Assembly: GCA_025056865.1 (NCBI GenBank) | Contig: JANWVO010000052.1 | Span: 124,001 to 188,000 of the forward strand | Length of the DNA: 64,000 nucleotides | Origin: Bryobacteraceae bacterium | GTDB lineage: Bacteria > Acidobacteriota > Terriglobia > Bryobacterales > Bryobacteraceae | Reading direction: 5' to 3' | In this document: one piece after another, positions 1-64,000 of the stretch | How positions within the stretch are numbered: the stretch's first letter is position 1 | Layout: each line of letters opens with the position of its first letter | Program-made: the position numbers and the translations under genes | Notes under the pieces: generated by a model | What the model was told of the DNA's origin: nothing | Databases searched by the model: none | The model's input: only the letters and a program-made list of their open reading frames with translations

Positions 1-1
1 G

Positions 2-2086
2 AAGCCACCCGCAGGGCCGAACCTGAACGATCCCTCTCTTTACGTCAACCGCGAGCTCAGCCTGCTCGAGTTCCAGCGCCGCGTGCTCGAGGAGGCGCAG
101 GATCCCTCCAATCCGCTGCTCGAACGCGTGAAGTTTCTTTCGATTCTTGGCTCCAACCTCGATGAGTTTTTCATGGTGCGCGTGGCCGGGCTGTACAGCC
201 AGCTTGAGTCTGGCGCGGTGGAGACCGGGCCGGATGCCATGACGCCCGCCGAACAGCTCGAGGCGATCCGCGAGGTTTACGAGAAGCTGTTCGCGGAAGC
301 GCACAAGTGCCGCAAGGAGCTGTTTGCAGAGCTGAAGAAGCACGGCATTCTGATGCTCGACTGGGAGGAGCTTTCCGACGCGCAGAAGGAAACGGCGACA
401 CGGTTCTTCGAGGACGTCATCTATCCGGTGCTCACCCCGCTGGCGTTCGATCCGGGACGGCCGTTCCCGCACATCTCGAATCTCAGCCTCAACCTGGCCG
501 TACTGGTGCGCCACCCGAACGGCGAGGAGCGCTTCGCGCGCATCAAGGTGCCTGACACGATTCCGCAGATCATCCCGCTGCACAAGCCGCCTTCGCGCCG
601 CAGCGGGCGTCCGCTGACCTTCGTCTGGGTGGAGCAGGTGATCCAGGCCAACCTCCAGGCGCTGTTTCCGGGAATGGAGATCATCGAAGCGCACCCGTTC
701 CACGTCACGCGCGACGCCGACATCGCCATTCAGGAGCTGGAAGCCGAAGACCTTCTGGAAAGCGTGGCTGAAAGCGTCCGGCAGCGCCGCTTCGGCGCAG
801 TGGTGCGGCTGAAAGTGCCGAAAAAGATGCCGGACTCGATCCTGGAAATTCTCAAAACGAACCTCGAAATCGGCGACGATGCGGTGTACCGCGTGGAGGG
901 GCCGCTGGCGCTGGTGCGGCTGAAGCATATCGCGTCGCTGGACCGGCCCGACCTGAAGGACGCCCCGTTCACGCCCGCGCCCCTACAGGGCCTTTCCGAG
1001 GAAGAGGACATCTTCGCCGCCATCCGCCGCGGCGACATTCTGCTGCACCACCCGTTCGACAGCTTCCAGCCGGTCATCGATTTCCTGCGCGCTGCCGCGC
1101 GGGATCCGAATGTGCTCGCCATCAAGATGACGTTGTACCGCGTGGGGCCCAACGCGCCGGTGGTCGAAGCGCTGCTGGAGGCGAACGCCCGCGGCAAGCA
1201 GGTGGCGGCGCTGGTGGAGCTGAAAGCGCGCTTCGACGAGGAGTCCAACATCGAGTGGGCGCGCGCGCTGGAACGGGAGGGCGTGCATGTCGTCTACGGG
1301 CTGGTGGGCGTAAAGGTGCACTGCAAGGTGGCGATGGTGGTGCGGCGGGAGGGGCAGAAGATCCGCCGCTACGTGCACCTTTCGACTGGCAACTATAACG
1401 CTGTCACCGCGCAGCTTTACACCGACATCGGCCTGTTCACCTGCGATGAAGAGATCGGCGCCGCCTGCACGGATCTCTTCAACTATCTCACCGGGTACTC
1501 GGCCCGCAACGACTACGGCAAGCTGCTGGTGGCACCGGTGAACATGCGGGAGAAGTTCGAGGCGCTGATCCGGCGCGAAATCGCCATTGCCCGCTCCGGC
1601 AAGCCGGCCCATGTGATCTTCAAGATGAACGCGCTGGTGGACCCGCGCATCATCCGGCTGCTGTACGAGGCTTCGATGGCGGGCGTCAAAGTGGACCTGC
1701 TGTGCCGCGGCATCTGCTGCCTGCGGCCCGGCATTGCGGGCATCAGCGACAACATCCGCGTCATCAGCATCGTCGGCCGCTTCCTTGAGCACAGCCGGAT
1801 CTACTGGTTCCGCAACAACGGCCACGAGGAGATCCTGCTGGGCTCGGCCGACCTGATGCCGCGCAACCTGAACCGGCGCGTGGAGACGCTGTTCCCGGTG
1901 GAGAAACCTGCTCTGATCCGCCATCTGCGCGACCGGGTGCTGGCCATCTATCTCAAGGACAACGTCAAGGCGCGCCGCATGAAGAAGGACGGCAGCTACG
2001 AACGCGTGCCGCGCAAGGCGGACGAGAGGCCGCTGGATGCGCAGGCCTATCTGCTTCAGACGAAATGCTCGAGAACGTCAACCTGA
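2..2086 (+). CDS. ppk1: Polyphosphate kinase 1, 5' end outside window
   Basis: Reversibly makes polyphosphate from ATP, normally at the membrane. The reading frame is open from base 2, and the family's N-terminal motif YVNRELSLLEFQRRVLEEA begins before the first available start (GTG 83), so the true start lies upstream of the window. 694 codons are visible, close to the usual full length. Both phospholipase-D-like active-site regions are present: the phosphorylated-histidine motif VHCK, and later FLEHSRIYWF followed by GSADLMPRNLNRRVE. The end overlaps the next gene by 22 bases, which suggests translational coupling with the two PPK2 genes. The identification is secure; only the missing first residues are unknown. 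Confidence 0.96.
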   Translation, partial: KPPAGPNLNDPSLYVNRELSLLEFQRRVLEEAQDPSNPLLERVKFLSILGSNLDEFFMVRVAGLYSQLESGAVETGPDAMTPAEQLEAIREVYEKLFAEAHKCRKELFAELKKHGILMLDWEELSDAQKETATRFFEDVIYPVLTPLAFDPGRPFPHISNLSLNLAVLVRHPNGEERFARIKVPDTIPQIIPLHKPPSRRSGRPLTFVWVEQVIQANLQALFPGMEIIEAHPFHVTRDADIAIQELEAEDLLESVAESVRQRRFGAVVRLKVPKKMPDSILEILKTNLEIGDDAVYRVEGPLALVRLKHIASLDRPDLKDAPFTPAPLQGLSEEEDIFAAIRRGDILLHHPFDSFQPVIDFLRAAARDPNVLAIKMTLYRVGPNAPVVEALLEANARGKQVAALVELKARFDEESNIEWARALEREGVHVVYGLVGVKVHCKVAMVVRREGQKIRRYVHLSTGNYNAVTAQLYTDIGLFTCDEEIGAACTDLFNYLTGYSARNDYGKLLVAPVNMREKFEALIRREIAIARSGKPAHVIFKMNALVDPRIIRLLYEASMAGVKVDLLCRGICCLRPGIAGISDNIRVISIVGRFLEHSRIYWFRNNGHEEILLGSADLMPRNLNRRVETLFPVEKPALIRHLRDRVLAIYLKDNVKARRMKKDGSYERVPRKADERPLDAQAYLLQTKCSRTST

Positions 2087-2865
2087 ACCTGAGCCTGGGC
2101 CGCCAGGCCTGGCAGCGCGAGCTGCCGGCGCTGCAACGCCGCCTCTTCGATCTGGAGAAGGCCTGCTGGGACCACGGCATCCCCTCGGTGATTGTCTTCG
2201 AAGGTTGGGAAGCCGCCGGCAAGGGAGGGGCGATCTCCACCCTGACGGCAAGGCTGGACGCGCGGGGCTTCAAGCTGTATGCGATCACGCCGCCGCGGAC
2301 CTTTGAGCAGGAATACCCCTGGCTCTGGCGCTTCTGGCTGAAGGTCCCCAACCGCGGCGAGATGGCAATCTTCGACCATTCCTGGTACCGCCGGGTGCTT
2401 GACGACCGCGTCGAGAGGCTCGTGCCGAAGAAGGAATGGCGCAAGGCCTACCAGGACATCGCGGAATTCGAGCGCATGCTGGCCGACGATGGGGCCGTCA
2501 TCCTCAAGTTCTGGTTTCATATCAGCAAAAAGGAGCAGAAAAAGCGCTTCGAAAAAATCGAAAAAGACCCGCTGGAAAGCTGGAGGATCACAAAGGAAGA
2601 CTGGAAACGCCACGAAAAGTACGACGAATACACCCAGGCCGCCGAGGAGATGTTCGAGCGCACCGAGAGCGAGTACGCGCCGTGGACCATCGTTGAGGCC
2701 ACCTGCCGGCGCTGGGCGCGGCGCAAGGTGTTCCGGACGATCATCGACGCGCTCGAGCGGGCGCTCGGGCCTGCCGCCCCGCCGGTGGCTCCCCCCAACG
2801 CGCGCGACGCCGAGCTGCGGCGCGTGGCCGCGCGCATCAGCGGCGAAGACAATGGAGGCGCCTGA
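2065..2865 (+). CDS. PPK2-family polyphosphate kinase, N-domain type of PAP
   Basis: 266-residue PPK2 kinase, moving phosphate between polyphosphate and nucleotides. The P-loop is EGWEAAGKGG (residues 46-55) and the Walker B-like motif is IFDHSWYRR. The segment FERMLADDGAVILKFWFHISKK resembles, from memory, the N-terminal half of two-domain polyphosphate:AMP phosphotransferase (PPK2 class II). Unlike that half as I recall it, this protein keeps an intact P-loop and the Asp of FDHSW, so it may be active. ATG 2065 lies inside the end of ppk1, and the stop shares one base with the next gene. AMP, ADP or GDP preference cannot be read from the sequence. Confidence 0.9.
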   Translation: MLENVNLNLSLGRQAWQRELPALQRRLFDLEKACWDHGIPSVIVFEGWEAAGKGGAISTLTARLDARGFKLYAITPPRTFEQEYPWLWRFWLKVPNRGEMAIFDHSWYRRVLDDRVERLVPKKEWRKAYQDIAEFERMLADDGAVILKFWFHISKKEQKKRFEKIEKDPLESWRITKEDWKRHEKYDEYTQAAEEMFERTESEYAPWTIVEATCRRWARRKVFRTIIDALERALGPAAPPVAPPNARDAELRRVAARISGEDNGGA

Positions 2866-3611
2866 TGCTGGAATCGCTGGACCTCACGCTTGCGCTGCCC
2901 CGCGAGGAGTACATGGTGCAGCTTGCCCGCCGCCAGATCCAGCTCCGCGAGCTCGGCTGGCAGGTGTACCGGCAGAAGCGCCCCGTCATCGTCGTCTTCG
3001 AGGGCTGGGACGCCGCAGGCAAGGGCGGCGCCATCCGCCGCCTCACCGAGAAGCTCGATCCCCGCGGCTACGCCGTCTATCCGATCAGCGCGCCCGAAGG
3101 CGAGGACAAGACCCGGCACTACCTCTACCGGTTCTGGCGGCGGCTGCCTCCCCGGGGCCAGATTGCCATCTTCGACCGTTCCTGGTACGGCCGGGTGCTG
3201 GTCGAGCGGGTGGAAGGCTTCTGCACGGAAGACGCCTGGCGCAGGGCCTATAAAGAGATCAATTCCTTCGAAAGGCAATTGAAGGATTTTGGCGCCATTC
3301 TGGCTAAATTCTGGATCCATATTTCGCGCGACGAGCAGCTCCGCCGCTTCCGCGAGCGGCAGAAAACCGGCTACAAGGCATGGAAGCTCACCACCGAGGA
3401 CTGGCGGAACCGCGCCAAGTGGCCGGCCTACGAGCAGGCGGTGGAGGACATGCTGCTGAAGACGAGCACCGCCACCGCACCATGGCATCTCGTCGAGGGC
3501 AATGACAAGTACCATGCGCGCGTCAAAATCCTGTCGACGCTTGTGGAACTGCTCTCTGCCGGGCTTGGCTACGAGCCCGCCGACCCGCTGAAGAAGCTCA
3601 GGAGGAAATGA
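2865..3611 (+). CDS. PPK2-family polyphosphate kinase, C-domain type of PAP
   Basis: 248-residue PPK2 kinase. The P-loop EGWDAAGKGG sits at residues 46-55, exactly the position seen in the preceding gene, and Walker B is IFDRSWYGRVLVERVEGF. That motif and the later TEEDWRN segment match the C-terminal, catalytic half of class II PPK2 (AMP to ADP). Both genes open with a similar MLE-x-L/V-x-L-x-L start, which supports an old duplication. The ATG overlaps the previous stop by one base, and its own stop overlaps the next start by four, so all members are probably translated together. Expected role: regenerating ADP/ATP from polyphosphate. Confidence 0.92.
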   Translation: MLESLDLTLALPREEYMVQLARRQIQLRELGWQVYRQKRPVIVVFEGWDAAGKGGAIRRLTEKLDPRGYAVYPISAPEGEDKTRHYLYRFWRRLPPRGQIAIFDRSWYGRVLVERVEGFCTEDAWRRAYKEINSFERQLKDFGAILAKFWIHISRDEQLRRFRERQKTGYKAWKLTTEDWRNRAKWPAYEQAVEDMLLKTSTATAPWHLVEGNDKYHARVKILSTLVELLSAGLGYEPADPLKKLRRK

Positions 3612-4363
3612 GCCTGTCCAGGATGCTCGTGCTTCTGCTGGGCGGCGCGGCGGCGGCCGCCGCGCCGCACGGGCGCTTCCAGCGCGCCGACTGGACTGCG
3701 CCCGTTCCCCTGCCGCGCGGATCCATGCTGGTGGTGGGCTTCCTCGGCGGCTGGGAGCGCTGGGACGACGAACGCCGCGGCGTCCGCCGGCTGGCGCTGC
3801 GCCTGCGCGAGATGAACGTACGCGGGCTGTACGTGGAGACTGCCAGCAACCACGACCGCAGTCTGGTGCGGCGCATCGTCCTCGAAAGCCTCGATGCCGA
3901 CCGCGACGGCCGCATCAGCGCCGGCGAAGCCGGATCTGTCGCGCTGGTCCTGTACGGGCAGAGCTTTGGCGGCGCTGCGGCCGTGTATCTCGCCCGCGAC
4001 CTCGGCAGGCAGCGCATTCCGGTCCGCCTCACGGTGCAGGTTGACAGCGTGGGCAGGCGGGATCACGTGATCCCGGCCAACGTGGCGCGCGCGCTGAACC
4101 TTTACCAGCGTGATCCCGGGCCCATCCGCGGCGAGCCTGCCATCCGCGCGGCCGACCCGTCGCGCACCACGGTGCTCGGCAACATCCCTTTCACCTACCT
4201 GTTCCGGCAGGTAGAAATGAGCGACTATCCCTGGATCGCGCGGCGCATTGGCCTCTCGCACTGGAAAATGGACAACGACCCGGCGGTGTGGGCCATGGTC
4301 GAGGCAGCCATTCTGGCCGAGATCAGCCTCTGGCAGGCGGAGCGGGCCGCCGCGAGTCCATGA
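3608..4363 (+). CDS. Exported alpha/beta-hydrolase-like protein with one EF-hand loop
   Basis: 251 residues beginning with a Sec-type signal peptide (LVLLLGGAAAAAAP). A nucleophile elbow LYGQSFGGAAA places Ser about residue 119. Residues 96-107, DADRDGRISAGE, form a textbook 12-residue EF-hand calcium loop, lying just ahead of the nucleophile strand. The start overlaps the upstream kinase stop by four bases (ATGA), making it the last gene of the polyphosphate operon. The substrate is unknown. The tail overlaps the end of the convergent MmcQ/YjbR gene by 41 bases. Hydrolase fold is inferred from the elbow alone. Confidence 0.75.
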   Translation: MSLSRMLVLLLGGAAAAAAPHGRFQRADWTAPVPLPRGSMLVVGFLGGWERWDDERRGVRRLALRLREMNVRGLYVETASNHDRSLVRRIVLESLDADRDGRISAGEAGSVALVLYGQSFGGAAAVYLARDLGRQRIPVRLTVQVDSVGRRDHVIPANVARALNLYQRDPGPIRGEPAIRAADPSRTTVLGNIPFTYLFRQVEMSDYPWIARRIGLSHWKMDNDPAVWAMVEAAILAEISLWQAERAAASP

Positions 4364-4700
4364 TCCGTTCCCGCGCTTTCTTTGGCAGCCTATCGACCAC
4401 GAGCCTCCAGGAGCGCTCCAGCCGCTCTTTCAGCTCCCCGGGCGGCAGAGCGTCCTCCGTCTCCAGCGCCACCCATTTCGCCCGCGCCAGATAGGGTGCC
4501 GGAACAATGCCCGGGCGTTCGAGAAGCTCGGCGAAAGACTCCTCGTCCGCCTTGAAGGAGAGCCAAGTGCTCCCCGGCTCCAGCGAAACGACGCAGAACA
4601 TTTTGCCGCCCACCTTGAACACGAGCTCGCTCTCCCAGAGGATCTCTTCCGCCGCTCCGGGCAGCGCGAGGCAGATGGCGCGCACCCATTCGACATCCAT
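4323..4700 (-). CDS. MmcQ/YjbR family protein
   Basis: 125 residues beginning [18 protein letters not shown], the typical opening of the MmcQ/YjbR (CyaY-like fold) family, with the later conserved parts [10 protein letters not shown] and [12 protein letters not shown]. Function in this family is unproven; a DNA-binding role has been suggested. ATG 4700 was chosen because family similarity begins there; upstream in-frame starts exist but add unrelated sequence. The gene converges on, and overlaps, the hydrolase before it. The promoter of the next plus-strand gene lies immediately upstream. Confidence 0.8.
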
Positions 4701-4725
4701 GCAGCCCAGACTACCAGCCATCCGG

Positions 4726-4754
4726 TTGACCGCACCCCGCGCCGGGCCTATCAT
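4726..4754 (+). promoter_or_regulatory. Sigma-70-like promoter for the QYPPG-repeat gene
   Basis: TTGACC at 4726-4731 and TATCAT at 4749-4754 are separated by exactly 17 bases. The predicted transcript start is near 4761, only about four bases before ATG 4765, so the message would be almost leaderless. No Shine-Dalgarno sequence precedes the ATG. Confidence 0.55.
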
Positions 4755-4764
4755 CAAGGCATAC

Positions 4765-6123
4765 ATGAAGAGCTGCGGATCAGCAGCGTTGCGGGCGGCA
4801 ATCCCCCTGTGCGTGGCGGTGTTGTTCGCATCGCTGCCGTCCAGCGCCCAATACCCGCCGGGCCAGTACCCACGGGGTCAATACCCACCGGGGCAATATC
4901 CGCCCGGCCAGTATCCGCCGGGGCAGTATCCTCCAGGACAGTATCCGCCCGGCCAGTACCCGCCCGAGACCTACCCGTATCCAGGCGGCCGGCTTCCCGG
5001 CGGCATCCCCGCTCCACGCATCCCCTGGCCCAAACGCAAGCCGAAGGAAGAGGCGAAGAGGGGCGAGATGGAGAAGTTCGAGGGGATGCTGCGCCGGTTG
5101 GCCGAGAAGGAGCTGATCCTCGACACGCACGATCAGGGGACGGTCCGCTTCCGTCTGCTGGCGCGCACGCAGTTCCGGAACAGGAAGGGCGAGCCGATGC
5201 GAGACTCGCTGCTCAAGCCGGGCGATCAGCTTGAAGTCCAGTGCGACGCCGAGGATCCGGAAACCGCCCGCGTGGTGGTGTTCCTTCGCGAAGGCACACC
5301 TGCCGAACGCGAAGCTGCCGCGCGCCCATTGGAATCAGCGTCGCCGGAGCCTTCTCCGGCCGCCTCACCGCCTGCTTCGCCGGCTCCGAAGCCGGCTCCG
5401 CCGGCCTCCGCCCCCGCCGCCGGGGAGCCGGAAGCAGATCCGGAGATCGTGCGCGCCCGTGCCGCTCTTGCGGAGATGGAGGCGGCCATGCCGGACTTCC
5501 TGGTCGACCAGGTGACCACGCGCTACGCCAGCTTCAACAACGAAGCGTCCTGGAATCTGGTGGACCGGATCGAGGCCGAGCTGGCCTGGGTGGGCGGCAA
5601 AGAGGAATACCGGAACGTGCGCCTGAACGGAAAGCCTCTCCCGGGCGGCCCGGAGACGACCGGCGCGTGGTCCACCGGCGAGTTTCTGACGACGGCGGCC
5701 GACATCCTCAGCCCGGCCACGCGCGCCGCGTTTGTGCGGCTGGGCAGGGAGACGGTGAGCGGCCGGCCTGCGGTGCTGTTCGAGTTCTCCATCCGCCCGG
5801 AGGATTCGCACTGGACCCTGGTGGCGCCTTCGGGCGAGCGCCTGAAGCCGGCGCAGAAAGGCCGCCTCTGGATTGATGAGCAGACGGGCCGCGTGCTGCG
5901 CATCGAGCAGCGCGCCGTGTCCCTCCCTGTCTCGTTCCCGCAGGACAAGGCGGAATGCACGGTGGAATTCGCGCCAGTCAACATCGGCGGGGCGAGCCTG
6001 CTGATGCCGGCGCGCGCCGAAACGCGCGGCTGCGAGCGCGGCACGGTGAACTGCTCGAAGAACGAGATCGTCTTCCGCAATTACCGCCGCTTTCGGGCCG
6101 AGTCGACCATCGTGTTCAAGTAG
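4765..6123 (+). CDS. Secreted protein with N-terminal QYPPG repeats, unknown function
   Basis: 452 residues. A signal peptide (about residues 1-28, ending in SSA) is followed directly by eight QYPPG-type pentapeptides, then a proline-rich basic stretch, a domain with a [19 protein letters not shown] segment that could be a small beta-barrel, and a second low-complexity linker of Ala/Pro/Ser. A C-terminal domain of about 220 residues follows (from [15 protein letters not shown] to the end) with two late cysteines. ATG 4765 is chosen because the signal peptide begins there and a good promoter lies just upstream. Acidobacteria carry similar exported proteins of unknown role; I assign no function. 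Confidence 0.8.
4849..4968 (+). repeat. Eight tandem 15-base units encoding QYPPG
   Basis: Eight in-frame 15-base units, each starting with a CAA or CAG codon. Six read QYPPG, the second reads QYPRG and the last QYPPE. Third codon positions differ between units (for example CCG/CCC/CCT/CCA), which points to selection on the peptide rather than a very recent expansion. Confidence 0.95.
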
Positions 6124-6152
6124 GCCGGGCGCGGCTGCGGCGCCGCTGGGTT

Positions 6153-6168
6153 AGCCTGAAATCAGGCT
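6153..6168 (+). promoter_or_regulatory. Inverted repeat abutting a start codon
   Basis: AGCCTGA and its exact complement TCAGGCT are separated by two bases and end two bases before ATG 6171. As RNA it would form a hairpin at the point of initiation. It could be a weak terminator for the upstream gene (stop 6123), but no T-run follows. Confidence 0.4.
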
Positions 6169-6170
6169 GC

Positions 6171-6440
6171 ATGCGCCAGGACGAATCGTTCTTCGAAGGG
6201 CAGGAGCTGATTCTGCTCTACATCGCCAAACGCCTGCGCGAGGCGAAGGCCGTGGAGGAGCTGCTGACGCAGGCCGGCATCGATTACCTGGTGGAAGCCG
6301 ACCTCTACATGGGCGGCTTCCTTTTCCGCCGGGCGCTGCATGGAGCCTTCTTTTACGTCACTTCCGCCGCGGACGCCCGCGCCCGTGAACTCATGCGCGC
6401 GCACGGCTACCGCCCCTACGAGCCGGACGACATCGGCTGA
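6171..6440 (+). CDS. Small DUF2007-like protein
   Basis: 89 residues. The core EGQELILLYIAKRLREAKAVEELL, then AGIDYLVEADLYMGGFLF and a late ARELMRAHGYRPYEPD resemble the DUF2007 group of small alpha/beta proteins, described only as putative signal-transducing proteins. No signal peptide or membrane segment is present. ATG 6171 is chosen because similarity starts there; it lacks a Shine-Dalgarno sequence and is preceded by a hairpin. It ends 29 bases before the convergent eRF1-like gene. Confidence 0.7.
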   Translation: MRQDESFFEGQELILLYIAKRLREAKAVEELLTQAGIDYLVEADLYMGGFLFRRALHGAFFYVTSAADARARELMRAHGYRPYEPDDIG

Positions 6441-6469
6441 CGGCGTTCGGCTCCCTGCACGGAATCCGT

Positions 6470-7597
6470 TCAGGCGGCCGGATGGCGGCAGTACCGTCCG
6501 GGCCGCAGCAGGCAGGCGGCGCCGCCCAGGCGCAGGAGCGCATCGCTGTGATCCACCACTTCCACAGGGACGCCTGCGGCCACCGCGGCCCGGACAAGCG
6601 CATCGCGGCCGTCAGCGGGCAGGCAGGGCGCCTCGCCACAGTGCGGGCACAGATACGGCCCGGCGCTGTCTGGCGATGTGCGCCCGCAGCGCAGGCAGCT
6701 CCGCACGGGCTGCGGGACGAAACGCGCATCCAACAGCACTGTTTCGGCGGCTCCGCTCTCCACCGCCTCGAGCGCCGCCTGCATTCCAGCCACGGCACGC
6801 CCACCTTCTTCGAGCTCCTCGCAGAGCAGGCCGACCAGCGCGGCGGATTCTTCCTCCTCGCGGTCAGTGAAACTGAGGGCGGCGGCCTGGACCACATCCA
6901 TCAGGGCATCGCTGTCAATCACGGGGATCGTGTCCAGAACGCGCGAAGCCAGCCGCCGCGGCAGAGCCTGGCGGAGCAGCGCAAACTCTTCGCCGGAGCC
7001 GGCGAGGATCAGGTGACGGTAGCCGCCGCGGCGCAGGAACTCCTCGAGCAGCAGGATTCCTTCCCTGATCAGGCGGCGGCGCTGCGCGCGCTGCTCGGCG
7101 CTGCCCCGGCGCAGGAAACGGCGCGGGTCGATCCGGCGGTCGCAGATCTGCCGGGTGACAGCACCGACTTCGACCCCGAGGATCCGGATGGCATCCCCGG
7201 TCAAGTGGAGCACGGCGAAACGGTGGAAGTTGTCGCGCAGCGCTACCAGCGGAAAGAGGCGAGGCAGCGGGCCCGCGGCGAGCAGGTCTGGCAACGGGAG
7301 ACGGAAGTCCAAAGGCAAGAAGAAAGGCGAGCCGCCTCCGCGGGCGAACACAGCCGCGCCGCGCGAGCCAACGGGCGCAGGCAGCCGGAGATGGCTCTTC
7401 ACCCGGAGCAGCGCTTCCTCAAACCACCGCCGGCTCTCGCCCTCCGGAAAGAGCGCGCGCAGCGCCGACGCCTGCGCATCGAAGCGCCCGCGCCAGCCCG
7501 GGCTCTCGCGGTTCACGTAGCAGCTCAGCACCGGAGCCGGCGCGGGCGGCGCCGACGCCAGCGCGCGAAGGTGCTGGTCCAGCAGCTTCAGATTCAT
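6470..7597 (-). CDS. eRF1-like protein (baeRF type) with C-terminal zinc ribbon
   Basis: 375 residues. The N-terminal part (PVLSCYVNRE), the central basic region and the SGEEFALLRQALP segment look like the bacterial/archaeal eRF1-like (baeRF) families, relatives of eukaryotic release factor 1 and the Dom34/ribosome-rescue fold. A C-terminal zinc ribbon is visible as CLRCGR-x8-YLCPHCG. The GGQ motif of true release factors is not seen, so peptide release is unlikely; ribosome binding or stress-related translation control is the usual guess. The gene is followed on the same strand by nothing, and preceded by a 45-residue membrane protein with which it probably forms a transcript. Confidence 0.65.
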   Translation of the reverse strand: MNLKLLDQHLRALASAPPAPAPVLSCYVNRESPGWRGRFDAQASALRALFPEGESRRWFEEALLRVKSHLRLPAPVGSRGAAVFARGGGSPFFLPLDFRLPLPDLLAAGPLPRLFPLVALRDNFHRFAVLHLTGDAIRILGVEVGAVTRQICDRRIDPRRFLRRGSAEQRAQRRRLIREGILLLEEFLRRGGYRHLILAGSGEEFALLRQALPRRLASRVLDTIPVIDSDALMDVVQAAALSFTDREEEESAALVGLLCEELEEGGRAVAGMQAALEAVESGAAETVLLDARFVPQPVRSCLRCGRTSPDSAGPYLCPHCGEAPCLPADGRDALVRAAVAAGVPVEVVDHSDALLRLGGAACLLRPGRYCRHPAA

Positions 7598-7620
7598 GGC
7601 CTACCGCGCCCCTTGCGTTC

Positions 7621-7758
7621 TCACTCGCCCAGCATCATGGCAAGGATCAGAACGCCAAACAGCGTGATGGTGGAGGCGAGGACAGCGACCGCGCGCAAGA
7701 AGCGGGCCATCCGCTCCCTCTGGTCCTCCCGGTCCCGCTGAATCATGAGGTCGAACAT
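7621..7758 (-). CDS. 45-residue single-pass membrane protein
   Basis: 45 residues: a charged N-terminal half (QRDREDQRERMARF), then one hydrophobic helix of about 23 residues ending MMLGE. ATG 7758 has a good ribosome site, AAGGAGA, seven bases upstream, which is the main argument that this very small frame is real. It lies 23 bases ahead of the eRF1-like gene on the same strand. No family is recognised. Confidence 0.6.
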   Translation of the reverse strand: MFDLMIQRDREDQRERMARFLRAVAVLASTITLFGVLILAMMLGE

Positions 7759-8135
7759 GGCAGTTCTCCTTCCACGGCTCTTTCTTCCGGGCGGCGAGGC
7801 GCCGCACCGGCGGGAACGCCGCAGGGTTGCGCCAGGAGCAGGAGAGCACGGGAGCCTGCTTCGCGCACCGCGCGGCCAGCCGCCGGATCCCTGCGTCAAC
7901 CCAGACCTTGACCCGGCGGCTGGCCTTGTCCAACGGTCCGCGCGAAGCACCGCCTGCGGCGTTCCGCCATCAGAGAGGCACGCGGCATGCCAGAGTAGGC
8001 GCACTTGCCTGCTGGAAGGCGCGATGGCCGGATGTGTTCAGAACAAGGCCACTTCAGGACGGGGCGCGGTGCGCGACGTTGGCTTGCCCCCTCGGGCGGC
8101 ACGCAACGGGATGCCCGAGAAAAGGCACGCCTGCC
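7759..8135. other. Region without a recognised gene
   Basis: About 377 bases between two minus-strand genes. Several open frames exist, as expected at this GC content, but none shows a signal peptide, a motif or a good ribosome site. No tRNA, repeat or terminator was recognised. Confidence 0.5.
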
Positions 8136-8552
8136 TCAGGACGGGCAGCCTGGATCCGGGCGCAGGGCCGAGGAAACGCCGCGCGTGACCGCGGAGAGCT
8201 GCTCCGGTTTCTCCGGCTCCAATGCCGCCTCCGGCATGCATTCCGCCACAAGGGCGTCGCCTCCAGGAAACTCGATCCACGCCTGCCAGCGCTCTGGCAG
8301 CAGCTCCGGGTGAGGCCACCATGCCGGATCGGGACGGGCAAACACGCGCGTGGGATGGCCAAGCCCGCGTTCCTGGCAGACGCGCGCCAGATCGCGCCAT
8401 GGCGTGGGCGAGGCCAGCCGGATCCTCTGGACTCGCGCGGCGGCTGCACACACAGCAGCCGCGGGGATCCGCGCCGGCGCGAGGCCCGCCAGAGCGAGCA
8501 GCTCGCGGCGCGAAAAAGCACGGGCGGATCCGGAGGGCGTAGGCCGTTGCAT
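8136..8552 (-). CDS. Small exported protein with Tat-like signal, unknown
   Basis: 138 residues. The N-terminus carries a twin-arginine-like signal (FSRRELLALAGLAPA), a form common in this window (compare the alkaline phosphatase and Gfo/Idh proteins). The rest (PTPWRDLARVCQERGLG, then PELLPERWQAWIEFPGGDALVAE) looks like ordinary globular protein, but no family is recognised. ATG 8552 is divergent from the NtrC-type regulator, 65 bases away. It could be a remnant, since its C-terminus becomes low-complexity. The call rests mainly on the signal peptide. Confidence 0.5.
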   Translation of the reverse strand: MQRPTPSGSARAFSRRELLALAGLAPARIPAAAVCAAAARVQRIRLASPTPWRDLARVCQERGLGHPTRVFARPDPAWWPHPELLPERWQAWIEFPGGDALVAECMPEAALEPEKPEQLSAVTRGVSSALRPDPGCPS

Positions 8553-8617
8553 GGATCGGGAGTGCTTCAACGCCCATCGTAGCGTGCCAGGAACCGTTAT
8601 AGTCTGAGAGGAAACGC

Positions 8618-10015
<1,398 letters not shown>

Positions 10016-10018
10016 GCC

Positions 10019-11845
10019 GTGTCGCTGCGCGCGCGGGTGATGCTGACGACCACCGGGCTGGTGGCAGCGGTCGCGCTGACGCTGATCGTGGTCGAGCTGC
10101 ACACGCTGATCTCGGTCTCGCTCGAGCACACCAATGACCGCGCACGGATGACCGGGCAGTTCGTGAAGCGCTACGTGCTGGACCGCGCCGAGCGGGCCAG
10201 CACCGTGGCCGGGCAGATCGCTCCTCTGGATGAGCGGATCGGCCAGTGGCAGCGCGCCATCGAGGAGGACGCCGAGCTGCCGGAGCTGCTCGCGTCGACG
10301 CTCGCCCAGACGCGGGCGCTCGTCGAGATCTCCGTGGCCGACGGGCGGGGCCGCATTCTGGCCAGCTCGAACCCGGCGCGCCGCGGCCAATGGATGCAGC
10401 CGAGGCTGCCGCTGCGGAAGCTGCTGGAACTCGGCCCGCTGGAGAAGTTCCAGGCGGTGCTCGGAGGGCAGATCGACTACGAAGACCGCGTCGAGCTGGG
10501 CGTCGAGCTTCCGGAAAACAGCCGGCGCGAGGTGGTCTTCGCCATCCAGGTGCTTGTCTCGTCCGTGTTGCTCCGCGACGCCATCGTGCCCGAGCTGCGG
10601 CGTTCGGCGCTTGCGTCGCTGCCGCTGCTGCTGCTGTCGGTGGCCATGGCCTGGCTGACGGCGCAGGCGGCGCTGATGCCGCTGAAGGGCATCAGCCAGA
10701 CCATCGACCGCATCCGCAGCGGCGAGACCGCGCTGCCGGAGACGGTGCCCTCGGCGCGCGAAATCGCTGCCGTGCAGGAGAAGCTCCGCCTGCTGGGCGA
10801 GCAGTTCCGCGGTGCGCAGGAAGGAGCCGAGCAGCTCCGCGGCAGCGTCGAGCGGATGATCGAGGGTCTGGAGGAATCCATTCTTCTGTTCGGCGCGGAC
10901 GGGCGCCTGGTCGTTTGCAGCGAAGCCGCGGAACGGCTCCTCCACGTGTCGCGCCAGAAAGTCACCGGCATGCGGGCTGATATCCTGTTCCCGCAGGACA
11001 CGCCGCTGGGCGCCGTGCTGGCCCACGCGCTGGCTTCGCGCACGCCGGTGAAGGAGGTCCGCGCGGGCAGGCTCCTGGCGAGCCTCGACTTTCTTCCGCA
11101 GGGAGCGTTTCTGTTGCGGCTGCGCGATGCCGAAGGACGGCGGATGGTGGAGAGCCAGCTCAACCTGAGCTCCCGGCTGGCCGCCATCAGCCGCCTCACC
11201 GGGGGCGTGGCTCATGAGATCAAGAACCCGCTCAACTCGATCGCGCTGCGCCTGGAACTGCTGCGTTCGCGCGTGCTGCCCGAGCTGCCAGAAGCGCAGC
11301 AGGAGATCGATGTCATCTCGCAGGAAATCGTGCGGCTGGACCGCGTGGTACGCACTTTCCTGGACTTTACCCGCCCGGTGGAGCTTCAGACGGAGGAGCT
11401 GGACCTGGCGCGCCTCGCGGGGGAACTGACCGCGCTGCTTGGCCCCGAGGCGGAGCGGCAGGGCGTCGCGCTGGAAACGGAAGGACTGGACGAGCCGGCG
11501 CGGATCCGCGGCGATGCCGGGCTGCTGAAACAGGCCCTGCTGAACGTGCTCCGCAACGGGCTCGAAGCCATGCCTGCGGGCGGACGCCTGTCGGTGCGGC
11601 TGCGGAGGCCGGACGGGCACGCCGAGCTGGAAATTGCTGATACAGGGCCGGGAATTCCAGCAGAATTCCGGGAAAAAGTTTTCAATTTGTATTTCACGAC
11701 GAAGAAAAACGGCACGGGAATCGGTCTGGCGATGACGTACCGGGCGGTTCAACTGCACAACGGATCCATTGAAATTGGAGATGCGCCCGGCGGCGGCGCG
11801 GCCGTGCGGATCCGGCTGCCGCTGGAAGCGGAGGCCGCCTCATGA
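10019..11845 (+). CDS. Membrane histidine kinase, partner of the NtrC-type regulator
   Basis: 608 residues starting at GTG 10019. An N-terminal transmembrane segment, a sensor region of about 150 residues, and a second transmembrane segment (LASLPLLLLSVAMAWL) are followed by a HAMP-like linker (QTIDRIRSGE) and a PAS-like domain (VERMIEGLEESILLFGADGRLVVCSEAAERLL). The HisKA domain carries phospho-His near residue 399 in GGVAHEIKNPLNS, and the HATPase domain has ADTGPGIP and GTGIGLAM boxes. This layout is the NtrB/ZraS type. The signal sensed is unknown; the following proline-rich lipoprotein, overlapping by four bases, suggests the cell envelope. Confidence 0.93.
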   Translation: MSLRARVMLTTTGLVAAVALTLIVVELHTLISVSLEHTNDRARMTGQFVKRYVLDRAERASTVAGQIAPLDERIGQWQRAIEEDAELPELLASTLAQTRALVEISVADGRGRILASSNPARRGQWMQPRLPLRKLLELGPLEKFQAVLGGQIDYEDRVELGVELPENSRREVVFAIQVLVSSVLLRDAIVPELRRSALASLPLLLLSVAMAWLTAQAALMPLKGISQTIDRIRSGETALPETVPSAREIAAVQEKLRLLGEQFRGAQEGAEQLRGSVERMIEGLEESILLFGADGRLVVCSEAAERLLHVSRQKVTGMRADILFPQDTPLGAVLAHALASRTPVKEVRAGRLLASLDFLPQGAFLLRLRDAEGRRMVESQLNLSSRLAAISRLTGGVAHEIKNPLNSIALRLELLRSRVLPELPEAQQEIDVISQEIVRLDRVVRTFLDFTRPVELQTEELDLARLAGELTALLGPEAERQGVALETEGLDEPARIRGDAGLLKQALLNVLRNGLEAMPAGGRLSVRLRRPDGHAELEIADTGPGIPAEFREKVFNLYFTTKKNGTGIGLAMTYRAVQLHNGSIEIGDAPGGGAAVRIRLPLEAEAAS

Positions 11846-12450
11846 TGCAGCGCTTCGCCCTTTCCGTGGCGCTGTGCGCGCTGTTGCTGTTCGCGCCTGC
11901 CTGCCGGAAGCGGACGCCCGCCGCTCCGCCTCCGCCCCCGCCGCCGGCCTTCGAGCCGCCGCCGCCGATCACGCCCGCTCCGGTGCCGATGGAGGAGCCG
12001 GCGCCATTGGAACAGCCTCAGCCGCCGACGGAGCTCCCCAAACCGCCAGTGCCGCCGGTGACGGAGAAACTACCGCCCCCGCCCAAGCCGGCGAGGACGC
12101 GCCGCGCCGCACCGCGCCCCGCGCAGCCGAAGCCGGAAGAGGCCGCGCCCGCCCCTCAGCCGGCCGAGCCTGCTCCTGCCGCGCCGCAGCCGCGCCTTGG
12201 CGAGGTGCTTCCCGGAGACGTCGCGGCCCAGTATGCGCGGCAACTGGAAGCGGATGCGGCAGGAGCGAGGCGCGTTCTGGACGCCGCCCGCCGCCGCCGC
12301 CTCAGCCGCGAACAGAGCGATCTGGCCAACCGGATCCGCACGTTCCTCGAGCAGGCCGAGCGGATCCGGCCGCGCGATCTGGCCGCAGCAGCCGAACTCG
12401 GCCGCCGCGCCGCCCTGCTGGCGCAGGAGCTGGAGCGGTCGCTGCGCTGA
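11842..12450 (+). CDS. Proline-rich lipoprotein in the two-component operon
   Basis: 202 residues. The signal peptide ends in a lipobox-like LLLFAPAC, so the mature protein probably begins at a lipidated Cys. A long Pro/Ala-rich extended region (about 25-125) is followed by a charged helical C-terminus (QYARQLEADAAGARRVLD through LAQELERSLR). Such a protein could span part of the periplasm with a helical tip. Its ATG overlaps the kinase stop (ATGA), so it is co-translated with the two-component pair. No family is recognised. It ends two bases before the convergent galM gene. Confidence 0.75.
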   Translation: MMQRFALSVALCALLLFAPACRKRTPAAPPPPPPPAFEPPPPITPAPVPMEEPAPLEQPQPPTELPKPPVPPVTEKLPPPPKPARTRRAAPRPAQPKPEEAAPAPQPAEPAPAAPQPRLGEVLPGDVAAQYARQLEADAAGARRVLDAARRRRLSREQSDLANRIRTFLEQAERIRPRDLAAAAELGRRAALLAQELERSLR

Positions 12451-12451
12451 A

Positions 12452-16890
<4,439 letters not shown>

Positions 16891-16939
16891 CTATGATGGG
16901 GTTCAGAGCCGCGGGCAACCGGCCCGCCGGAGTGCGCAG

Positions 16940-17245
16940 ATGCTTATCGTCCACGTGCATGTATCGGTGAAGCCCGAATCGGTGGAGGCCTTCAAGGCGG
17001 CCACGGTGGAAAACGCCTCCGCCAGCCTGAAGGAGCCGGGCGTGGCACGTTTCGACGTGATCCAGCAGCAGGACGACCCGACGAAATTCATCCTTGCCGA
17101 GGTCTACCGTTCGCCGGAAGCGGCGGCGGCGCATAAGGAGACCCCGCATTACGCGAAGTGGCGGGACACGGTGGCGCCGATGATGGCCCAGCCGCGCTCG
17201 AGCGTCAAGTTCGCCAACGTGTTCCCGGGCGACGAAGGCTGGTGA
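16940..17245 (+). CDS. Antibiotic-biosynthesis-monooxygenase-fold protein (LsrG-like)
   Basis: 101 residues, a single dimeric ferredoxin-like ABM domain: [13 protein letters not shown], then [26 protein letters not shown] and [14 protein letters not shown]. It is most like the LsrG/YgiN group, which includes an isomerase of phosphorylated autoinducer-2 and quinol monooxygenases. Exact reaction unknown. A GGAG site lies seven bases before ATG. The iron alcohol dehydrogenase starts five bases after the stop, so the two are co-expressed and probably share a small carbonyl substrate. Confidence 0.85.
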
Positions 17246-17249
17246 GCCG

Positions 17250-18401
17250 ATGACGTGGGAGTTCGCCACTGCGCGGCGGGTCCTGTTCGGCGCCGGCGCG
17301 GCGCGCGAAATCGCGCCGGCGGCGCGCGGCTTCGGCAAGCGCGCCCTGCTTGTCACTGGACGCAACCCGCGCCATGCGGCCCGGCTGGTGGCCGACCTCC
17401 ACAAGGCGGGCGTCGGCTGCACGCCATTCCCCACGGAAGGCGAGCCGACGCTGGACACCGTGCGCGCCGGCGTGGAAACAGCGCGGCGCGAGGGATGCGA
17501 TCTCGTCATCGCCTGTGGCGGCGGCAGCGCCCTGGACGCGGGCAAGGCCATGGCTGCGATGCTCGCCAACCCGGGAGATGTGCTGGATTATCTCGAGGTC
17601 ATCGGCGGCGGGCAACCTCTGCCGCACGAGCCCGCGCCCTTCATTGCCGTGCCTACCACTGCGGGCACGGGCAGCGAAGCCACTCGCAATGCAGTGCTGC
17701 ACTCGCCCGGACATGGCGTCAAGGCGAGCCTGCGCAGTCCGTCGATGTTGCCGCGGCTGGCCGTGGTGGATCCGGAGCTCACTCTCAGCGTGCCGCCCGC
17801 CATCACCGCGGCAACGGGGCTGGACGCGCTCGCCCAACTGCTGGAGCCGTTCGTCAGCGTGCGCGCCAACCCGATGACCGACATGTTCTGCCGCGAAGGC
17901 CTGCGGCGCGCTGGCCGCTCGCTGCTCCGCGCCTTCCACCATGGGGAGGATCTCGACGCGCGTACCGACATGGCGCTGGCCAGCCTGTTGAGCGGCATGG
18001 CGCTGGCCAATGCGGGTCTCGGCGCCGTGCACGGCTTCGCTGCCCCCATCGGCGGCTCGTTCCCCGCTCCTCACGGAGCCGTGTGCGCGGCCCTGCTGCC
18101 GGCGGTCGTGCGGGCAAACCTGAAAGCCCTCAGGGAGCGCGCGCCCGGCAGCCCGGCGCTGGAACGGTACGCTGAAGCGGCGCGCATCCTCTGCGGAGAA
18201 GATGCGGACGCGGACCGGCTGGCGCAACGCCTGGACGAGATCCGGCAGGAGCTTGGCATTCCCCGCCTGTCCGCCTACGGCATCGCCGAAGAGCACCTGC
18301 CGGCGCTGTGCGAGAAGGCCGCGCGGGCCAGCAGCATGAAGGGCAATCCGGTGGCGCTCACCGGAGAAGAACTCGCCGGCATCCTGCGGGAGGCCTTGTA
18401 G
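17250..18401 (+). CDS. Iron-containing alcohol dehydrogenase
   Basis: 383 residues of the group III (iron-dependent) alcohol dehydrogenase family. The NAD-binding motif is CGGGSALDAGKAMAA, and a second signature is PTTAGTGSEATRNAVL. Metal ligands are expected in the histidine-containing block HGFAAPIGGSFPAPHGAVCAALLP. Family members reduce or oxidise small alcohols and aldehydes, or maleylacetate. It forms a pair with the ABM protein and lies 99 bases upstream of the corrinoid cluster, from which it is separated by a promoter and hairpin leader; it may handle the alcohol or aldehyde released by demethylation, but that is a guess. Confidence 0.92.
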   Translation: MTWEFATARRVLFGAGAAREIAPAARGFGKRALLVTGRNPRHAARLVADLHKAGVGCTPFPTEGEPTLDTVRAGVETARREGCDLVIACGGGSALDAGKAMAAMLANPGDVLDYLEVIGGGQPLPHEPAPFIAVPTTAGTGSEATRNAVLHSPGHGVKASLRSPSMLPRLAVVDPELTLSVPPAITAATGLDALAQLLEPFVSVRANPMTDMFCREGLRRAGRSLLRAFHHGEDLDARTDMALASLLSGMALANAGLGAVHGFAAPIGGSFPAPHGAVCAALLPAVVRANLKALRERAPGSPALERYAEAARILCGEDADADRLAQRLDEIRQELGIPRLSAYGIAEEHLPALCEKAARASSMKGNPVALTGEELAGILREAL

Positions 18402-18408
18402 CCCGCGG

Positions 18409-18437
18409 TTGACCAATTCTGGAGTTTTCGATACGCT
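18409..18437 (+). promoter_or_regulatory. Promoter ahead of the corrinoid methyl-transfer cluster
   Basis: TTGACC (18409-18414) and TACGCT (18432-18437) are spaced by 17 bases. The predicted transcript start is near 18444, immediately before a GC-rich stem. This suggests the corrinoid cluster is a transcription unit separate from the upstream dehydrogenase gene. Confidence 0.45.
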
Positions 18438-18444
18438 TATCGCA

Positions 18445-18488
18445 GCCGCCTGCCGTAGCGGCAGCAAGCAGGAAACAGGCACGGCGGC
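18445..18488 (+). ncRNA. Structured 5' leader of the corrinoid operon, possible cis-regulator
   Basis: An outer stem GCCGCC (18445-18450) pairs with GGCGGC (18483-18488). Within or competing with it, CTGCCG-TAG-CGGCAG (18450-18464) forms a six-pair hairpin. The 3' strand of the outer stem directly touches the likely ribosome site GGGGAG (18488-18493) before ATG 18501. I could not match it to the cobalamin, SAM, SAH or tetrahydrofolate riboswitch consensus. It may simply be a stable GC-rich leader. Confidence 0.35.
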
Positions 18489-18500
18489 GGGGAGTCTCTG

Positions 18501-19145
18501 ATGGCTGACCTCCAGAAGCTTTATGACGCGGTGCTCAACGGCGACCAGAAGAGCGCCGTCTCCATCACGAAAGAGGCGCTGGACGAGGGCTGCGACCCGA
18601 TGGAGCTGATCACGAAGTACATGGTGCCGGCTATGGACGAAGTGGGCCGGCGCTTTGAATGCGAGGAGTACTTCGTGCCGGAGCTGCTGCTGTCGGCACG
18701 GGCGATGAAGGGCGCCCTCGAGCTGCTGCGGCCGCTGTTGGCGGCCAGCGGCGCCCAGCCGGCGGGCCGCGTGGTGATCGGCACAGTGAAGGGCGACCTC
18801 CATGACATCGGCAAGAATCTGGTGGCTTCGATGCTGGAAGGCGGCGGTTTCGAAGTGATCGACCTCGGCGCGGACGTCGCCCCAGAGAGATTCATCGAGG
18901 CCGTTCAGGAAAAGAAGGCCGACATTGTCGCCCTGTCGGCGCTGCTGACGGTGACCATGCCCGCCATGCGCCGCACGATCGAGGCGTTCGAGAAGGCGGG
19001 CATCCGGGACAGGGTGAAAGTCATGGTGGGCGGCGCGCCGGTGACGCCGCAGTTCGCCCGGGAAATTGGCGCCGACGGCTATGGCGAGAACGCCACTGCG
19101 GCGGTGGCGCTTGCCCGCCAGTTCGTGCAGGCGGCGCATCCCTGA
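18501..19145 (+). CDS. Corrinoid (cobalamin) binding methyl-carrier protein
   Basis: 214 residues, the MtaC/MtbC/MetH-module type. An N-terminal four-helix cap (about 1-85; YMVPAMDEVGRRFE, YFVPELLLSARAM) is followed by a Rossmann-like B12 domain with the cobalt-ligating His101 in VKGDLHDIGKN, then LSALLTVTM and VGGAPVT for the nucleotide tail. It carries a methyl group on cobalt between two methyltransferases. It is the first gene of a five-gene cluster ending with a RACo-like activator. The methyl donor is not evident, because no MttB, MtaB or pterin-binding methyltransferase is adjacent. Confidence 0.95.
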   Translation: MADLQKLYDAVLNGDQKSAVSITKEALDEGCDPMELITKYMVPAMDEVGRRFECEEYFVPELLLSARAMKGALELLRPLLAASGAQPAGRVVIGTVKGDLHDIGKNLVASMLEGGGFEVIDLGADVAPERFIEAVQEKKADIVALSALLTVTMPAMRRTIEAFEKAGIRDRVKVMVGGAPVTPQFAREIGADGYGENATAAVALARQFVQAAHP

Positions 19146-19150
19146 ACCCC

Positions 19151-20023
19151 ATGCCGCGCCTCGATGCATGGACAAGCCGCGGGGTGGTGATCACCGACGG
19201 CGCCTGGGGCACGCGGCTTCAGGCGCTGGGCCTGGAACCTGGCACTTTGCCTGACTCCTGGAACCTCACGCATCCCGAGCTTGTCTTGCAGGTCGCCCGC
19301 GAGTATGTCGAAGCCGGCAGCGAGGTGATTCTCACCAACACGTTCCGCGCGAACGCCATCACGCTGGCGGGCGCAGGGCTGGCGGACCGGGCGTGGGACA
19401 TCAACAGGGCCGGTGTGGAAATCAGCCGCCGCGCCGCTCAGGGCCGCGCGCTTGTGTTCGCGTCCATCGGCCCCACCGGCAAGATGCTGATGACCGGAGA
19501 GGCTGCGCCGGAAGAGCTGGAGCGCGCCTTTGCCGGACAGGCGGAAGCCCTGGCTCTGGCCGGCGCCGATGCGCTGCTTGTCGAGACCATGAGCGACCTC
19601 GAGGAGGCGCGGATCGCTGCGCGCGCGGCGCTCGCCACCGGGCTGCCGGTCATCGTCTCGTTCGCCTTCGATACGGGCAGGAACCGCGACCGCACCATGA
19701 TGGGCGTGACTCCCGAAATGGCGGCTGCGGAGATGCGCGCCGCGGGCGTCGATGCAGTGGGCGCCAACTGCGGTGCGGGCATCGAGCGCTTTGTGCCGCT
19801 GTGCGCGCGGCTCAAGGCGTCCTCGGGGCTGCCCGTGTGGATCAAAGCCAACGCCGGGCTGCCCGAATGGAAGGACGGACGCGCGGTTTACTCGGGAACG
19901 CCGGAGCAGTTCGCCGCGCATCTGGCCCCGCTGGCGGAAGCCGGCGCGGCGTTCATCGGCGGCTGCTGCGGCACGACGCCCGACTTCGTGCGCGCGCTGG
20001 TGGCAGCGCGGGAGGCAATGTGA
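19151..20023 (+). CDS. Homocysteine S-methyltransferase family protein
   Basis: 290 residues, a single S-methyl-transferase (BHMT/MetH N-domain) barrel. The zinc-binding cysteines are in VGANCGAG and the C-terminal GGCCGTTPDF, the standard three-Cys arrangement. Other signatures are TDGAWGTRLQ and ILTNTFRANA. It would accept the methyl group from the corrinoid protein onto homocysteine, yielding methionine, or move it from another thiol or betaine-like donor. It starts five bases after the corrinoid protein gene and overlaps the next gene by four bases. Confidence 0.92.
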   Translation: MPRLDAWTSRGVVITDGAWGTRLQALGLEPGTLPDSWNLTHPELVLQVAREYVEAGSEVILTNTFRANAITLAGAGLADRAWDINRAGVEISRRAAQGRALVFASIGPTGKMLMTGEAAPEELERAFAGQAEALALAGADALLVETMSDLEEARIAARAALATGLPVIVSFAFDTGRNRDRTMMGVTPEMAAAEMRAAGVDAVGANCGAGIERFVPLCARLKASSGLPVWIKANAGLPEWKDGRAVYSGTPEQFAAHLAPLAEAGAAFIGGCCGTTPDFVRALVAAREAM

Positions 20024-20766
20024 AGCTCCGGCTGATCAGTTGCGAAGTCCTGTACCGCGAGATGTGCGACGCGTTGGCGCGTTCGCCGCACCTGGTGGAC
20101 ACGGAGTTCCTGCCCAAGGGCTGGCACGACCTTGGCGGAAAGAAGATGGCCGCTCTGGTGCAGGAGCGGATTGACGCGGTGCCGCGCGGAGCCTACGACG
20201 CGATTCTGCTCGGCTACGGACTGTGCGGCAACGGGCTGGACGGCATCGAGGCGCGCCATACGATGCTCGTTCTGCCTCGCGCCCATGACTGCATCGCCCT
20301 GCTGATGGGTGGCCGCGACCGGTACCGGGAGTTTTTCGAAGAGAACCCGGGCACGCTGTACCGCTCGACAGGCTGGCTGGAAAGGGGCAAGGGGCTGCGC
20401 CAGCTCACGCACGCCACCACGGGGCTCGATTCGAGCCTGGAAGAGCTGATCGCGAAGTATGGCGAGGAAAACGGGCGCTACCTATACGAGGAGCTCACGC
20501 GCTACCGGTACAGCTACCAGCGGCTGGTCTATATCGAGACCGGCCTGGAACCGGACGCGCGTTTCGAGGAGGAAGCCCGCTGGGAAGCCGCTGAGAAGGG
20601 GTGGGAGTTCCGCAAGATCCGCGGCAGCCTGGAGCTGTTCCGGAGGCTATTGAATGGCGAGTGGGGCGGCGGCGACTTCCTGCTGGTGCAGCCGGGCGAG
20701 CGGATCCGTGCTGCGTGGGACGACCGCGTCGTGGACGTGGAAACCGTGCGGGAGATCGTGGGATGA
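20020..20766 (+). CDS. DUF1638 protein of corrinoid methyltransferase clusters
   Basis: 248 residues with start GTG 20020 overlapping the preceding stop. It shows the family features of DUF1638: an N-terminal LRLISCEVLYREM, the glycine loop LLGYGLCGNGLDGI, and PRAHDCIALLMGGRDRYREFF. DUF1638 genes are found beside corrinoid-dependent methyltransferases in methanogens and anaerobic bacteria; their role is not known to me (metal or cofactor handling has been guessed). No signal peptide. It is the third gene of the cluster. Confidence 0.85.
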   Translation: MKLRLISCEVLYREMCDALARSPHLVDTEFLPKGWHDLGGKKMAALVQERIDAVPRGAYDAILLGYGLCGNGLDGIEARHTMLVLPRAHDCIALLMGGRDRYREFFEENPGTLYRSTGWLERGKGLRQLTHATTGLDSSLEELIAKYGEENGRYLYEELTRYRYSYQRLVYIETGLEPDARFEEEARWEAAEKGWEFRKIRGSLELFRRLLNGEWGGGDFLLVQPGERIRAAWDDRVVDVETVREIVG

Positions 20767-20794
20767 GCAGCACGCGCGCGCAGGAGTCCAGCCG

Positions 20795-21808
20795 ATGACG
20801 GGCAAAGAACGCATCCTCCGCCGCATCCGGCACGAGCCAGTGGACCGGCTGCCGCTGATGCCGATCACGATGATGTTTGCTGCGGATTTTGCGGGCGTAC
20901 GCTACGGCGACTACGCCCGCGATCACCCCGTGCTCGCGAAGGCGCAGCTCGCCGTGGCGCAGCGGTTCGGATTCGATCATGTCAGCGCGATCTCCGATCC
21001 GGCGCGCGAGACCGCGGACCTCGGCGGCGCCATCGAATGGTTCGAAGATCAGCCGCCGGCGATCATCGAGAGCCGCGCCGTGCTGCATGAGAAGAGCGTG
21101 CTGGACCGGCTGCCTCTTCCGGATCCGCTCCGGCCCGGCAGCCGCATGAAGGACCGCGTGGATGGAGTGGCGCTGCTGGCGCGCGAGGCTGGCAGCGAAC
21201 TGCTCGTGGAGGGCTGGGTGGAAGGCCCATGCGCGCTGGGCGCGGACCTGCGGGGCCTGAACACGCTGATGCTGGATTTCATCGACGATCCGCCGTTTGT
21301 GGAGGCGCTGTTCGACTACTGCGTGCGGCTGGAGACGGAATTCGCGCGGGCGCAGATCGACGCCGGAGCAGGCATCATCGGCATTGGCGATGCCGCAGCC
21401 TCGCTCGTTGGCCCGCGCATTTACGAGCGGTTTGTTCTTCCGTTTGAGAAGAAACTCGTGGCCGCCATTCACGAGGCGGGCGCGCCAGTGCGGCTGCATA
21501 TCTGCGGAAATACCCGGAAAATTGCGCGAGGCATGGGCGAAACGGGAGCGGAAATCGTCGACCTCGATTTCCTGACGCCGATGGCCGAAGCACGCGCGGC
21601 CATGCCGGAGCCGCAGGTGCTGCTGGGCAACATCGATCCGGTGCGCGTGCTGCGGGATTCGACCCCCGATGGCGTGGCGGCGGCTCTGGAGGAGTGCTGG
21701 CGCGCCGCCGCGCCTTCCTACATTGCCGGACCCGGATGCGAAGTGCCGCGCGGCACGCCGCACGACAACATGGATGCCATGACGCGCTTTGCGCAAAGCC
21801 GGCAATGA
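20795..21808 (+). CDS. Uroporphyrinogen decarboxylase-family (MtaA/CmuA-like) methyltransferase
   Basis: 337 residues of the UroD superfamily. The N-terminus TGKERILRRIRHEPVDRLPLMP and the blocks VEGWVEGPCALGADLRG, VRLHICGNTRKI and YIAGPGCEVPRGTP are typical of the corrinoid:methyl-acceptor or O-demethylase branch, not of true haem-pathway HemE. The His/Cys of HICGN and the Cys of GPGCEVP are probable zinc ligands for a thiol substrate. ATG 20795 has AGGAG ten bases upstream. It is probably the partner enzyme acting on the methylated substrate or a second acceptor. The stop overlaps the activator gene (ATGA). Confidence 0.9.
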   Translation: MTGKERILRRIRHEPVDRLPLMPITMMFAADFAGVRYGDYARDHPVLAKAQLAVAQRFGFDHVSAISDPARETADLGGAIEWFEDQPPAIIESRAVLHEKSVLDRLPLPDPLRPGSRMKDRVDGVALLAREAGSELLVEGWVEGPCALGADLRGLNTLMLDFIDDPPFVEALFDYCVRLETEFARAQIDAGAGIIGIGDAAASLVGPRIYERFVLPFEKKLVAAIHEAGAPVRLHICGNTRKIARGMGETGAEIVDLDFLTPMAEARAAMPEPQVLLGNIDPVRVLRDSTPDGVAAALEECWRAAAPSYIAGPGCEVPRGTPHDNMDAMTRFAQSRQ

Positions 21809-23235
21809 AGCTCACCCTGCGGCCCATCCCCGGCAGGAGGCTCGCGGAGCAGTTGCGCGAGGCCGGCGTCGAATTCCCCTGCGGCGGAGAGGGCATCTGC
21901 GGCGGCTGCCGCGTGCGGGTGGTGTCCGGACAGATTCCCGCCTCCGGGCCGATGCGCCTCCTGCTGACCGAGGCGGAGCTGCGGGAAGGGTGGCGCCTGG
22001 CCTGCATGGCCGAGGCGGCGGGCCCGGTGACGGTGGAAGTGGAGCAATGGTCGGCGCGCGTGCTCACCGACGAGACGGGCACGGCGGTGGAGCCGCGGCG
22101 CGGGCGCGGCGTGGCGATCGATCTCGGCACGACGACCCTGGTGGCGCAACGGGTCCATCTCGAAACGGGAGAAATCGAGGCGGTCGAGACCGCCCTGAAC
22201 GCGCAGGCGCGCTTCGGGGCTGATGTCATGAGCCGCATCCAGTACGAGCTGCGCCATCCGGGCGAACTCACCCGCGTCATCCGGGAGCAGCTCGGCGCGA
22301 TGCTGCGCCGGCTGGCAGCGGGCCAGCCCCTGGCGGAGGTGCTGCTGGCGGGCAATACGGCAATGCACCACCTGTTCTGCGGGCTGGACGTGACGCCGCT
22401 TGCCGGCGTGCCGTTCCTGTCCCCGCATTCGGGGGCCCGGCGCTTCCCACCCGAACAGATGCCCTGGCGCGCACCCACGCTCTTTCTGCCCTGCCTGGGC
22501 GGCTTCGTGGGAAGTGATCTGCTGGCCGGCGTTGTCGCCACGCGGCTGGACCGCAAGCCGGACCAGCAGGGGCTCTTTGACATCGGTACGAACGGCGAAA
22601 TCGTGGTGGCTTCCAGAAAAGGCCTGCGGTGCGCATCCACGGCCGCCGGCCCGGCCTTTGAAGGGGGCCGCATCCGCCACGGCATGCGCGCCTGCGAAGG
22701 AGCCATCGATGCGGTGCACATCGAGAACGGCCGCCTCGCCGCCCACGTGATCGGCGAAGCGGCGCCGCGCGGCATCTGCGGCAGCGGGCTTGTCGATGCG
22801 GCCGCCAAGGCGCTCGACCTTGGCCTGCTGCTTCCGAACGGCCGGCTCATTCAGAATCCCCTCCCCCTGGCGGATGGCGTCGAGCTGACGCAGTCTGACA
22901 TCCGCCAACTGCAACTGGCCAAGGGCGCGATGGCCGCGGGGCTGAAAATGCTTGCGCGCGAAGCGTCCCGCCTGCGGCTGGCCGGCGCCTTCGGCAACTA
23001 CCTGCACCTCGGCAGCGCGCGGCGCATCGGGCTGCTTCCGGAGGACGTGGAGGTGGAACCGGCAGGCAACGCGGCTCTGCGTGGGGTGCGGATGCTGCTG
23101 CTGCAACCCTCGTCGCGGGAGGAGCGGATCGGCCGCATTCTGGCGATGACCGAACATGTGGAGCTGGCCGCCGACCCGGCTTTCCAGGACCTCTTCGCCG
23201 AAAGCATGCGGCTGGAGCCGTTTCGCTTCCGTTGA
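21805..23235 (+). CDS. RACo-like corrinoid activation protein (2Fe-2S plus ASKHA/DUF4445)
   Basis: 476 residues. An N-terminal 2Fe-2S ferredoxin domain has Cys26, 32, 35 and 67 (PCGGEGICGGC, then LAC). A linker leads to the ATP-binding ASKHA region (VAIDLGTTTLVAQ; DIGTNGEIVV; CGSGLVDAAAKALD). Such proteins use ATP to re-reduce corrinoids that have slipped to inactive Co(II). Its presence is strong evidence that the cluster runs corrinoid-dependent methyl transfer. ATG 21805 overlaps the UroD-like stop. It ends 44 bases before a convergent radical SAM gene, with a hairpin between. Confidence 0.93.
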   Translation: MKLTLRPIPGRRLAEQLREAGVEFPCGGEGICGGCRVRVVSGQIPASGPMRLLLTEAELREGWRLACMAEAAGPVTVEVEQWSARVLTDETGTAVEPRRGRGVAIDLGTTTLVAQRVHLETGEIEAVETALNAQARFGADVMSRIQYELRHPGELTRVIREQLGAMLRRLAAGQPLAEVLLAGNTAMHHLFCGLDVTPLAGVPFLSPHSGARRFPPEQMPWRAPTLFLPCLGGFVGSDLLAGVVATRLDRKPDQQGLFDIGTNGEIVVASRKGLRCASTAAGPAFEGGRIRHGMRACEGAIDAVHIENGRLAAHVIGEAAPRGICGSGLVDAAAKALDLGLLLPNGRLIQNPLPLADGVELTQSDIRQLQLAKGAMAAGLKMLAREASRLRLAGAFGNYLHLGSARRIGLLPEDVEVEPAGNAALRGVRMLLLQPSSREERIGRILAMTEHVELAADPAFQDLFAESMRLEPFRFR

Positions 23236-23260
23236 CGGGCGCCACGCGGGCGCCAGGCTT

Positions 23261-23276
23261 TCCGCCGCCCGGCGGA
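23261..23276. terminator. Hairpin between convergent genes
   Basis: TCCGCCG and its complement CGGCGGA, separated by two bases, lie between the ends of the RACo-like gene (23235) and the radical SAM gene (23280). There is no T-run, so it may serve as a pausing hairpin or part of a Rho-dependent end for both strands. Confidence 0.35.
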
Positions 23277-23279
23277 GGG

Positions 23280-24344
23280 TCAACGCGCCGGAGCGTATGC
23301 CGGAGGAACGTAGGCGCACCGCGGGTCCGCCGCGAGGAAATCGCCCGTGAAGGCCCACGCCCGCGTCCGGGAGCCCCCGCACAGGTTGCGGTACTCGCAG
23401 GCGCCGCACTTGCCGCCGAGCGCATCCCCGTCGCGCAGGATGCGGAACAGCGTTGAGTCCCGGTAGGCCTGCGCCAGCGGAATCTGCCGGATATTTCCCG
23501 CGGAGATTTCCAGAAAACCAGAGGGATAAATCTCGCCTGTGTGCGAAATAAAGAGGAATCCTTTGCCGTCACTGATGCCCGCCTGGCGCAGATGGGCAGC
23601 ATGGTTGGGGGCGCCGGCCGGCGCGGCCCCCTTCTTCCGCTGCTGCGCCACGTAACGGCGGTAGGGCTGGGCCTCGGTGGTCTTGATGTCGAAAGAAGCG
23701 CTGAGCGAGAGGCGGAACAGCCGCTCGAAGACCTGCTCGTATTCCTCCGCTTCCAGATCGTCTTCGAGCAATGCGCGCCCGGTAACCACCAGGAAGAACA
23801 CGCTCCAGAGGCGTGCGCCGTGCTGTTCCACCAGCCCGGCGATGCGCTCGAGCGAGGCGAGATTCCGGCGCGTCACGGTCGTATTGACCTGCGTCTGGAG
23901 GCCGACTTCCCGGGCCGCCTGAAGCGCGTCCAGAGTGATGCGGAAGCTGCCTGCCACGCCCCGGAAGCCGTCATGGGCGGCCTCATCGGCCCCGTCCAGG
24001 CTCACGGCCATCCGGGCCACGCCGATCTCGCGGAACCGCCTCACGGCCTCTCGGGTGAGCAGCGGGGTAGCGCTGGGCGTGATGGCGGTGCGCAGACCAA
24101 GACGGACGCTGGCGGAGAGGATGTCGTAAACGTCGTCCCGCTTGAGCGGATCGCCGCCGGTGAAGACGAGCAGCGGGTCGCCCAGGGCCCGGATCTGGTG
24201 GAGCACTCCGAATGCCTCTCGGGTGGACAGCTCCCACGGGTGCCGCGCCGGTTGCGCCGAAGCGCGGCAGTGGCGGCAGGCGAGGTCGCATGCCTGTGTC
24301 AGCTCCCAGATCACGAGGAACGGGGATTCAGAAAAATCGCGCAC
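23280..24344 (-). CDS. Radical SAM/SPASM protein (NirJ/AhbD-like, TIGR04053 type)
   Basis: 354 residues. The N-terminal radical SAM cluster ligands are Cys19, 23 and 26 (WELTQACDLACRHC), followed by FTGGDPLKRDD. A C-terminal SPASM auxiliary-cluster region is visible (KCGACEYRNLCGGS, then ADPRCAYVP). The layout matches proteins related to haem d1/alternative haem synthesis (NirJ, AhbC/D) and peptide-modifying enzymes. The opening ESPFLVIWELTQACD recalls the TIGR04053 group. Substrate unknown; no small precursor peptide is seen nearby. It runs with, and 111 bases downstream of, a Crp-type regulator. Confidence 0.88.
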   Translation of the reverse strand: MRDFSESPFLVIWELTQACDLACRHCRASAQPARHPWELSTREAFGVLHQIRALGDPLLVFTGGDPLKRDDVYDILSASVRLGLRTAITPSATPLLTREAVRRFREIGVARMAVSLDGADEAAHDGFRGVAGSFRITLDALQAAREVGLQTQVNTTVTRRNLASLERIAGLVEQHGARLWSVFFLVVTGRALLEDDLEAEEYEQVFERLFRLSLSASFDIKTTEAQPYRRYVAQQRKKGAAPAGAPNHAAHLRQAGISDGKGFLFISHTGEIYPSGFLEISAGNIRQIPLAQAYRDSTLFRILRDGDALGGKCGACEYRNLCGGSRTRAWAFTGDFLAADPRCAYVPPAYAPAR

Positions 24345-24455
24345 CGCAGGCTCCCTTCCCTTTCAGGCTGCGATGCCGGCGCCGGTGCGGACAGTGACTC
24401 CGGTCACGGATCTCCGGGAACATGCGCCTGAAACTGGGAGCAGATGCGCGAGGGG

Positions 24456-25130
24456 CTAGAATTCGGTTTCCGCCTCCGCCCGCAGCGCCTCCGGGTCGGC
24501 AATCACGATGCGGCGGCGGTCCATGCGGACGATGCCTTCGGCCTGGAAGCGGGCCAGATTGCGGCTGACCACTTCCCGCACCGTGCCGAGGCGCATGGCC
24601 AGCTCCTCGTGGGTCAGCGGGGATTCTTCCATTTCGCCGCGCTCGGAAGATTCCAGCAGAATGCGCGCCAGACGCTGCCGCATGCTGCCGAACGTGATCG
24701 CTTCGATCAGCGAGACAAGCTGCCGCAGGCGGCGGCCGAGAATCGCAAAGACGCGCAGCGGCACTTCCGGGTGTTGCAGGCAGAAGCGCCGGAAGTCCTC
24801 CTTCCGCAGCAGATAGGCGGTGACTGGCGTCAGCGTCCTGACCGTGGCCGGATAGGCGCCTTCGTCAAAGAGCGGAACCTCGGCAACGCTCGAAGGCGCG
24901 CTCTCCATGGCGAGCATGATCTCCCGGCCCGACGGGCTTGTCTTGGAGATCTTGACCGAGCCTTCGCCGATTACGTACAGCCCGTCGCAAGGATCGCCCT
25001 CGTAGAAGATGGTTTCGCCGGCGCCGAATCGCTTTTCTATGGCGAGCTGTGCCAATTGCTCCCGGATGGGCTCAGGCAGGGTGCTGAACAGCGGCGTGCA
25101 GCGGAACGTGTCATCGCGGAGGACGGACAT
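24456..25130 (-). CDS. Crp/Fnr-family transcription regulator
   Basis: 224 residues. The cyclic-nucleotide-binding-like beta-roll (FGAGETIFYEGDPCDGLYVIGEGSVKI) is followed by the dimer helix and a C-terminal helix-turn-helix (LTHEELAMRLGTVREVVSRNLARFQAEGIV). The N-terminal CxxxCxxC oxygen-sensing cluster of FNR is absent; isolated Cys are near positions 12, 48 and in RRFCLQ. It may bind another effector. ATG 25130 is only 11 bases from the GTG of a divergent ferredoxin gene, so the regulator could control both directions. Start chosen by family alignment of MSVLRDDTFRCTPLFSTLPE. Confidence 0.9.
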   Translation of the reverse strand: MSVLRDDTFRCTPLFSTLPEPIREQLAQLAIEKRFGAGETIFYEGDPCDGLYVIGEGSVKISKTSPSGREIMLAMESAPSSVAEVPLFDEGAYPATVRTLTPVTAYLLRKEDFRRFCLQHPEVPLRVFAILGRRLRQLVSLIEAITFGSMRQRLARILLESSERGEMEESPLTHEELAMRLGTVREVVSRNLARFQAEGIVRMDRRRIVIADPEALRAEAETEF

Positions 25131-25141
25131 GGGAGGCTCGC

Positions 25142-25372
25142 GTGAGACTGCGGGTCCGCTTTCAATGTAACGGCTGCGGCGCCTGCATATCAATCTGCCC
25201 GGACGGCGCCGTGCTGCGCGCGGGGAAGCGAGTGACGGTCGAAGAGCGGCTATGCCGGAGCTGCGGCCAGCCCCGGCAGGCTCTGTGCGCGCAGCATTGT
25301 CCCGCCGGGGCCATCGAGTGCCGCGAACCCGCTCCGGCATCGGGGCGGCTGACGGGAAAGGAGAACCCATGA
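25142..25372 (+). CDS. Two-cluster 4Fe-4S ferredoxin
   Basis: 76 residues starting at GTG 25142 with GGAGG seven bases upstream. First cluster ligands are Cys9, 12, 15 and 19 (CNGCGACISICP); second are Cys38, 41, 49 and 53 (CRSCGQPRQALCAQHCP), with an extended loop between the second and third Cys. This spacing resembles Alvin/DVU-type or dehydrogenase-associated ferredoxins. Its stop overlaps the cupin start (ATGA). It is the likely electron carrier for the neighbouring radical SAM enzyme or the RACo-like reductive activator, by proximity only. Confidence 0.9.
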   Translation: MRLRVRFQCNGCGACISICPDGAVLRAGKRVTVEERLCRSCGQPRQALCAQHCPAGAIECREPAPASGRLTGKENP

Positions 25373-25701
25373 GCGAACCGTATTTGTACCTGGAGGATCT
25401 GCGGCAGCACGCGCCGCTGCCGCCAAACGGCATTCTGAGCCGGACGCTCGCCATCGATGAACGCGTGAAAATCATCCAGTTCTGTTTCGCGCCGGGCCAG
25501 GAACTTTCTGCCCACACGGCGCCCGTGCCGGCGCTGCTCTACTTCGCAAAAGGAGAGGCGGACCTCCAGCTCGGCACAGACGCGAAAAGCGCATCGGAGG
25601 GCACTCTCGTCTATATGCCTCCGCGCCTGGAACACGCCGTTCGCGCGAAGACGGAAGTGGTCATGCTTCTGGTCATGTTCCGCGGCGCCGCAATGCTCTA
25701 A
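25369..25701 (+). CDS. Small cupin-domain protein
   Basis: 110 residues, one cupin beta-barrel: VKIIQFCFAPGQELSAHTAPVPALLYFAKGEADLQLG is cupin motif 1, and GTLVYMPPRLEHAVRAKTEVVMLLV is motif 2. His residues in SAHT and LEHA are candidate metal ligands. It may sense or bind a small ligand; such cupins often accompany Crp/Fnr regulators. GAGAA lies six bases before ATG 25369, and translation is coupled to the ferredoxin. Confidence 0.88.
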   Translation: MSEPYLYLEDLRQHAPLPPNGILSRTLAIDERVKIIQFCFAPGQELSAHTAPVPALLYFAKGEADLQLGTDAKSASEGTLVYMPPRLEHAVRAKTEVVMLLVMFRGAAML

Positions 25702-25749
25702 AGCCGCCGTCCGCCAGAACCAGGGCGACTCCAATCCGGGATAATACCG

Positions 25750-28700
25750 GTGAGTATGGCGGAGGCCGGGAAACAGTCGCCACAACTGGATGCGCAGCAG
25801 GAGCAGGCCGTAAAGCGGAAAGGCCAGGATGTGTGCGTGGTCGCCGGCCCTGGCTCCGGCAAGACGCGCGTGCTGGTCGAACGCTTCGCACACCTTGTCG
25901 ACGAGAAAACGGATCCAGAGAAAATCCTCGCCATCACCTTCACCGAGAAGGCGGCCAACGAAATCAAGTCGAGGCTGGCCGAGCGCCTGGCGCCTGATGC
26001 TGAGAAGCGCAGGCGTCTGGAGCGCGCCCAGATATCGACAATCCACGGCTTCTGCCATGCGCTGTTGCGCCAGCATGCCCTGCGGGCAGGCCTGGATCCG
26101 CGCTTCGAGGTGCTGGATGACATCGAGGCGAAGGCCGAGCGGCTGCAAGCGATGCGCGCGGTGCTGGACGACGTGGCCGCGGAGGCGCCGCAGGACTTCC
26201 TCCGGCTGGCTGCCGCCTGGCCTGCCGAGGACATGGCGGAACCTCTGCTGGCTCTGCACGAGGCCATCCGGGTCGCCGGGAGCCTGGAGCATGTGCTGCA
26301 ATTGCCGGAGTTCCCGCATCCCGATACGCTGCTCGCCGGGATCCGCGAGCAGCTTGAGTGCGCCGTGCGCGAGGCCCGCGCGGCAAGACAGACCGATGCG
26401 GCGCGGCGCAGGCTGGATGCGCTCACCGCGTTTCAGGCGGATCTGGATGCACTCGGTCCCGAAGAGCTCCTCGACCGGGCGAAGAAGGTGAATCTTCAGG
26501 GAGCGCCGGAAGCAGTCAAGAGGCCTGTGGAGGCGATCCGCGAGCTCGCCGGACAGCATCTGTCGGCGTGGGCCGCCCATCAGTGCGCTCCGCAGCGTGA
26601 TCTCGTGTGCAGGATTCTGAGGCGCTTCGATGAGGAATACCGGGAGTCGCGCAAGAGAAAGGCCACCGCGGATTTCCTTGATCTCGAAGAACTCACGCTG
26701 CGGCTGCTTGACTCCAACCCGGATATCCGCCAGCAGGTTCAGGATGCTTTTGAGTACATCCTGATGGATGAGCTTCAGGACACCAACCCGATTCAATGGA
26801 AAATCCTCGACCGGATCCGCCGCCCGGGACGCTTTTTCGCCGTGGGCGATATCAATCAGTCGATCTACGGGTTCCGCCACGCCGAGCCGCGCCTGTTCGA
26901 GTCTTATGAGCAGAGCCTCGCCGGCAGGGGCCTGGCAGTGGACCGCCTGGAGGCGAACTATCGCACGCGGCCCGAGATTCTGGAAGCGGTGACGAGGATC
27001 CTGATCCGGCCCGCATGGGATAACAAGGGCGTCCGCCATCACGAGCTGCGGGCCGGGCGTCAGTTCGCTGATGGCGAGAGACCGTACGTTGAAATCCTGT
27101 GCGCGGATCGGGCACAGGACGAAGGCACCGACGTCAACCTCTGGCTTGCCGCGCGTCTGCGGCAGCTTCACGGACAACCTCTGGCTACGGAGGGCAGGCC
27201 GGCGAGATTCTCGGACATGGCCGTTTTTGTGCGGAATTCCGGCAGCTTTTCTGCAATCGAGGCCGCACTGAAGCGCTTTTCGATTCCCTACGTCATTTCT
27301 GGCGGAAGGACTTTTTTTGAATCCAGCGAAGTGATTGATCTGCTGAATCTGCTTCGCGTCATCGCGGGTCCGGAAAACGAAATCGCTGCATTCGCGCTGC
27401 TGCGGTCGCCGTTCTTCGGCGTGAGCGATGAGGAAATCCTGCGCCGGCGGATCGACAGGAAGCTGCTGCTGCCGGAAGAAGCCGCGCAGGTGGAAGCGTT
27501 GCGCAGACTCTGCATGGCGCTGCCCGTATCGGCGGCGCTGGCCCGCTTTCTGGATGAGACCGGGTATCAGCAGGTGCTGGACCCGCTGGCCGCAGCCAAT
27601 GTGCAAAAGTTCCTGCGGATGATCGAGGGGCTGGAAGGACGGGCAGGCCGGGATGCTGCGGAACTCGTCCGGGAAATCGAGACGCTGCGGGACGCCGCTT
27701 CAGAGGCGAATGCGCCGGTGCCGGATGCCGTCGAAGCCGTGCAGGTCATGACGATCCACAAGGCCAAAGGGCTGGAGTTTCCCATCGTCGCTGTGGCGGC
27801 GCTGGAAAAGCGCGACCCCCCGGAGAGAGAACCCGCCCTGTACGAGCCGGAACTCGGCCTTGGCTTCAAGTGGCGGCTGGCGTCCGGAACCGTGGTGCCG
27901 GATCCCGCCTACTCGGCGATTGCCGAAAGAGCGAAGGTTCGCAGCCAGGGTGAGCGCGACCGGCTGCTCTACGTTGCGCTGACGCGGGCCAAGGAGAGAC
28001 TGCTGCTGGTTTTCACGAACCCGAGAAGACAGTCAGGAGACTGGCACACGAAGGTGCAGGAAGGCCTTGGGCTGAGGATGCCAGACACGGCGGGCGTCAC
28101 TGTCCACAATGACGTGGCGAGGATCACGCGCGTCTCGGGCGAACCGGAAATTCCGGCTGCGCCGCCCGTCGCCCAGCCAGCACCCGCCATCGAGCTGAAC
28201 CGCCAGGCACCGGAACCGGAAGCGCCGGCGAGAGTCTCCGTCACCGCGCTGGCCCTGTTTTCTCAGTGCCCGCGACGCTACCTCCTCGCTTCGCAGCTTG
28301 GCTGGACGCCTCCCGCCGGCGGCGAAGGAGGCGCGCTCGAACTCGGCACGGAAGTGCACGAGTACCTGTCGGGCCAACGCCATGAGGTCTCTCGGGAGGC
28401 CCGGCAATTGGCGGCGGTCTTCGAACAAAGCGGGCTGGCCCGCCGGGCCGGGGGCGCCGGGATCCGCCATCACGAGATGGATTTCCTCGTCGAAATGGAT
28501 GGCACGCTGCTGCATGGGCAGATCGACCTCTGGTTCGACGAAGGCCGCGGACCGGTGATTGTCGATTACAAGACGGACCAGTACCTGAGTGAAGCGCGCC
28601 ACCGCGGCTACGAGCTTCAGCTCCGGCTGTACGCCATGGCGCTGCGACGAATCACCGGGCGCGCGGTGCAGGAGGCCTGGCTTTTCCCATTGAGGGAAGG

Positions 28701-28878
28701 ACAACCGCACCGGGTGGATCTGGGTGAAGCGGAGATGCAGGCGGCGCTCGCCGTGCTCAACGAATGGCGCAGGGCATCGGCCGAAGGCGATTTTCCGCCG
28801 CGCGAACAGCCAGACTGCCAGTGGTGCCCCTTTGCTGGCGGCGCGTGCCCGGTGCAGCCCGGGCGCGGCGAATCCTGA
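25750..28878 (+). CDS. UvrD/AddA-like helicase fused to Fe-S PD-(D/E)XK nuclease
   Basis: 1042 residues. The N-terminal superfamily 1A helicase has Walker A AGPGSGKT, motif Ia AITFTEKAANEIKSRL, the DExx-like box LMDELQD near residue 340 and later VQVMTIHKAKGLEFP and LYVALTRAKERLLL. The C-terminal RecB-type nuclease (from about residue 830) shows GQIDLWFD and VIVDYKTDQY. Cys840 with CQWCPFAGGAC near residue 1022 gives the C-n-C-x2-C-x6-C iron-sulfur pattern of AddB and Cas4. Expected role: double-strand-break end processing. No addB or second nuclease gene is adjacent. GTG 25750 or ATG 25756 are both possible starts, close behind GATAAT (25740-25745). Confidence 0.9.
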   Translation: MSMAEAGKQSPQLDAQQEQAVKRKGQDVCVVAGPGSGKTRVLVERFAHLVDEKTDPEKILAITFTEKAANEIKSRLAERLAPDAEKRRRLERAQISTIHGFCHALLRQHALRAGLDPRFEVLDDIEAKAERLQAMRAVLDDVAAEAPQDFLRLAAAWPAEDMAEPLLALHEAIRVAGSLEHVLQLPEFPHPDTLLAGIREQLECAVREARAARQTDAARRRLDALTAFQADLDALGPEELLDRAKKVNLQGAPEAVKRPVEAIRELAGQHLSAWAAHQCAPQRDLVCRILRRFDEEYRESRKRKATADFLDLEELTLRLLDSNPDIRQQVQDAFEYILMDELQDTNPIQWKILDRIRRPGRFFAVGDINQSIYGFRHAEPRLFESYEQSLAGRGLAVDRLEANYRTRPEILEAVTRILIRPAWDNKGVRHHELRAGRQFADGERPYVEILCADRAQDEGTDVNLWLAARLRQLHGQPLATEGRPARFSDMAVFVRNSGSFSAIEAALKRFSIPYVISGGRTFFESSEVIDLLNLLRVIAGPENEIAAFALLRSPFFGVSDEEILRRRIDRKLLLPEEAAQVEALRRLCMALPVSAALARFLDETGYQQVLDPLAAANVQKFLRMIEGLEGRAGRDAAELVREIETLRDAASEANAPVPDAVEAVQVMTIHKAKGLEFPIVAVAALEKRDPPEREPALYEPELGLGFKWRLASGTVVPDPAYSAIAERAKVRSQGERDRLLYVALTRAKERLLLVFTNPRRQSGDWHTKVQEGLGLRMPDTAGVTVHNDVARITRVSGEPEIPAAPPVAQPAPAIELNRQAPEPEAPARVSVTALALFSQCPRRYLLASQLGWTPPAGGEGGALELGTEVHEYLSGQRHEVSREARQLAAVFEQSGLARRAGGAGIRHHEMDFLVEMDGTLLHGQIDLWFDEGRGPVIVDYKTDQYLSEARHRGYELQLRLYAMALRRITGRAVQEAWLFPLREGQPHRVDLGEAEMQAALAVLNEWRRASAEGDFPPREQPDCQWCPFAGGACPVQPGRGES

Positions 28879-28879
28879 G

Positions 28880-28909
28880 TTGTAGCGCAAGCCCCGCAGG
28901 GATTATTCT
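28880..28909 (+). promoter_or_regulatory. Possible promoter for the SPOR-protein/lnt genes
   Basis: TTGTAG (28880-28885) and TATTCT (28904-28909) are 18 bases apart. A seven-pair inverted repeat, CCGCAGG (28894-28900) with CCTGCGG (28925-28931), overlaps it and could act as an operator or the helicase gene's terminator. Confidence 0.3.
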
Positions 28910-28972
28910 CAACTGTTGGGTTTTCCTGCGGCCGATCCAAGCGACGCCGCCGCCCGGGGAGGGGATTTCTGC

Positions 28973-29560
28973 ATGACGATGCCGGCGAGAGACGAAGGCG
29001 AGTTTGAACTGATCCTCGGCAACCGCCAGATCATCCTGGTGTTCTTCATTCTGGTGCTGCTGCTGGGCCTGTTTTTTGCCATTGGCTTCCTTGTAGGCCG
29101 CAGCATTGCCAGCAAGCCTTCGGCGCAGCAGCAACCCGTGCAGGTGCCCATCTCTGTCGATGCGACGAAGTCCGCCGCGCGGGAGGTTGTCTCTGCGCCT
29201 CCGGCTGCCGAAAAGCAGCCGGAGGCGAAGACGGAGCAAGCGGCGCCGCCCGAAGAGCCAGCGGCGAAGCAGCCGGAACCCGCGCCGAAGCAGGCGGCCG
29301 TGCCCGGGAAGCTGTTTGTCGAACAGCCGCCTTCCGGAACCTACCTTCAGGCGGCCGCCACGCAAAGGGCTGACGCGGAGACCATGCTCAGCTATCTGAT
29401 CAGCAAGACCGGCCTGACGGGGTACGTGACGCCCTCTCCGAAATCGCCCGAACTCTGCCGCGTGCTCATCGGACCACTTTCCAGCAACGAGCAGATCGCC
29501 GACGCGCGCGCCAAATTGAACGCGCTCGGCGTGACGAACGCCATTCTCGTGAAGTACTGA
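28973..29560 (+). CDS. Single-pass membrane protein with C-terminal SPOR domain
   Basis: 195 residues. A short cytoplasmic N-terminus, one transmembrane helix (about 20-42, IILVFFILVLLLGLFFAIGFLVG), a Pro/Ala/Glu/Lys-rich linker, and a C-terminal SPOR domain (YLQAAATQRADAETMLSYLI through LNALGVTNAILVKY). SPOR domains bind denuded peptidoglycan, often at the division septum. ATG 28973 is chosen because the GGGGAGGGG site precedes it and the sequence upstream has no membrane-protein character. It lies about 100 bases upstream of lnt, another envelope gene. Confidence 0.88.
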   Translation: MTMPARDEGEFELILGNRQIILVFFILVLLLGLFFAIGFLVGRSIASKPSAQQQPVQVPISVDATKSAAREVVSAPPAAEKQPEAKTEQAAPPEEPAAKQPEPAPKQAAVPGKLFVEQPPSGTYLQAAATQRADAETMLSYLISKTGLTGYVTPSPKSPELCRVLIGPLSSNEQIADARAKLNALGVTNAILVKY

Positions 29561-29661
29561 GGCGCATCCCGCCGAGTGGTACGCCGGCTTTCAACTCACA
29601 TGGCTCGTGAATCCCAGCGAAGGCGCGGCTCGAATCAGCTTCGCCGGTCAGGCGCGCGCCG

Positions 29662-31146
29662 ATGAGACTCTCGTGGCTGCTATCCCTCGGCTCGCTGGCC
29701 ACCGCCCTGCTTTTGGCGGCGCTGTTTCCGCCCGTCGGCTGGACGATCCTCGCCCCGCTGGCCCTGGCACCGCTGCTGTTCGCCGTGGCCCATGAGCCGC
29801 GCCCCGGGAGGCGCTTTGCGGCCGGGTGGTTCGCCGGGACTCTCTACTGGATTCTGGTCTGCTTCTGGATACGTGACGTCCTTGCATCCTACGGTGGTCT
29901 GAACGGCTTTCTGAGCTGGCTGGCGCTGCTGCTGTTTGCGTTCGCCAAGGGGCTGCACATGGCCGTGTTCGCGGCGCTGGCCGGCCCGCTGATGCGGCGC
30001 GGGTGGGCGATCCCCGCCGTGGCCGCGCTCTGGACGGGCATCGAGAGGACGCATGGCCCGCTGGGCTTCGCGTGGCTCGCCCTGGGCAACGCGGGTATTG
30101 GCATGGACATTCCAATGCGGCTGGCCCCGTGGGTCGGCGTCTATGGCCTGTCCTTCGTGTTTGCGATGATCGCCGCCGCCGTGGCCGCGCTTCTGCTGCG
30201 CCGCCGCCGCGCGGAGCTTGCGTGGCTGCTGCCCCTGGCGGTGCTGTGGATTCTTCCACCGCTGGAACGCCGCAGCGTCTACGACCGCGAGGCCGTGGCC
30301 CTTCAGCCCAATGTGGCCGCCGACGCGCGCTGGGACGAGCCGACGTTGCGGGACACGACACGGCGCCTCGCTTTCCGGACGCTCGAAGCCGCTCTGGATC
30401 CGCGAAAGCCGCCCGCCGCTCTGATCCTCTGGCCGGAAGTGCCCGCGCCTTTTTATTACTACGACGACGCGCAATTCCGGCGCGAAGTCACGGAAACGGC
30501 GCGCCTCGCCCGCGCGCCGTTCCTGTTCGGAACCGTCGCTTACACGGCTTCCGGCGAGCCGCTGAACTCCGCCGTTCTCCTCGACGCCACGGGGCGGCTT
30601 TCCGGGCGGTACGACAAGACCCGGCTGGTGCCATTCGGCGAATTCGTTCCCCCCGGCTTCCGCTGGATCCGCAAGATCTCTTCAGAGGCAGGCGACTACG
30701 CCGCGGGTGAAGGCGCGAAGATCCTTCAGGCGGGGGAGCACAGCCTGGGCGTCTTCATCTGTTACGAGTCCGCGTTCCCGGACTACGTCCGCGAACTCAC
30801 GGCGCAGGGCGCGGAGGCGCTCGTCAATCTGACCAACGACGGCTACTTCGGCCGCAGCGCCGCGCGCGAGCAGCACCTGCTGCTGGCCCGGATGCGCGCC
30901 GTCGAAAACCGCCGCTGGCTGCTGCGCGCCTCCAACGACGGCATCACTGCCTCCATCGACCCCTCGGGACAGGTCTGGGGACGGCTGCCGGAGAAGGAGC
31001 TCCGCGCTGGCAGGCTTCCGTTCCGCTATCTCTCCGCGCGCACCTTCTACTCGCGCCACGGCGACTGGTTCGCCTGGCTGTGCCTCGCCGCCGGACTCGG
31101 CGCGTTCCTTGCCACGCAGATCCCCGTCTACCGCCCGCTTGAATAG
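29662..31146 (+). CDS. lnt: Apolipoprotein N-acyltransferase
   Basis: 494 residues. It adds the third acyl chain to lipoproteins in the inner membrane. Several N-terminal transmembrane helices are followed by a periplasmic carbon-nitrogen-hydrolase domain with the full triad: Glu259 (WPEVPAPFYY), Lys319 (YDKTRLVPFGEFVP) and Cys367 (ICYESAFPD). A last membrane helix is near the C-terminus. Length and motif spacing match the E. coli enzyme. Its presence agrees with the diderm envelope implied by the TonB receptor and the several lipoproteins in this window. Confidence 0.95.
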   Translation: MRLSWLLSLGSLATALLLAALFPPVGWTILAPLALAPLLFAVAHEPRPGRRFAAGWFAGTLYWILVCFWIRDVLASYGGLNGFLSWLALLLFAFAKGLHMAVFAALAGPLMRRGWAIPAVAALWTGIERTHGPLGFAWLALGNAGIGMDIPMRLAPWVGVYGLSFVFAMIAAAVAALLLRRRRAELAWLLPLAVLWILPPLERRSVYDREAVALQPNVAADARWDEPTLRDTTRRLAFRTLEAALDPRKPPAALILWPEVPAPFYYYDDAQFRREVTETARLARAPFLFGTVAYTASGEPLNSAVLLDATGRLSGRYDKTRLVPFGEFVPPGFRWIRKISSEAGDYAAGEGAKILQAGEHSLGVFICYESAFPDYVRELTAQGAEALVNLTNDGYFGRSAAREQHLLLARMRAVENRRWLLRASNDGITASIDPSGQVWGRLPEKELRAGRLPFRYLSARTFYSRHGDWFAWLCLAAGLGAFLATQIPVYRPLE

Positions 31147-31149
31147 AAT
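31144..31149 (+). promoter_or_regulatory. TAGAAT -10 box giving a leaderless start
   Basis: TAGAAT overlaps the lnt stop and is followed by six bases and then ATG 31156. Transcription would start at the A of the ATG itself, giving a leaderless message. No convincing -35 hexamer is seen. Confidence 0.4.
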
Positions 31150-31155
31150 GGCGGC

Positions 31156-32208
31156 ATGAAGCCGCCCGTTGTGCTCCTGCTGCTGGCATCGGCTGCGATG
31201 GCCGATCCCCTGCCCGTGCGCGGCATCCATCTCGGCGCGCCCCGCCCGGACGAGATGGACCTCGCCCTCCGCTTCATCTCGGAGGCGCTGCCGAGGGAGG
31301 GCGTCAACACGCTGGTGCTCGAGTTCAACTACCGCTACCGTTACGCCTCCCACCCGGAAGTCGTGGACGAGCCTGCGCTCACGCGCGACGATGTCGTCCG
31401 GCTGGCCGAGGCCTGCCGCAGGGCGGGCGTCCGGCTGGTGCCGATGATCAACCTGCTGGGGCACCAGTCCTGGGCGAAGACGACGTTCGGGCTGCTGCGG
31501 GCGCACCCGGAATTCGACGAAACTCCAGGAAAATACCCGGATAATGAGGGCATTTATTGCCGCAGTTATTGCCCCTTGCATCCGGAGATTCACAAGGTGA
31601 TTTTCGCACTGATCGGGGAACTGCTGGATGCGTCCGGCGCGTCGGATTTCCATGCCGGCATGGACGAAGTGTTCCTTCTCGGCGAGGACGACTGCCCTCG
31701 CTGCCGCGGCCGCGACAGGGCGGAGCTGTTCGCCGGCGAGGTGGCCGCCTTGCGGGATTTCCTCGCCTCCCGCAAGGCGCGGCTGTGGATCTGGGGCGAC
31801 CGCCTGCTGGATGCGCGCATCACCGGAATCGGCAAATGGGAAGCCGCGGAGAACGGAACGGCGCGGGCCATCGATCTCATCCCGCGCGACGTCGTCATCT
31901 GCGACTGGCATTACGAGGCGCCTCACCCCACCGCTCCGTTTTTTGCACTGCACGGCCTTCCCGTGGTCAGCTCGCCCTGGCGCAAGCCTTCCGTGGCGCT
32001 CGAGCAGTTGCAGATCATGAGGAGGACGCGCGCCACCGCCGCCCCGCCTGTGGCGGAGCGGATGCTTGGAATGTTGCAGACCACATGGGTCGGCTTCGGA
32101 CCCTTCGTGCGCGCCTACTTCAATGAGGACAAGACGCCGCGGGCCCAGGTGGCCGAGGCGGTGCTGTGTTTCCGCGAGCTGTTTGCCGAGCTGCGCCGGA
32201 TGCAGTGA
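31156..32208 (+). CDS. Exported GH20-like glycoside hydrolase
   Basis: 350 residues with a short signal peptide (VVLLLLASAAMA). The TIM-barrel core resembles family 20 hexosaminidases: RGIHLGAPRPDEMDLALRF, VRLVPMINLLGHQ, and the catalytic pair motif FHAGMDE (Asp-Glu near residues 169-170). It is shorter than full GH20 enzymes and lacks their N-terminal accessory domain. It probably cuts beta-linked N-acetylhexosamines, but family 20 members with only this core are poorly known. Four cysteines occur in YCRSYC and CPRCRG. It may be transcribed from its own leaderless promoter. Confidence 0.75.
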   Translation: MKPPVVLLLLASAAMADPLPVRGIHLGAPRPDEMDLALRFISEALPREGVNTLVLEFNYRYRYASHPEVVDEPALTRDDVVRLAEACRRAGVRLVPMINLLGHQSWAKTTFGLLRAHPEFDETPGKYPDNEGIYCRSYCPLHPEIHKVIFALIGELLDASGASDFHAGMDEVFLLGEDDCPRCRGRDRAELFAGEVAALRDFLASRKARLWIWGDRLLDARITGIGKWEAAENGTARAIDLIPRDVVICDWHYEAPHPTAPFFALHGLPVVSSPWRKPSVALEQLQIMRRTRATAAPPVAERMLGMLQTTWVGFGPFVRAYFNEDKTPRAQVAEAVLCFRELFAELRRMQ

Positions 32209-32223
32209 GGAGCGCCGCCGCCG

Positions 32224-33297
32224 TCATCCGTGGCGGATGACGAGCACGTCGCCGTCCTTGACGATGTAGTCCCGGCCTTCCAGCCGCAGCAGGCCCTTCT
32301 CGCGCGCGCCTGCATAGCCGCCGTGCTCGACCAGCGCCTGCCAGGGCACCACTTCCGCGCGGATGAACTTCTTCTCGAAGTCCGAGTGGATCGCGCCCGC
32401 CGCCTTGACGGCGGTGGAGTTCACCGGGATGGTCCAGGCGCGGACCTCCGTCTCTCCGGCCGTGAGGAAGCTCATCAGGCCAAGCAGGCGGTACATCACG
32501 CTGACCAGCCGGTCCAGGCTCGACCCGGGCAGGCCGTAGGAGGCCAGGTATTCTTTCTGCTCCTCCGGGCTTAATTCAGCGAGCTCGGCCTCGATCTTGC
32601 CGCACACGGCCGTCACTTCCGCGCGGCTGCGGCCGGAGAGGAGCTTCTCCCGGTATTGCTGTTCGATTTCCTGCATCCGGGGAGCGTCCTTTTCGCCCAC
32701 GTTCAGCACGAACAGGATCGGCTTCTGGGAAAGGAACTGAAAGCCGCGGAGCCTCTTCTCGTCTTCGCCCTCCAGCGTCCAGCCGCGCAGCGGCTCGCCA
32801 TTGTCGAGCATCGCGCGCGCCTGTTGCAGCAGCTCGAACTCGCGGTCCAAAGCCGGGTCCTTGATCTTCTTCCGGTCCTTTTCCAGCCGCTCCAGCCGCT
32901 TTTCCACGACCGCGAGGTCGCTGAGCACGAGCTCCGTGTCGACGTCGGCAATGTCGCGCATCGGATCGACGGATCCTTTCTCGTGCGGCACGGTGTCGTC
33001 TTCGAACAGGCGCACGACGTGCGCCAGCGCATCGGCGACGCGCAGGCTGGCCAGCAGCGAGGGGTCGCGCAGCGACTCCTTCGAGATCGACGGAAAGTCG
33101 ATGAATTCGATGGTGGCATGCGTCACTTTCTGCGGCGAGAAGACTCGCGCCAGCGCCTCCAGCCGCGGATCCGGCACCTTCGTCACGCCGACTTTCGTCT
33201 CCATGGCGCCGGTGCGGGCGGTCTCGTGCACGCCGGTGAGAATCGTGAACAGGCTGGTTTTGCCCGTCATGGGCAGGCCGATGATGGCGGTTTTCAT
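32224..33297 (-). CDS. ychF: YchF/Obg-like P-loop ATPase with altered P-loop
   Basis: 357 residues, the usual YchF length. The C-terminal TGS-like domain is unmistakable (MSFLTAGETEVRAWT, IHSDFEKKFIRAEVVPW, EGRDYIVKDGDVLVIRHG). The base-specificity motif is FVLNVGEKD, in place of the GTPase NKxD, as in ATP-using YchF. The P-loop is GLPMTGKTSLF, where the common form is GLPNVGKSTLF, so two positions are changed though the Lys and the following Thr remain. YchF binds ribosomes and affects oxidative-stress response. Start ATG 33297 is only 15 bases from the MoxR stop. Confidence 0.9.
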   Translation of the reverse strand: MKTAIIGLPMTGKTSLFTILTGVHETARTGAMETKVGVTKVPDPRLEALARVFSPQKVTHATIEFIDFPSISKESLRDPSLLASLRVADALAHVVRLFEDDTVPHEKGSVDPMRDIADVDTELVLSDLAVVEKRLERLEKDRKKIKDPALDREFELLQQARAMLDNGEPLRGWTLEGEDEKRLRGFQFLSQKPILFVLNVGEKDAPRMQEIEQQYREKLLSGRSRAEVTAVCGKIEAELAELSPEEQKEYLASYGLPGSSLDRLVSVMYRLLGLMSFLTAGETEVRAWTIPVNSTAVKAAGAIHSDFEKKFIRAEVVPWQALVEHGGYAGAREKGLLRLEGRDYIVKDGDVLVIRHG

Positions 33298-33312
33298 AAC
33301 TGCGGGTCTTGT

Positions 33313-34272
33313 CTACAGGGGTACTTCGACGAGCTTGAGGATTTCGTTGAGGATCCGCTCGCTCACCTCGGTGGAGCGCGTGATCAGGGTCGTGCGCTGG
33401 TTGAGCACCACGCGGTGGGCGAACACCGGCACGGCGAGGCGCTTGATGTCGTCCGGCAGCACATAGTCGCGGCCCTCGATGAGCGCCATCGCCTGCGCCG
33501 CGCGGTACAGCCCCTGCGCGCCCCGCGGGCTGACGCCGAGGGCGAGCTGTTCGTGCCGCCGCGTCTGCTCGACAATGGCGAGGATGTAGTCCAGCAGCGC
33601 ATCATCGACGCGGATGGAAGCGACGGCGCGCTGGATCTCGAGCAGCTCGGCCGGGGTCAGCACCGGCCGCACGTCCGGCGCGGTGGCCGGCCGCACGGCC
33701 CGGACGATTTCGCGTTCGCTGCCCGGATCCGGATACCCGATGCGGATGCGCATCAGGAAACGGTCCATCTGGGATTCGGGCAGCGGATACGTGCCATGGT
33801 GCTCCACCGGGTTCTGCGTGGCGATCACCATGAAGGGCTCGGCCATCGGATAGGTGACGCCGTCAATGGTGATCTGGTGCTCGTTCATGGCTTCGAGCAG
33901 CGCGGACTGCGTCTTCGGCGTGGTCCGGTTGATCTCGTCGGCCAGCAGAAGGTTGGTGAAGATGGGGCCGCGCTTGAACTCGAATTCGCCGGTGCGGGCA
34001 TTGAATACCGTCACGCCGAGAATGTCGCCCGGCAGCATGTCCGAGGTGCATTGCAGGCGGTGGAAGCTGCAATCGAGGCTGCGGGCGAGCGCGTGCGCCA
34101 GCGTTGTCTTGCCGACGCCGGGCACGTCCTCGATCAGCAGATGGCCGCGCGCCAGCAGGCAGACGACCGAAAGGCGCACCACCTCCGGCTTGCCGCGGAC
34201 CACGCTGTTCAGCGTGGACTCGAGCGCCTGGAGTCTGGCGGATGCGGTTGCGACGGCCTCCGGGGCAGTCAT
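33313..34272 (-). CDS. MoxR-family AAA+ ATPase
   Basis: 319 residues. Walker A DVPGVGKTTLAHALARS, Walker B LLADEINR, sensor region NPVEHHGTYPLPESQMDRF and the C-terminal lid LALGVSPRGAQGLYRAAQAMAL are all typical of MoxR. Such ATPases act as chaperones that insert metals or activate von Willebrand-domain proteins, usually encoded next to DUF58 and VWA genes. None of those is adjacent here, where it lies between ychF and pgi, which is unusual. Start ATG 34272. Confidence 0.95.
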   Translation of the reverse strand: MTAPEAVATASARLQALESTLNSVVRGKPEVVRLSVVCLLARGHLLIEDVPGVGKTTLAHALARSLDCSFHRLQCTSDMLPGDILGVTVFNARTGEFEFKRGPIFTNLLLADEINRTTPKTQSALLEAMNEHQITIDGVTYPMAEPFMVIATQNPVEHHGTYPLPESQMDRFLMRIRIGYPDPGSEREIVRAVRPATAPDVRPVLTPAELLEIQRAVASIRVDDALLDYILAIVEQTRRHEQLALGVSPRGAQGLYRAAQAMALIEGRDYVLPDDIKRLAVPVFAHRVVLNQRTTLITRSTEVSERILNEILKLVEVPL

Positions 34273-34309
34273 CCTCTACCATGATACCGGCCCGGAGCGC
34301 GGAACGCCC

Positions 34310-35830
34310 TCAAAGACTGTATCCCGCTTTCGAAGCCTTCACGCGGCCGTTGGCGGCCAGGTGCTCCAGAATCAGCGCCACCGCCTCTTCGGAATCCGCC
34401 CCGGCCTCGGCCGCAAGCTGGTCCACCGGCTTGGGCGCCGGCCCGAGCGCCGCCAGCAGTTTCTTCTGGAGCTCGAGCAGCGCCGCTGCGGCTTTCTTGC
34501 CCGCTTCCACGCCCGGCTGATGGTAGGCGTTGATGCCCACCAGCGACGCATAAAAGCCGGTCGCGCGTTCGAACAGGGCGATCAGCGCGCCCAGGCTGCG
34601 GGCGTCGACGCGCGGGATTGTGATCAGGATCGACTCGCGCCCGTTGTCCGTCAGCGCCTGCCGCGTGCCCAGCAGGAAACCATCCAGATAGTCGCCGGTG
34701 CGCACGCCGGGCTCCAGCTCCAGGGGGTCGCCGCCGTCTTCGAGCACGCGGATGAAAGTGACGAAGAAGTTGTTGACGCCCTCGCGGAGCTGCTGCACAT
34801 AGGCGTGCTGGTCGGTGGAGCCTTTATTGCCGTACACGGTGATTCCCTGCTCCACCAGCCGGCCTTCGCGGTCGTACTGCTTGCCCAGCGACTCCATGAT
34901 CAGTTGCTGGAGATACCGCCCGAACAGCAACAGCCGGTCCTTGTATGGCAGGATGACCATGTCCCTGCGGCCGCGGCCGCCAGTGGCGTAGTGCCACATC
35001 AGCGCCAGCAGCGCCGCCGGGTTGCGGCGCGTGAGACGCGTGCGCGTGGCTTCGTCCATGCGGGCGGCTCCCTCCAGCAGCCCATCGATGTCCAGCCCTT
35101 CCAATGCCGCGGGCAGCAGACCTACCGCGGAAGTAACCGACGTGCGGCCTCCCACCCAATCAAACATCGGGAAGCGGTCCAGCCAGCCCTGCTCCTGCGC
35201 GTATCGGTCCAGCTTCGAGCCGGGCAGGGTGATGGCCACGGCGCGCGGGCCAAAGGCTACGCCCGCGCGGGCGAAGGCCGCCTCGGCCAGCTTCATGCCG
35301 TTGTGCGTCTCCGGCGTCGTGCCGCTCTTGGAGATCACCAGCACCAGCGTGCGGTCCAGCCGCCCTTCCAGCAGGCTGAACACGCGCTCGATGCCGTCCG
35401 GATCGGTGTTGTCGAGAAAGTGCAGCCGCATGCGGTCGCGCTTTGGATGCCCGAGCGCGTCGGCCAGCAGCATCGGGCCAAGAGCCGAGCCTCCAATGCC
35501 AATGCTGAGCACCTCGGTGAAGGCGCCGGAATCGTGGATGCGCGCGGCGAATTCCCGCACCCGCGCCTCCGTCTCCTCGATGGCGATGCGGATGTCGGCC
35601 GAGGGCGCCAGCGCTGGCGCCCGCAACCAGTAATGGCCCACCATGCGGTTCTCGTCCGGGTTGGCGATGGCGCCCTTTTCGAGCTGCGCCATCTCGTCGT
35701 AGGCGCGCTGCATGGAGGGCTCCATGGAGTCCAGCCAGGCGCTCGAGAAATTCATCCGCGAGATGTCGAGGCTTACGCCCGTGGACGGGTCCGAAACCAG
35801 GTATTCGAGATAACGCTTGTACAAAGGCAT
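34310..35830 (-). CDS. pgi: Glucose-6-phosphate isomerase
   Basis: 506 residues. It interconverts glucose 6-phosphate and fructose 6-phosphate. The family motifs are [32 protein letters not shown], and [15 protein letters not shown], which carries an active-site His. The last ~45 residues ([29 protein letters not shown]) form an extra winged-helix-like tail not present in short bacterial Pgi. ATG 35830 is chosen over longer frames because GGGAGGGA lies seven bases ahead. It runs divergently from the S9 peptidase gene. Confidence 0.95.
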
Positions 35831-35887
35831 GGCGTTCCCTCCCAGCATATCGGTTCGCCGCGCGCGGGCGCGCCGGCGGCCCTCGCA

Positions 35888-35893
35888 CATAAT
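35888..35893 (+). promoter_or_regulatory. CATAAT -10 box close to the S9-peptidase start
   Basis: CATAAT ends eight bases before ATG 35902; the predicted transcript start is about two bases before the ATG. A purine run GGAAGGG lies between, too close to act as a normal ribosome site. No good -35 is seen. Confidence 0.35.
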
Positions 35894-35901
35894 GGAAGGG
35901 T

Positions 35902-38562
35902 ATGAAGTGGTGCTTCAGCGCTCTGTTCTGCCTCGCGCTTCTGGCCGCGGACCGTTGGACCGTGGACGACATCCTGCTCCAGGAGCAGGCTGGCAGCATG
36001 GAACTGTCCCGCGACGGCCGCATGGCGGTCTTCACGAAATCAAGGATCGACAAGGAAAAAGGGGAATCGGTCAGCCACCTCTGGCTGAAACGGTTTGACG
36101 AGGCCGAATCCATCCAGCTCACGCGCGGCCAGGACAGCGCCACCAGTCCGAAGTTTTCCCCTTCGGGCAGGCTGATCGCCTTCCTGTCGAGCCGGCGTCC
36201 GGCAGGAGCGGGGACACAGCCTGCCGGCGGTGCGCAGGGCACGGGCGAGCCGGCGGGCCAGCAGATCTGGCTCATGGATACCTCAGGCGGCGAACCATGG
36301 CAGCTCACCCGCTTCGAACGCGGCGTGCGCGCGTTTGACTGGATCAGCGACGACCAGATCGCCGCCGCGGCGCCGGAGGACCCGTCGCTGTATGACCAGA
36401 GGATCCGCGAGGCCAAAGACACATCGCGCGTCGTCGACGACGAGGAGCACGAGCCGCCCGTCCGCCTGTTCCGTGTCGCCGTCAAGGGCGGCAGGGCCGA
36501 GCGCATCACCACCAACCGGGACCGCATCACCAGCGTCGACGTATCCCCGGACGGGCAGTGGGCGCTGACCGTGCACAACCGCAGCCTCGCGGAGATCTAC
36601 AACCAGAAAATCAAGCCCGCCACGTTCCTCACGCGGCTTTCCACCGGCGAAAGCGTGGAACTGTTCACGGGCCAGAAGCTTTATCCGCGTTCTTTCCACT
36701 GGAAGCCCGACTCGAAATCGTTTTACTTTACCGCTCCCTATACGACGCACCCCTATCTGTTCAACGCCAGCATCACGAAGCTCTATCACTTCCCCATGTC
36801 GATGGCTGAACCGCTTGCGGCAGCGGCCAAGGCGAAGCCAGTCGAAGTGCCGCTTGACTGGGAAAACGCCCTGGCCGCATCTCCCGCCATCACGCCAGAC
36901 GGATTCGTGGCGTTGCTGGCCAACGGCGCCCGCAACCGGGTGGCGCGCTACTACGAGAGCGGCAACTCGTGGCGGCGGGAGTGGGTCGACGAACCCGACG
37001 TCCATCAGGTGTTGGCGGCCGCGGACGGCTCGCGCATCGTCTATGTGCGCTCGAATGCTTCCACTCCGCCCGTGTTCATGGCAGCGCGGCTGGCGGGCAA
37101 CCGCTTCGAGGAGCCAAAGCCGTTTGTGGAAACAAACGAGAATTTCAGGAAAAAGACGATCGCGAAGACCGAAGTCATCCGGTGGAAAGGCGCGCTGAAT
37201 GATGAGATTGAGGGAATCCTTTATTACCCGCATCACTACGAGCCGGGAAAGAAATATCCGCTGGTGGTGATGATCCACGGCGGTCCGCATGGGCACGACG
37301 CCGACGCCTTCCGCGAAAGCTGGGCCTATCCGCATCAGCTCTACGCGCAGCGCGGGGCCTTCATCCTGAAGCCGAACTACCACGGCTCCTCCAATTACGG
37401 ACTGAAGTTCGGCGAATCGATCTCCGGCGGAAAATACAACGATCTCGAGTGGATCGACGTGGAAAAAGGCGTCGACCATCTGATTGCAAAGGGTCTGGTA
37501 GATCCGGAGAAGCTGGGCGTCATGGGCTGGTCCAACGGCTCCATCATCAGCATTGAACTCTCCGTCCGCACCACGCGCTACAAAGCCGTCGGCGCCGGAG
37601 CCGGCGACGTCAACTGGACCAGCGACTGGGGCAACGCCGTCTTCGGAGACGCTTTCGAGCAGTACTACCTTGGCAAGACGCCGATGGATGACCCCGACTT
37701 TTACGTGAAAAAATCGCCGTTGTTCAAAATGGACCGGGTCACCAGCCCCACCATCATTTTCTTCGGCACAGAAGACCGGCAGGTGCCCACCGAGCAGGGC
37801 TGGCAGCACTACCGGGCGCTCCAGCACTACGGGAAGGCGCCGGTGCGCTTCATCCTCTTCCCCGGTGAGGCGCACAGCCTCCGCAAGTATGTGCATCAGA
37901 AGCGCAAGGTGGAAGAGGAGCTGGCCTGGTTCGACAGGTACCTTTTCGGCACCGCCTCCGCCGGCAGTCCCTCGCTGAAACCCGGTTCCCCGCTCGACGC
38001 GCTCGACCGTCTGAGGAAAGCGGGGGAAATCCCGGAGACCGTCGACCGCGGATCGATCGCTGTCGGCCGGTTCGAAGTGACCCGGGCCCAGTTCCGGGCC
38101 TTTGATCCTTCCTATTCCGTCCCGGCCGGCACGGAAATGCTGCCTGCCACCAGCGTGTCCTTCGAGAAGGCCCAGCAGTACTGCGAATGGCTTTCAAAGA
38201 AAACGGGACGGAAATACCGGCTCGGCACGGAGGAGGAGTTGAGCAGCCTGCTCACCCGCAGCCGCAATGAGAACACGCTCGACTACTGGGCGGGCTACGC
38301 GGTGAACTTCGACGATGCGGCCCGGTTGAAAGAATTCGTGGATCAGGCGGGAGCGGGGGCGCTCCTGCGGCCCGTGGGATCCTTTGCCGGCTCGGGCGAC
38401 GATCCGCTTTTCGATCTGGGTGGCAATGCAGCGGAATGGGTTGTCGGGAAGGACGGCAAGGGCAAAGTGCTCGGGGGAAGCGCGGATCAGCCGGCGGATC
38501 AGAAAGCGCCGGTGACCTCGCGCCCGGACTACATCGGCTTCCGGGTGGTCCTCGAGAAGTAG
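35902..38562 (+). CDS. Exported S9 prolyl oligopeptidase fused to FGE-like domain
   Basis: 886 residues. A signal peptide (ALFCLALLA) is followed by a DPP-IV/acylaminoacyl-peptidase beta-propeller (to about residue 400), then an alpha/beta-hydrolase catalytic domain with Ser near 544 (MGWSNGS), Asp near 625 (TEDRQVP) and His near 658 (GEAHSLRK). After a linker (about 680-715), the last 170 residues are a formylglycine-generating-enzyme-like domain ([51 protein letters not shown], and YIGFRVV at the end). The Cys pair that FGE needs for catalysis is not visible in that domain, so it probably binds rather than oxidises. The peptide substrate is unknown. Confidence 0.92.
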
Positions 38563-38572
38563 GCCCCTCCTC

Positions 38573-38601
38573 GGTAACACGAATTGAAGATTCGTGTTAC
38601 C
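38573..38601 (+). promoter_or_regulatory. Perfect 12-bp inverted repeat before the TonB receptor gene
   Basis: GGTAACACGAAT (38573-38584) and its exact complement (38590-38601) flank a five-base loop TGAAG. It sits between the S9-peptidase stop (38562) and ATG 38610. The symmetry and the AT-rich core fit a dimeric repressor operator for a metal- or cofactor-controlled uptake operon. It could also work as an RNA hairpin that hides the start, since no Shine-Dalgarno sequence lies between it and ATG. No T-run follows, so it is not a usual terminator. Confidence 0.65.
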
Positions 38602-38609
38602 ATGGGCGC

Positions 38610-40565
38610 ATGATCCCTGCCGTTCCGGTGATTGCGATTCTCTTATCCTTTGCGGGGAATGCCTCCGGTCCGGACGGCCCCTCGCTTGTGGTGGTGGATC
38701 CGAGCGGCGCACTGATCCCGAACGCCGTTGTCGAGCGCAACGGCCCGGTAGCGCGGATTTCCGCGCCGGGATTCGCCGGAAAGACCGTCGTCTTGCCCGG
38801 CAGCAGCGAAGAGGTGCGGGTGGTGCTTGAGCCGGCGCCGTTGCGGACGACGGTGGACGTGGTCGTGCGCGCTGCCGGCGCGGAGACCGCGCAGAGCATT
38901 TCCACCTCGGCACTGGAAATGGAAGCGACAGGCGCCCGCACAGTGCTGGACGCCGTGGACCGCGTGGCGCCATCAGCCTTTGTCACGCGCCGCAGCATCA
39001 TGGGTTACGGCATCGCCACCAATGGCACCGGCGCGGTGAGCGTGCGGGGCATCGGCGGCAGCCCGAACACGGGCGTGCTTGTGGTCGTCGACGGCAGGCC
39101 GGACTTTCAGGCGCTGATGGGACATCCCCTCCCCGATCTGTACACGTTGTCCGATGCTGCCTCCGTGCGCGTGACGCTCGGGCCGGCATCCGTGCTGTAT
39201 GGGTCCAACGCCATGGGCGGCGCCATTGAAGTGATCCCCGCTCGCCCCGAAGCGGGCTTCCAGACCCGCCTCACCACTTCGCTCGGCTCTTGGTGGACGA
39301 CGCAGAACCGGCTGAACCATGCGGCGAAGTTCAGCCGTGGCTTCTATTCGCTGAATGCGGGATACTCGGGGACTTCGGGAGAACGGCCCTCTTCGGATTT
39401 CCGCAACCCGGATGGCACGTTCACCTTCGGCGCCGACCTGTCGGAGCACTGGAAGGCATCGGTGGAAAGCCGCTACGGCTTCTTCCACGTGGAAGACCCT
39501 GGGCCTGTCTCCGCGCCTCTTCAGGGAAGCTGGGCCCGGGTGGGCCGGGGCGGTTACAGCCTGAATCTCAACAACGACTACGGCCGGACGTATGGCTATC
39601 TGCGTCAGTACGGCGCCTGGGGCCGGCATTTCATCACGGACGGCTTCCGCTCCACGGATTCGACGAAAGGCCTGCGCGCGATGCAGACCATCCTGCTGCG
39701 CCCGGAGCTGACCCTCGACGTCGGCGGCGATTTCAACCATTACGGCGGCGCGGCGCGCAACGTGAGGTCGCGGCTCGACTACGGGCGCCATGCGCTGGAG
39801 GAAGGCGCCGGATTCGCGCGGCTGCACTGGCAGGCGGCGCCGCGGCTGCTGCTGAATGGCGGCTACCGCCACCATCGCCATTCCGTCTATGGCGGGCTGA
39901 ATGTGCCGGAGGCCAGCGCCACCGTGCGTCTGCATCCGTTGGTGTCGTGGTCGGCAGGAGTGAGCCGCGGCTTCCGCAATCCGACGATCCGCGAGCTTTA
40001 CCTCTTCCCTGCCCCCAATCCGAATCTGCGCCCTGAGCGGCTCTGGCACTGGCATTCGACCCTTTACGTGCAGCCGCACCGCACCCTTTCGGCATGGGCA
40101 ACGGGCTATTATTCGTCGCTCACAGACCAGATCGTCACGCTCGGGCGCTTTCCGAACCTGCGGCTGGAAAACACGGGGCGTGCCATCCTGCGCGGCGCGG
40201 ATCTGAACGCGCAATGGGCTCCTTCCCGGGCCTGGCGCATCAGCGGGGGCGCGGGCCTGCTGCGCTCGGCGCAGATCGCCCCGCTGCTGCCGAAGAACAA
40301 GTTTAACGGCGCGGTGCAATACCACAACCGCCGCTTTTCGGCGAGCCTTTCGGCCATGCTCGTCGGACGCCGCTTCACCAACACGGCACGCACCGCCACG
40401 ATGGGCGGCTATCCGCTGGTCACTTTGCACGGCTCGTGGCGCGCCGCCCGGGGCGTCACCTTCTTCGTGCTCGCCGACAACGTGCTGAACCGCCGCTATG
40501 AAGTGCTGCCGGGCTACATCATGCCGCGGGCCAACGCGGCCGCAGGGTTGACCCTCCAGTTCTGA
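38610..40565 (+). CDS. TonB-dependent outer membrane receptor
   Basis: 651 residues. A signal peptide (VPVIAILLSFAGNASG) leads to a short carboxypeptidase-regulatory-like segment (VVVDPSGALIPNAVVERNG), then a plug domain (VSVRGIGGSPNTGVLVVVDGRP, VTLGPASVLYGSNAMGGAIEVIP) and a beta-barrel ending in the aromatic GLTLQF needed for assembly. Receptors of this size import siderophores, cobalamin, nickel or similar scarce ligands. It heads an operon with an S component six bases downstream, so its ligand or the metal it brings is probably the same one. The palindrome upstream fits ligand-controlled repression. ATG 38610 is the first start with a signal peptide. Confidence 0.93.
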   Translation: MIPAVPVIAILLSFAGNASGPDGPSLVVVDPSGALIPNAVVERNGPVARISAPGFAGKTVVLPGSSEEVRVVLEPAPLRTTVDVVVRAAGAETAQSISTSALEMEATGARTVLDAVDRVAPSAFVTRRSIMGYGIATNGTGAVSVRGIGGSPNTGVLVVVDGRPDFQALMGHPLPDLYTLSDAASVRVTLGPASVLYGSNAMGGAIEVIPARPEAGFQTRLTTSLGSWWTTQNRLNHAAKFSRGFYSLNAGYSGTSGERPSSDFRNPDGTFTFGADLSEHWKASVESRYGFFHVEDPGPVSAPLQGSWARVGRGGYSLNLNNDYGRTYGYLRQYGAWGRHFITDGFRSTDSTKGLRAMQTILLRPELTLDVGGDFNHYGGAARNVRSRLDYGRHALEEGAGFARLHWQAAPRLLLNGGYRHHRHSVYGGLNVPEASATVRLHPLVSWSAGVSRGFRNPTIRELYLFPAPNPNLRPERLWHWHSTLYVQPHRTLSAWATGYYSSLTDQIVTLGRFPNLRLENTGRAILRGADLNAQWAPSRAWRISGGAGLLRSAQIAPLLPKNKFNGAVQYHNRRFSASLSAMLVGRRFTNTARTATMGGYPLVTLHGSWRAARGVTFFVLADNVLNRRYEVLPGYIMPRANAAAGLTLQF

Positions 40566-40570
40566 CGACA

Positions 40571-41104
40571 ATGCACCGCCTGAGCCACGCCACCCTGCGT
40601 TCGCTTGTGATCAGCGCTGCGATGGGCGCGCTGGCGCTTGCCCTGCCGGCGGCCTTCCATGCCGTGGGTCTCGGCTCGCGCTTCCTGCCGATGCTGCTGC
40701 CGCTGCTCGTCAACGGCTACTTGAGCCGCTGGCCGTGGGCCGCCGCCACCGGCCTGCTGATTCCCTGGATCTCCGCCTTGGCCACGGGAATGCCGCCGCT
40801 GTATCCGCCAGTGGCGGCGATCATGAGCCTGGAAGGATTCGTGCTGGCCTCTGCAGCGGCAGCCACCCGTAGGCTTCCGTTGCCCGTTTCCGTTCCCATG
40901 GCAGTGCTGGCAGGGCGCGCCGCGGCGCTGGCTGGGGCCTGGACCGCCGCCGCCTGGCTGGATCTGCCCCCCGCCTTTGCATCGCTCGCGATGATCCTTC
41001 AGGGCCTGCCCGGCGTTGTGCTTCAATTGCTGGTGACCCCGGTGGCTGTTGCCGCGCTGCGGCGGAGGGGAGGTCTACTGTTCGATGAAACGCGCCTGGT
41101 TTGA
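40571..41104 (+). CDS. ECF-transporter S-component-like membrane protein
   Basis: 177 residues with about five hydrophobic helices (LVISAAMGALALALPAAFHAVG; FLPMLLPLLVNGYL; AAATGLLIPWISALA; the Ala-rich middle helix; LAMILQGLPGVVLQLLVTPVAVAAL). Size, topology and place in front of T and A components make it the likely substrate-binding S component of an energy-coupling factor transporter. The N-terminal MHI/EGF motif of CbiM/NikM is absent, so cobalt or nickel specificity cannot be assumed. No signature of biotin, thiamine or riboflavin S components was recognised. Its last 20 bases overlap the methyltransferase gene. Confidence 0.7.
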   Translation: MHRLSHATLRSLVISAAMGALALALPAAFHAVGLGSRFLPMLLPLLVNGYLSRWPWAAATGLLIPWISALATGMPPLYPPVAAIMSLEGFVLASAAAATRRLPLPVSVPMAVLAGRAAALAGAWTAAAWLDLPPAFASLAMILQGLPGVVLQLLVTPVAVAALRRRGGLLFDETRLV

Positions 41105-41684
41105 CGAGCTCGCGCCCCGCTGGGACACGCTGCCCGGGCAGCCGGAAACGGCGGCCCGGGTGTCGACGTTCGTCCGGAAAGCGATTGGCCACGGATGCCC
41201 GAGCGTCGTGGATGCGGGCGCTGGCACGGGGGTGCTGGTTCCCGCTTTGCTCGGCCTTCCGCAGCCGCCGGCGCTGATCGTTGAACTCGACTTCGCCTTC
41301 GCGATGCTGGCCGAAAACCGGCGCAAGCACGCCGGCGCGCCCTGTGTGCGCTGGGTCTGCGGCGATCTCAGCGCCCCGCCGCTGCGCGAAGGCCGCTTTG
41401 ACGCGGTGCTGTGCTTCAGCGCGCTGCCTCATGTGGAGGAAAAGCGCGCGGCGCTGGCCCGGCTGTTCGCGCTGCTGCGGCCCGGGGGCAGGCTGGCCGT
41501 CGGGCACCTGATGTCGAGCACGGCACTGAATGCCATGCACGCCGCCATCGGCGGCGCGGTGGCCAGCGACGAGCTGCCTCCGGCTCCGGAACTGGCAGCG
41601 CTGTGCGAATCTCTCGGCGCGCGGCCCGTTGTCGTTGAAGAGTGCGAGTCGGAATACACCGTGGTTGTGGAGAAGCTCGATTGA
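41085..41684 (+). CDS. Class I SAM-dependent methyltransferase inside the ECF operon
   Basis: 199 residues of the UbiE/methyltransferase-11 type. The N-terminal KRAWFDELAPRWD is like the opening of ubiquinone/menaquinone methyltransferases; motif I is VVDAGAGTGVLVPALL, followed by VRWVCGDLSAPPL and FDAVLCFSALPHV. The target is unknown. Placement between S and T components, with overlaps on both sides, argues for a function linked to the imported compound, such as methylating or trapping it. A GGAGGGGAGG run lies about a dozen bases before ATG 41085. Confidence 0.85.
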   Translation: MKRAWFDELAPRWDTLPGQPETAARVSTFVRKAIGHGCPSVVDAGAGTGVLVPALLGLPQPPALIVELDFAFAMLAENRRKHAGAPCVRWVCGDLSAPPLREGRFDAVLCFSALPHVEEKRAALARLFALLRPGGRLAVGHLMSSTALNAMHAAIGGAVASDELPPAPELAALCESLGARPVVVEECESEYTVVVEKLD

Positions 41685-42094
41685 GGCTGCCCGCCGCATG
41701 GACTGGACTGCTGATCTTCGCCGTTCTTCTGGCGGCGGCGGAAATGCTGGCGGGCCGCCGCGCGCCCTGGCTGGCCGCGAAGATGCTGGCGGCCGCAGCG
41801 GCTGGCGTGATGCTGTTCCGCCTCATCCCCTGGCCGCGGCTGGCGCGCCTGGGCCTCGTCAGCCGCAGGTGGCGGCTGGCGGCCCTGTATTTTCTCGTGC
41901 TGGCGCATTTTCTGCGGATCCTTGTGGAAGAGATCCGCTCTCTCTATTTCGCATGGAAACTCGCCGCGCCGCCTGCGTGGCGGCGCGTGTGGTGGAGGTC
42001 GCTCGCCCACGCCACGGCCAGCCTGTTTCCCCGTGTCCTGCGCCGCGCCGAGCGTTTCTACGCGGCGCTGCTCGTTTGCGGGATGGCGGAATGA
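41681..42094 (+). CDS. ECF-transporter T-component-like (EcfT/CbiQ) membrane protein
   Basis: 137 residues from TTG 41681, which overlaps the preceding stop; GTG 41642 would give a longer start. It is short compared with usual T components (about 250). Two or three N-terminal hydrophobic helices are followed by a basic region with coupling-helix-like features (RRVWWRSLAHATASLFPRVLRRAERFYAALLVCGM). The final RAERFYAAL resembles the Ala-Arg coupling motif of EcfT/CbiQ. Identity rests mostly on position between S and A components. ATGA overlap with the ATPase gene shows tight coupling. Confidence 0.65.
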   Translation: MRLPAAWTGLLIFAVLLAAAEMLAGRRAPWLAAKMLAAAAAGVMLFRLIPWPRLARLGLVSRRWRLAALYFLVLAHFLRILVEEIRSLYFAWKLAAPPAWRRVWWRSLAHATASLFPRVLRRAERFYAALLVCGMAE

Positions 42095-42756
42095 GCCTCG
42101 CAGCGCGCGTGGAAAACGTTCAGTTCCGCTTCGGGGAAAGGCCCGTGCTACGCGGCGTGAGCTTCACCGTGGCTCGTGGGGAGAGCGTCGGCATTGCGGG
42201 ACCCAACGGAGCCGGGAAGAGCACGCTGTTGTGGTGCCTGATGGGCCTGCTGAAACCTGTCTCTGGCAGCGCGCAGGTGTTCGGCCGCTTCGCCGCCGTC
42301 TTTCAGAACCCGGAGGACCAGCTCTTCATGCCAACCATCCTTGAGGATGTGGTCCTGCCGCTCGAAAGCCGTGGCATCGCCCGGGATCAGGCCCGGGCGC
42401 GCGCGCTGGAAGCGTTGCGCGCGGTCGCGCTGGATCATGCGGCGCCGCGCCCCGGCCATCAGCTCAGCCTCGGCGAGCGCAAGCGCGCCGCCCTGGCCGC
42501 GGCCCTCGCGCTCGAGCCGGACCTTCTCCTGCTGGATGAGCCCACCAGCGAGCTCGACCCGCGCTCCTGCCGCCTCTTGGCCGGGCATCTGAGCCGTCTG
42601 CCCTGTGCGCGTCTGATTGCAAGCCACCATCTCGACTTCCTGGCGGAAACCACGACGCGGCTGCTGATTCTCGATGAGGGCCGCATCGCCGCCGAAGGGT
42701 CCACGCGGGAGCTGCTCGCGGATGCGGAGCTGCTGCTGCGGCACGGGCTGAAATAG
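42091..42756 (+). CDS. ECF-type ABC transporter ATPase (EcfA/CbiO-like)
   Basis: 221 residues. Walker A GPNGAGKST, Q-loop FAAVFQNPEDQLFMPTILEDV (the DQLF form typical of ECF ATPases), signature HQLSLGERKRAALAAALAL, Walker B LLLLDEPTSELDP and H-loop ASHHLDF are all present. It energises uptake through the T and S components encoded just upstream. Only one ATPase gene is present, so it probably works as a homodimer. The stop is 32 bases before the antiporter gene. Confidence 0.93.
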   Translation: MSLAARVENVQFRFGERPVLRGVSFTVARGESVGIAGPNGAGKSTLLWCLMGLLKPVSGSAQVFGRFAAVFQNPEDQLFMPTILEDVVLPLESRGIARDQARARALEALRAVALDHAAPRPGHQLSLGERKRAALAAALALEPDLLLLDEPTSELDPRSCRLLAGHLSRLPCARLIASHHLDFLAETTTRLLILDEGRIAAEGSTRELLADAELLLRHGLK

Positions 42757-42788
42757 CAGGCTTCCAACTGCGAGAATGAGGCGAGCAG

Positions 42789-44474
42789 ATGGGCATCGCC
42801 GCGGACTTCGTACTCATTGTGATCGCCGGCCTCCTGGGCGCCGTGGCGGCGCGCCTCCTGCGGCTTCCGCTGCTGGTGGGCTACATCGCGGCGGGCGTCA
42901 TCGTGGGCCCAAATACGGCAGGCCCCACGGTGCAGTCGATCCACGACATCGAACTGCTGGCCGAGATCGGGGTCGCGCTGCTGCTGTTCAGCCTGGGACT
43001 CGAAATCTCCATCCGCGACATGCTTGCAGTGCGCCGTATTGCGCTGCTGGGCGGGCCCATCCAGATCCTTGGCTGCGGGGCGCTCGGCTGGCTGGCAGGC
43101 GTGCGCATGTTCGGCATGAGCGCGGCGGATGCCGTCTGGTTCGGAGCTATGGTGGCGCTGTCGAGCACGATGGTGATCGTCAAGATGATCGACGAGCGCG
43201 GCGTGTCGCGGACGCTGGCCAGCCGGGTGATGATCGGGCTGGCCATCATGCAGGATCTTGCTGTCATCCCGATGCTGATCCTGCTGCCGGAAACCGGAGC
43301 ATGGGACGGCGCTGCCGGGCGCCTGCTGCGCTCTTTGGGCGCAGCCGCGGCGATGGTGGCGGCGGTGGTCGTGCTGGGCACGCGCCTGTTTCCCTGGCTG
43401 CTGCGCCACATCCTGCGCTGGGGCTCGAGGGAGATGTTTCTCGTCGCCGTCGTTGCCATCAGCGTGGGCGTGGGCTTCGCGGTGAACCAGGCGGGGCTCA
43501 GCTTCGCCCTCGGGGCCTTCCTGGCCGGGCTGATGCTGAGCGAGAGCGAGTTCAGCCATCAGGCCCTGAGCGAGCTGGCGCCGCTGCGCGACATCTTCGG
43601 CCTGCTGTTCTTCGTCAGCGTCGGCATGCTCTTCGACCCGGCGTATGTGCTGGCGCATCCCTGGAAAATCGCAGGCGGAGTGTGCTTCATCCTGCTGATG
43701 AAGTCCGTGTTTATCGGCCTGCTGGCGCGCGCCTTCGGCTACATTTACATGGCGCCGTGGATCGTCGGCCTCGGCATGGCGAGCATCGGCGAGTTCTCCT
43801 TTGTGCTGGCGCGCACCGGCATTCGTGGCGGCTTCATCAGCAAGGAGACCTACGACTTTGCGCTCACCTGCACGATCCTGTCCATTGCGGTGGCCCCCGC
43901 CGTGGCCGGCCTCGCGCTGCCGTTGGGCCGGCTGTGGCGCCGGCGCTTCCCGCCGCCGCAGAAGGCGCGCCCCATAGAGCTGCCTCGCGAGCTGCTGCGC
44001 GATCACATCCTCGTCGCCGGCTACGGCCGCACGGGCCGCGCAGTGACGGGCGTGCTGCGCGCCGCAGGATTGCCCGTCGTCGTCATCGAGCTGAACCATG
44101 CGATCTTCAACGACGTCCGCGCCGATGGCATTCCCTGCCTCTGGGGCGACGTGGCCAGCGAGGAGATCCTGCGCGCGGCCGGCCTGAAGAATGCCCGCAT
44201 GCTCATCCTTACCGTGCCCGATGCAGACACCGTCCGCCTGGCCACGGAACGCGCGCGGCGCCTCGCGCCGGAGGTGCCCGTCATCGCCCGCGCGGCCCGC
44301 GTTCCGCTGATCGAGGAGCTGAAGCGGCTGGGCGCGGCCTCTGCCGTGCTGCCGGAATTCGAGGGCGGCATGGAGATGGCGCGCCAGGCGATGCTGCGCA
44401 GCGGCGTCGATGCGCGCCGCGCCGAAGAACTGATCCTGGCGGTGAAGGAGCGGTTCCTCGGAGAGAATCTGTAA
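42789..44474 (+). CDS. Kef-type monovalent cation:proton antiporter (CPA2) with TrkA-N domain
   Basis: 561 residues. About twelve transmembrane helices of the Na+/H+ exchanger fold (VGYIAAGVIVGPNTAGPTVQS; ALSSTMVIVKMIDERG; VNQAGLSFALGAFLAGLML) are followed near residue 404 by a cytosolic Rossmann TrkA-N domain (DHILVAGYGRTGRAVTGVLRAAG). These proteins exchange K+ or Na+ for H+ and are gated by nucleotide or glutathione adducts in KefB/C. There is no TrkA-C domain. It is downstream of, but likely independent from, the ECF operon. ATG 42789. Confidence 0.92.
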   Translation: MGIAADFVLIVIAGLLGAVAARLLRLPLLVGYIAAGVIVGPNTAGPTVQSIHDIELLAEIGVALLLFSLGLEISIRDMLAVRRIALLGGPIQILGCGALGWLAGVRMFGMSAADAVWFGAMVALSSTMVIVKMIDERGVSRTLASRVMIGLAIMQDLAVIPMLILLPETGAWDGAAGRLLRSLGAAAAMVAAVVVLGTRLFPWLLRHILRWGSREMFLVAVVAISVGVGFAVNQAGLSFALGAFLAGLMLSESEFSHQALSELAPLRDIFGLLFFVSVGMLFDPAYVLAHPWKIAGGVCFILLMKSVFIGLLARAFGYIYMAPWIVGLGMASIGEFSFVLARTGIRGGFISKETYDFALTCTILSIAVAPAVAGLALPLGRLWRRRFPPPQKARPIELPRELLRDHILVAGYGRTGRAVTGVLRAAGLPVVVIELNHAIFNDVRADGIPCLWGDVASEEILRAAGLKNARMLILTVPDADTVRLATERARRLAPEVPVIARAARVPLIEELKRLGAASAVLPEFEGGMEMARQAMLRSGVDARRAEELILAVKERFLGENL

Positions 44475-44511
44475 CCGCGCCGCTCCACGGCTGCGGCGCG
44501 GCGCTCTTCGC

Positions 44512-44517
44512 GAGAAT
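44512..44517 (+). promoter_or_regulatory. GAGAAT -10-like box before the O-methyltransferase start
   Basis: GAGAAT is followed by seven bases and ATG 44525. This repeats the spacing of the box before 31156 and supports a leaderless start at 44525 instead of the ATG at 44516, which lies inside the box. Confidence 0.3.
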
Positions 44518-44524
44518 GGAAGCA

Positions 44525-45544
44525 ATGACGCCCGCTGATCCCGCCCCGGTGCTGGACCTTATTGAAGCCTTCCGCCGTTCCAAGACGATGTTCACCGCCG
44601 TCCGGCTCGGCCTTTTCGACCGGCTCGAACAACGGCCGGCCCGTGCGGCGGAGCTTGCCGCACAAATTGGCGCCGACGCCGGCGCGCTCGAGCGGCTCCT
44701 CGAAGGCTGCGCGTCGCTCGGCCTGCTGGAGCGCAGTGCGGAGGGCGTCTTTGCCAACACGGCCACGGCCAGCGAGTATCTGGTCCGTTCCAGCCCGCGC
44801 ACTCTGGCCGGCTACATTCTCTACTCTGACGACGCGTTGTACCCCCTGTGGGGCGACCTCGAAGGCGCGGTGCGTGAAGGGCGCCCGCGGTGGGAAAAGA
44901 TTTTCGGCGCGCGCGGCAGCATCTTCGACCACTTTTACCGCACCGAAGAGGCGCGCGCGGCGTTTCTTTCCGGGATGCACGGACTCGGGCTGCTCAGCTC
45001 GCCCGCCGTCGTCCGCGTGTTCAATCTGAACCGCTTCGATACGCTGGTGGATCTGGGCGGCGGCACGGGCCATCTGGCCATCGCCGCCTGCGAGCGATAC
45101 GGGCGCATGCAGGCCATCGTGTACGATCTTCCCGAGGTTCTTCCGTCTGCGCGGCAGCACATCGAGGCTTCGCCGGCGCGGGAACGCATCACCTGTCAGG
45201 CAGGCGATTTCTTCCGCGATGCGCTGCCGCAGGCTTCCCTCTACGCGCTCGGCCGCGTTCTGCATGACTGGGATGACGCGCGCTGCCGCGAGCTGCTGGC
45301 CCGCGTCCACGAGGCCCTTCCGCCCGGCGGCGCGGTGCTGATCGCCGAGAAGATTCTCGACGAAGACCGCTGCGGTCCGGTGAGCGCCACCATGCAGTCC
45401 CTCAACATGCTGGTGTGCACGGAAGGCCGCGAACGCACGGAAAGCGAGTTCCGTGCGCTTCTGGAAGGCTGCGGCTTCCGGCACGTGGAGGCCCGGCGCA
45501 CCGGCGCGCCGCTTGACGCGATTCTCGCCCGCAGGGAACAATAG
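44525..45544 (+). CDS. Small-molecule O-methyltransferase (ASMT/hydroxyindole type)
   Basis: 339 residues. An N-terminal winged-helix dimerisation domain (VLDLIEAFRRSKTMFTAVRLGLFDRLEQ; ELAAQIGADAGALERLLEGCASLGLLE) is followed by a Rossmann SAM domain (LVDLGGGTGHLAIAAC, YALGRVLHDWDDARCRELLARVH, LIAEKIL). The HDWDD motif is typical of plant and bacterial O-methyltransferases. The substrate is unknown; no biosynthetic cluster is nearby. A second in-frame ATG at 44516 gives three more residues. Confidence 0.88.
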   Translation: MTPADPAPVLDLIEAFRRSKTMFTAVRLGLFDRLEQRPARAAELAAQIGADAGALERLLEGCASLGLLERSAEGVFANTATASEYLVRSSPRTLAGYILYSDDALYPLWGDLEGAVREGRPRWEKIFGARGSIFDHFYRTEEARAAFLSGMHGLGLLSSPAVVRVFNLNRFDTLVDLGGGTGHLAIAACERYGRMQAIVYDLPEVLPSARQHIEASPARERITCQAGDFFRDALPQASLYALGRVLHDWDDARCRELLARVHEALPPGGAVLIAEKILDEDRCGPVSATMQSLNMLVCTEGRERTESEFRALLEGCGFRHVEARRTGAPLDAILARREQ

Positions 45545-45549
45545 CGGCG

Positions 45550-46515
45550 ATGAGACGGCTTCTGCTGCTCGCGCTGATTTCAGGAATCGCCATGGACGCC
45601 CAGGTCAGAATCGAGAAAACCGCCTTCAGCGGCTGGCCCAACTGCTACCGCATCACCAACGGGGAAGCCGAGCTGATCGTCACCGCCGACATCGGCCCGC
45701 GCATCATGTTCTACGGGTTCCGCGGCGGACAGAACTTCTTCTGGGTGCAGAAGGAGACGGCTGGCAGGTCCGGCGAGCCCGAATGGGTGGCGCGCGGCGG
45801 GCACCGCATCTGGATCGCGCCGGAGGATCCGAAGTACACGTACCCGCCGGACAATTCGCCCGTGCAGGTGGAAGTGCGCGGGGACGTCCTCATCGCCACG
45901 CAGCCCACGGAACGGGACACGAACATCCAGAAACAGCTCGAGATCCGCATGGCGCCCCGGGGCACGGACGTCACCATCATCCACCGGCTGTTCAACCGCG
46001 GCATCATGCCGCTGGAGTTCGCGCCGTGGGCGCTGACCATGATGGCTCCGGGAGGCCACGGCGTCAGCGGCTTCCCGCCCCGCGGCACGCATCCGAAAGA
46101 CCTGGCGCCCACCAACCCGCTCGTCATGTGGGCCTATACGGATCTCGGCGACCCGCGCTGGACGTGGCTCAGGAAATACTTCGTGCTCCGGCAGGATCCC
46201 GCCAACAGGACGCCCATGAAGATCGGGCACTTCAATCCGAAGACCTGGGGCGCCTATTTCCTGCAAGGCGAAATGTTCCTGAAGCGGTACGAGGCCGATC
46301 CCTCCAGGACCTATCCCGACTTCGGCTGCTCGTTTGAGACCTTCACCAACGCAGACTTCCTCGAGCTGGAGACGCTCGGCCCGATCACGAAGGTGGCTCC
46401 GGGCGGCGTGGTGGAGCACATCGAGCGCTGGAGCCTGCACCGGCCGGCGCGGCCGGCCGCGTGGACGGATGCGGAGCTCGACCGCATCCTCGGCCCGCTG
46501 CTTGCATCCAAATAG
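45550..46515 (+). CDS. Exported DUF4380-like protein (mutarotase-like fold)
   Basis: 321 residues with a short signal peptide (LLLALISGIAMDAQ). The blocks WPNCYRITNGEAELIVTADIGPRIMFYGFRGGQNFFWVQ and GHRIWIAPEDPKYTYPPDN recall the galactose-mutarotase-like supersandwich of DUF4380 proteins. These are common in Acidobacteria and Planctomycetes, without known activity. The gene follows the O-methyltransferase by five bases and precedes another exported unknown by two bases, so all three are probably one transcript. Confidence 0.7.
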   Translation: MRRLLLLALISGIAMDAQVRIEKTAFSGWPNCYRITNGEAELIVTADIGPRIMFYGFRGGQNFFWVQKETAGRSGEPEWVARGGHRIWIAPEDPKYTYPPDNSPVQVEVRGDVLIATQPTERDTNIQKQLEIRMAPRGTDVTIIHRLFNRGIMPLEFAPWALTMMAPGGHGVSGFPPRGTHPKDLAPTNPLVMWAYTDLGDPRWTWLRKYFVLRQDPANRTPMKIGHFNPKTWGAYFLQGEMFLKRYEADPSRTYPDFGCSFETFTNADFLELETLGPITKVAPGGVVEHIERWSLHRPARPAAWTDAELDRILGPLLASK

Positions 46516-46517
46516 GC

Positions 46518-47144
46518 ATGAGCCTTTTCCGTGTCCTTCTGACGCTTTTTCTGCTGGCCGGGGTGGCCGCCGCGGACACCTACCGCACCGAACCCGCCGG
46601 CCCGCCGCCACCGGAAGCCGCCGCGCTGGCCCCGGCGCTGGCGCCCGAGGGCGTGAAGGTCCTGCGGCCGGACGGAAACATTCTTTGCGAGTTCTGGTTT
46701 GCCCGCGAAGTCGGTCCGGAGGGCACGCCCGAGCAGAACGCCACGTGGGGCATCGCCCATGGCACGTTCCTGGGCGTGGTCCGCGTCCATTCCCGGTGGA
46801 GCGACCGCCGGGGCCAGCCCATTCGCCCAGGCGTCTACACGCTGCGGATCAGCTTCTTCCCGATGAACGGCGATCATCAGGGCGTGGCCCCGCAGCGCGA
46901 CTTTGCCATCCTCTCGCCTGCCGACATCGACAGGGACGCAGCCGCGAAACCCTCCTTTGATGCGTTGATGGACATGAGCCGCAAGGCGTCACGCACGCCG
47001 CACCCGCTGGTGCTGAGCCTGTGGAAGGAATCCGGCCCGGTGGAGACGGGCATCACCGCTGAGGGCGAGTCCGATCAGGTGCTGCGCACCACGATCGGCG
47101 GCACGCCCGTGGCTTTGATCGTCTACGGCCGCTCGGATCACTGA
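46518..47144 (+). CDS. Exported protein of unknown function
   Basis: 208 residues. Signal peptide VLLTLFLLAGVAAAD; the mature part contains GNILCEFWFAREV, GTFLGVVRVHSRWSDRRGQPIRPGVYTLRISFFPMNGDHQGVAPQRDFAIL, which looks like a beta-sandwich, possibly related to proteins that bind or process other exported proteins. No motif names an activity. It starts two bases after the preceding gene and is followed five bases later by a hydrolase. Confidence 0.75.
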   Translation: MSLFRVLLTLFLLAGVAAADTYRTEPAGPPPPEAAALAPALAPEGVKVLRPDGNILCEFWFAREVGPEGTPEQNATWGIAHGTFLGVVRVHSRWSDRRGQPIRPGVYTLRISFFPMNGDHQGVAPQRDFAILSPADIDRDAAAKPSFDALMDMSRKASRTPHPLVLSLWKESGPVETGITAEGESDQVLRTTIGGTPVALIVYGRSDH

Positions 47145-47148
47145 ACCC

Positions 47149-48153
47149 ATGCTGGAATGGCTCCCGCTGGCCGCGCTGCCCGCCGCCGGGCGCCTTTATC
47201 AGGCGCTGGGCGAGAGGCGCGACGCCCGGCGGTGGCCTCCTCCGGGACGGATCATCGATGGGTTCCATGTCCTTGAGGCCGGCGATGGCGGACCGGCCGT
47301 CCTGCTGGAAGCGGGCATCGCCGCCTCCAGCGCGAGCTGGAAGCTCGTACAGGACAGGCTTTCCCTGCATTGCCGTGCCGTGAGTTACGACCGGCTGGGC
47401 CTCGGCTACAGTGCCCCGCCCCGATCGCCGCGCACGCTCGACAATCTCGTCGCGGAGCTCGATCAGGTGGTCTCCGGGACGCGGCTTCCACAGCCCTTCG
47501 TCCTGGCTGGCCACTCCTTTGGCGGTCTGCTCGTGCGCCATTACGCCGCGCGCTTCCCGCAGAAGGTGGCCGCGCTCGTGCTGCTGGATCCGCTGGAGCC
47601 TTTCGAATGGTTCCCGCTGCCGGAGGTGCGCCGCCGGATGCTGGCCCGCGGAGTGGCTCTCTCGCGGCGCGGCGCCACGCTGGCCCGCTGGGGCGTCGTC
47701 CGGCTTGGGCTGGACCTCTTGCTGCTCGGCTCGCGCCGCCTGCCGACGATGCTGGCCGTCGCCGCCAGCGGCAAGGGCAGCGAAGTGACGAAGCGCCTGG
47801 CGGGAGAGATCCAGAAACTGCCGCCGGAAGTCTGGCCGCGCGTCAAGTCCCACTGGTGCCTGCCGCGGAGCTTCTCCACCATGGCCGAATATCTGAAGCG
47901 GCTGCCCGAATATTGCGCCGCGACTCTCGAGGCGGTACCGCTGCGGCGCCTTCCCGTTCATGTGCTTTCCGCTGCAACCACGCCAGCCGAGGTCGTGGAA
48001 GCGCACCGCCGCTGGGCTTTGGAATCGGCGGGAGGCTCGCATCAGGTGATAGAGGGCAGCGGCCACTGGCTGCAACTGGATGCACCCGATGCAGTGGCAC
48101 AGACGATTTACACGGCCGTAATGCAAGCACGGCCGGGGATCTGGAAAAATTGA
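47149..48153 (+). CDS. Alpha/beta hydrolase
   Basis: 334 residues. A hydrophobic start (MLEWLPLAALPAAG) may be a membrane anchor rather than a cleaved signal. The fold is shown by VLLEAGIAASSASWKLVQDRL, the nucleophile elbow VLAGHSFGGLLVRHYA (Ser about residue 123), the Asp-containing strand after the cap and a C-terminal His in VIEGSGHWLQLDAPDAV. Typical substrates are esters or lipids; the actual one is unknown. Gene spacing suggests co-transcription with the two preceding exported proteins. Confidence 0.85.
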   Translation: MLEWLPLAALPAAGRLYQALGERRDARRWPPPGRIIDGFHVLEAGDGGPAVLLEAGIAASSASWKLVQDRLSLHCRAVSYDRLGLGYSAPPRSPRTLDNLVAELDQVVSGTRLPQPFVLAGHSFGGLLVRHYAARFPQKVAALVLLDPLEPFEWFPLPEVRRRMLARGVALSRRGATLARWGVVRLGLDLLLLGSRRLPTMLAVAASGKGSEVTKRLAGEIQKLPPEVWPRVKSHWCLPRSFSTMAEYLKRLPEYCAATLEAVPLRRLPVHVLSAATTPAEVVEAHRRWALESAGGSHQVIEGSGHWLQLDAPDAVAQTIYTAVMQARPGIWKN

Positions 48154-48173
48154 GAGTGCAGTACGGAAAAGAC

Positions 48174-49709
48174 ATGAGGATCGACCGACGAGCCTTCTTC
48201 GCGCGCAGCGGCGTGCTGGCCGGCGTGGCCGGCAGCCTCGAATCGCTATTTGCAGCCTCCCAGAAGCACGGCGCGCAGCCGCGCCGCATCATCTTCCTGG
48301 TGGCCGACGGCATGAGTCCTTCCGTGCTTCCGCTGGCCGAGCAGTTCTCCCTGCGCGTGCGCGGCAAGGGCCTGTTGTGGCATGCGCTGCTCGACCGCCC
48401 CGAAGCGGCGCGCGGCTGGATGGATATGGCGTCGCTCGATTCTCTGGTCACTGACTCGTCCTCGGCGTCCTCCTCGTGGGGTTCCGGCTCGCGGATCTTC
48501 AACGGCTGGGTGAACGTGCTGCCGGATGGCACGCGGCTGACGCCCATCATGGAGCTGACCAGGGACAAGGGCTGGCTGAACGCGCTCGTCACCACGGCCA
48601 CGGTGACCCATGCCACGCCCGCGGGCTTCGCCGCCAGCGTCCGCCGGCGCGATGACGAGCACCTGATTGCCGAGCAGTATCTGGGCAAGGTGGACGTCAT
48701 CCTCGGCGGCGGCAGACGGTTCTTCTCCGCGGAGACGCGCAAGGACGGCAAGGACCTCATCGCCGGCTTCCGCAGCGCCGGTTACGCCTTCGTGGAAAGC
48801 CGCACGCAGTTGCGCCAGCAGGGGGCGGGAGCGAAGAAGCTGCTCGGGCTGTTCAGCAGCAGCCACATGCCGTACACGGTGGATCACCGCAACAGCGAAT
48901 CCCTCCGCGAGCAGGCGCCAACGCTGGCCGAAATGACGGAAGCGGCGCTCGCGCTGCTCGAAAAACAGAACAGGCCGTATCTGATCCAGATCGAGGGCGC
49001 CCGTGTCGACCACGCCGCGCATGCCAACGACGCTGCCGGGCTGCTGTGGGACCAGATCGCCTTCGACGAAGCCATCGAGACCGTGCTGCGCTTCGTCGAA
49101 AAACGGCCCGACACGCTGGTGGTCATCACCAGCGATCACGGCAACTCCAACCCGGGCCTGGTCGGCATGGGTATCGAATACCGTCAGAGCAACGCCTGCT
49201 TCGAGCGGCTGGCCGGCATCCGCGCCAGCTTCAGCACCGTGGCGCCCCAGCTTGCCGGCAGGGCGGAATACTCCATGAGCACGGAGCAGCCTTCCGGAGT
49301 GGCCGGGGGCCCGCCCCCGGTGGAGCGGATGCAGGAGCTGGCGCGGCAGCATTTCGGCTTCGCCTTCACGCCGGAGGAGTGCGAGATTCTGCGCCGCTGC
49401 GCCGCAGGCGAGAAGAAGCTCTGCGTCAACCGCCAGCTCGACTCCGCCGTGGGCATTCTCGGACAGGTCGTCGGCAACCACACGGGCATCCACTGGACGG
49501 GCACGACGCACACCTCCGACTACACGCTGGTCACGGCGCTCGGACCCGGCGCGGAGCGCTTCAGCGGCTTCCTCCGCAACACGGAGGTATTCGGGGCGTT
49601 GACGCAACTGGCCGGCATTGAGCACCGCAACCCGTCGATGGATCCAGCGGAGGCGGCCAGGTACCGCCAGGTGGCGTTCACGCCGCGCGAGCGCCCGGAT
49701 TGGGCCTGA
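48174..49709 (+). CDS. Exported alkaline phosphatase (PhoA family)
   Basis: 511 residues. A Tat signal RRAFFARSGVLAGVAGS opens the protein. The catalytic metal sites are visible: VADGMS (Asp), the phosphorylated Ser near residue 96 in VTDSSSASSSWGSG, EGARVDHAAHAND, TSDHGN and GTTHTSDYT. It releases phosphate from monoesters in the periplasm, in keeping with the polyphosphate genes at the window start. It lies 20 bases after the hydrolase. Starts at TTG 48150 or GTG 48156 are possible, but the Tat signal begins at ATG 48174. Confidence 0.92.
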   Translation: MRIDRRAFFARSGVLAGVAGSLESLFAASQKHGAQPRRIIFLVADGMSPSVLPLAEQFSLRVRGKGLLWHALLDRPEAARGWMDMASLDSLVTDSSSASSSWGSGSRIFNGWVNVLPDGTRLTPIMELTRDKGWLNALVTTATVTHATPAGFAASVRRRDDEHLIAEQYLGKVDVILGGGRRFFSAETRKDGKDLIAGFRSAGYAFVESRTQLRQQGAGAKKLLGLFSSSHMPYTVDHRNSESLREQAPTLAEMTEAALALLEKQNRPYLIQIEGARVDHAAHANDAAGLLWDQIAFDEAIETVLRFVEKRPDTLVVITSDHGNSNPGLVGMGIEYRQSNACFERLAGIRASFSTVAPQLAGRAEYSMSTEQPSGVAGGPPPVERMQELARQHFGFAFTPEECEILRRCAAGEKKLCVNRQLDSAVGILGQVVGNHTGIHWTGTTHTSDYTLVTALGPGAERFSGFLRNTEVFGALTQLAGIEHRNPSMDPAEAARYRQVAFTPRERPDWA

Positions 49710-49778
49710 CGCGCCTGTCCTGGAGAAGGCTCCCTCCGCCGCGCTGCCGGGTCATGGTTCGCAGACAACGCACAGCAG

Positions 49779-49801
49779 CGCCGCTCCCGCGCGGGGCGGC
49801 G
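49779..49801. terminator. Strong GC hairpin between convergent genes
   Basis: A nine-pair stem (one G-T pair) with a five-base loop lies between the phosphatase stop (49709) and the RidA stop (49845). There is no T-run, so termination would need Rho or another factor. Confidence 0.35.
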
Positions 49802-49844
49802 ACAGCGTGAAAGCGCCCCGCGCCGGCGCAGCCGGCAGAGCCGG

Positions 49845-50231
49845 TCAGGCCACGTAGGCGATGGCCTCGATTTCCACCCGTACGTCGCGGGGCAGGCGCG
49901 CCGCTTCCACGGTGGCGCGGGCCGGGGGATTCACCGGGAAATAGCGCCCGTAAATCTCGTTCACTTTGGCGAAATCGCCCAGGTCTTTCAGGAAAATCGT
50001 CGTTTTCAGCACCGTGTCCAGCCGTGCGCCCGCCGCCTCGAGCACGGCCTTGAGGTTCTCGAGCACTCTCGCTGTCTGCTCTTCAATGCCGCCTTCGACA
50101 ATCTGTCCTGTAGCCGGATCCAGCGGGATTTGCCCGCTCACGAAAACGAGGCCGTTCCACCGGACGGCCTGCGAATAGGGACCGATGGCCGCCGGAGCGC
50201 CGGCGGTCTGGATGATTTGTTTTTCCGGCAT
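49845..50231 (-). CDS. RidA/YjgF-family protein
   Basis: 128 residues, almost the exact family length. It starts PEKQIIQTAGAPAAIGPYSQAVRWNGLVFVSGQIPLDP, then shows VKINE-like KVNEIYGRYFP and the substrate-binding Arg in PPARATVEAARLP. RidA deaminates reactive enamine/imine intermediates produced by PLP enzymes. ATG 50231 is chosen by family alignment. It is followed on the same strand by nothing close, and preceded 17 bases away by a CMD-family gene. Confidence 0.93.
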   Translation of the reverse strand: MPEKQIIQTAGAPAAIGPYSQAVRWNGLVFVSGQIPLDPATGQIVEGGIEEQTARVLENLKAVLEAAGARLDTVLKTTIFLKDLGDFAKVNEIYGRYFPVNPPARATVEAARLPRDVRVEIEAIAYVA

Positions 50232-50248
50232 GGCTTCGCAGGCGCCGC

Positions 50249-50572
50249 TCAGGCGCCAAGCTCCTCCTCGATCCACGTCATCGCCGCATAGGCTGCCGGC
50301 CAGCCCACTGTCGTGATCGCCAACACGGCCGCATGAAGAATCTCTTCCTTCTTCGCGCCGGATTCGAACGCCTGGCGCGCGGCCGAATGCACCGCGCCCT
50401 CGTGCTGCGAGCCGATGGCGATGCCGAGCTTGACAAGCCTGCGCGTCTTCTCGTTCAGCGGGCCTCCCTTCTCATGGCACGCCGTGCCGAGCGCCTCGAA
50501 AGCTGCCCAGACTTCCGGGAATTTCTTCTCAAATTTCTTGAGCTTCTTGGGAACCGCTGTCTGTTTGGCCAT
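50249..50572 (-). CDS. Carboxymuconolactone decarboxylase (CMD) family protein
   Basis: 107 residues. The CMD/AhpD-like helical core is KTRRLVKLGIAIGSQHEGAVHSAARQAFESGAKKEEILHAAVLAITTVGWPAAYAA. The AhpD redox CxxC is absent (only one Cys, in GTACHEK), so peroxidase activity is unlikely. The basic N-terminus (KKLKKFEKKFPE) is common in small CMD proteins. Likely co-transcribed with RidA. ATG 50572 has no strong ribosome site. Confidence 0.85.
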   Translation of the reverse strand: MAKQTAVPKKLKKFEKKFPEVWAAFEALGTACHEKGGPLNEKTRRLVKLGIAIGSQHEGAVHSAARQAFESGAKKEEILHAAVLAITTVGWPAAYAAMTWIEEELGA

Positions 50573-50677
50573 GCCATGCAAGATACCACGGCGTTGCGCA
50601 TGGTGGACGGGAGCCTCCCGCCAGGAGGGGTGCCGGATGCGATATAAAGCTGACTGTAGGGGAAGAACGATATACCC

Positions 50678-52006
50678 ATGAAAGACAGCACCCGTCCAGA
50701 ATCGCGCGACCGCCGCAGCTTCCTGTCCTCCGCCGCCGCAGCAGGGCTCACCACGAATCTGTTCACCGGTTCCGTCCGCGGCGCCAATGACCGCGTCGCC
50801 GTAGCCTTCATCGGCATGGGCCAGATGGGCCGGGGAAATCTCGAGTATGCTTCCCGCGTGCCAGGCATCCAGCCGGTGGCCGTGTGCGATGTTTACAGAC
50901 CGCATCTCGAAATGGCTGCCGCGCTCGCTAAGAAGCTCGGGCACGACGTGAAAGCCATCCGCGACTTCCGCGAGATCATCGCCGACAGGAGCGTGGACGC
51001 CGTCTGCATCTCGACGCCAGACCACTGGCACGCCTACATGACGATCGAGGCATGCAAGGCGGGCAAGGACGTTTTCGTAGAAAAGCCCGCGTGCGTTTAT
51101 GTGGAAGAGGGCCTGCTGATGGTGCAGGCGGCCCGCAAGTACAGGCGCGTGGTGCAGGGCGGAACCATGCAGCGCTCGGGAGGATACTTTCAGAAGGCTG
51201 CGGAGCTCGTCAGAAGCGGCGCTCTGGGCGAGATCACGTTCTGCCATACCTGGCAGGCCGCGATGGAGAAAAAGGAACGCTGGGGCAATCCGCCCGACGA
51301 GCCGCCCCCGGCCGATCTGGACTGGGATCTCTGGCTTGGTCCCGCGCCGAAGCGCCCTTACAACCTGAACCGCTTCGGCGTGGCGCCCGGAAGATGGTCC
51401 ACATTCCGCTACTTCTGGGACTACGCCGGCGGCGCGATGACGGACTGGGGCATCCACCTGATCGACCCGATCCATCAGGCGTTCGACGACCCGATGCCGA
51501 CGGCGGTCACGGCCATGGGCTCGAAATTTTATGTGACGGACAACTGCGAGACGCCCGACACGATGCTGGCGACGTTTTTCTATCCAAAATTCCTCGCCAG
51601 CTACGAGTCCCGCACGTGCAATCCGATGCCCCTGCTTGGCAACTGGAACCACGGCACGGCCATTCACGGCACGGAAGCGACCGTCGTCGTCAACCGCAGC
51701 GGCTGCTGGCTGATCCCCAACCGCGGCTCGAAGGTGGAGCCGGCAGTCTGGGAAAAGGATTCGAAAATGGCGCAGCTCAACGTGCCCCATTGGGAGAATT
51801 TCCTCGCCTGCATCCGCTCGCGCGAGAAGCCCATTTCCGACATCGAGAACTGCGTCCGCTCGTCGGTCACCTGCATCCTGGCCAACGTGTCGATGCGCGC
51901 CGGAGTCCGCGTCGACTGGGACGAGAAAAACTGGACGGTGAAGCAGAGCGAAGCAAGGCCATATCTGAAAGCCCGGTACCGCTCGCCCTGGAAGCTGGAG
52001 GTTTGA
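50678..52006 (+). CDS. Exported Gfo/Idh/MocA-family oxidoreductase
   Basis: 442 residues. A Tat signal (RRSFLSSAAAAGLTTNLFTG) precedes an NAD(P)-binding Rossmann domain (RVAVAFIGMGQMGRGNLEYA) and the family's EKPACVYVEEG lysine motif, then the C-terminal alpha/beta sheet domain (YAGGAMTDWGIHLIDPIH). Exported members are common in Planctomycetes and Acidobacteria and are thought to act on sugars; the substrate is not predictable. TATAAA at 50643-50648 and AGGGGAAG before ATG give a plausible promoter and ribosome site. Confidence 0.93.
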   Translation: MKDSTRPESRDRRSFLSSAAAAGLTTNLFTGSVRGANDRVAVAFIGMGQMGRGNLEYASRVPGIQPVAVCDVYRPHLEMAAALAKKLGHDVKAIRDFREIIADRSVDAVCISTPDHWHAYMTIEACKAGKDVFVEKPACVYVEEGLLMVQAARKYRRVVQGGTMQRSGGYFQKAAELVRSGALGEITFCHTWQAAMEKKERWGNPPDEPPPADLDWDLWLGPAPKRPYNLNRFGVAPGRWSTFRYFWDYAGGAMTDWGIHLIDPIHQAFDDPMPTAVTAMGSKFYVTDNCETPDTMLATFFYPKFLASYESRTCNPMPLLGNWNHGTAIHGTEATVVVNRSGCWLIPNRGSKVEPAVWEKDSKMAQLNVPHWENFLACIRSREKPISDIENCVRSSVTCILANVSMRAGVRVDWDEKNWTVKQSEARPYLKARYRSPWKLEV

Positions 52007-52037
52007 ACCGCGGGGGAATTCCTTTTTGAGACAGGCA

Positions 52038-52065
52038 TTGCCCGGTTGCCGCCTGAACGGATAAT
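52038..52065 (+). promoter_or_regulatory. Promoter for the carbonic anhydrase gene
   Basis: TTGCCC (52038-52043) and GATAAT (52060-52065) are 16 bases apart. The predicted transcript start is around 52072, directly before ATG 52073, implying a leaderless message. Confidence 0.45.
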
Positions 52066-52072
52066 CAGTGCC

Positions 52073-52651
52073 ATGGAGGGGCAAGCCGTGTCTCAGATCC
52101 TCAACGAAGTTCTCGAAGCCAATCGCCGGTATGCGGCGGAGTTTGGCGACAAGGGGAAGCTGGCGATGCCGCCCGCGCGGCGCTTCGCCATTCTCACCTG
52201 CATGGACGCGCGGCTCGACCCGGCGAAATTCGCCGGACTGGCCGAAGGCGACGCTCACGTCATCCGCAACGCGGGCGGGCGCGCCAGCGATGACGCCATC
52301 CGCTCGCTCGTCATCTCGGCCAAGCTGCTCGGCACGCGCGAATGGTTCGTCATCCACCATACGGACTGCGGCATGGAGTTCTTCACGGACGAAATCATGC
52401 GCGGGCTGCTGGCGGAGACCATCGGGCCGGCAGGGCTGGTCGATGGCCAGTGGAAGAATCTGGACACATCCCTGCCCGGCTCGCGCGAGGGCGACTTTAT
52501 CGACTGGCTGACCATCCGCGACCAGGCGCAGAGCGTCCGCGACGACGTGGCCCGCATCCGCCGCCATCCGCTGGTGCCGCCCGACATTCCCATCTATGGC
52601 TACATCTACGACGTGCGCACCGGGAAGCTGGTCGAGGTGTCCGCATCCTGA
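52073..52651 (+). CDS. Beta-class carbonic anhydrase
   Basis: 192 residues from ATG 52073. Zinc ligands are Cys43 (LTCMDAR, with Asp45), His96 and Cys99 (HHTDC), the beta-class pattern; the opening [34 protein letters not shown] is like the Rv1284 subgroup. It hydrates CO2. Two starts compete: ATG 52073 sits seven bases after a GATAAT box (leaderless), whereas GTG 52088 has the ribosome site GGAGGG six bases upstream. Family alignment slightly favours GTG 52088. Confidence 0.93.
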
Positions 52652-52733
52652 GGTGCGCCCCGAATGCGATGCGCGCCTTCCGCAGCCGCGCATCGCCGCC
52701 ATTTCGTGATGAAATGCCGCACGGCGGCTCTGC

Positions 52734-52739
52734 TAGAAT
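52734..52739 (+). promoter_or_regulatory. TAGAAT -10 box giving a leaderless GTG start
   Basis: TAGAAT is followed by seven bases and GTG 52747, mirroring the arrangement at 31144. The ATG at 52738 lies inside the box and would need transcription from further upstream. Confidence 0.35.
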
Positions 52740-52746
52740 GCCCGCC

Positions 52747-54852
52747 GTGCGGTTCCTGCTTCTTCTCCCCGCGATTCTCTTCCCTGCTGCCTGCGCAGAT
52801 CTGTTCAAAGACGACTTCTCCCGCTTCCCTGCGGGCAAGCTCTCTGCCCCTGTCGGCGAACTGAACCCCGCCATTCAGGAGTATCACTACCTGCCGCACC
52901 GCGGCGTCCCTCTGTGGCCGTGGGCCAACCCGATCGTGCACAACGATTCCTGGGTCGTCTCTGATGAGGACGGCAAGCCCTATCTCGAGCAGCACCTCGT
53001 GAACAGTGAAGCCGGCCGCTGGTCGCCTCTTTTCATCACGGGCGACCCGGAGTGGTTCGACTACTCCGTCGAAGTCCGCGTGCGGCCCCTTTCTTTCGCC
53101 GGCAAGGCTGGCCTCGTTTTCCGATACCACACGAACCGCCACCACTTCGCCTTTTTCCTCACACAGGGCAACACGGCGAAGCTCGCGGTGCAGTTGCCCA
53201 TCGAAACGCGTTTCCGCGTGGCGGAATGGCATGACCTCGTGGCGGCCCGATTCGACTACACGACGGACCGCTATTACCTGATGCGCGTCGAAAACCGCGG
53301 CCCGCGGATCATCGCGTTCATCGACGGCCAGAAGATTGTCGAGGCGGAAAGCACGGAGACGCTGAAAGGAAAGGCCGGCGTCACCGCCGACGTGCCCGCG
53401 CGCTTCATGGACTTCCGCGTGGAAGCGCCAGACGAAACCGCGCGCCAGATCCAGCGGCGCATCGAGACCCGCGAAAAGGAGCTGGAAGGGCTCCGCACCA
53501 GCAATCCCCGGCCGAAGCTCTGGAGGCGCTTCCGCACGCCCGGCTTCGGCGCCGGACGCAACGTCCGCTTCGGCGACCTCGATGGCGACGGCCAGCCCGA
53601 GATGCTGATCGCCCAGAACATCCCTCGCGTGCGGGGCGACGCCTTCTCCCACATCTCCTGCCTCACCGCCGTCAGCCTCGAAGGCAGAGTCCTCTGGCAG
53701 AAGGGCAAGCCCGATCCCCGCAACGGCCTGCTTACCAACGACAATCCCTTCCAGATCCACGACCTCGACGGCGACGGCCGCAAAGAAGTCATCCTCGTGC
53801 AGGACTTCCGGATCAAGGTGCTCGAAGGGGCCACCGGCAGGCTGCTCCGTTCCGCTCCCATGCCCCCCATGCGCGCCGATCTCAAAGAACGGCCCTACGA
53901 GCGCAACTCGGGCGATTCGATCGCGTTTCTCGATCTCAATGGCCGCGGCCGCCGCTCGCACATCCTCATCAAGGACCGCTACCAGAACTTCTGGATTTTC
54001 GACCGCGAGCTGAAGCTGCTGTGGCAGGGCGAAGGCCAACTGGGCCACTACCCGTTTCCGTTCGACATCGACGGCGACGGGCGCGACGAGTTCGCCATCG
54101 GCTATGCGCTCTGGTCGCCGGACGGCAGGCAGATCTGGAGCCGTGACCGAGACTACCGCGACCACGCCGACGGCATCGTCGTAGGCAACTTCACCGACGA
54201 TCCCAAGGCGCCGCCGCGCGTCTATGCCACCGGCAGCGACGAGGGCTTCCTGCTGTTCGATCTCGCCGGCCGCAATCTGAAGCACGTGCGGATCGGCCAC
54301 GCACAGAGCCCGTCGATTGCGAAGTACCGTGCTGACGTGCCCGGTCTCCAGATGATGGTTTCCAACTTCTGGCGCAATCCGGGCATCATTACGCTGTTCG
54401 ACGCCGATGGCAACATCCTCGCCCAGGAAGAACCCGTGCACCATGCCTCGCCCTTGCTGCCGGTGAACTGGCGCGGCGACGGCGTCGAGTTCGCCATGCT
54501 GTCTGCCAACACGCGCGAAGGCGGGCTGATCGACGGCCATCTCCGCCGGGTAGTCATGTTCCCCGACGATGGCCATCCGGACCTCGCCTATGATGCGCGG
54601 GACCTCACCGGCGATGCCCGCGACGAGATCGTCGTCTGGAACACCGACGAAGTCTGGATCTACACGCAGGACCCGCCCTTCAAGGGAGCGCGCATTTACG
54701 CCCCCCTGCGCTCGCCGGATTGCAACGAATCCAACTACAGGGCGACCGTATCGCTGCCAGCATGGCGGCATGGCCCGTCAGAAGCAGGGCGCGTGCCGGC
54801 GCAACCCTCGCCGCGGCCCGGCTCCGAGGGCCGCAGGCAGCCTGGATCCTGA
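52747..54852 (+). CDS. Large exported FG-GAP/LamG-like protein
   Basis: 701 residues. A signal peptide (FLLLLPAILFPAACA) precedes an N-terminal beta-sandwich of DUF1080/concanavalin type (about 20-235; DDFSRFPAGKLSAPVGELN, WFDYSVEVRVRPLSFAGKAGLVFRYHT). A repeat-rich C-terminal beta-propeller has FG-GAP-like calcium loops DLDGDGQPE, DLDGDGRKE and DIDGDGRDE. It resembles rhamnogalacturonan-lyase-like or sugar-binding secreted proteins. GTG 52747 is chosen from the TAGAAT spacing; ATG 52738 adds three residues. The last ~30 residues (from SLPAWRHGPSEA) look like read-through of non-coding sequence, so a natural stop may have been lost. Confidence 0.75.
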   Translation: MRFLLLLPAILFPAACADLFKDDFSRFPAGKLSAPVGELNPAIQEYHYLPHRGVPLWPWANPIVHNDSWVVSDEDGKPYLEQHLVNSEAGRWSPLFITGDPEWFDYSVEVRVRPLSFAGKAGLVFRYHTNRHHFAFFLTQGNTAKLAVQLPIETRFRVAEWHDLVAARFDYTTDRYYLMRVENRGPRIIAFIDGQKIVEAESTETLKGKAGVTADVPARFMDFRVEAPDETARQIQRRIETREKELEGLRTSNPRPKLWRRFRTPGFGAGRNVRFGDLDGDGQPEMLIAQNIPRVRGDAFSHISCLTAVSLEGRVLWQKGKPDPRNGLLTNDNPFQIHDLDGDGRKEVILVQDFRIKVLEGATGRLLRSAPMPPMRADLKERPYERNSGDSIAFLDLNGRGRRSHILIKDRYQNFWIFDRELKLLWQGEGQLGHYPFPFDIDGDGRDEFAIGYALWSPDGRQIWSRDRDYRDHADGIVVGNFTDDPKAPPRVYATGSDEGFLLFDLAGRNLKHVRIGHAQSPSIAKYRADVPGLQMMVSNFWRNPGIITLFDADGNILAQEEPVHHASPLLPVNWRGDGVEFAMLSANTREGGLIDGHLRRVVMFPDDGHPDLAYDARDLTGDARDEIVVWNTDEVWIYTQDPPFKGARIYAPLRSPDCNESNYRATVSLPAWRHGPSEAGRVPAQPSPRPGSEGRRQPGS

Positions 54853-55252
54853 CCGCGCCCCACGTGGCCAGACCTCCCGGGAGCGACAGGCCGGGCGGAC
54901 GCGCAGGTTGCCTGAGCTGTCTGCGCGCCCTCTGCCCGTCCACTGCCGCCACTGTCCCATGGCGGCACGGGACAACAGGAGGCCCGGGCATGCTTTGTGG
55001 CTTGCAGCCGGCGTCGGGGTTGACCGAAACGCCCAAAGCACCTCGGGATCCGTGCTCACCCGCCGTTTTCGAATCAGGCGCGCAAATCCTGCACCGTTCT
55101 CCTACGCGGCTGCTGTGGTGGACACAGGTCCGTCGGCCGGCAGGTTCCGCCGGGAACCTGAGGGCACAGCCTTTGCACGCGCATGCGCCGGTGGCGGACG
55201 CGGGCGAGGCGCGGATCGGAATGATTCTTGCTGCTGTCAGGCCCGCCGGCGG
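54853..55252. other. Gene-free spacer
   Basis: About 400 bases between the convergent FG-GAP and beta-helix genes. No convincing reading frame, tRNA or repeat was seen. One hairpin lies at 55141-55160. Confidence 0.5.
55141..55160. terminator. Palindromic hairpin in the spacer
   Basis: CAGGTTCC and its exact complement GGAACCTG are separated by GCCG. It lies 93 bases beyond the end of the minus-strand beta-helix gene and could mark the end of either transcript. No T-run. Confidence 0.3.
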
Positions 55253-57040
55253 CTACCGCACTGCCCGGATTGGCAGGGAAACATTGATAGAGTTCGCCGA
55301 TGCCACTTCGATCGCCACGGAACCGGCCGGAGCGCTGGCGTCGACCGTACCGGCCACTTTCGCCGAGCTGGCACCGGCTGGGATCACGACAGAGGAAGGC
55401 AGCTTGACCGCGGCGCTGAAGGCCCGGAGACGGACAAGAACGCCGGCGGGCGGGGCCGCCTGCTGCAATTGCACGCTGAGGGTGAAGTCTGCTCCCGGGC
55501 GCACCTGCAACGGTGAGCGGACGACCCCGGCGAGATTGGCCAGCACGGGCTGGCCGGAGGCAGGTGCCACGGTCACGGTTGTCTGCGACGTATTCCGCCC
55601 AAGGCTGGCGGAAATCAGCACGCGCGTCTCAGCCGCCGCCAATCCCGCTGCGAGCGGAAGGGTGGCCGTCTGCGATCCCGCCGGCACCACGATGGACTGG
55701 GGCACAGCGATCAGCCCCGGCGCGGAACTGGACAGTGAAACAGCCGTTCCGCCCGAAGGCGCCGGCGCAGAGAGGGCTACCGTGAGCGCCACAGGGCCTC
55801 CCGATGCGACCTTCGCAGAAGATGCCGTCAATGCCGACAGCTCGGGCGCGGGCGACGGAGGCGGCGGCTGCGGCGGACCGGCGCACACAGGGCTGGCTTC
55901 GATCACCCCGTACTCGAACGCCCCTGCATCCATCGGCCCCACGTCATAGCGCGGCACCGCGCAAAGCGGGTGGAGATATTGCATCACCGGACGCAGTGCG
56001 AATCCGGCGCCTGTGCCTGGGTCGACGCCTGCGTTCAGCGCCGCAGAAAGATGGGAGATCCTGTAGTCGTACTGCGCCGGGTTCAGGAAGCCCATGTCGC
56101 CGCTGTTGACGTTGCCTGCCATCTGCGCCGTGGCGGGAAGTGTGAAAGATCCGTTCCCGGAAAAGATGTTGTTGCGGACCACTGGCGGCAGCGGGACGCC
56201 GGCAGCCGCCTGAATGAAGGTCGCGCCTGCGGCGCGCGTGCTGACGAACGTGTTGTTCACGACAAACAACTGGTTGGGAACGGAAGTCTGGAGCCCCTCA
56301 AAGCCGTAGCTGAGCATGCCCCGGTTCTGCGTCGTGTCGCCCTGCTGAAGGACGTTGCCGATGACATAGCCGAGTCCGCCGTTGGGAAGGTCGATCTCGT
56401 AGCTGCCGCTGCCGTCCTCCTGCGTGAGCCGGTTGTAGAGAATGTAGTTGACCGCGGCGCGCGATTTCACCAGACGGCCAACCCTGGCGCGCCGCGATGC
56501 CGAGTAGCGCAGTGTGAACTCCGCAGCGCCGGAGGTGATGTAGATGTTGTGGCTTTGGCCGTCGCCGTACCCGTTGTCGTAGAACTCGCTGTGCTCGATC
56601 AGAATCCTGCCGTAGGCTCCCCCCAGAATGCCGTTCTCGTTGTGGTGAAAAACGCAGTTGCGCACCACCACGTTTCCCTTGTCGATGCGGATGCCCGCGC
56701 CGTTGCGGTCCGGCACCTTCGCCCCGGAGAATTCGATGTTCTCGATCACCGTGTTGTCGCCCGCCACCACCCAGATGCCCTTGCCCCACGCGTACCTGCC
56801 CGCCGCATCGATGCGCGCCCGGCCATTGACGCCGCGCAGCGTGAGCCCGTTTTTCGTGATCGCACAGACATCGCCGTCGTAGGAGCCTGAGGCGTCGATC
56901 TCGATGACATCCCCATCCTGGGCGGCAGCAATGGCCTGGCACGGGGTGGCGTAGGGCTTGCCGGGGCCGACGCTACGGATGGCGCCAGCCGCTCAGCCGG
57001 CGGTGAGCACTGCGAGGATCACAGCAGGAATGGTGCGCAT
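55253..57040 (-). pseudogene. Secreted right-handed beta-helix protein, in-frame TGA at codon 16
   Basis: Read from ATG 57040, the first 15 codons give the signal peptide MRTIPAVILAVLTAG, codon 16 (56995-56993) is TGA, and the same frame then continues AAGAIRSVGPGKPYA followed by a complete mature protein. That protein has a pectate-lyase/parallel-beta-helix domain (NTVIENIEFSG, RNCVFHHNENGILGG, VVNNTFV, VRNNIFSG), a proline-rich hinge and two immunoglobulin-like beta-sandwich repeats (LSALTASSAKVASGGPVALTV and its relative near the C-terminus). One base change (for example TGG to TGA) would explain it. A shorter start exists at GTG 56770, which would lose export. It may be a true pseudogene, a sequencing error, or recently broken. 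Confidence 0.8.
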
Positions 57041-57140
57041 GATCATCCATCGGATGCGCCTCGTCGTTCCTGCATCGAGCGGATTCCCTATCCGCGCGGC
57101 GAGGGGAGAACCGAAGTACTAAGCGCTAAACCGGGTGGCT

Positions 57141-58256
57141 TCACCCGGCCTGCCTTCCCAGGCAGCGAAGCGCAAAGGCGTAGGCCCCCAGCGAAACGGC
57201 CTCGCTGGTGCCAAGCCGCGTGATGCCGATGGCTGTCCGTTGCAGGGCATCGTAGCGGATGGAGCGGCCCGAGCGAGGCACGGCCAGTTCTCTCGGTTCG
57301 CCCCGGAGGAAGATCTCCCTCTGGCTCGGGTCGTCGAAGTCAAACACGCGGAAGACTACCCGGCGCAGCGGGCGCCCGTCGCGCGGAAAGACGCCGTTGA
57401 CCGTGTCGAGCAGCGCCGGCAGAAACAGCGGGGCCGCGCCAGCCAGCCCGCCGCCCAGCACCACCAGCCCGTCGACCAGCGTCAACGCCTGCGCGATCGC
57501 GTCGCCCGCCACCACGCCCAGGCGGCGGAACGCCTCAAGGGCAGCCTCGCGGCAGCCCGGCGCGCGTCCCATGCCGATTTCGAAGATCTCTTTCGGCTCC
57601 GGCGTTTCCTCGAAAGGGATGCCCGCCACTTCGCCATACACGCGCCGCACCGCGCGGATGGAGGCGCCTTCCTCGGCGTTCCACTCCGGCTGGAGAAGAT
57701 TGCGCAGCAGCCAGACCTCGCCGGCCAGCGAATTGTCTCCGATGAACAGCTCGCCTTTGCGGACGATGCCCCCGCCCAGCCCCGTGCCCAGCGTGATTCC
57801 CAGCAGGTTCGAATAGCGCTTGGGGCTGCCCGCGCTGGCCAGCATCCGGTTCACTTCGGGCAGGAAGCCGCTCATCGCTTCGCCATACGCAAACAGGTCG
57901 CCGTCGTTATTCAGGAACACCGGGATGCCGAAGACGTCTTCCAGCATCGGCCCCAAAGCAACGCCGCCGCGGAAGGCGGGCAGGTTGTTTTCGTTGAACA
58001 CGACGCCCGCCGGATAGTCCGCCGGCCCCGGGAAGGCGAAGCTGATGGCCACCGGCGGCCCGGGCAGAAGCGCCCGCACGCGGCGGAAGCCTTCGATGAT
58101 GTTGTCGAGGCAGGCATCGAGGTCGTTGGGCACTGCCGGCAGGAAAATGGGATCCACAAGCAGCCGGTTCGAACGGATTGCGGTGAATTTCAGGTTCGTG
58201 CCCCCGGCATCAAGAGTCATGACGATGCGGGGATCAGCAGAAGCGTCCAGGTTCAT
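57141..58256 (-). CDS. ROK-family sugar kinase lacking the usual zinc motif
   Basis: 371 residues. It has the ASKHA phosphate loop LDAGGTNLKFTA and the catalytic-type region FLNNDGDLFAYGEAMSGF, plus LGITLGTGLGGGIV. The CxCGxxGC zinc cluster that follows the GH motif in most ROK proteins is missing: the matching region reads SLAGEVWLLRNLLQPEWNAEEGA. It probably phosphorylates glucose or another hexose entering by the permease encoded downstream-adjacent on the same strand (21 bases away). ATG 58256 is preferred over TTG 58265. Confidence 0.85.
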   Translation of the reverse strand: MNLDASADPRIVMTLDAGGTNLKFTAIRSNRLLVDPIFLPAVPNDLDACLDNIIEGFRRVRALLPGPPVAISFAFPGPADYPAGVVFNENNLPAFRGGVALGPMLEDVFGIPVFLNNDGDLFAYGEAMSGFLPEVNRMLASAGSPKRYSNLLGITLGTGLGGGIVRKGELFIGDNSLAGEVWLLRNLLQPEWNAEEGASIRAVRRVYGEVAGIPFEETPEPKEIFEIGMGRAPGCREAALEAFRRLGVVAGDAIAQALTLVDGLVVLGGGLAGAAPLFLPALLDTVNGVFPRDGRPLRRVVFRVFDFDDPSQREIFLRGEPRELAVPRSGRSIRYDALQRTAIGITRLGTSEAVSLGAYAFALRCLGRQAG

Positions 58257-58277
58257 GGCGTGCAACTCTGCGGCTTC

Positions 58278-59426
58278 TCAGGCGCGGCGGAGATTGGCGA
58301 GCGCGGCGGCGGCGACATAGAGGATCGCCCCGAGCGGTACCAGGAATCCCGCCTGCGCGGAAGAGAAAAGGTCCGACACATAGCCCATCAGCGGCGGCAC
58401 GAAGGCCGCGCCGACAATGGCGGTCACCATCAGGCCGCTGAGCGCGTTGACGTGCTCCGGCATCGCATCAACCGTGATGGAAAAAACGAGAGGAAATATG
58501 TTGGCAAATCCCAGCCCGGCGACAAAGAAACAGGCCGCCGATACCGCCGGCGAGGGGACGAGAATGCCCAGCAGGCCGGCGATGGAGACGAGGCAGGTGA
58601 TCAGGAAAAACGTCTTCGGCTTCATCCAGTTCAGGATCACTCCGCCGGAAAAACGCCCGAGGGTGAGCGCGAGAAAGAACAGCCCCGTGCCCAGCAGCCC
58701 GGTGCGGCTGATGTCAATGCCGAAGCGGTCTTTCAGATAGAGCGGGATGCCGGCGCTGACGCTCACCTCGGCGCCGACGTAAAAGAAGATGGCGAACACC
58801 ATCAGCGCCACATAGCCGTTGCCCATGAGTTTCAGGCAGGAAGACAGCGTCGCCGGACGCTGGTCCGGCGCCCTGCGCTCTTCCACTTTCAGCGGCAGCA
58901 CGGCGAGGATGGTGAGCACGACGGCGGCCGAGTAGATCGGGAATACCACCTGCCACGAAGCGCCGAACCAGCGGGCCGCGATCACCGGCAGGACGGGGCC
59001 GGAGAGCGAGCCGATCGCCTTCACAAACTGGGCCAGCGAGAGGTTGCGGGAATAAAGGCCCGGCGGCGAAACGTCGCGCATGATCGGATTGCCGGCCACC
59101 TGAAGCGTGGTGGCGCCCGCACCCAGCAGCAGCACGGCGAGCAGGAACATCGCGAAGGTCGTGAACCCGAAGAGAGCGGGGATCAGCAGCCCGGCCAGCA
59201 TGATCAGGAGTCCCAGCAGGAGGATGAATTTCTTGCCCGTGCGGTCCTGCCAGAGTCCCATCGGGATCGAGAGCAGGCCGAACATGACGAAGCCGGAGAA
59301 CGTGATCCACTGGGCGGCGAAATAGGAGAGCTGGAACTGCTCGCGGGCCAGGCTGACAAACGGCCCGGCCGCATCCGCGAAGCCCATCGCAAGGAAGGCG
59401 AGAAAGACGGGGAACGCGCGTTTCAT
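58278..59426 (-). CDS. MFS sugar permease (FHS/fucose-permease type)
   Basis: 382 residues with twelve hydrophobic helices. The N-terminal helix (FLAFLAMGFADAAGPFVSLARE), the loop GLWQDRTGKKFILLLGLLIMLAG and LPLYLKDRFGIDISRTGLLGTGLFF fit the fucose/glucose permease (FHS) branch of the major facilitator superfamily. It lies directly upstream of the ROK kinase on the same strand, a common transporter-kinase pair. An upstream ATG at 59441 gives five more residues. Confidence 0.88.
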   Translation of the reverse strand: MKRAFPVFLAFLAMGFADAAGPFVSLAREQFQLSYFAAQWITFSGFVMFGLLSIPMGLWQDRTGKKFILLLGLLIMLAGLLIPALFGFTTFAMFLLAVLLLGAGATTLQVAGNPIMRDVSPPGLYSRNLSLAQFVKAIGSLSGPVLPVIAARWFGASWQVVFPIYSAAVVLTILAVLPLKVEERRAPDQRPATLSSCLKLMGNGYVALMVFAIFFYVGAEVSVSAGIPLYLKDRFGIDISRTGLLGTGLFFLALTLGRFSGGVILNWMKPKTFFLITCLVSIAGLLGILVPSPAVSAACFFVAGLGFANIFPLVFSITVDAMPEHVNALSGLMVTAIVGAAFVPPLMGYVSDLFSSAQAGFLVPLGAILYVAAAALANLRRA

Positions 59427-59483
59427 GGAAACAGACAGCATACATCGCCAGCCTGCCGTTGCACGGCACCGGGGCCCTTTGGC

Positions 59484-60341
59484 TCAGCGCGGCTCGATCT
59501 CTGGCAGCCGCAATCCCTGGAAGAGGTGGCCCCGAACCCTCAGCCACCACTCGGGCCCGCGCGGCGCGGGTCCGCCTTCCTTGCAGAGGGCAGCGGGCGA
59601 GGGCCAGCCGCCGGCCAGCGGGATGCGCTCGAGCGATACCTGCCGGGCGGGGGCGAGCGCAAGATCCTGAAGCGCGTTGCGCAGGATGACGGCTCGAAGC
59701 GTCTCCAGCTTCTGCTCCGGCAGCTCCTGTTTCTGGTCCGCGCCGCAGAGGGCATCGCGCAGCGCGAGCGCGACGGTTTCGTCCGCCCGCGCCGCAACAG
59801 GCGCCAGCCGGCCGCGCAGAGGCGCCGCAGCCGGCGCCACCGCCGCCATCGGGCGCATCTCCATCGGGTAAATGGTCCAGCGCCCGCCGGCGTGAAGCTG
59901 GATTTCCAGCCGGAAGCGCTCCACCGGCGCGGAGGCGGGCAGGAAAAGGTCAAGCAGATACGCCTGCGCCACCTGCCCCGCATCGAGCACCGCCTGCACC
60001 GGCTGCGGGGCGGGCTTCAGCCCGTCCGGGACCCACTCGCCCCCCACGTCCCTGTACTCCAACTGATAGACGCTGGCTTTCGCGGTGTTGTCCGGATTCT
60101 GCGCGATGTAGATCGTATATGGCTCGCCGGCAGGGGCCTCCACGGTGAACAGGAAGGACGCCCAGCCGTTGCGCACGAGCGCGGGCGAGAGGATCTCGCG
60201 CCGCGAGGCCGCCCGGTCGGCTCGGCAGACTTCGCCGTCCGGGCGCGGACGCTGGAATTCGCTGAAGACAGCGATGCGCTGGCCGCTGAGGGCGCCCGCC
60301 CCGGCGGCCAGCAGCAGGAAACAGGTCAGAAGAAACCGCAC
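59484..60341 (-). CDS. Exported protein of unknown function
   Basis: 285 residues. GTG 60341 is the start, with GGAGAAAC directly ahead, and a signal peptide (LLTCFLLLAAGAGALSG) follows. The mature protein contains a beta-rich middle (SFLFTVEAPAGEPYTIYIAQNPDNTAKASVYQLEYRD) and a C-terminal half with one pair of Cys (LCGADQK, ALCKEGG). No family is recognised. It sits 57 bases after the permease gene and 11 bases after the RNase E/G stop, so it may be transcribed with rne. Confidence 0.75.
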   Translation of the reverse strand: MRFLLTCFLLLAAGAGALSGQRIAVFSEFQRPRPDGEVCRADRAASRREILSPALVRNGWASFLFTVEAPAGEPYTIYIAQNPDNTAKASVYQLEYRDVGGEWVPDGLKPAPQPVQAVLDAGQVAQAYLLDLFLPASAPVERFRLEIQLHAGGRWTIYPMEMRPMAAVAPAAAPLRGRLAPVAARADETVALALRDALCGADQKQELPEQKLETLRAVILRNALQDLALAPARQVSLERIPLAGGWPSPAALCKEGGPAPRGPEWWLRVRGHLFQGLRLPEIEPR

Positions 60342-60351
60342 GTTTCTCCGC

Positions 60352-62823
60352 TTATGCCATGTCGAATTTCTCCGGATGCAGCAGCGGATCCGGCGTCACA
60401 ACCACAGGACGGCCGAGAATTTCCTCGAGCTCTTCGAGATAGTCATTCGCAGTGGACTTGAGCTCGCGCGCCACATCCGGATGCACGCGCAGCACGACAT
60501 TGGGCGTGTCCACCACCTTGGCGTACTTGGCAGCCTCGGTAAGGATCTCGCCGATGACCGTCGTGACGCTCTTGACGTACCCGGCTCCCTCGCAGGTCGG
60601 GCACGGCGAGCAGAGCGTGCGCTCCAGCGACTGCTTCACGCGCTTGCGGGTGATGGCGACAAGGCCGAAATCGTTGAACTGGAGGATCTTGTAGGGCGCC
60701 TTGTCCTGGCGCATCGCCTCTTCGAGCGCCTGCATCACCTTCTGGCGGTTCTTGCGCTCCTCCATGTCGATGAAGTCGACGACGATGATGCCGCCGAGGT
60801 CGCGCAGCCGGATCTGGCGGACGATTTCCTTGATCGCCTCAAGATTGGTCTTGACAATGGTGTCCTCGAGGCGGTTCGATTTTCCGACGAATTTCCCGGT
60901 GTTGACGTCGATGGCAACCAGCGCTTCCGTCTGATTGATGACGATATATCCGCCCGATTTCAGCCACACTTTGGGCTTGAGCGCCTTTTCGAGCTCCTGC
61001 GTGATGCCGAAGGCGTCAAAAATGGGCTCGGGCCGGGTGTACAGCTTCACGCGGTTGAGCAGCTCGGGCTGGAAGCGCTCGACGTTGTGCAGCACCTGCT
61101 CGTAGAGCTCCTCCGAGTCCACCCAGATGGCCTTGAAGCCCTCGGTGAGCTGGTCGCGGATGATCCGCTGGACGATTTCGACATCATGGTGCAGCAGCGC
61201 CGGCGCGCGCTTCTTTTCGGCCTTCTGCTTGATGTCAAGCCAGAGCGCGGCCAGGTGCCGCATGTCGGCGGCAATCTCCTCTTCGCTGCGCCCTTCGCCG
61301 GCAGTGCGCATGATGAAGCCGCCGGGGATGCCTTCGCGGTGCTTCTGAAGGATGCGGCGCAGCCGCTGCCGCTCTTCGTCGGTGGAGATGCGGCGGCTGA
61401 CGCCGAGATGCTCCACGGTGGGCATGTAGACGACGTAGCGGCCCGGCAGGGCGATGTGCGAGGTGATGCGCGCGCCCTTCTGCCCGAGCGGCTCCTTGGC
61501 GATCTGTACGATGATCTCCTGGCCTTCCTTGAGCAGGTCCGTAATGGATGGTTGCGGGGGCCGCTCCCTTTCGCGCTCGCCCCGCTCCGGTTCGCGCCGC
61601 TCGGGCGCCGGCTGGCGGACTTCCACGGCGGGCGCTGCTTCTTCCCCGCGGGACTCGGCCGCCGGCTCGGCCTGCGCGGCGGCGCGGTCGCGGCCGCGGC
61701 GGCGCGATCGGCGCGTGATCCGGTGCGGAGCCTTGGCGCCCTGCGCCCGCAACGTCGCGGTGAGGCTCACCGGCATCCGGGCCGGTTCCACCCCGCCTTC
61801 TTCTTCAGACTCGCCCGCCGGACCCTCCGCCGCGCCGTGCTCTTCGCCAGCCTCGGCCACTGCGGCTGCCTCCGTTGCTGCGGCGGCCCCGGCTTCCGCC
61901 TCGCCTTCTGCCTCAGGCGCTTCTTCCGCGGCCCCGGCCGCGGCAGCAGACTCCGCCACCGGAGATCCTTCGGCCTGTTCCTTCTCCCCGGCCTCCGCCA
62001 CCCCCACCGGCTCTTCGGTCTGCGTTTCAGCGGCGGCGATTTCCTCTTCCGCTGCTTCCTCAACCGCCGGAGCCTCCGCCCCGGCTTCTGCGGGCAGGTC
62101 CACCGGGGCTTCTGCCGGCTCCGCCCCAGACTCTGCCGGCTCCTCCCACGCGGCCCCATGCTCGAGCGCTTCCACCCGGTCGAGGATCTTTTCGGCGGCC
62201 TCCTCGGCGGCCTCTTCCAGCTCCTGCTCGGTCAGAGGAGCCACAGCCTCGCCCTGGGCGGCTTCTTCCTGCCGGCGGCGATACTTGGCCAGCGACTCGC
62301 CCGGCAGCAGCACGATTTCCTCTTCCACACCAGCTTCTGCCTGGGACTCCGCAGCCGCAGGCTCCGAAGCGGTTTCCTCCAGAGTGGCGAATTTCGATTC
62401 CGGGAGGCCCCGCCCGCTGCGGCGGCGCCGCCGCGTGCGGCGGCTGCGGCGCTCGCGCGTCTCGGCCGCCGGGGCCGGCTCGGCCGGGGCGGCCTGCGTC
62501 GGTGCTTCGGCGGCGGCAGCCGGCGTCTCCCGGCCGCGGCCGCGATCCTGCGAGCGCCGGTCATCAGGCACGCGGTCGAACTCGTCGGCGTTTTCCTCGA
62601 AGAAGTCCGACACGTAAAGGAAGCAGTCCCGCTCGAGCCCGAGGTCGACGAACGCCGACTGCATGCCCGGCAGCACGCGCGTCACCCGGCCTTTGTGAAT
62701 GCTTCCGGCCAGCGAGTATTCGTTGGCGCGCTGGAAATAGATTTCTACGAGCTGGCCATCCTCGAGAATGGCAGCTTTCGTTTCATGGCGGTTCTGGCTG
62801 ACCACCAGTTCCTTCGATGGCAT
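60352..62823 (-). CDS. rng: Ribonuclease E/G with ~345-residue insert in its S1 domain
   Basis: 823 residues. It cleaves single-stranded AU-rich RNA in mRNA decay and rRNA processing. The first 75 residues hold the start of the S1 domain (IHKGRVTRVLPGMQSAFVDLGLERDCFLYVSDF). Residues about 76-420 are a low-complexity Glu/Ala/Pro/Arg insert with short [15 protein letters not shown]-type basic patches. The second half of S1 resumes at EGQEIIVQIAKEPLGQKGARITSHIALPGRYVVYMP. Catalytic Asp are in LVAIDVNTGKF (near 637) and IIVVDFIDME (near 681), and the Zn-link is CPTCEGAGY (near 740). The insert may bind RNA or partner proteins. Confidence 0.93.
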   Translation of the reverse strand: MPSKELVVSQNRHETKAAILEDGQLVEIYFQRANEYSLAGSIHKGRVTRVLPGMQSAFVDLGLERDCFLYVSDFFEENADEFDRVPDDRRSQDRGRGRETPAAAAEAPTQAAPAEPAPAAETRERRSRRTRRRRRSGRGLPESKFATLEETASEPAAAESQAEAGVEEEIVLLPGESLAKYRRRQEEAAQGEAVAPLTEQELEEAAEEAAEKILDRVEALEHGAAWEEPAESGAEPAEAPVDLPAEAGAEAPAVEEAAEEEIAAAETQTEEPVGVAEAGEKEQAEGSPVAESAAAAGAAEEAPEAEGEAEAGAAAATEAAAVAEAGEEHGAAEGPAGESEEEGGVEPARMPVSLTATLRAQGAKAPHRITRRSRRRGRDRAAAQAEPAAESRGEEAAPAVEVRQPAPERREPERGERERERPPQPSITDLLKEGQEIIVQIAKEPLGQKGARITSHIALPGRYVVYMPTVEHLGVSRRISTDEERQRLRRILQKHREGIPGGFIMRTAGEGRSEEEIAADMRHLAALWLDIKQKAEKKRAPALLHHDVEIVQRIIRDQLTEGFKAIWVDSEELYEQVLHNVERFQPELLNRVKLYTRPEPIFDAFGITQELEKALKPKVWLKSGGYIVINQTEALVAIDVNTGKFVGKSNRLEDTIVKTNLEAIKEIVRQIRLRDLGGIIVVDFIDMEERKNRQKVMQALEEAMRQDKAPYKILQFNDFGLVAITRKRVKQSLERTLCSPCPTCEGAGYVKSVTTVIGEILTEAAKYAKVVDTPNVVLRVHPDVARELKSTANDYLEELEEILGRPVVVTPDPLLHPEKFDMA

Positions 62824-63121
62824 GTGTTGATACCTCCGCTCCAGAAGCGTGAAGCACTGGAGGGGAGAGAGGAGGGATCAGATGTTCCGGCCAGCTCAGG
62901 CGGGAAGGGCCGCTGACGCCGGGGACTCGACCCCGGCCCGGTCCTTCCAGTGCAAGAAACCTTTTCAACCGCCGCGGACCCAGCCGGGCGCCGCTTGGGC
63001 GCCGCACCTGCTGGCAAGCCCCGCAGGCGGGAGGCGTCATCACGCCTGCCAAAACCCTGTTCTCAACGGTCGCCTGCCGCCGGATCGGCTCACCTCTCCG
63101 GACACGCTCTCTCGTTCCAGA
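62824..63121. other. Gene-free region: RNase E/G leader and end of rodA
   Basis: About 298 bases between rodA and the RNase E/G start, on the minus-strand transcript. It holds a seven-pair hairpin at 62918-62937 and an imperfect repeat GCAGGCG/CGCCTGC (63023-63029 with 63043-63049). No T-run terminator, tRNA or reading frame was recognised. Confidence 0.5.
62918..62937 (-). promoter_or_regulatory. Hairpin in the RNase E/G 5' leader
   Basis: GCCGGGG and CCCCGGC flank a six-base loop, about 95 bases upstream of the RNase E/G start on the transcribed strand. RNase E in E. coli controls its own message through leader hairpins; here that is only an analogy. Confidence 0.35.
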
Positions 63122-64000
63122 TCACGCTGCGAATCGCCGGAGCCGCACATTGTTGACAAGCCCCAGCATCATGAAAACCGACAACATGCTCGATCCCCCG
63201 TAGCTCATCAGGGGCAGCGGAATGCCGGTGACCGGCATCCGCCCTACCGCCATGCCCGCATTCACGAGCAGATGAAACAGCAGCAGCGAGCAGACACCCA
63301 TGCAGATGAACATCCCGGCCCGGTCGGGCGCCGCCTGCGCGTTCTGCGCGATCTGCATCAGCAGCAGGAAATACAGCCCGAAAACCACCAGAATGCCCAC
63401 AAATCCGTGTTCTTCGGCGAAGGCGGAAATCAGAAAGTCCGTGTGGGCCACCGGCAGAAACCGGAGCTGCGTCTGAGAGCCCCGTGTCACGCCGCGGCCC
63501 CAGATGCCGCCAGCGCCGACCGCAATCTTCGACTGGATCACCTGGTACCCTTTCCCCATCGGGTCTCTCATCGGATCCAGGAATGTTTCCAGCCGAGCCT
63601 TCTGATAATCCTTCAGCATGAACCAGCCGACGGGCATCAGCAGAGCAGCGACGGCGGCGATCACAAGGACGTGCTGCCAGCGGATTCCGCCGAAAAACAG
63701 TCCAGCCAGCAGCACCGGCACGTACGTCAGGGACGTGCCGAGGTCAGGCTGCATCGCCACCAGGCCGCAGGGAATGCCCACCAGCAGGCCCAGTTTCAAC
63801 AGGTCCCGGCCCTCCAGCCGATCCGATCTCAACTCCGCCAGATACCGGGCTACCAGTAATACTATCACCAGTTTGACAAATTCCGAAGGCTGAAACTTGA
63901 AGCCGAACCCAAGCGGGATCCATCGCTTCGATCCCCACACGAGCGAGCCCACCAGCGGGGTCAGCATCAGCAGGCCCAGGCTGGCCGCATACAGCGCCGG
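63122..64000 (-). CDS. rodA: RodA-type SEDS peptidoglycan glycosyltransferase, 5' end outside window
   Basis: 292 codons are visible and the frame is open to base 64000, so the N-terminal ~70 residues lie beyond it. SEDS signatures: SKRWIPLGFGFKFQPSEFVKL, AMQPDLGTSLTYVPVLLAG, GVTRGSQTQLRFLPVAHTDFLISAFAEEHGFVG, and the C-terminal GIPLPLMSYGGSSMLSVF. FLPVAHTDFI and PSEFVKL are more like RodA (cell elongation) than FtsW, which has a different late loop. It works with a class B penicillin-binding protein to build side-wall peptidoglycan. The gene runs toward RNase E/G. Confidence 0.93.
   Translation of the reverse strand, partial: PALYAASLGLLMLTPLVGSLVWGSKRWIPLGFGFKFQPSEFVKLVIVLLVARYLAELRSDRLEGRDLLKLGLLVGIPCGLVAMQPDLGTSLTYVPVLLAGLFFGGIRWQHVLVIAAVAALLMPVGWFMLKDYQKARLETFLDPMRDPMGKGYQVIQSKIAVGAGGIWGRGVTRGSQTQLRFLPVAHTDFLISAFAEEHGFVGILVVFGLYFLLLMQIAQNAQAAPDRAGMFICMGVCSLLLFHLLVNAGMAVGRMPVTGIPLPLMSYGGSSMLSVFMMLGLVNNVRLRRFAA

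Follow-up and report, generated by a model that had tools for sequence, protein, structure and literature searches.

A predicted NikR-controlled operon in a Bryobacteraceae bacterium combines a TonB-dependent receptor, a vitamin-type ECF transporter and a SAM methyltransferase

What would be imported by an operon that encodes both an outer-membrane receptor and an ECF transporter, and what would a SAM methyltransferase do in the middle of it? The question is raised by a stretch of 64,000 nucleotides from a Bryobacteraceae bacterium (assembly GCA_025056865.1, contig JANWVO010000052.1, positions 124,001 to 188,000), which we call the window. Positions 38610 to 42756 hold five genes, all on the forward strand, in the order receptor, S component, methyltransferase, short T component, and ATPase. 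A 5-base gap separates the receptor gene from the S component gene, and the three junctions that follow are overlaps of 20, 4, and 4 bases. This is the overlapping five-gene operon described in an earlier sequence-only reading of the window, and every gene is where that reading placed it. The five genes fill the space, and none of them encodes an N, K, or L subunit.

The TonB-dependent outer-membrane receptor (38610 to 40565, 651 amino acids) is above the Pfam cut-offs for PF00593 (88.7 bits) and PF07715 (47.1 bits). The ATPase (42091 to 42756, 221 amino acids) is CbiO/EcfA-like and matches PF00005 with 93.6 bits; the Walker motifs GPNGAGKST and LLLLDEPTSELD can be read in its sequence, and it scores 147 bits against the NCBIfam ECF_ATPase_2 family, under the cut-off of 330. 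The T component (41681 to 42094) has 137 amino acids if it starts, as we read it, at the TTG codon that overlaps the methyltransferase stop codon. Alignment with full-length relatives indicates that it retains the C-terminal part of CbiQ and lacks the N-terminal membrane part. Searched as a longer open frame from 41642, it reaches 23.7 bits against PF02361 (profile positions 130 to 204 of 216; cut-off, 25). The T components of three relatives pass this cut-off (L215, 95.0 bits; L220, 64.4 bits; and L222, 69.4 bits), and those of L107 and L108 gave no PF02361 match in the Pfam search.

The S component (40571 to 41104, 177 amino acids) is of the vitamin (RibU/BioY-like) type and not of the NikM/CbiM type. 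Its own score against PF12822 is 12.1 bits (cut-off, 30.7), and the cut-off is passed by the S components of L121 (41.6 bits) and L215 (33.3 bits) and by the proteins of L147 (53.5 bits) and L160 (65.4 bits), in which S component and methyltransferase are fused; the S part of the fused L097 protein had no PF12822 match in the Pfam search. The window protein has a sequence-profile match to RibU (E = 0.0014), and the 17 best PDB matches of its predicted model (pLDDT 89.8) are all ECF S components, with TM scores of 0.45 to 0.65 by query length and Foldseek E-values that are weak (0.07 to 2.5). NikM/CbiM is ruled out, as the Pfam results include no CbiM family and the NCBIfam CbiM score is 11.4 bits versus a cut-off of 205. 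The protein begins MHRLSH, with an unconserved histidine as its second residue, and so does lack the CbiM/NikM start, as the sequence-only reading had observed. That reading also held that S and T proteins without a match to ECF profiles would count against it; judged by curated Pfam cut-offs alone, this applies to the window copies and not to those of several relatives. His30 and Met74 are kept in 33 of 33 aligned S component rows and Met41 in 32 (some sequences are counted twice).

A perfect palindrome with arms of 12 and 12 bp extends over positions 38573 to 38601, upstream of the receptor gene. It includes a predicted NikR operator (38574 to 38600, GTAACAC-N13-GTGTTAC) 9 bp upstream of the receptor start, which is identical to an inverted type of NikR site given in the available portion of a published analysis (PMC545781). 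With no more than 2 mismatches, GTARCAC-N13-GTGYTAC precedes the receptor gene in 16 of 16 testable operons, that is, the window and 15 relatives in which the region upstream of the receptor is present on the contig, and 11 of these sites are exact. The same search found 0 matches in 2791 random stretches, which rules out a chance palindrome. In the bacterium's own genome the operator is present at 0 or 1 mismatch in only two places, and the second of these is 12 bp upstream of the start codon of a CbiM/NikM-type gene whose product begins MHIPDG. At 2 mismatches, a reversed control pattern gives more matches there than the operator pattern itself (22 versus 8), so that genome-wide only matches with 0 or 1 mismatch are meaningful. 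Four exact operator matches (L193, L196, L198, and L209) have no clear adjacent nickel gene.

The same genome encodes NikR (L212, positions 1421 to 1828, minus strand; PF08753, 113.5 bits versus a cut-off of 22), and this protein is above two NCBIfam NikR equivalog cut-offs (193.1 versus 105 and 155.8 versus 83) and below a third (142.9 versus 175.45). All 18 genomes with a strong S component match encode NikR, versus 117 of 182 others (Fisher P = 0.0006, with relatedness ignored). Exact copies of the textbook box GTGTTAC-N13-GTAACAC precede nikR in L111 and the S-methyltransferase operons in L216 and L217, and no box within 2 mismatches was found at the nikR-linked or fused loci L118, L120, L121, L126, L147, L160, L213, L218, and L219. 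We infer that NikR represses the operon through the predicted operator.

Gene neighborhoods point to the same metal. nikR is near the methyltransferase gene in 10 loci (L091, L097, L098, L100, L111, L120, L121, L122, L123, and L152) and in the wider stretches L215, L218, L219, and L222, and it is beside the S-methyltransferase pair in Acidobacteriota, Bacteroidota, Ignavibacteriales, and Bacillota. (Gene calls in L084 to L226 are open frames without annotation.) Two HypB genes flank the L147 fusion gene, with scores of 226 and 221.8 bits versus a cut-off of 121.2. In the count of nickel hydrogenases (PF00374), many matches span only about the first 80 profile positions, which we take to be the pattern expected of complex I-like proteins. 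We consider that the operon is probably a nickel-acquisition system under NikR, with nickel as the apparent cargo. The sequence-only reading had proposed that the receptor and the ECF importer move one ligand through both membranes, which the conserved gene order and shared operator support, and had hinted at a metal ligand, which the NikR-type operators and the neighboring nikR and hypB genes support and narrow to nickel. The search for the set and its regulators in other genomes, which that reading had suggested, recovered a conserved set, NikR-type boxes, and adjacent nikR genes.

Because the S component is of the vitamin type and not NikM/CbiM, nickel may be carried in some form other than the bare metal, or the cargo may be something else entirely. 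A vitamin-type S component would also suit a cobalt or cobalamin importer in which the NikR-type box is incidental and the methyltransferase acts on corrinoids, and so would the best NCBIfam match of the receptor, the B12 receptor family TonB-B12 (70.7 bits, far under the cut-off of 599.7), and a weak match of the methyltransferase to CpaM (30.4 bits; NCBIfam cut-off, 180). However, no Rfam regulator, the B12 riboswitch included, was found at the gathering score in the window or in 17 loci, in which the only match was one tRNA. We therefore reject cobalamin control and regard cobalamin as a disfavored cargo. Given, in addition, the NikR boxes and neighboring nikR and hypB genes in several phyla, the corrinoid explanation seems very improbable.

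The methyltransferase is a constant partner of the S component. It directly follows the S component in 16 of 16 family relatives in which the contig continues and in 18 of 18 strong S component matches elsewhere in the phylum, so that the conservation of the methyltransferase in the operon, a test set by the sequence-only reading, is seen in all 34 phylum relatives with a strong S component match and enough contig. The gene pair is fused in L097, L099, and L100 (Acidobacteriota) and in L147 and L160 (Clostridia and Bacilli, per record titles). One of 17 relatives, L033, has neither receptor nor box before the S component, and its contig ends ahead of any methyltransferase position. Four weaker S component homologues in the phylum (L102 to L105) have no methyltransferase, NikR, receptor, or box within ~6 kb, and no relative of the fused protein was found in viral contigs. 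The linkage, fusions included, makes it likely that the methyltransferase and the S component have a joint role. Such a role might be regulatory, with the methyltransferase modifying, for example, the S component, T component, or ATPase and leaving the cargo untouched, and it is consistent with this that in 30 of the 31 loci that hold both genes the methyltransferase is fused to the S component or begins no more than 187 bases after it (measured between profile ends); in L118, a receptor gene lies between them. Regulation of the importer is nevertheless improbable, since the methyltransferase also accompanies ABC-3 importers in loci without an S component.

In L120, Pfam matches place the methyltransferase gene last in an operon of NikR, receptor, ZnuA, ATPase, and ABC-3 genes, and custom profiles indicate the same methyltransferase-ended NikR/ZnuABC-like operon in L122. 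In L119, which is possibly a zinc or iron system, the methyltransferase is among ZnuABC-like genes near a Fur-family gene. By the custom profiles, 13 of 53 compared methyltransferases have neither transporter nearby. These profiles were built on the same loci, so a match is guaranteed in L110, L119, L120, and L122, from which the ABC-3 and ZnuA models were made, and a low score at another locus may reflect divergence.

The methyltransferase itself (41085 to 41684, 199 amino acids) is a class I SAM enzyme (PF08241, 61.6 bits) with an intact DxGxGTG motif. Phe6, Trp13, His116, His141, and His152 are invariant in an alignment of 27 sequences from which the L147 and L160 fusions were left out; His141 is replaced in those two fused proteins. 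Membership in a curated SAM methyltransferase family (such as BioC, UbiE, CpaM, or DVU_1556) was rejected, as the best score among the 25 of 31 NCBIfam families listed is 51.0 bits versus a cut-off of 155. PDB searches gave, among the matches listed, only general methyltransferases for small-molecule and other substrates, and such fold matches leave the substrate undecided.

We tentatively propose transport-coupled methylation, in which a vitamin-type S component imports a nickel-ligand complex and an S-bound methyltransferase alters the ligand on arrival; record titles place the S-methyltransferase set in no fewer than four phyla, two of which have fusions. When cytoplasmic nickel is low, NikR would dissociate from the palindrome upstream of the receptor gene. 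The receptor would then take a nickel complex across the outer membrane, the S component would bind it in its outward loops, where the conserved His30, Met41, and Met74 may lie, and the S component with the T component and ATPase would move it into the cell. At the cytoplasmic face, the methyltransferase, beside the S component and covalently joined to it in some relatives, would methylate the organic ligand accompanying the metal, which would either free the nickel or keep the ligand from leaving. That the methyltransferase acts on an imported ligand, which the sequence-only reading had raised as possible trapping or maturation, is a guess, to which we give slightly less than an even chance. 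It might instead make or finish a nickel-binding small molecule, either a secreted nickelophore or an internal nickel buffer. Its gene shares the predicted NikR control of the receptor gene, and the enzyme accompanies inner-membrane importers of two unrelated kinds, so that its function may be tied to nickel and not to any single transporter. However, the conserved five-gene set has no further biosynthetic gene, and the S-methyltransferase fusions suggest action at the importer. We regard synthesis of such a molecule as rather unlikely.

For most bacteria, we are aware of little information on the chemical form in which nickel passes through the two membranes. The constant pairing of a vitamin-type S component with a methyltransferase in a NikR-linked set predicts that nickel enters with an organic ligand, and the methyltransferase is the enzyme whose substrate would reveal that ligand. 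Because members of the methyltransferase family are also a mark of nickel operons whose importer is of a very different type, the substrate of this family may be general to nickel acquisition. We have not seen vectorial ligand modification in metal uptake described, and the five-gene set is absent from the titles, abstract openings, and passages searched, a body of text that mostly excludes subscription journals.

We know of no ECF importer or methyltransferase in the NikR-controlled receptor operons of Helicobacter. As in the window, the available text on the NikR-controlled FrpB4 and FecA3 and on NikH of Helicobacter describes a nickel TonB receptor under nickel control (PMC11247825, PMC7689651). 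The NikMNQO and NikKMLQO nickel ECF importers under NikR, as presented in the accessible parts of two reports, have in common with the window a CbiQ-type T component, a CbiO-type ATPase, and a NikR operator that agrees in length and in its half-sites (PMC545781, PMC2667541). In contrast to these importers, the window set has an S component that is not NikM/CbiM, has no N, K, or L subunit, includes a methyltransferase and a receptor in the operon, and has a shortened T component (PMC545781, PMC2667541). The NikR loci of Caldithrix abyssi, compared by published description only, likewise bring together nikR, a TonB receptor, and ECF genes (cbi/nikMNOQ homologues) with predicted nickel transport, and the portion of that description consulted does not mention a methyltransferase (PMC5317091). 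The available text on BtuM, an S-type ECF protein able both to import vitamin B12 and to modify it chemically, offers a parallel in the coupling of an S-component-like importer to cargo chemistry (PMC6072759). While BtuM uses a cysteine of its own and seems to do so at the periplasmic side, the window set would use a separate or fused SAM enzyme, which is expected to be cytoplasmic (PMC6072759).

The five genes at 38610-42756 on the plus strand encode, in order, a TonB receptor (38610-40565), a six-helix membrane protein (the predicted ECF S component, 40571-41104), a class I SAM methyltransferase (41085-41684), a 137-residue CbiQ-like protein (the predicted T component, 41681-42094) and an ECF-type ATPase (42091-42756). 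The tight joining of these genes described in the sequence-only reading is borne out by junctions of +5, -20, -4 and -4 bases. In the order of the bacterium, a protein search detects the S component in 22 of 200 genomes (18 strong matches, including its own genome, and 4 weak ones near E 0.0006). Wider stretches were examined for 17 strong relatives, and 16 of these have the order receptor, S, methyltransferase, T, ATPase, with the receptor of locus L031 cut by the contig start; in locus L033 there is neither receptor nor operator upstream of S, and the contig ends just past S. Across the phylum, a profile search detects S in 23 of 396 genomes, counting its own. The methyltransferase directly follows S in 18 of 18 strong relatives and in 0 of 4 weak ones, so the expectation that the set would recur in other genomes with its methyltransferase was correct. 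The 4 weak homologues have no NikR, receptor, methyltransferase or operator (0 to 1 mismatch) within about 6 kb, and part of the conserved S signature is missing from them.

Four traced flanking genes of this 4.18-Mb, 61-contig genome are common only to the genus (loci L026 to L029), which indicates that the five genes are a conserved unit. A KefB/YbaL-type antiporter (42789-45544) follows the operon in all 4 genus relatives taken, and the O-methyltransferase (PF00891) after it is matched in 1 of the 4 (L026). Upstream, 35902-38562 encodes an odd pairing of an S9 peptidase (PF00326) with a C-terminal formylglycine-generating-enzyme-like domain (PF03781), and the phosphoglucose isomerase encoded at 34310-35890 on the minus strand bears at its C terminus a DprA-type winged-helix domain that scores narrowly above its cut-off (24.9 versus 22.9 bits).

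A perfect palindrome at 38574-38600, just before the receptor gene, is a predicted NikR operator and, from its place, probably covers the promoter. In the available text of PMC545781, the delta-proteobacterial NikR site is GTGTTAC-N13/14-GTAACAC, the inverted form GTAACAC-N13-GTGTTAC occurs in Desulfotalea, and a near form precedes nikK in Desulfovibrio; our palindrome is the same as the Desulfotalea form. It has no second match in its own genome at up to 3 mismatches. The pattern GTARCAC-N13-GTGYTAC precedes the receptor in 16 of 16 operons (the window and 15 relatives; L031 and L033 were left out as untestable or lacking the receptor) at ≤2 mismatches, 11 of them exact and only with a spacing of 13, while 2,791 random 480-base stretches from the same loci contain no match below 3 mismatches. 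Because the reversed control is commoner than the real pattern in the own genome at up to 2 mismatches (22 versus 8), only matches with 0 or 1 mismatch are informative genome-wide. There are two such places, the operon's and a one-mismatch box 12 bp before a CbiM/NikM-type gene whose product starts with MHIPDG, followed by cbiQ- and cbiO-type genes (L045, 6745-9004).

Among the 200 genomes searched in the order, 27 contain the exact pattern, at a total of 29 sites versus 3 for the reversed control. Twelve sites precede receptors of the same type as the one in the operon (in genome G116, S is on a different contig), 3 adjoin nikR, and 10, in nine loci, precede other genes with receptor-type domains (L188, L192, L194, L197, L206 to L208, L210 and L211; the calls for L206 and L207 are matches to a carboxypeptidase-regulatory-like domain only, that for L211 is below cut-off, and that for L192 uses one of two overlapping frames). 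The remaining 4 fit none of these contexts clearly.

NikR is encoded in 135 of the 200 genomes, comprising 18 of 18 with a strong S and 117 of 182 others (P = 0.0006, relatedness ignored). A nikR gene lies near the methyltransferase gene in Acidobacteriota (L091, L097, L098 and L100; in wider stretches, L215, L218, L219 and L222), Bacteroidota (L111 and L152), Ignavibacteriales (L123), Bacillota (L121) and Deltaproteobacteria (L120 and L122). Exact boxes precede the operon in several loci, in the standard form (GTGTTAC-N13-GTAACAC) in L216 and L217 and inverted in L125, L220 and, with a spacer of 14, L124; an exact box also precedes nikR in L111. L215 and L222 have one-mismatch boxes, placed before the receptor, or before nikR for locus L122. 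At up to 2 mismatches, no box was detected in L110, L113, L116, L118, L120, L121, L126, L128, L130, L147, L160, L213, L218, L219 or L221. According to the accessible part of a review (PMC7689651), a NikR site is typical of nickel systems and a B12 riboswitch of cobalt systems. We infer that NikR represses the operon and that its cargo is nickel.

The earlier assignment of S and T to the ECF proteins holds for several relatives with the same kind of operon, which pass the Pfam cut-offs (33.3 to 65.4 bits for S and 64.4 to 95.0 bits for T), but the window's own copies fall below them (S, 12.1 versus 30.7 bits; T, 23.7 versus 25 bits), and Pfam does not match T of L107 or L108. S is of the vitamin type, since a search with a profile built from 11 S proteins gives RibU (E = 0.0014) and the 17 best fold matches of its model, although their E-values are weak (0.07 to 2.5), are ECF S components, among them BioY, RibU, ThiT, PanT and FolT. 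In 33 aligned rows, which count some sequences twice, Phe29, His30, Gly35, Phe38, Pro40, Pro44, Pro65, Met74, Pro75, Arg116 and Pro147 are invariant and Met41 is kept in 32. The model places His30 and Met41 in the stretch linking helices 1 and 2 or at the ends of these two helices and Met74 between helices 3 and 4, in loops that, from general S-component topology, presumably face outward. T retains the C-terminal part, in which the coupling motifs of T components sit, without the N-terminal membrane part present in L215, L220 and L222. The open frame between the methyltransferase and the T stop is 182 to 187 residues in five relatives versus 137 to 145 in the others.

The methyltransferase has an intact SAM motif and, in an alignment of 27 sequences, invariant Phe6, Trp13, Pro115, His116, His141 and His152; His141 is replaced in L147 and L160, both outside that alignment. 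In five loci, S and the methyltransferase form one open frame of 388 to 397 residues, in which Pfam recognizes both domains for L147 and L160 and only the methyltransferase domain, with no match to the S part, for L097. On the Clostridia contig L147 (6679-10703), the fusion has a HypB gene on either side and is separated from the second of these by an FAD oxidoreductase. Both termini of S components are cytoplasmic, so a methyltransferase fused at the C terminus would act in the cytoplasm. We tentatively favor a role in which it would modify the imported nickel ligand on entry. That it takes part instead in biosynthesis of a nickel ligand ranks second and seems rather unlikely, and a regulatory role, ranked third, is improbable. 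What the sequences themselves establish is the architecture, the operator match, the presence of NikR, the conservation and the fusion.

Scanning the collection with the methyltransferase alignment gave at least 108 relatives, of which 80 were kept. Among the matches listed, 19 loci have a methyltransferase at ≥130 bits (three family members left out): S lies close by in 6, profiles built here detect ZnuA or ABC-3 transporter genes in 11 (Pfam confirms at least one such gene in L115, L119, L120 and L126), and 2 have none of these (L112, and L109, cut by a contig end). Below 130 bits, most loci among the matches listed lack S and ZnuA/ABC-3, and S is present in L129, L147, L152 and L160. In a FastTree tree of 54 methyltransferases (midpoint root), S-linked and ABC-3-linked members are interleaved, which suggests that the enzyme changed transporter partners over time, a point that we do not press. 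The Pelosinus locus L118 (5391-8585) has S, a TonB receptor and the methyltransferase, with the receptor between the other two.

The literature searched, which excluded most subscription journals, yielded no description of the S-methyltransferase pair. NikR, receptor and ECF genes were predicted together in Caldithrix abyssi (excerpt of PMC5317091). We take the set to be a probable variant of nickel ECF import and do not class it as NikMNQO, an identity that we rejected because the M-subunit test failed. The NikR-headed operons of L120 (2942-8606) and L122 (2837-8606) have a receptor, a ZnuA-like protein, an ATPase, an ABC-3 permease and the same methyltransferase, in L120 in the order nikR, receptor, ZnuA-like, ATPase, permease, methyltransferase, and are possibly a nickel version of ZnuABC. 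For transport plus chemistry in an S-component fold, BtuM is a precedent (PMC6072759, in the portion available).
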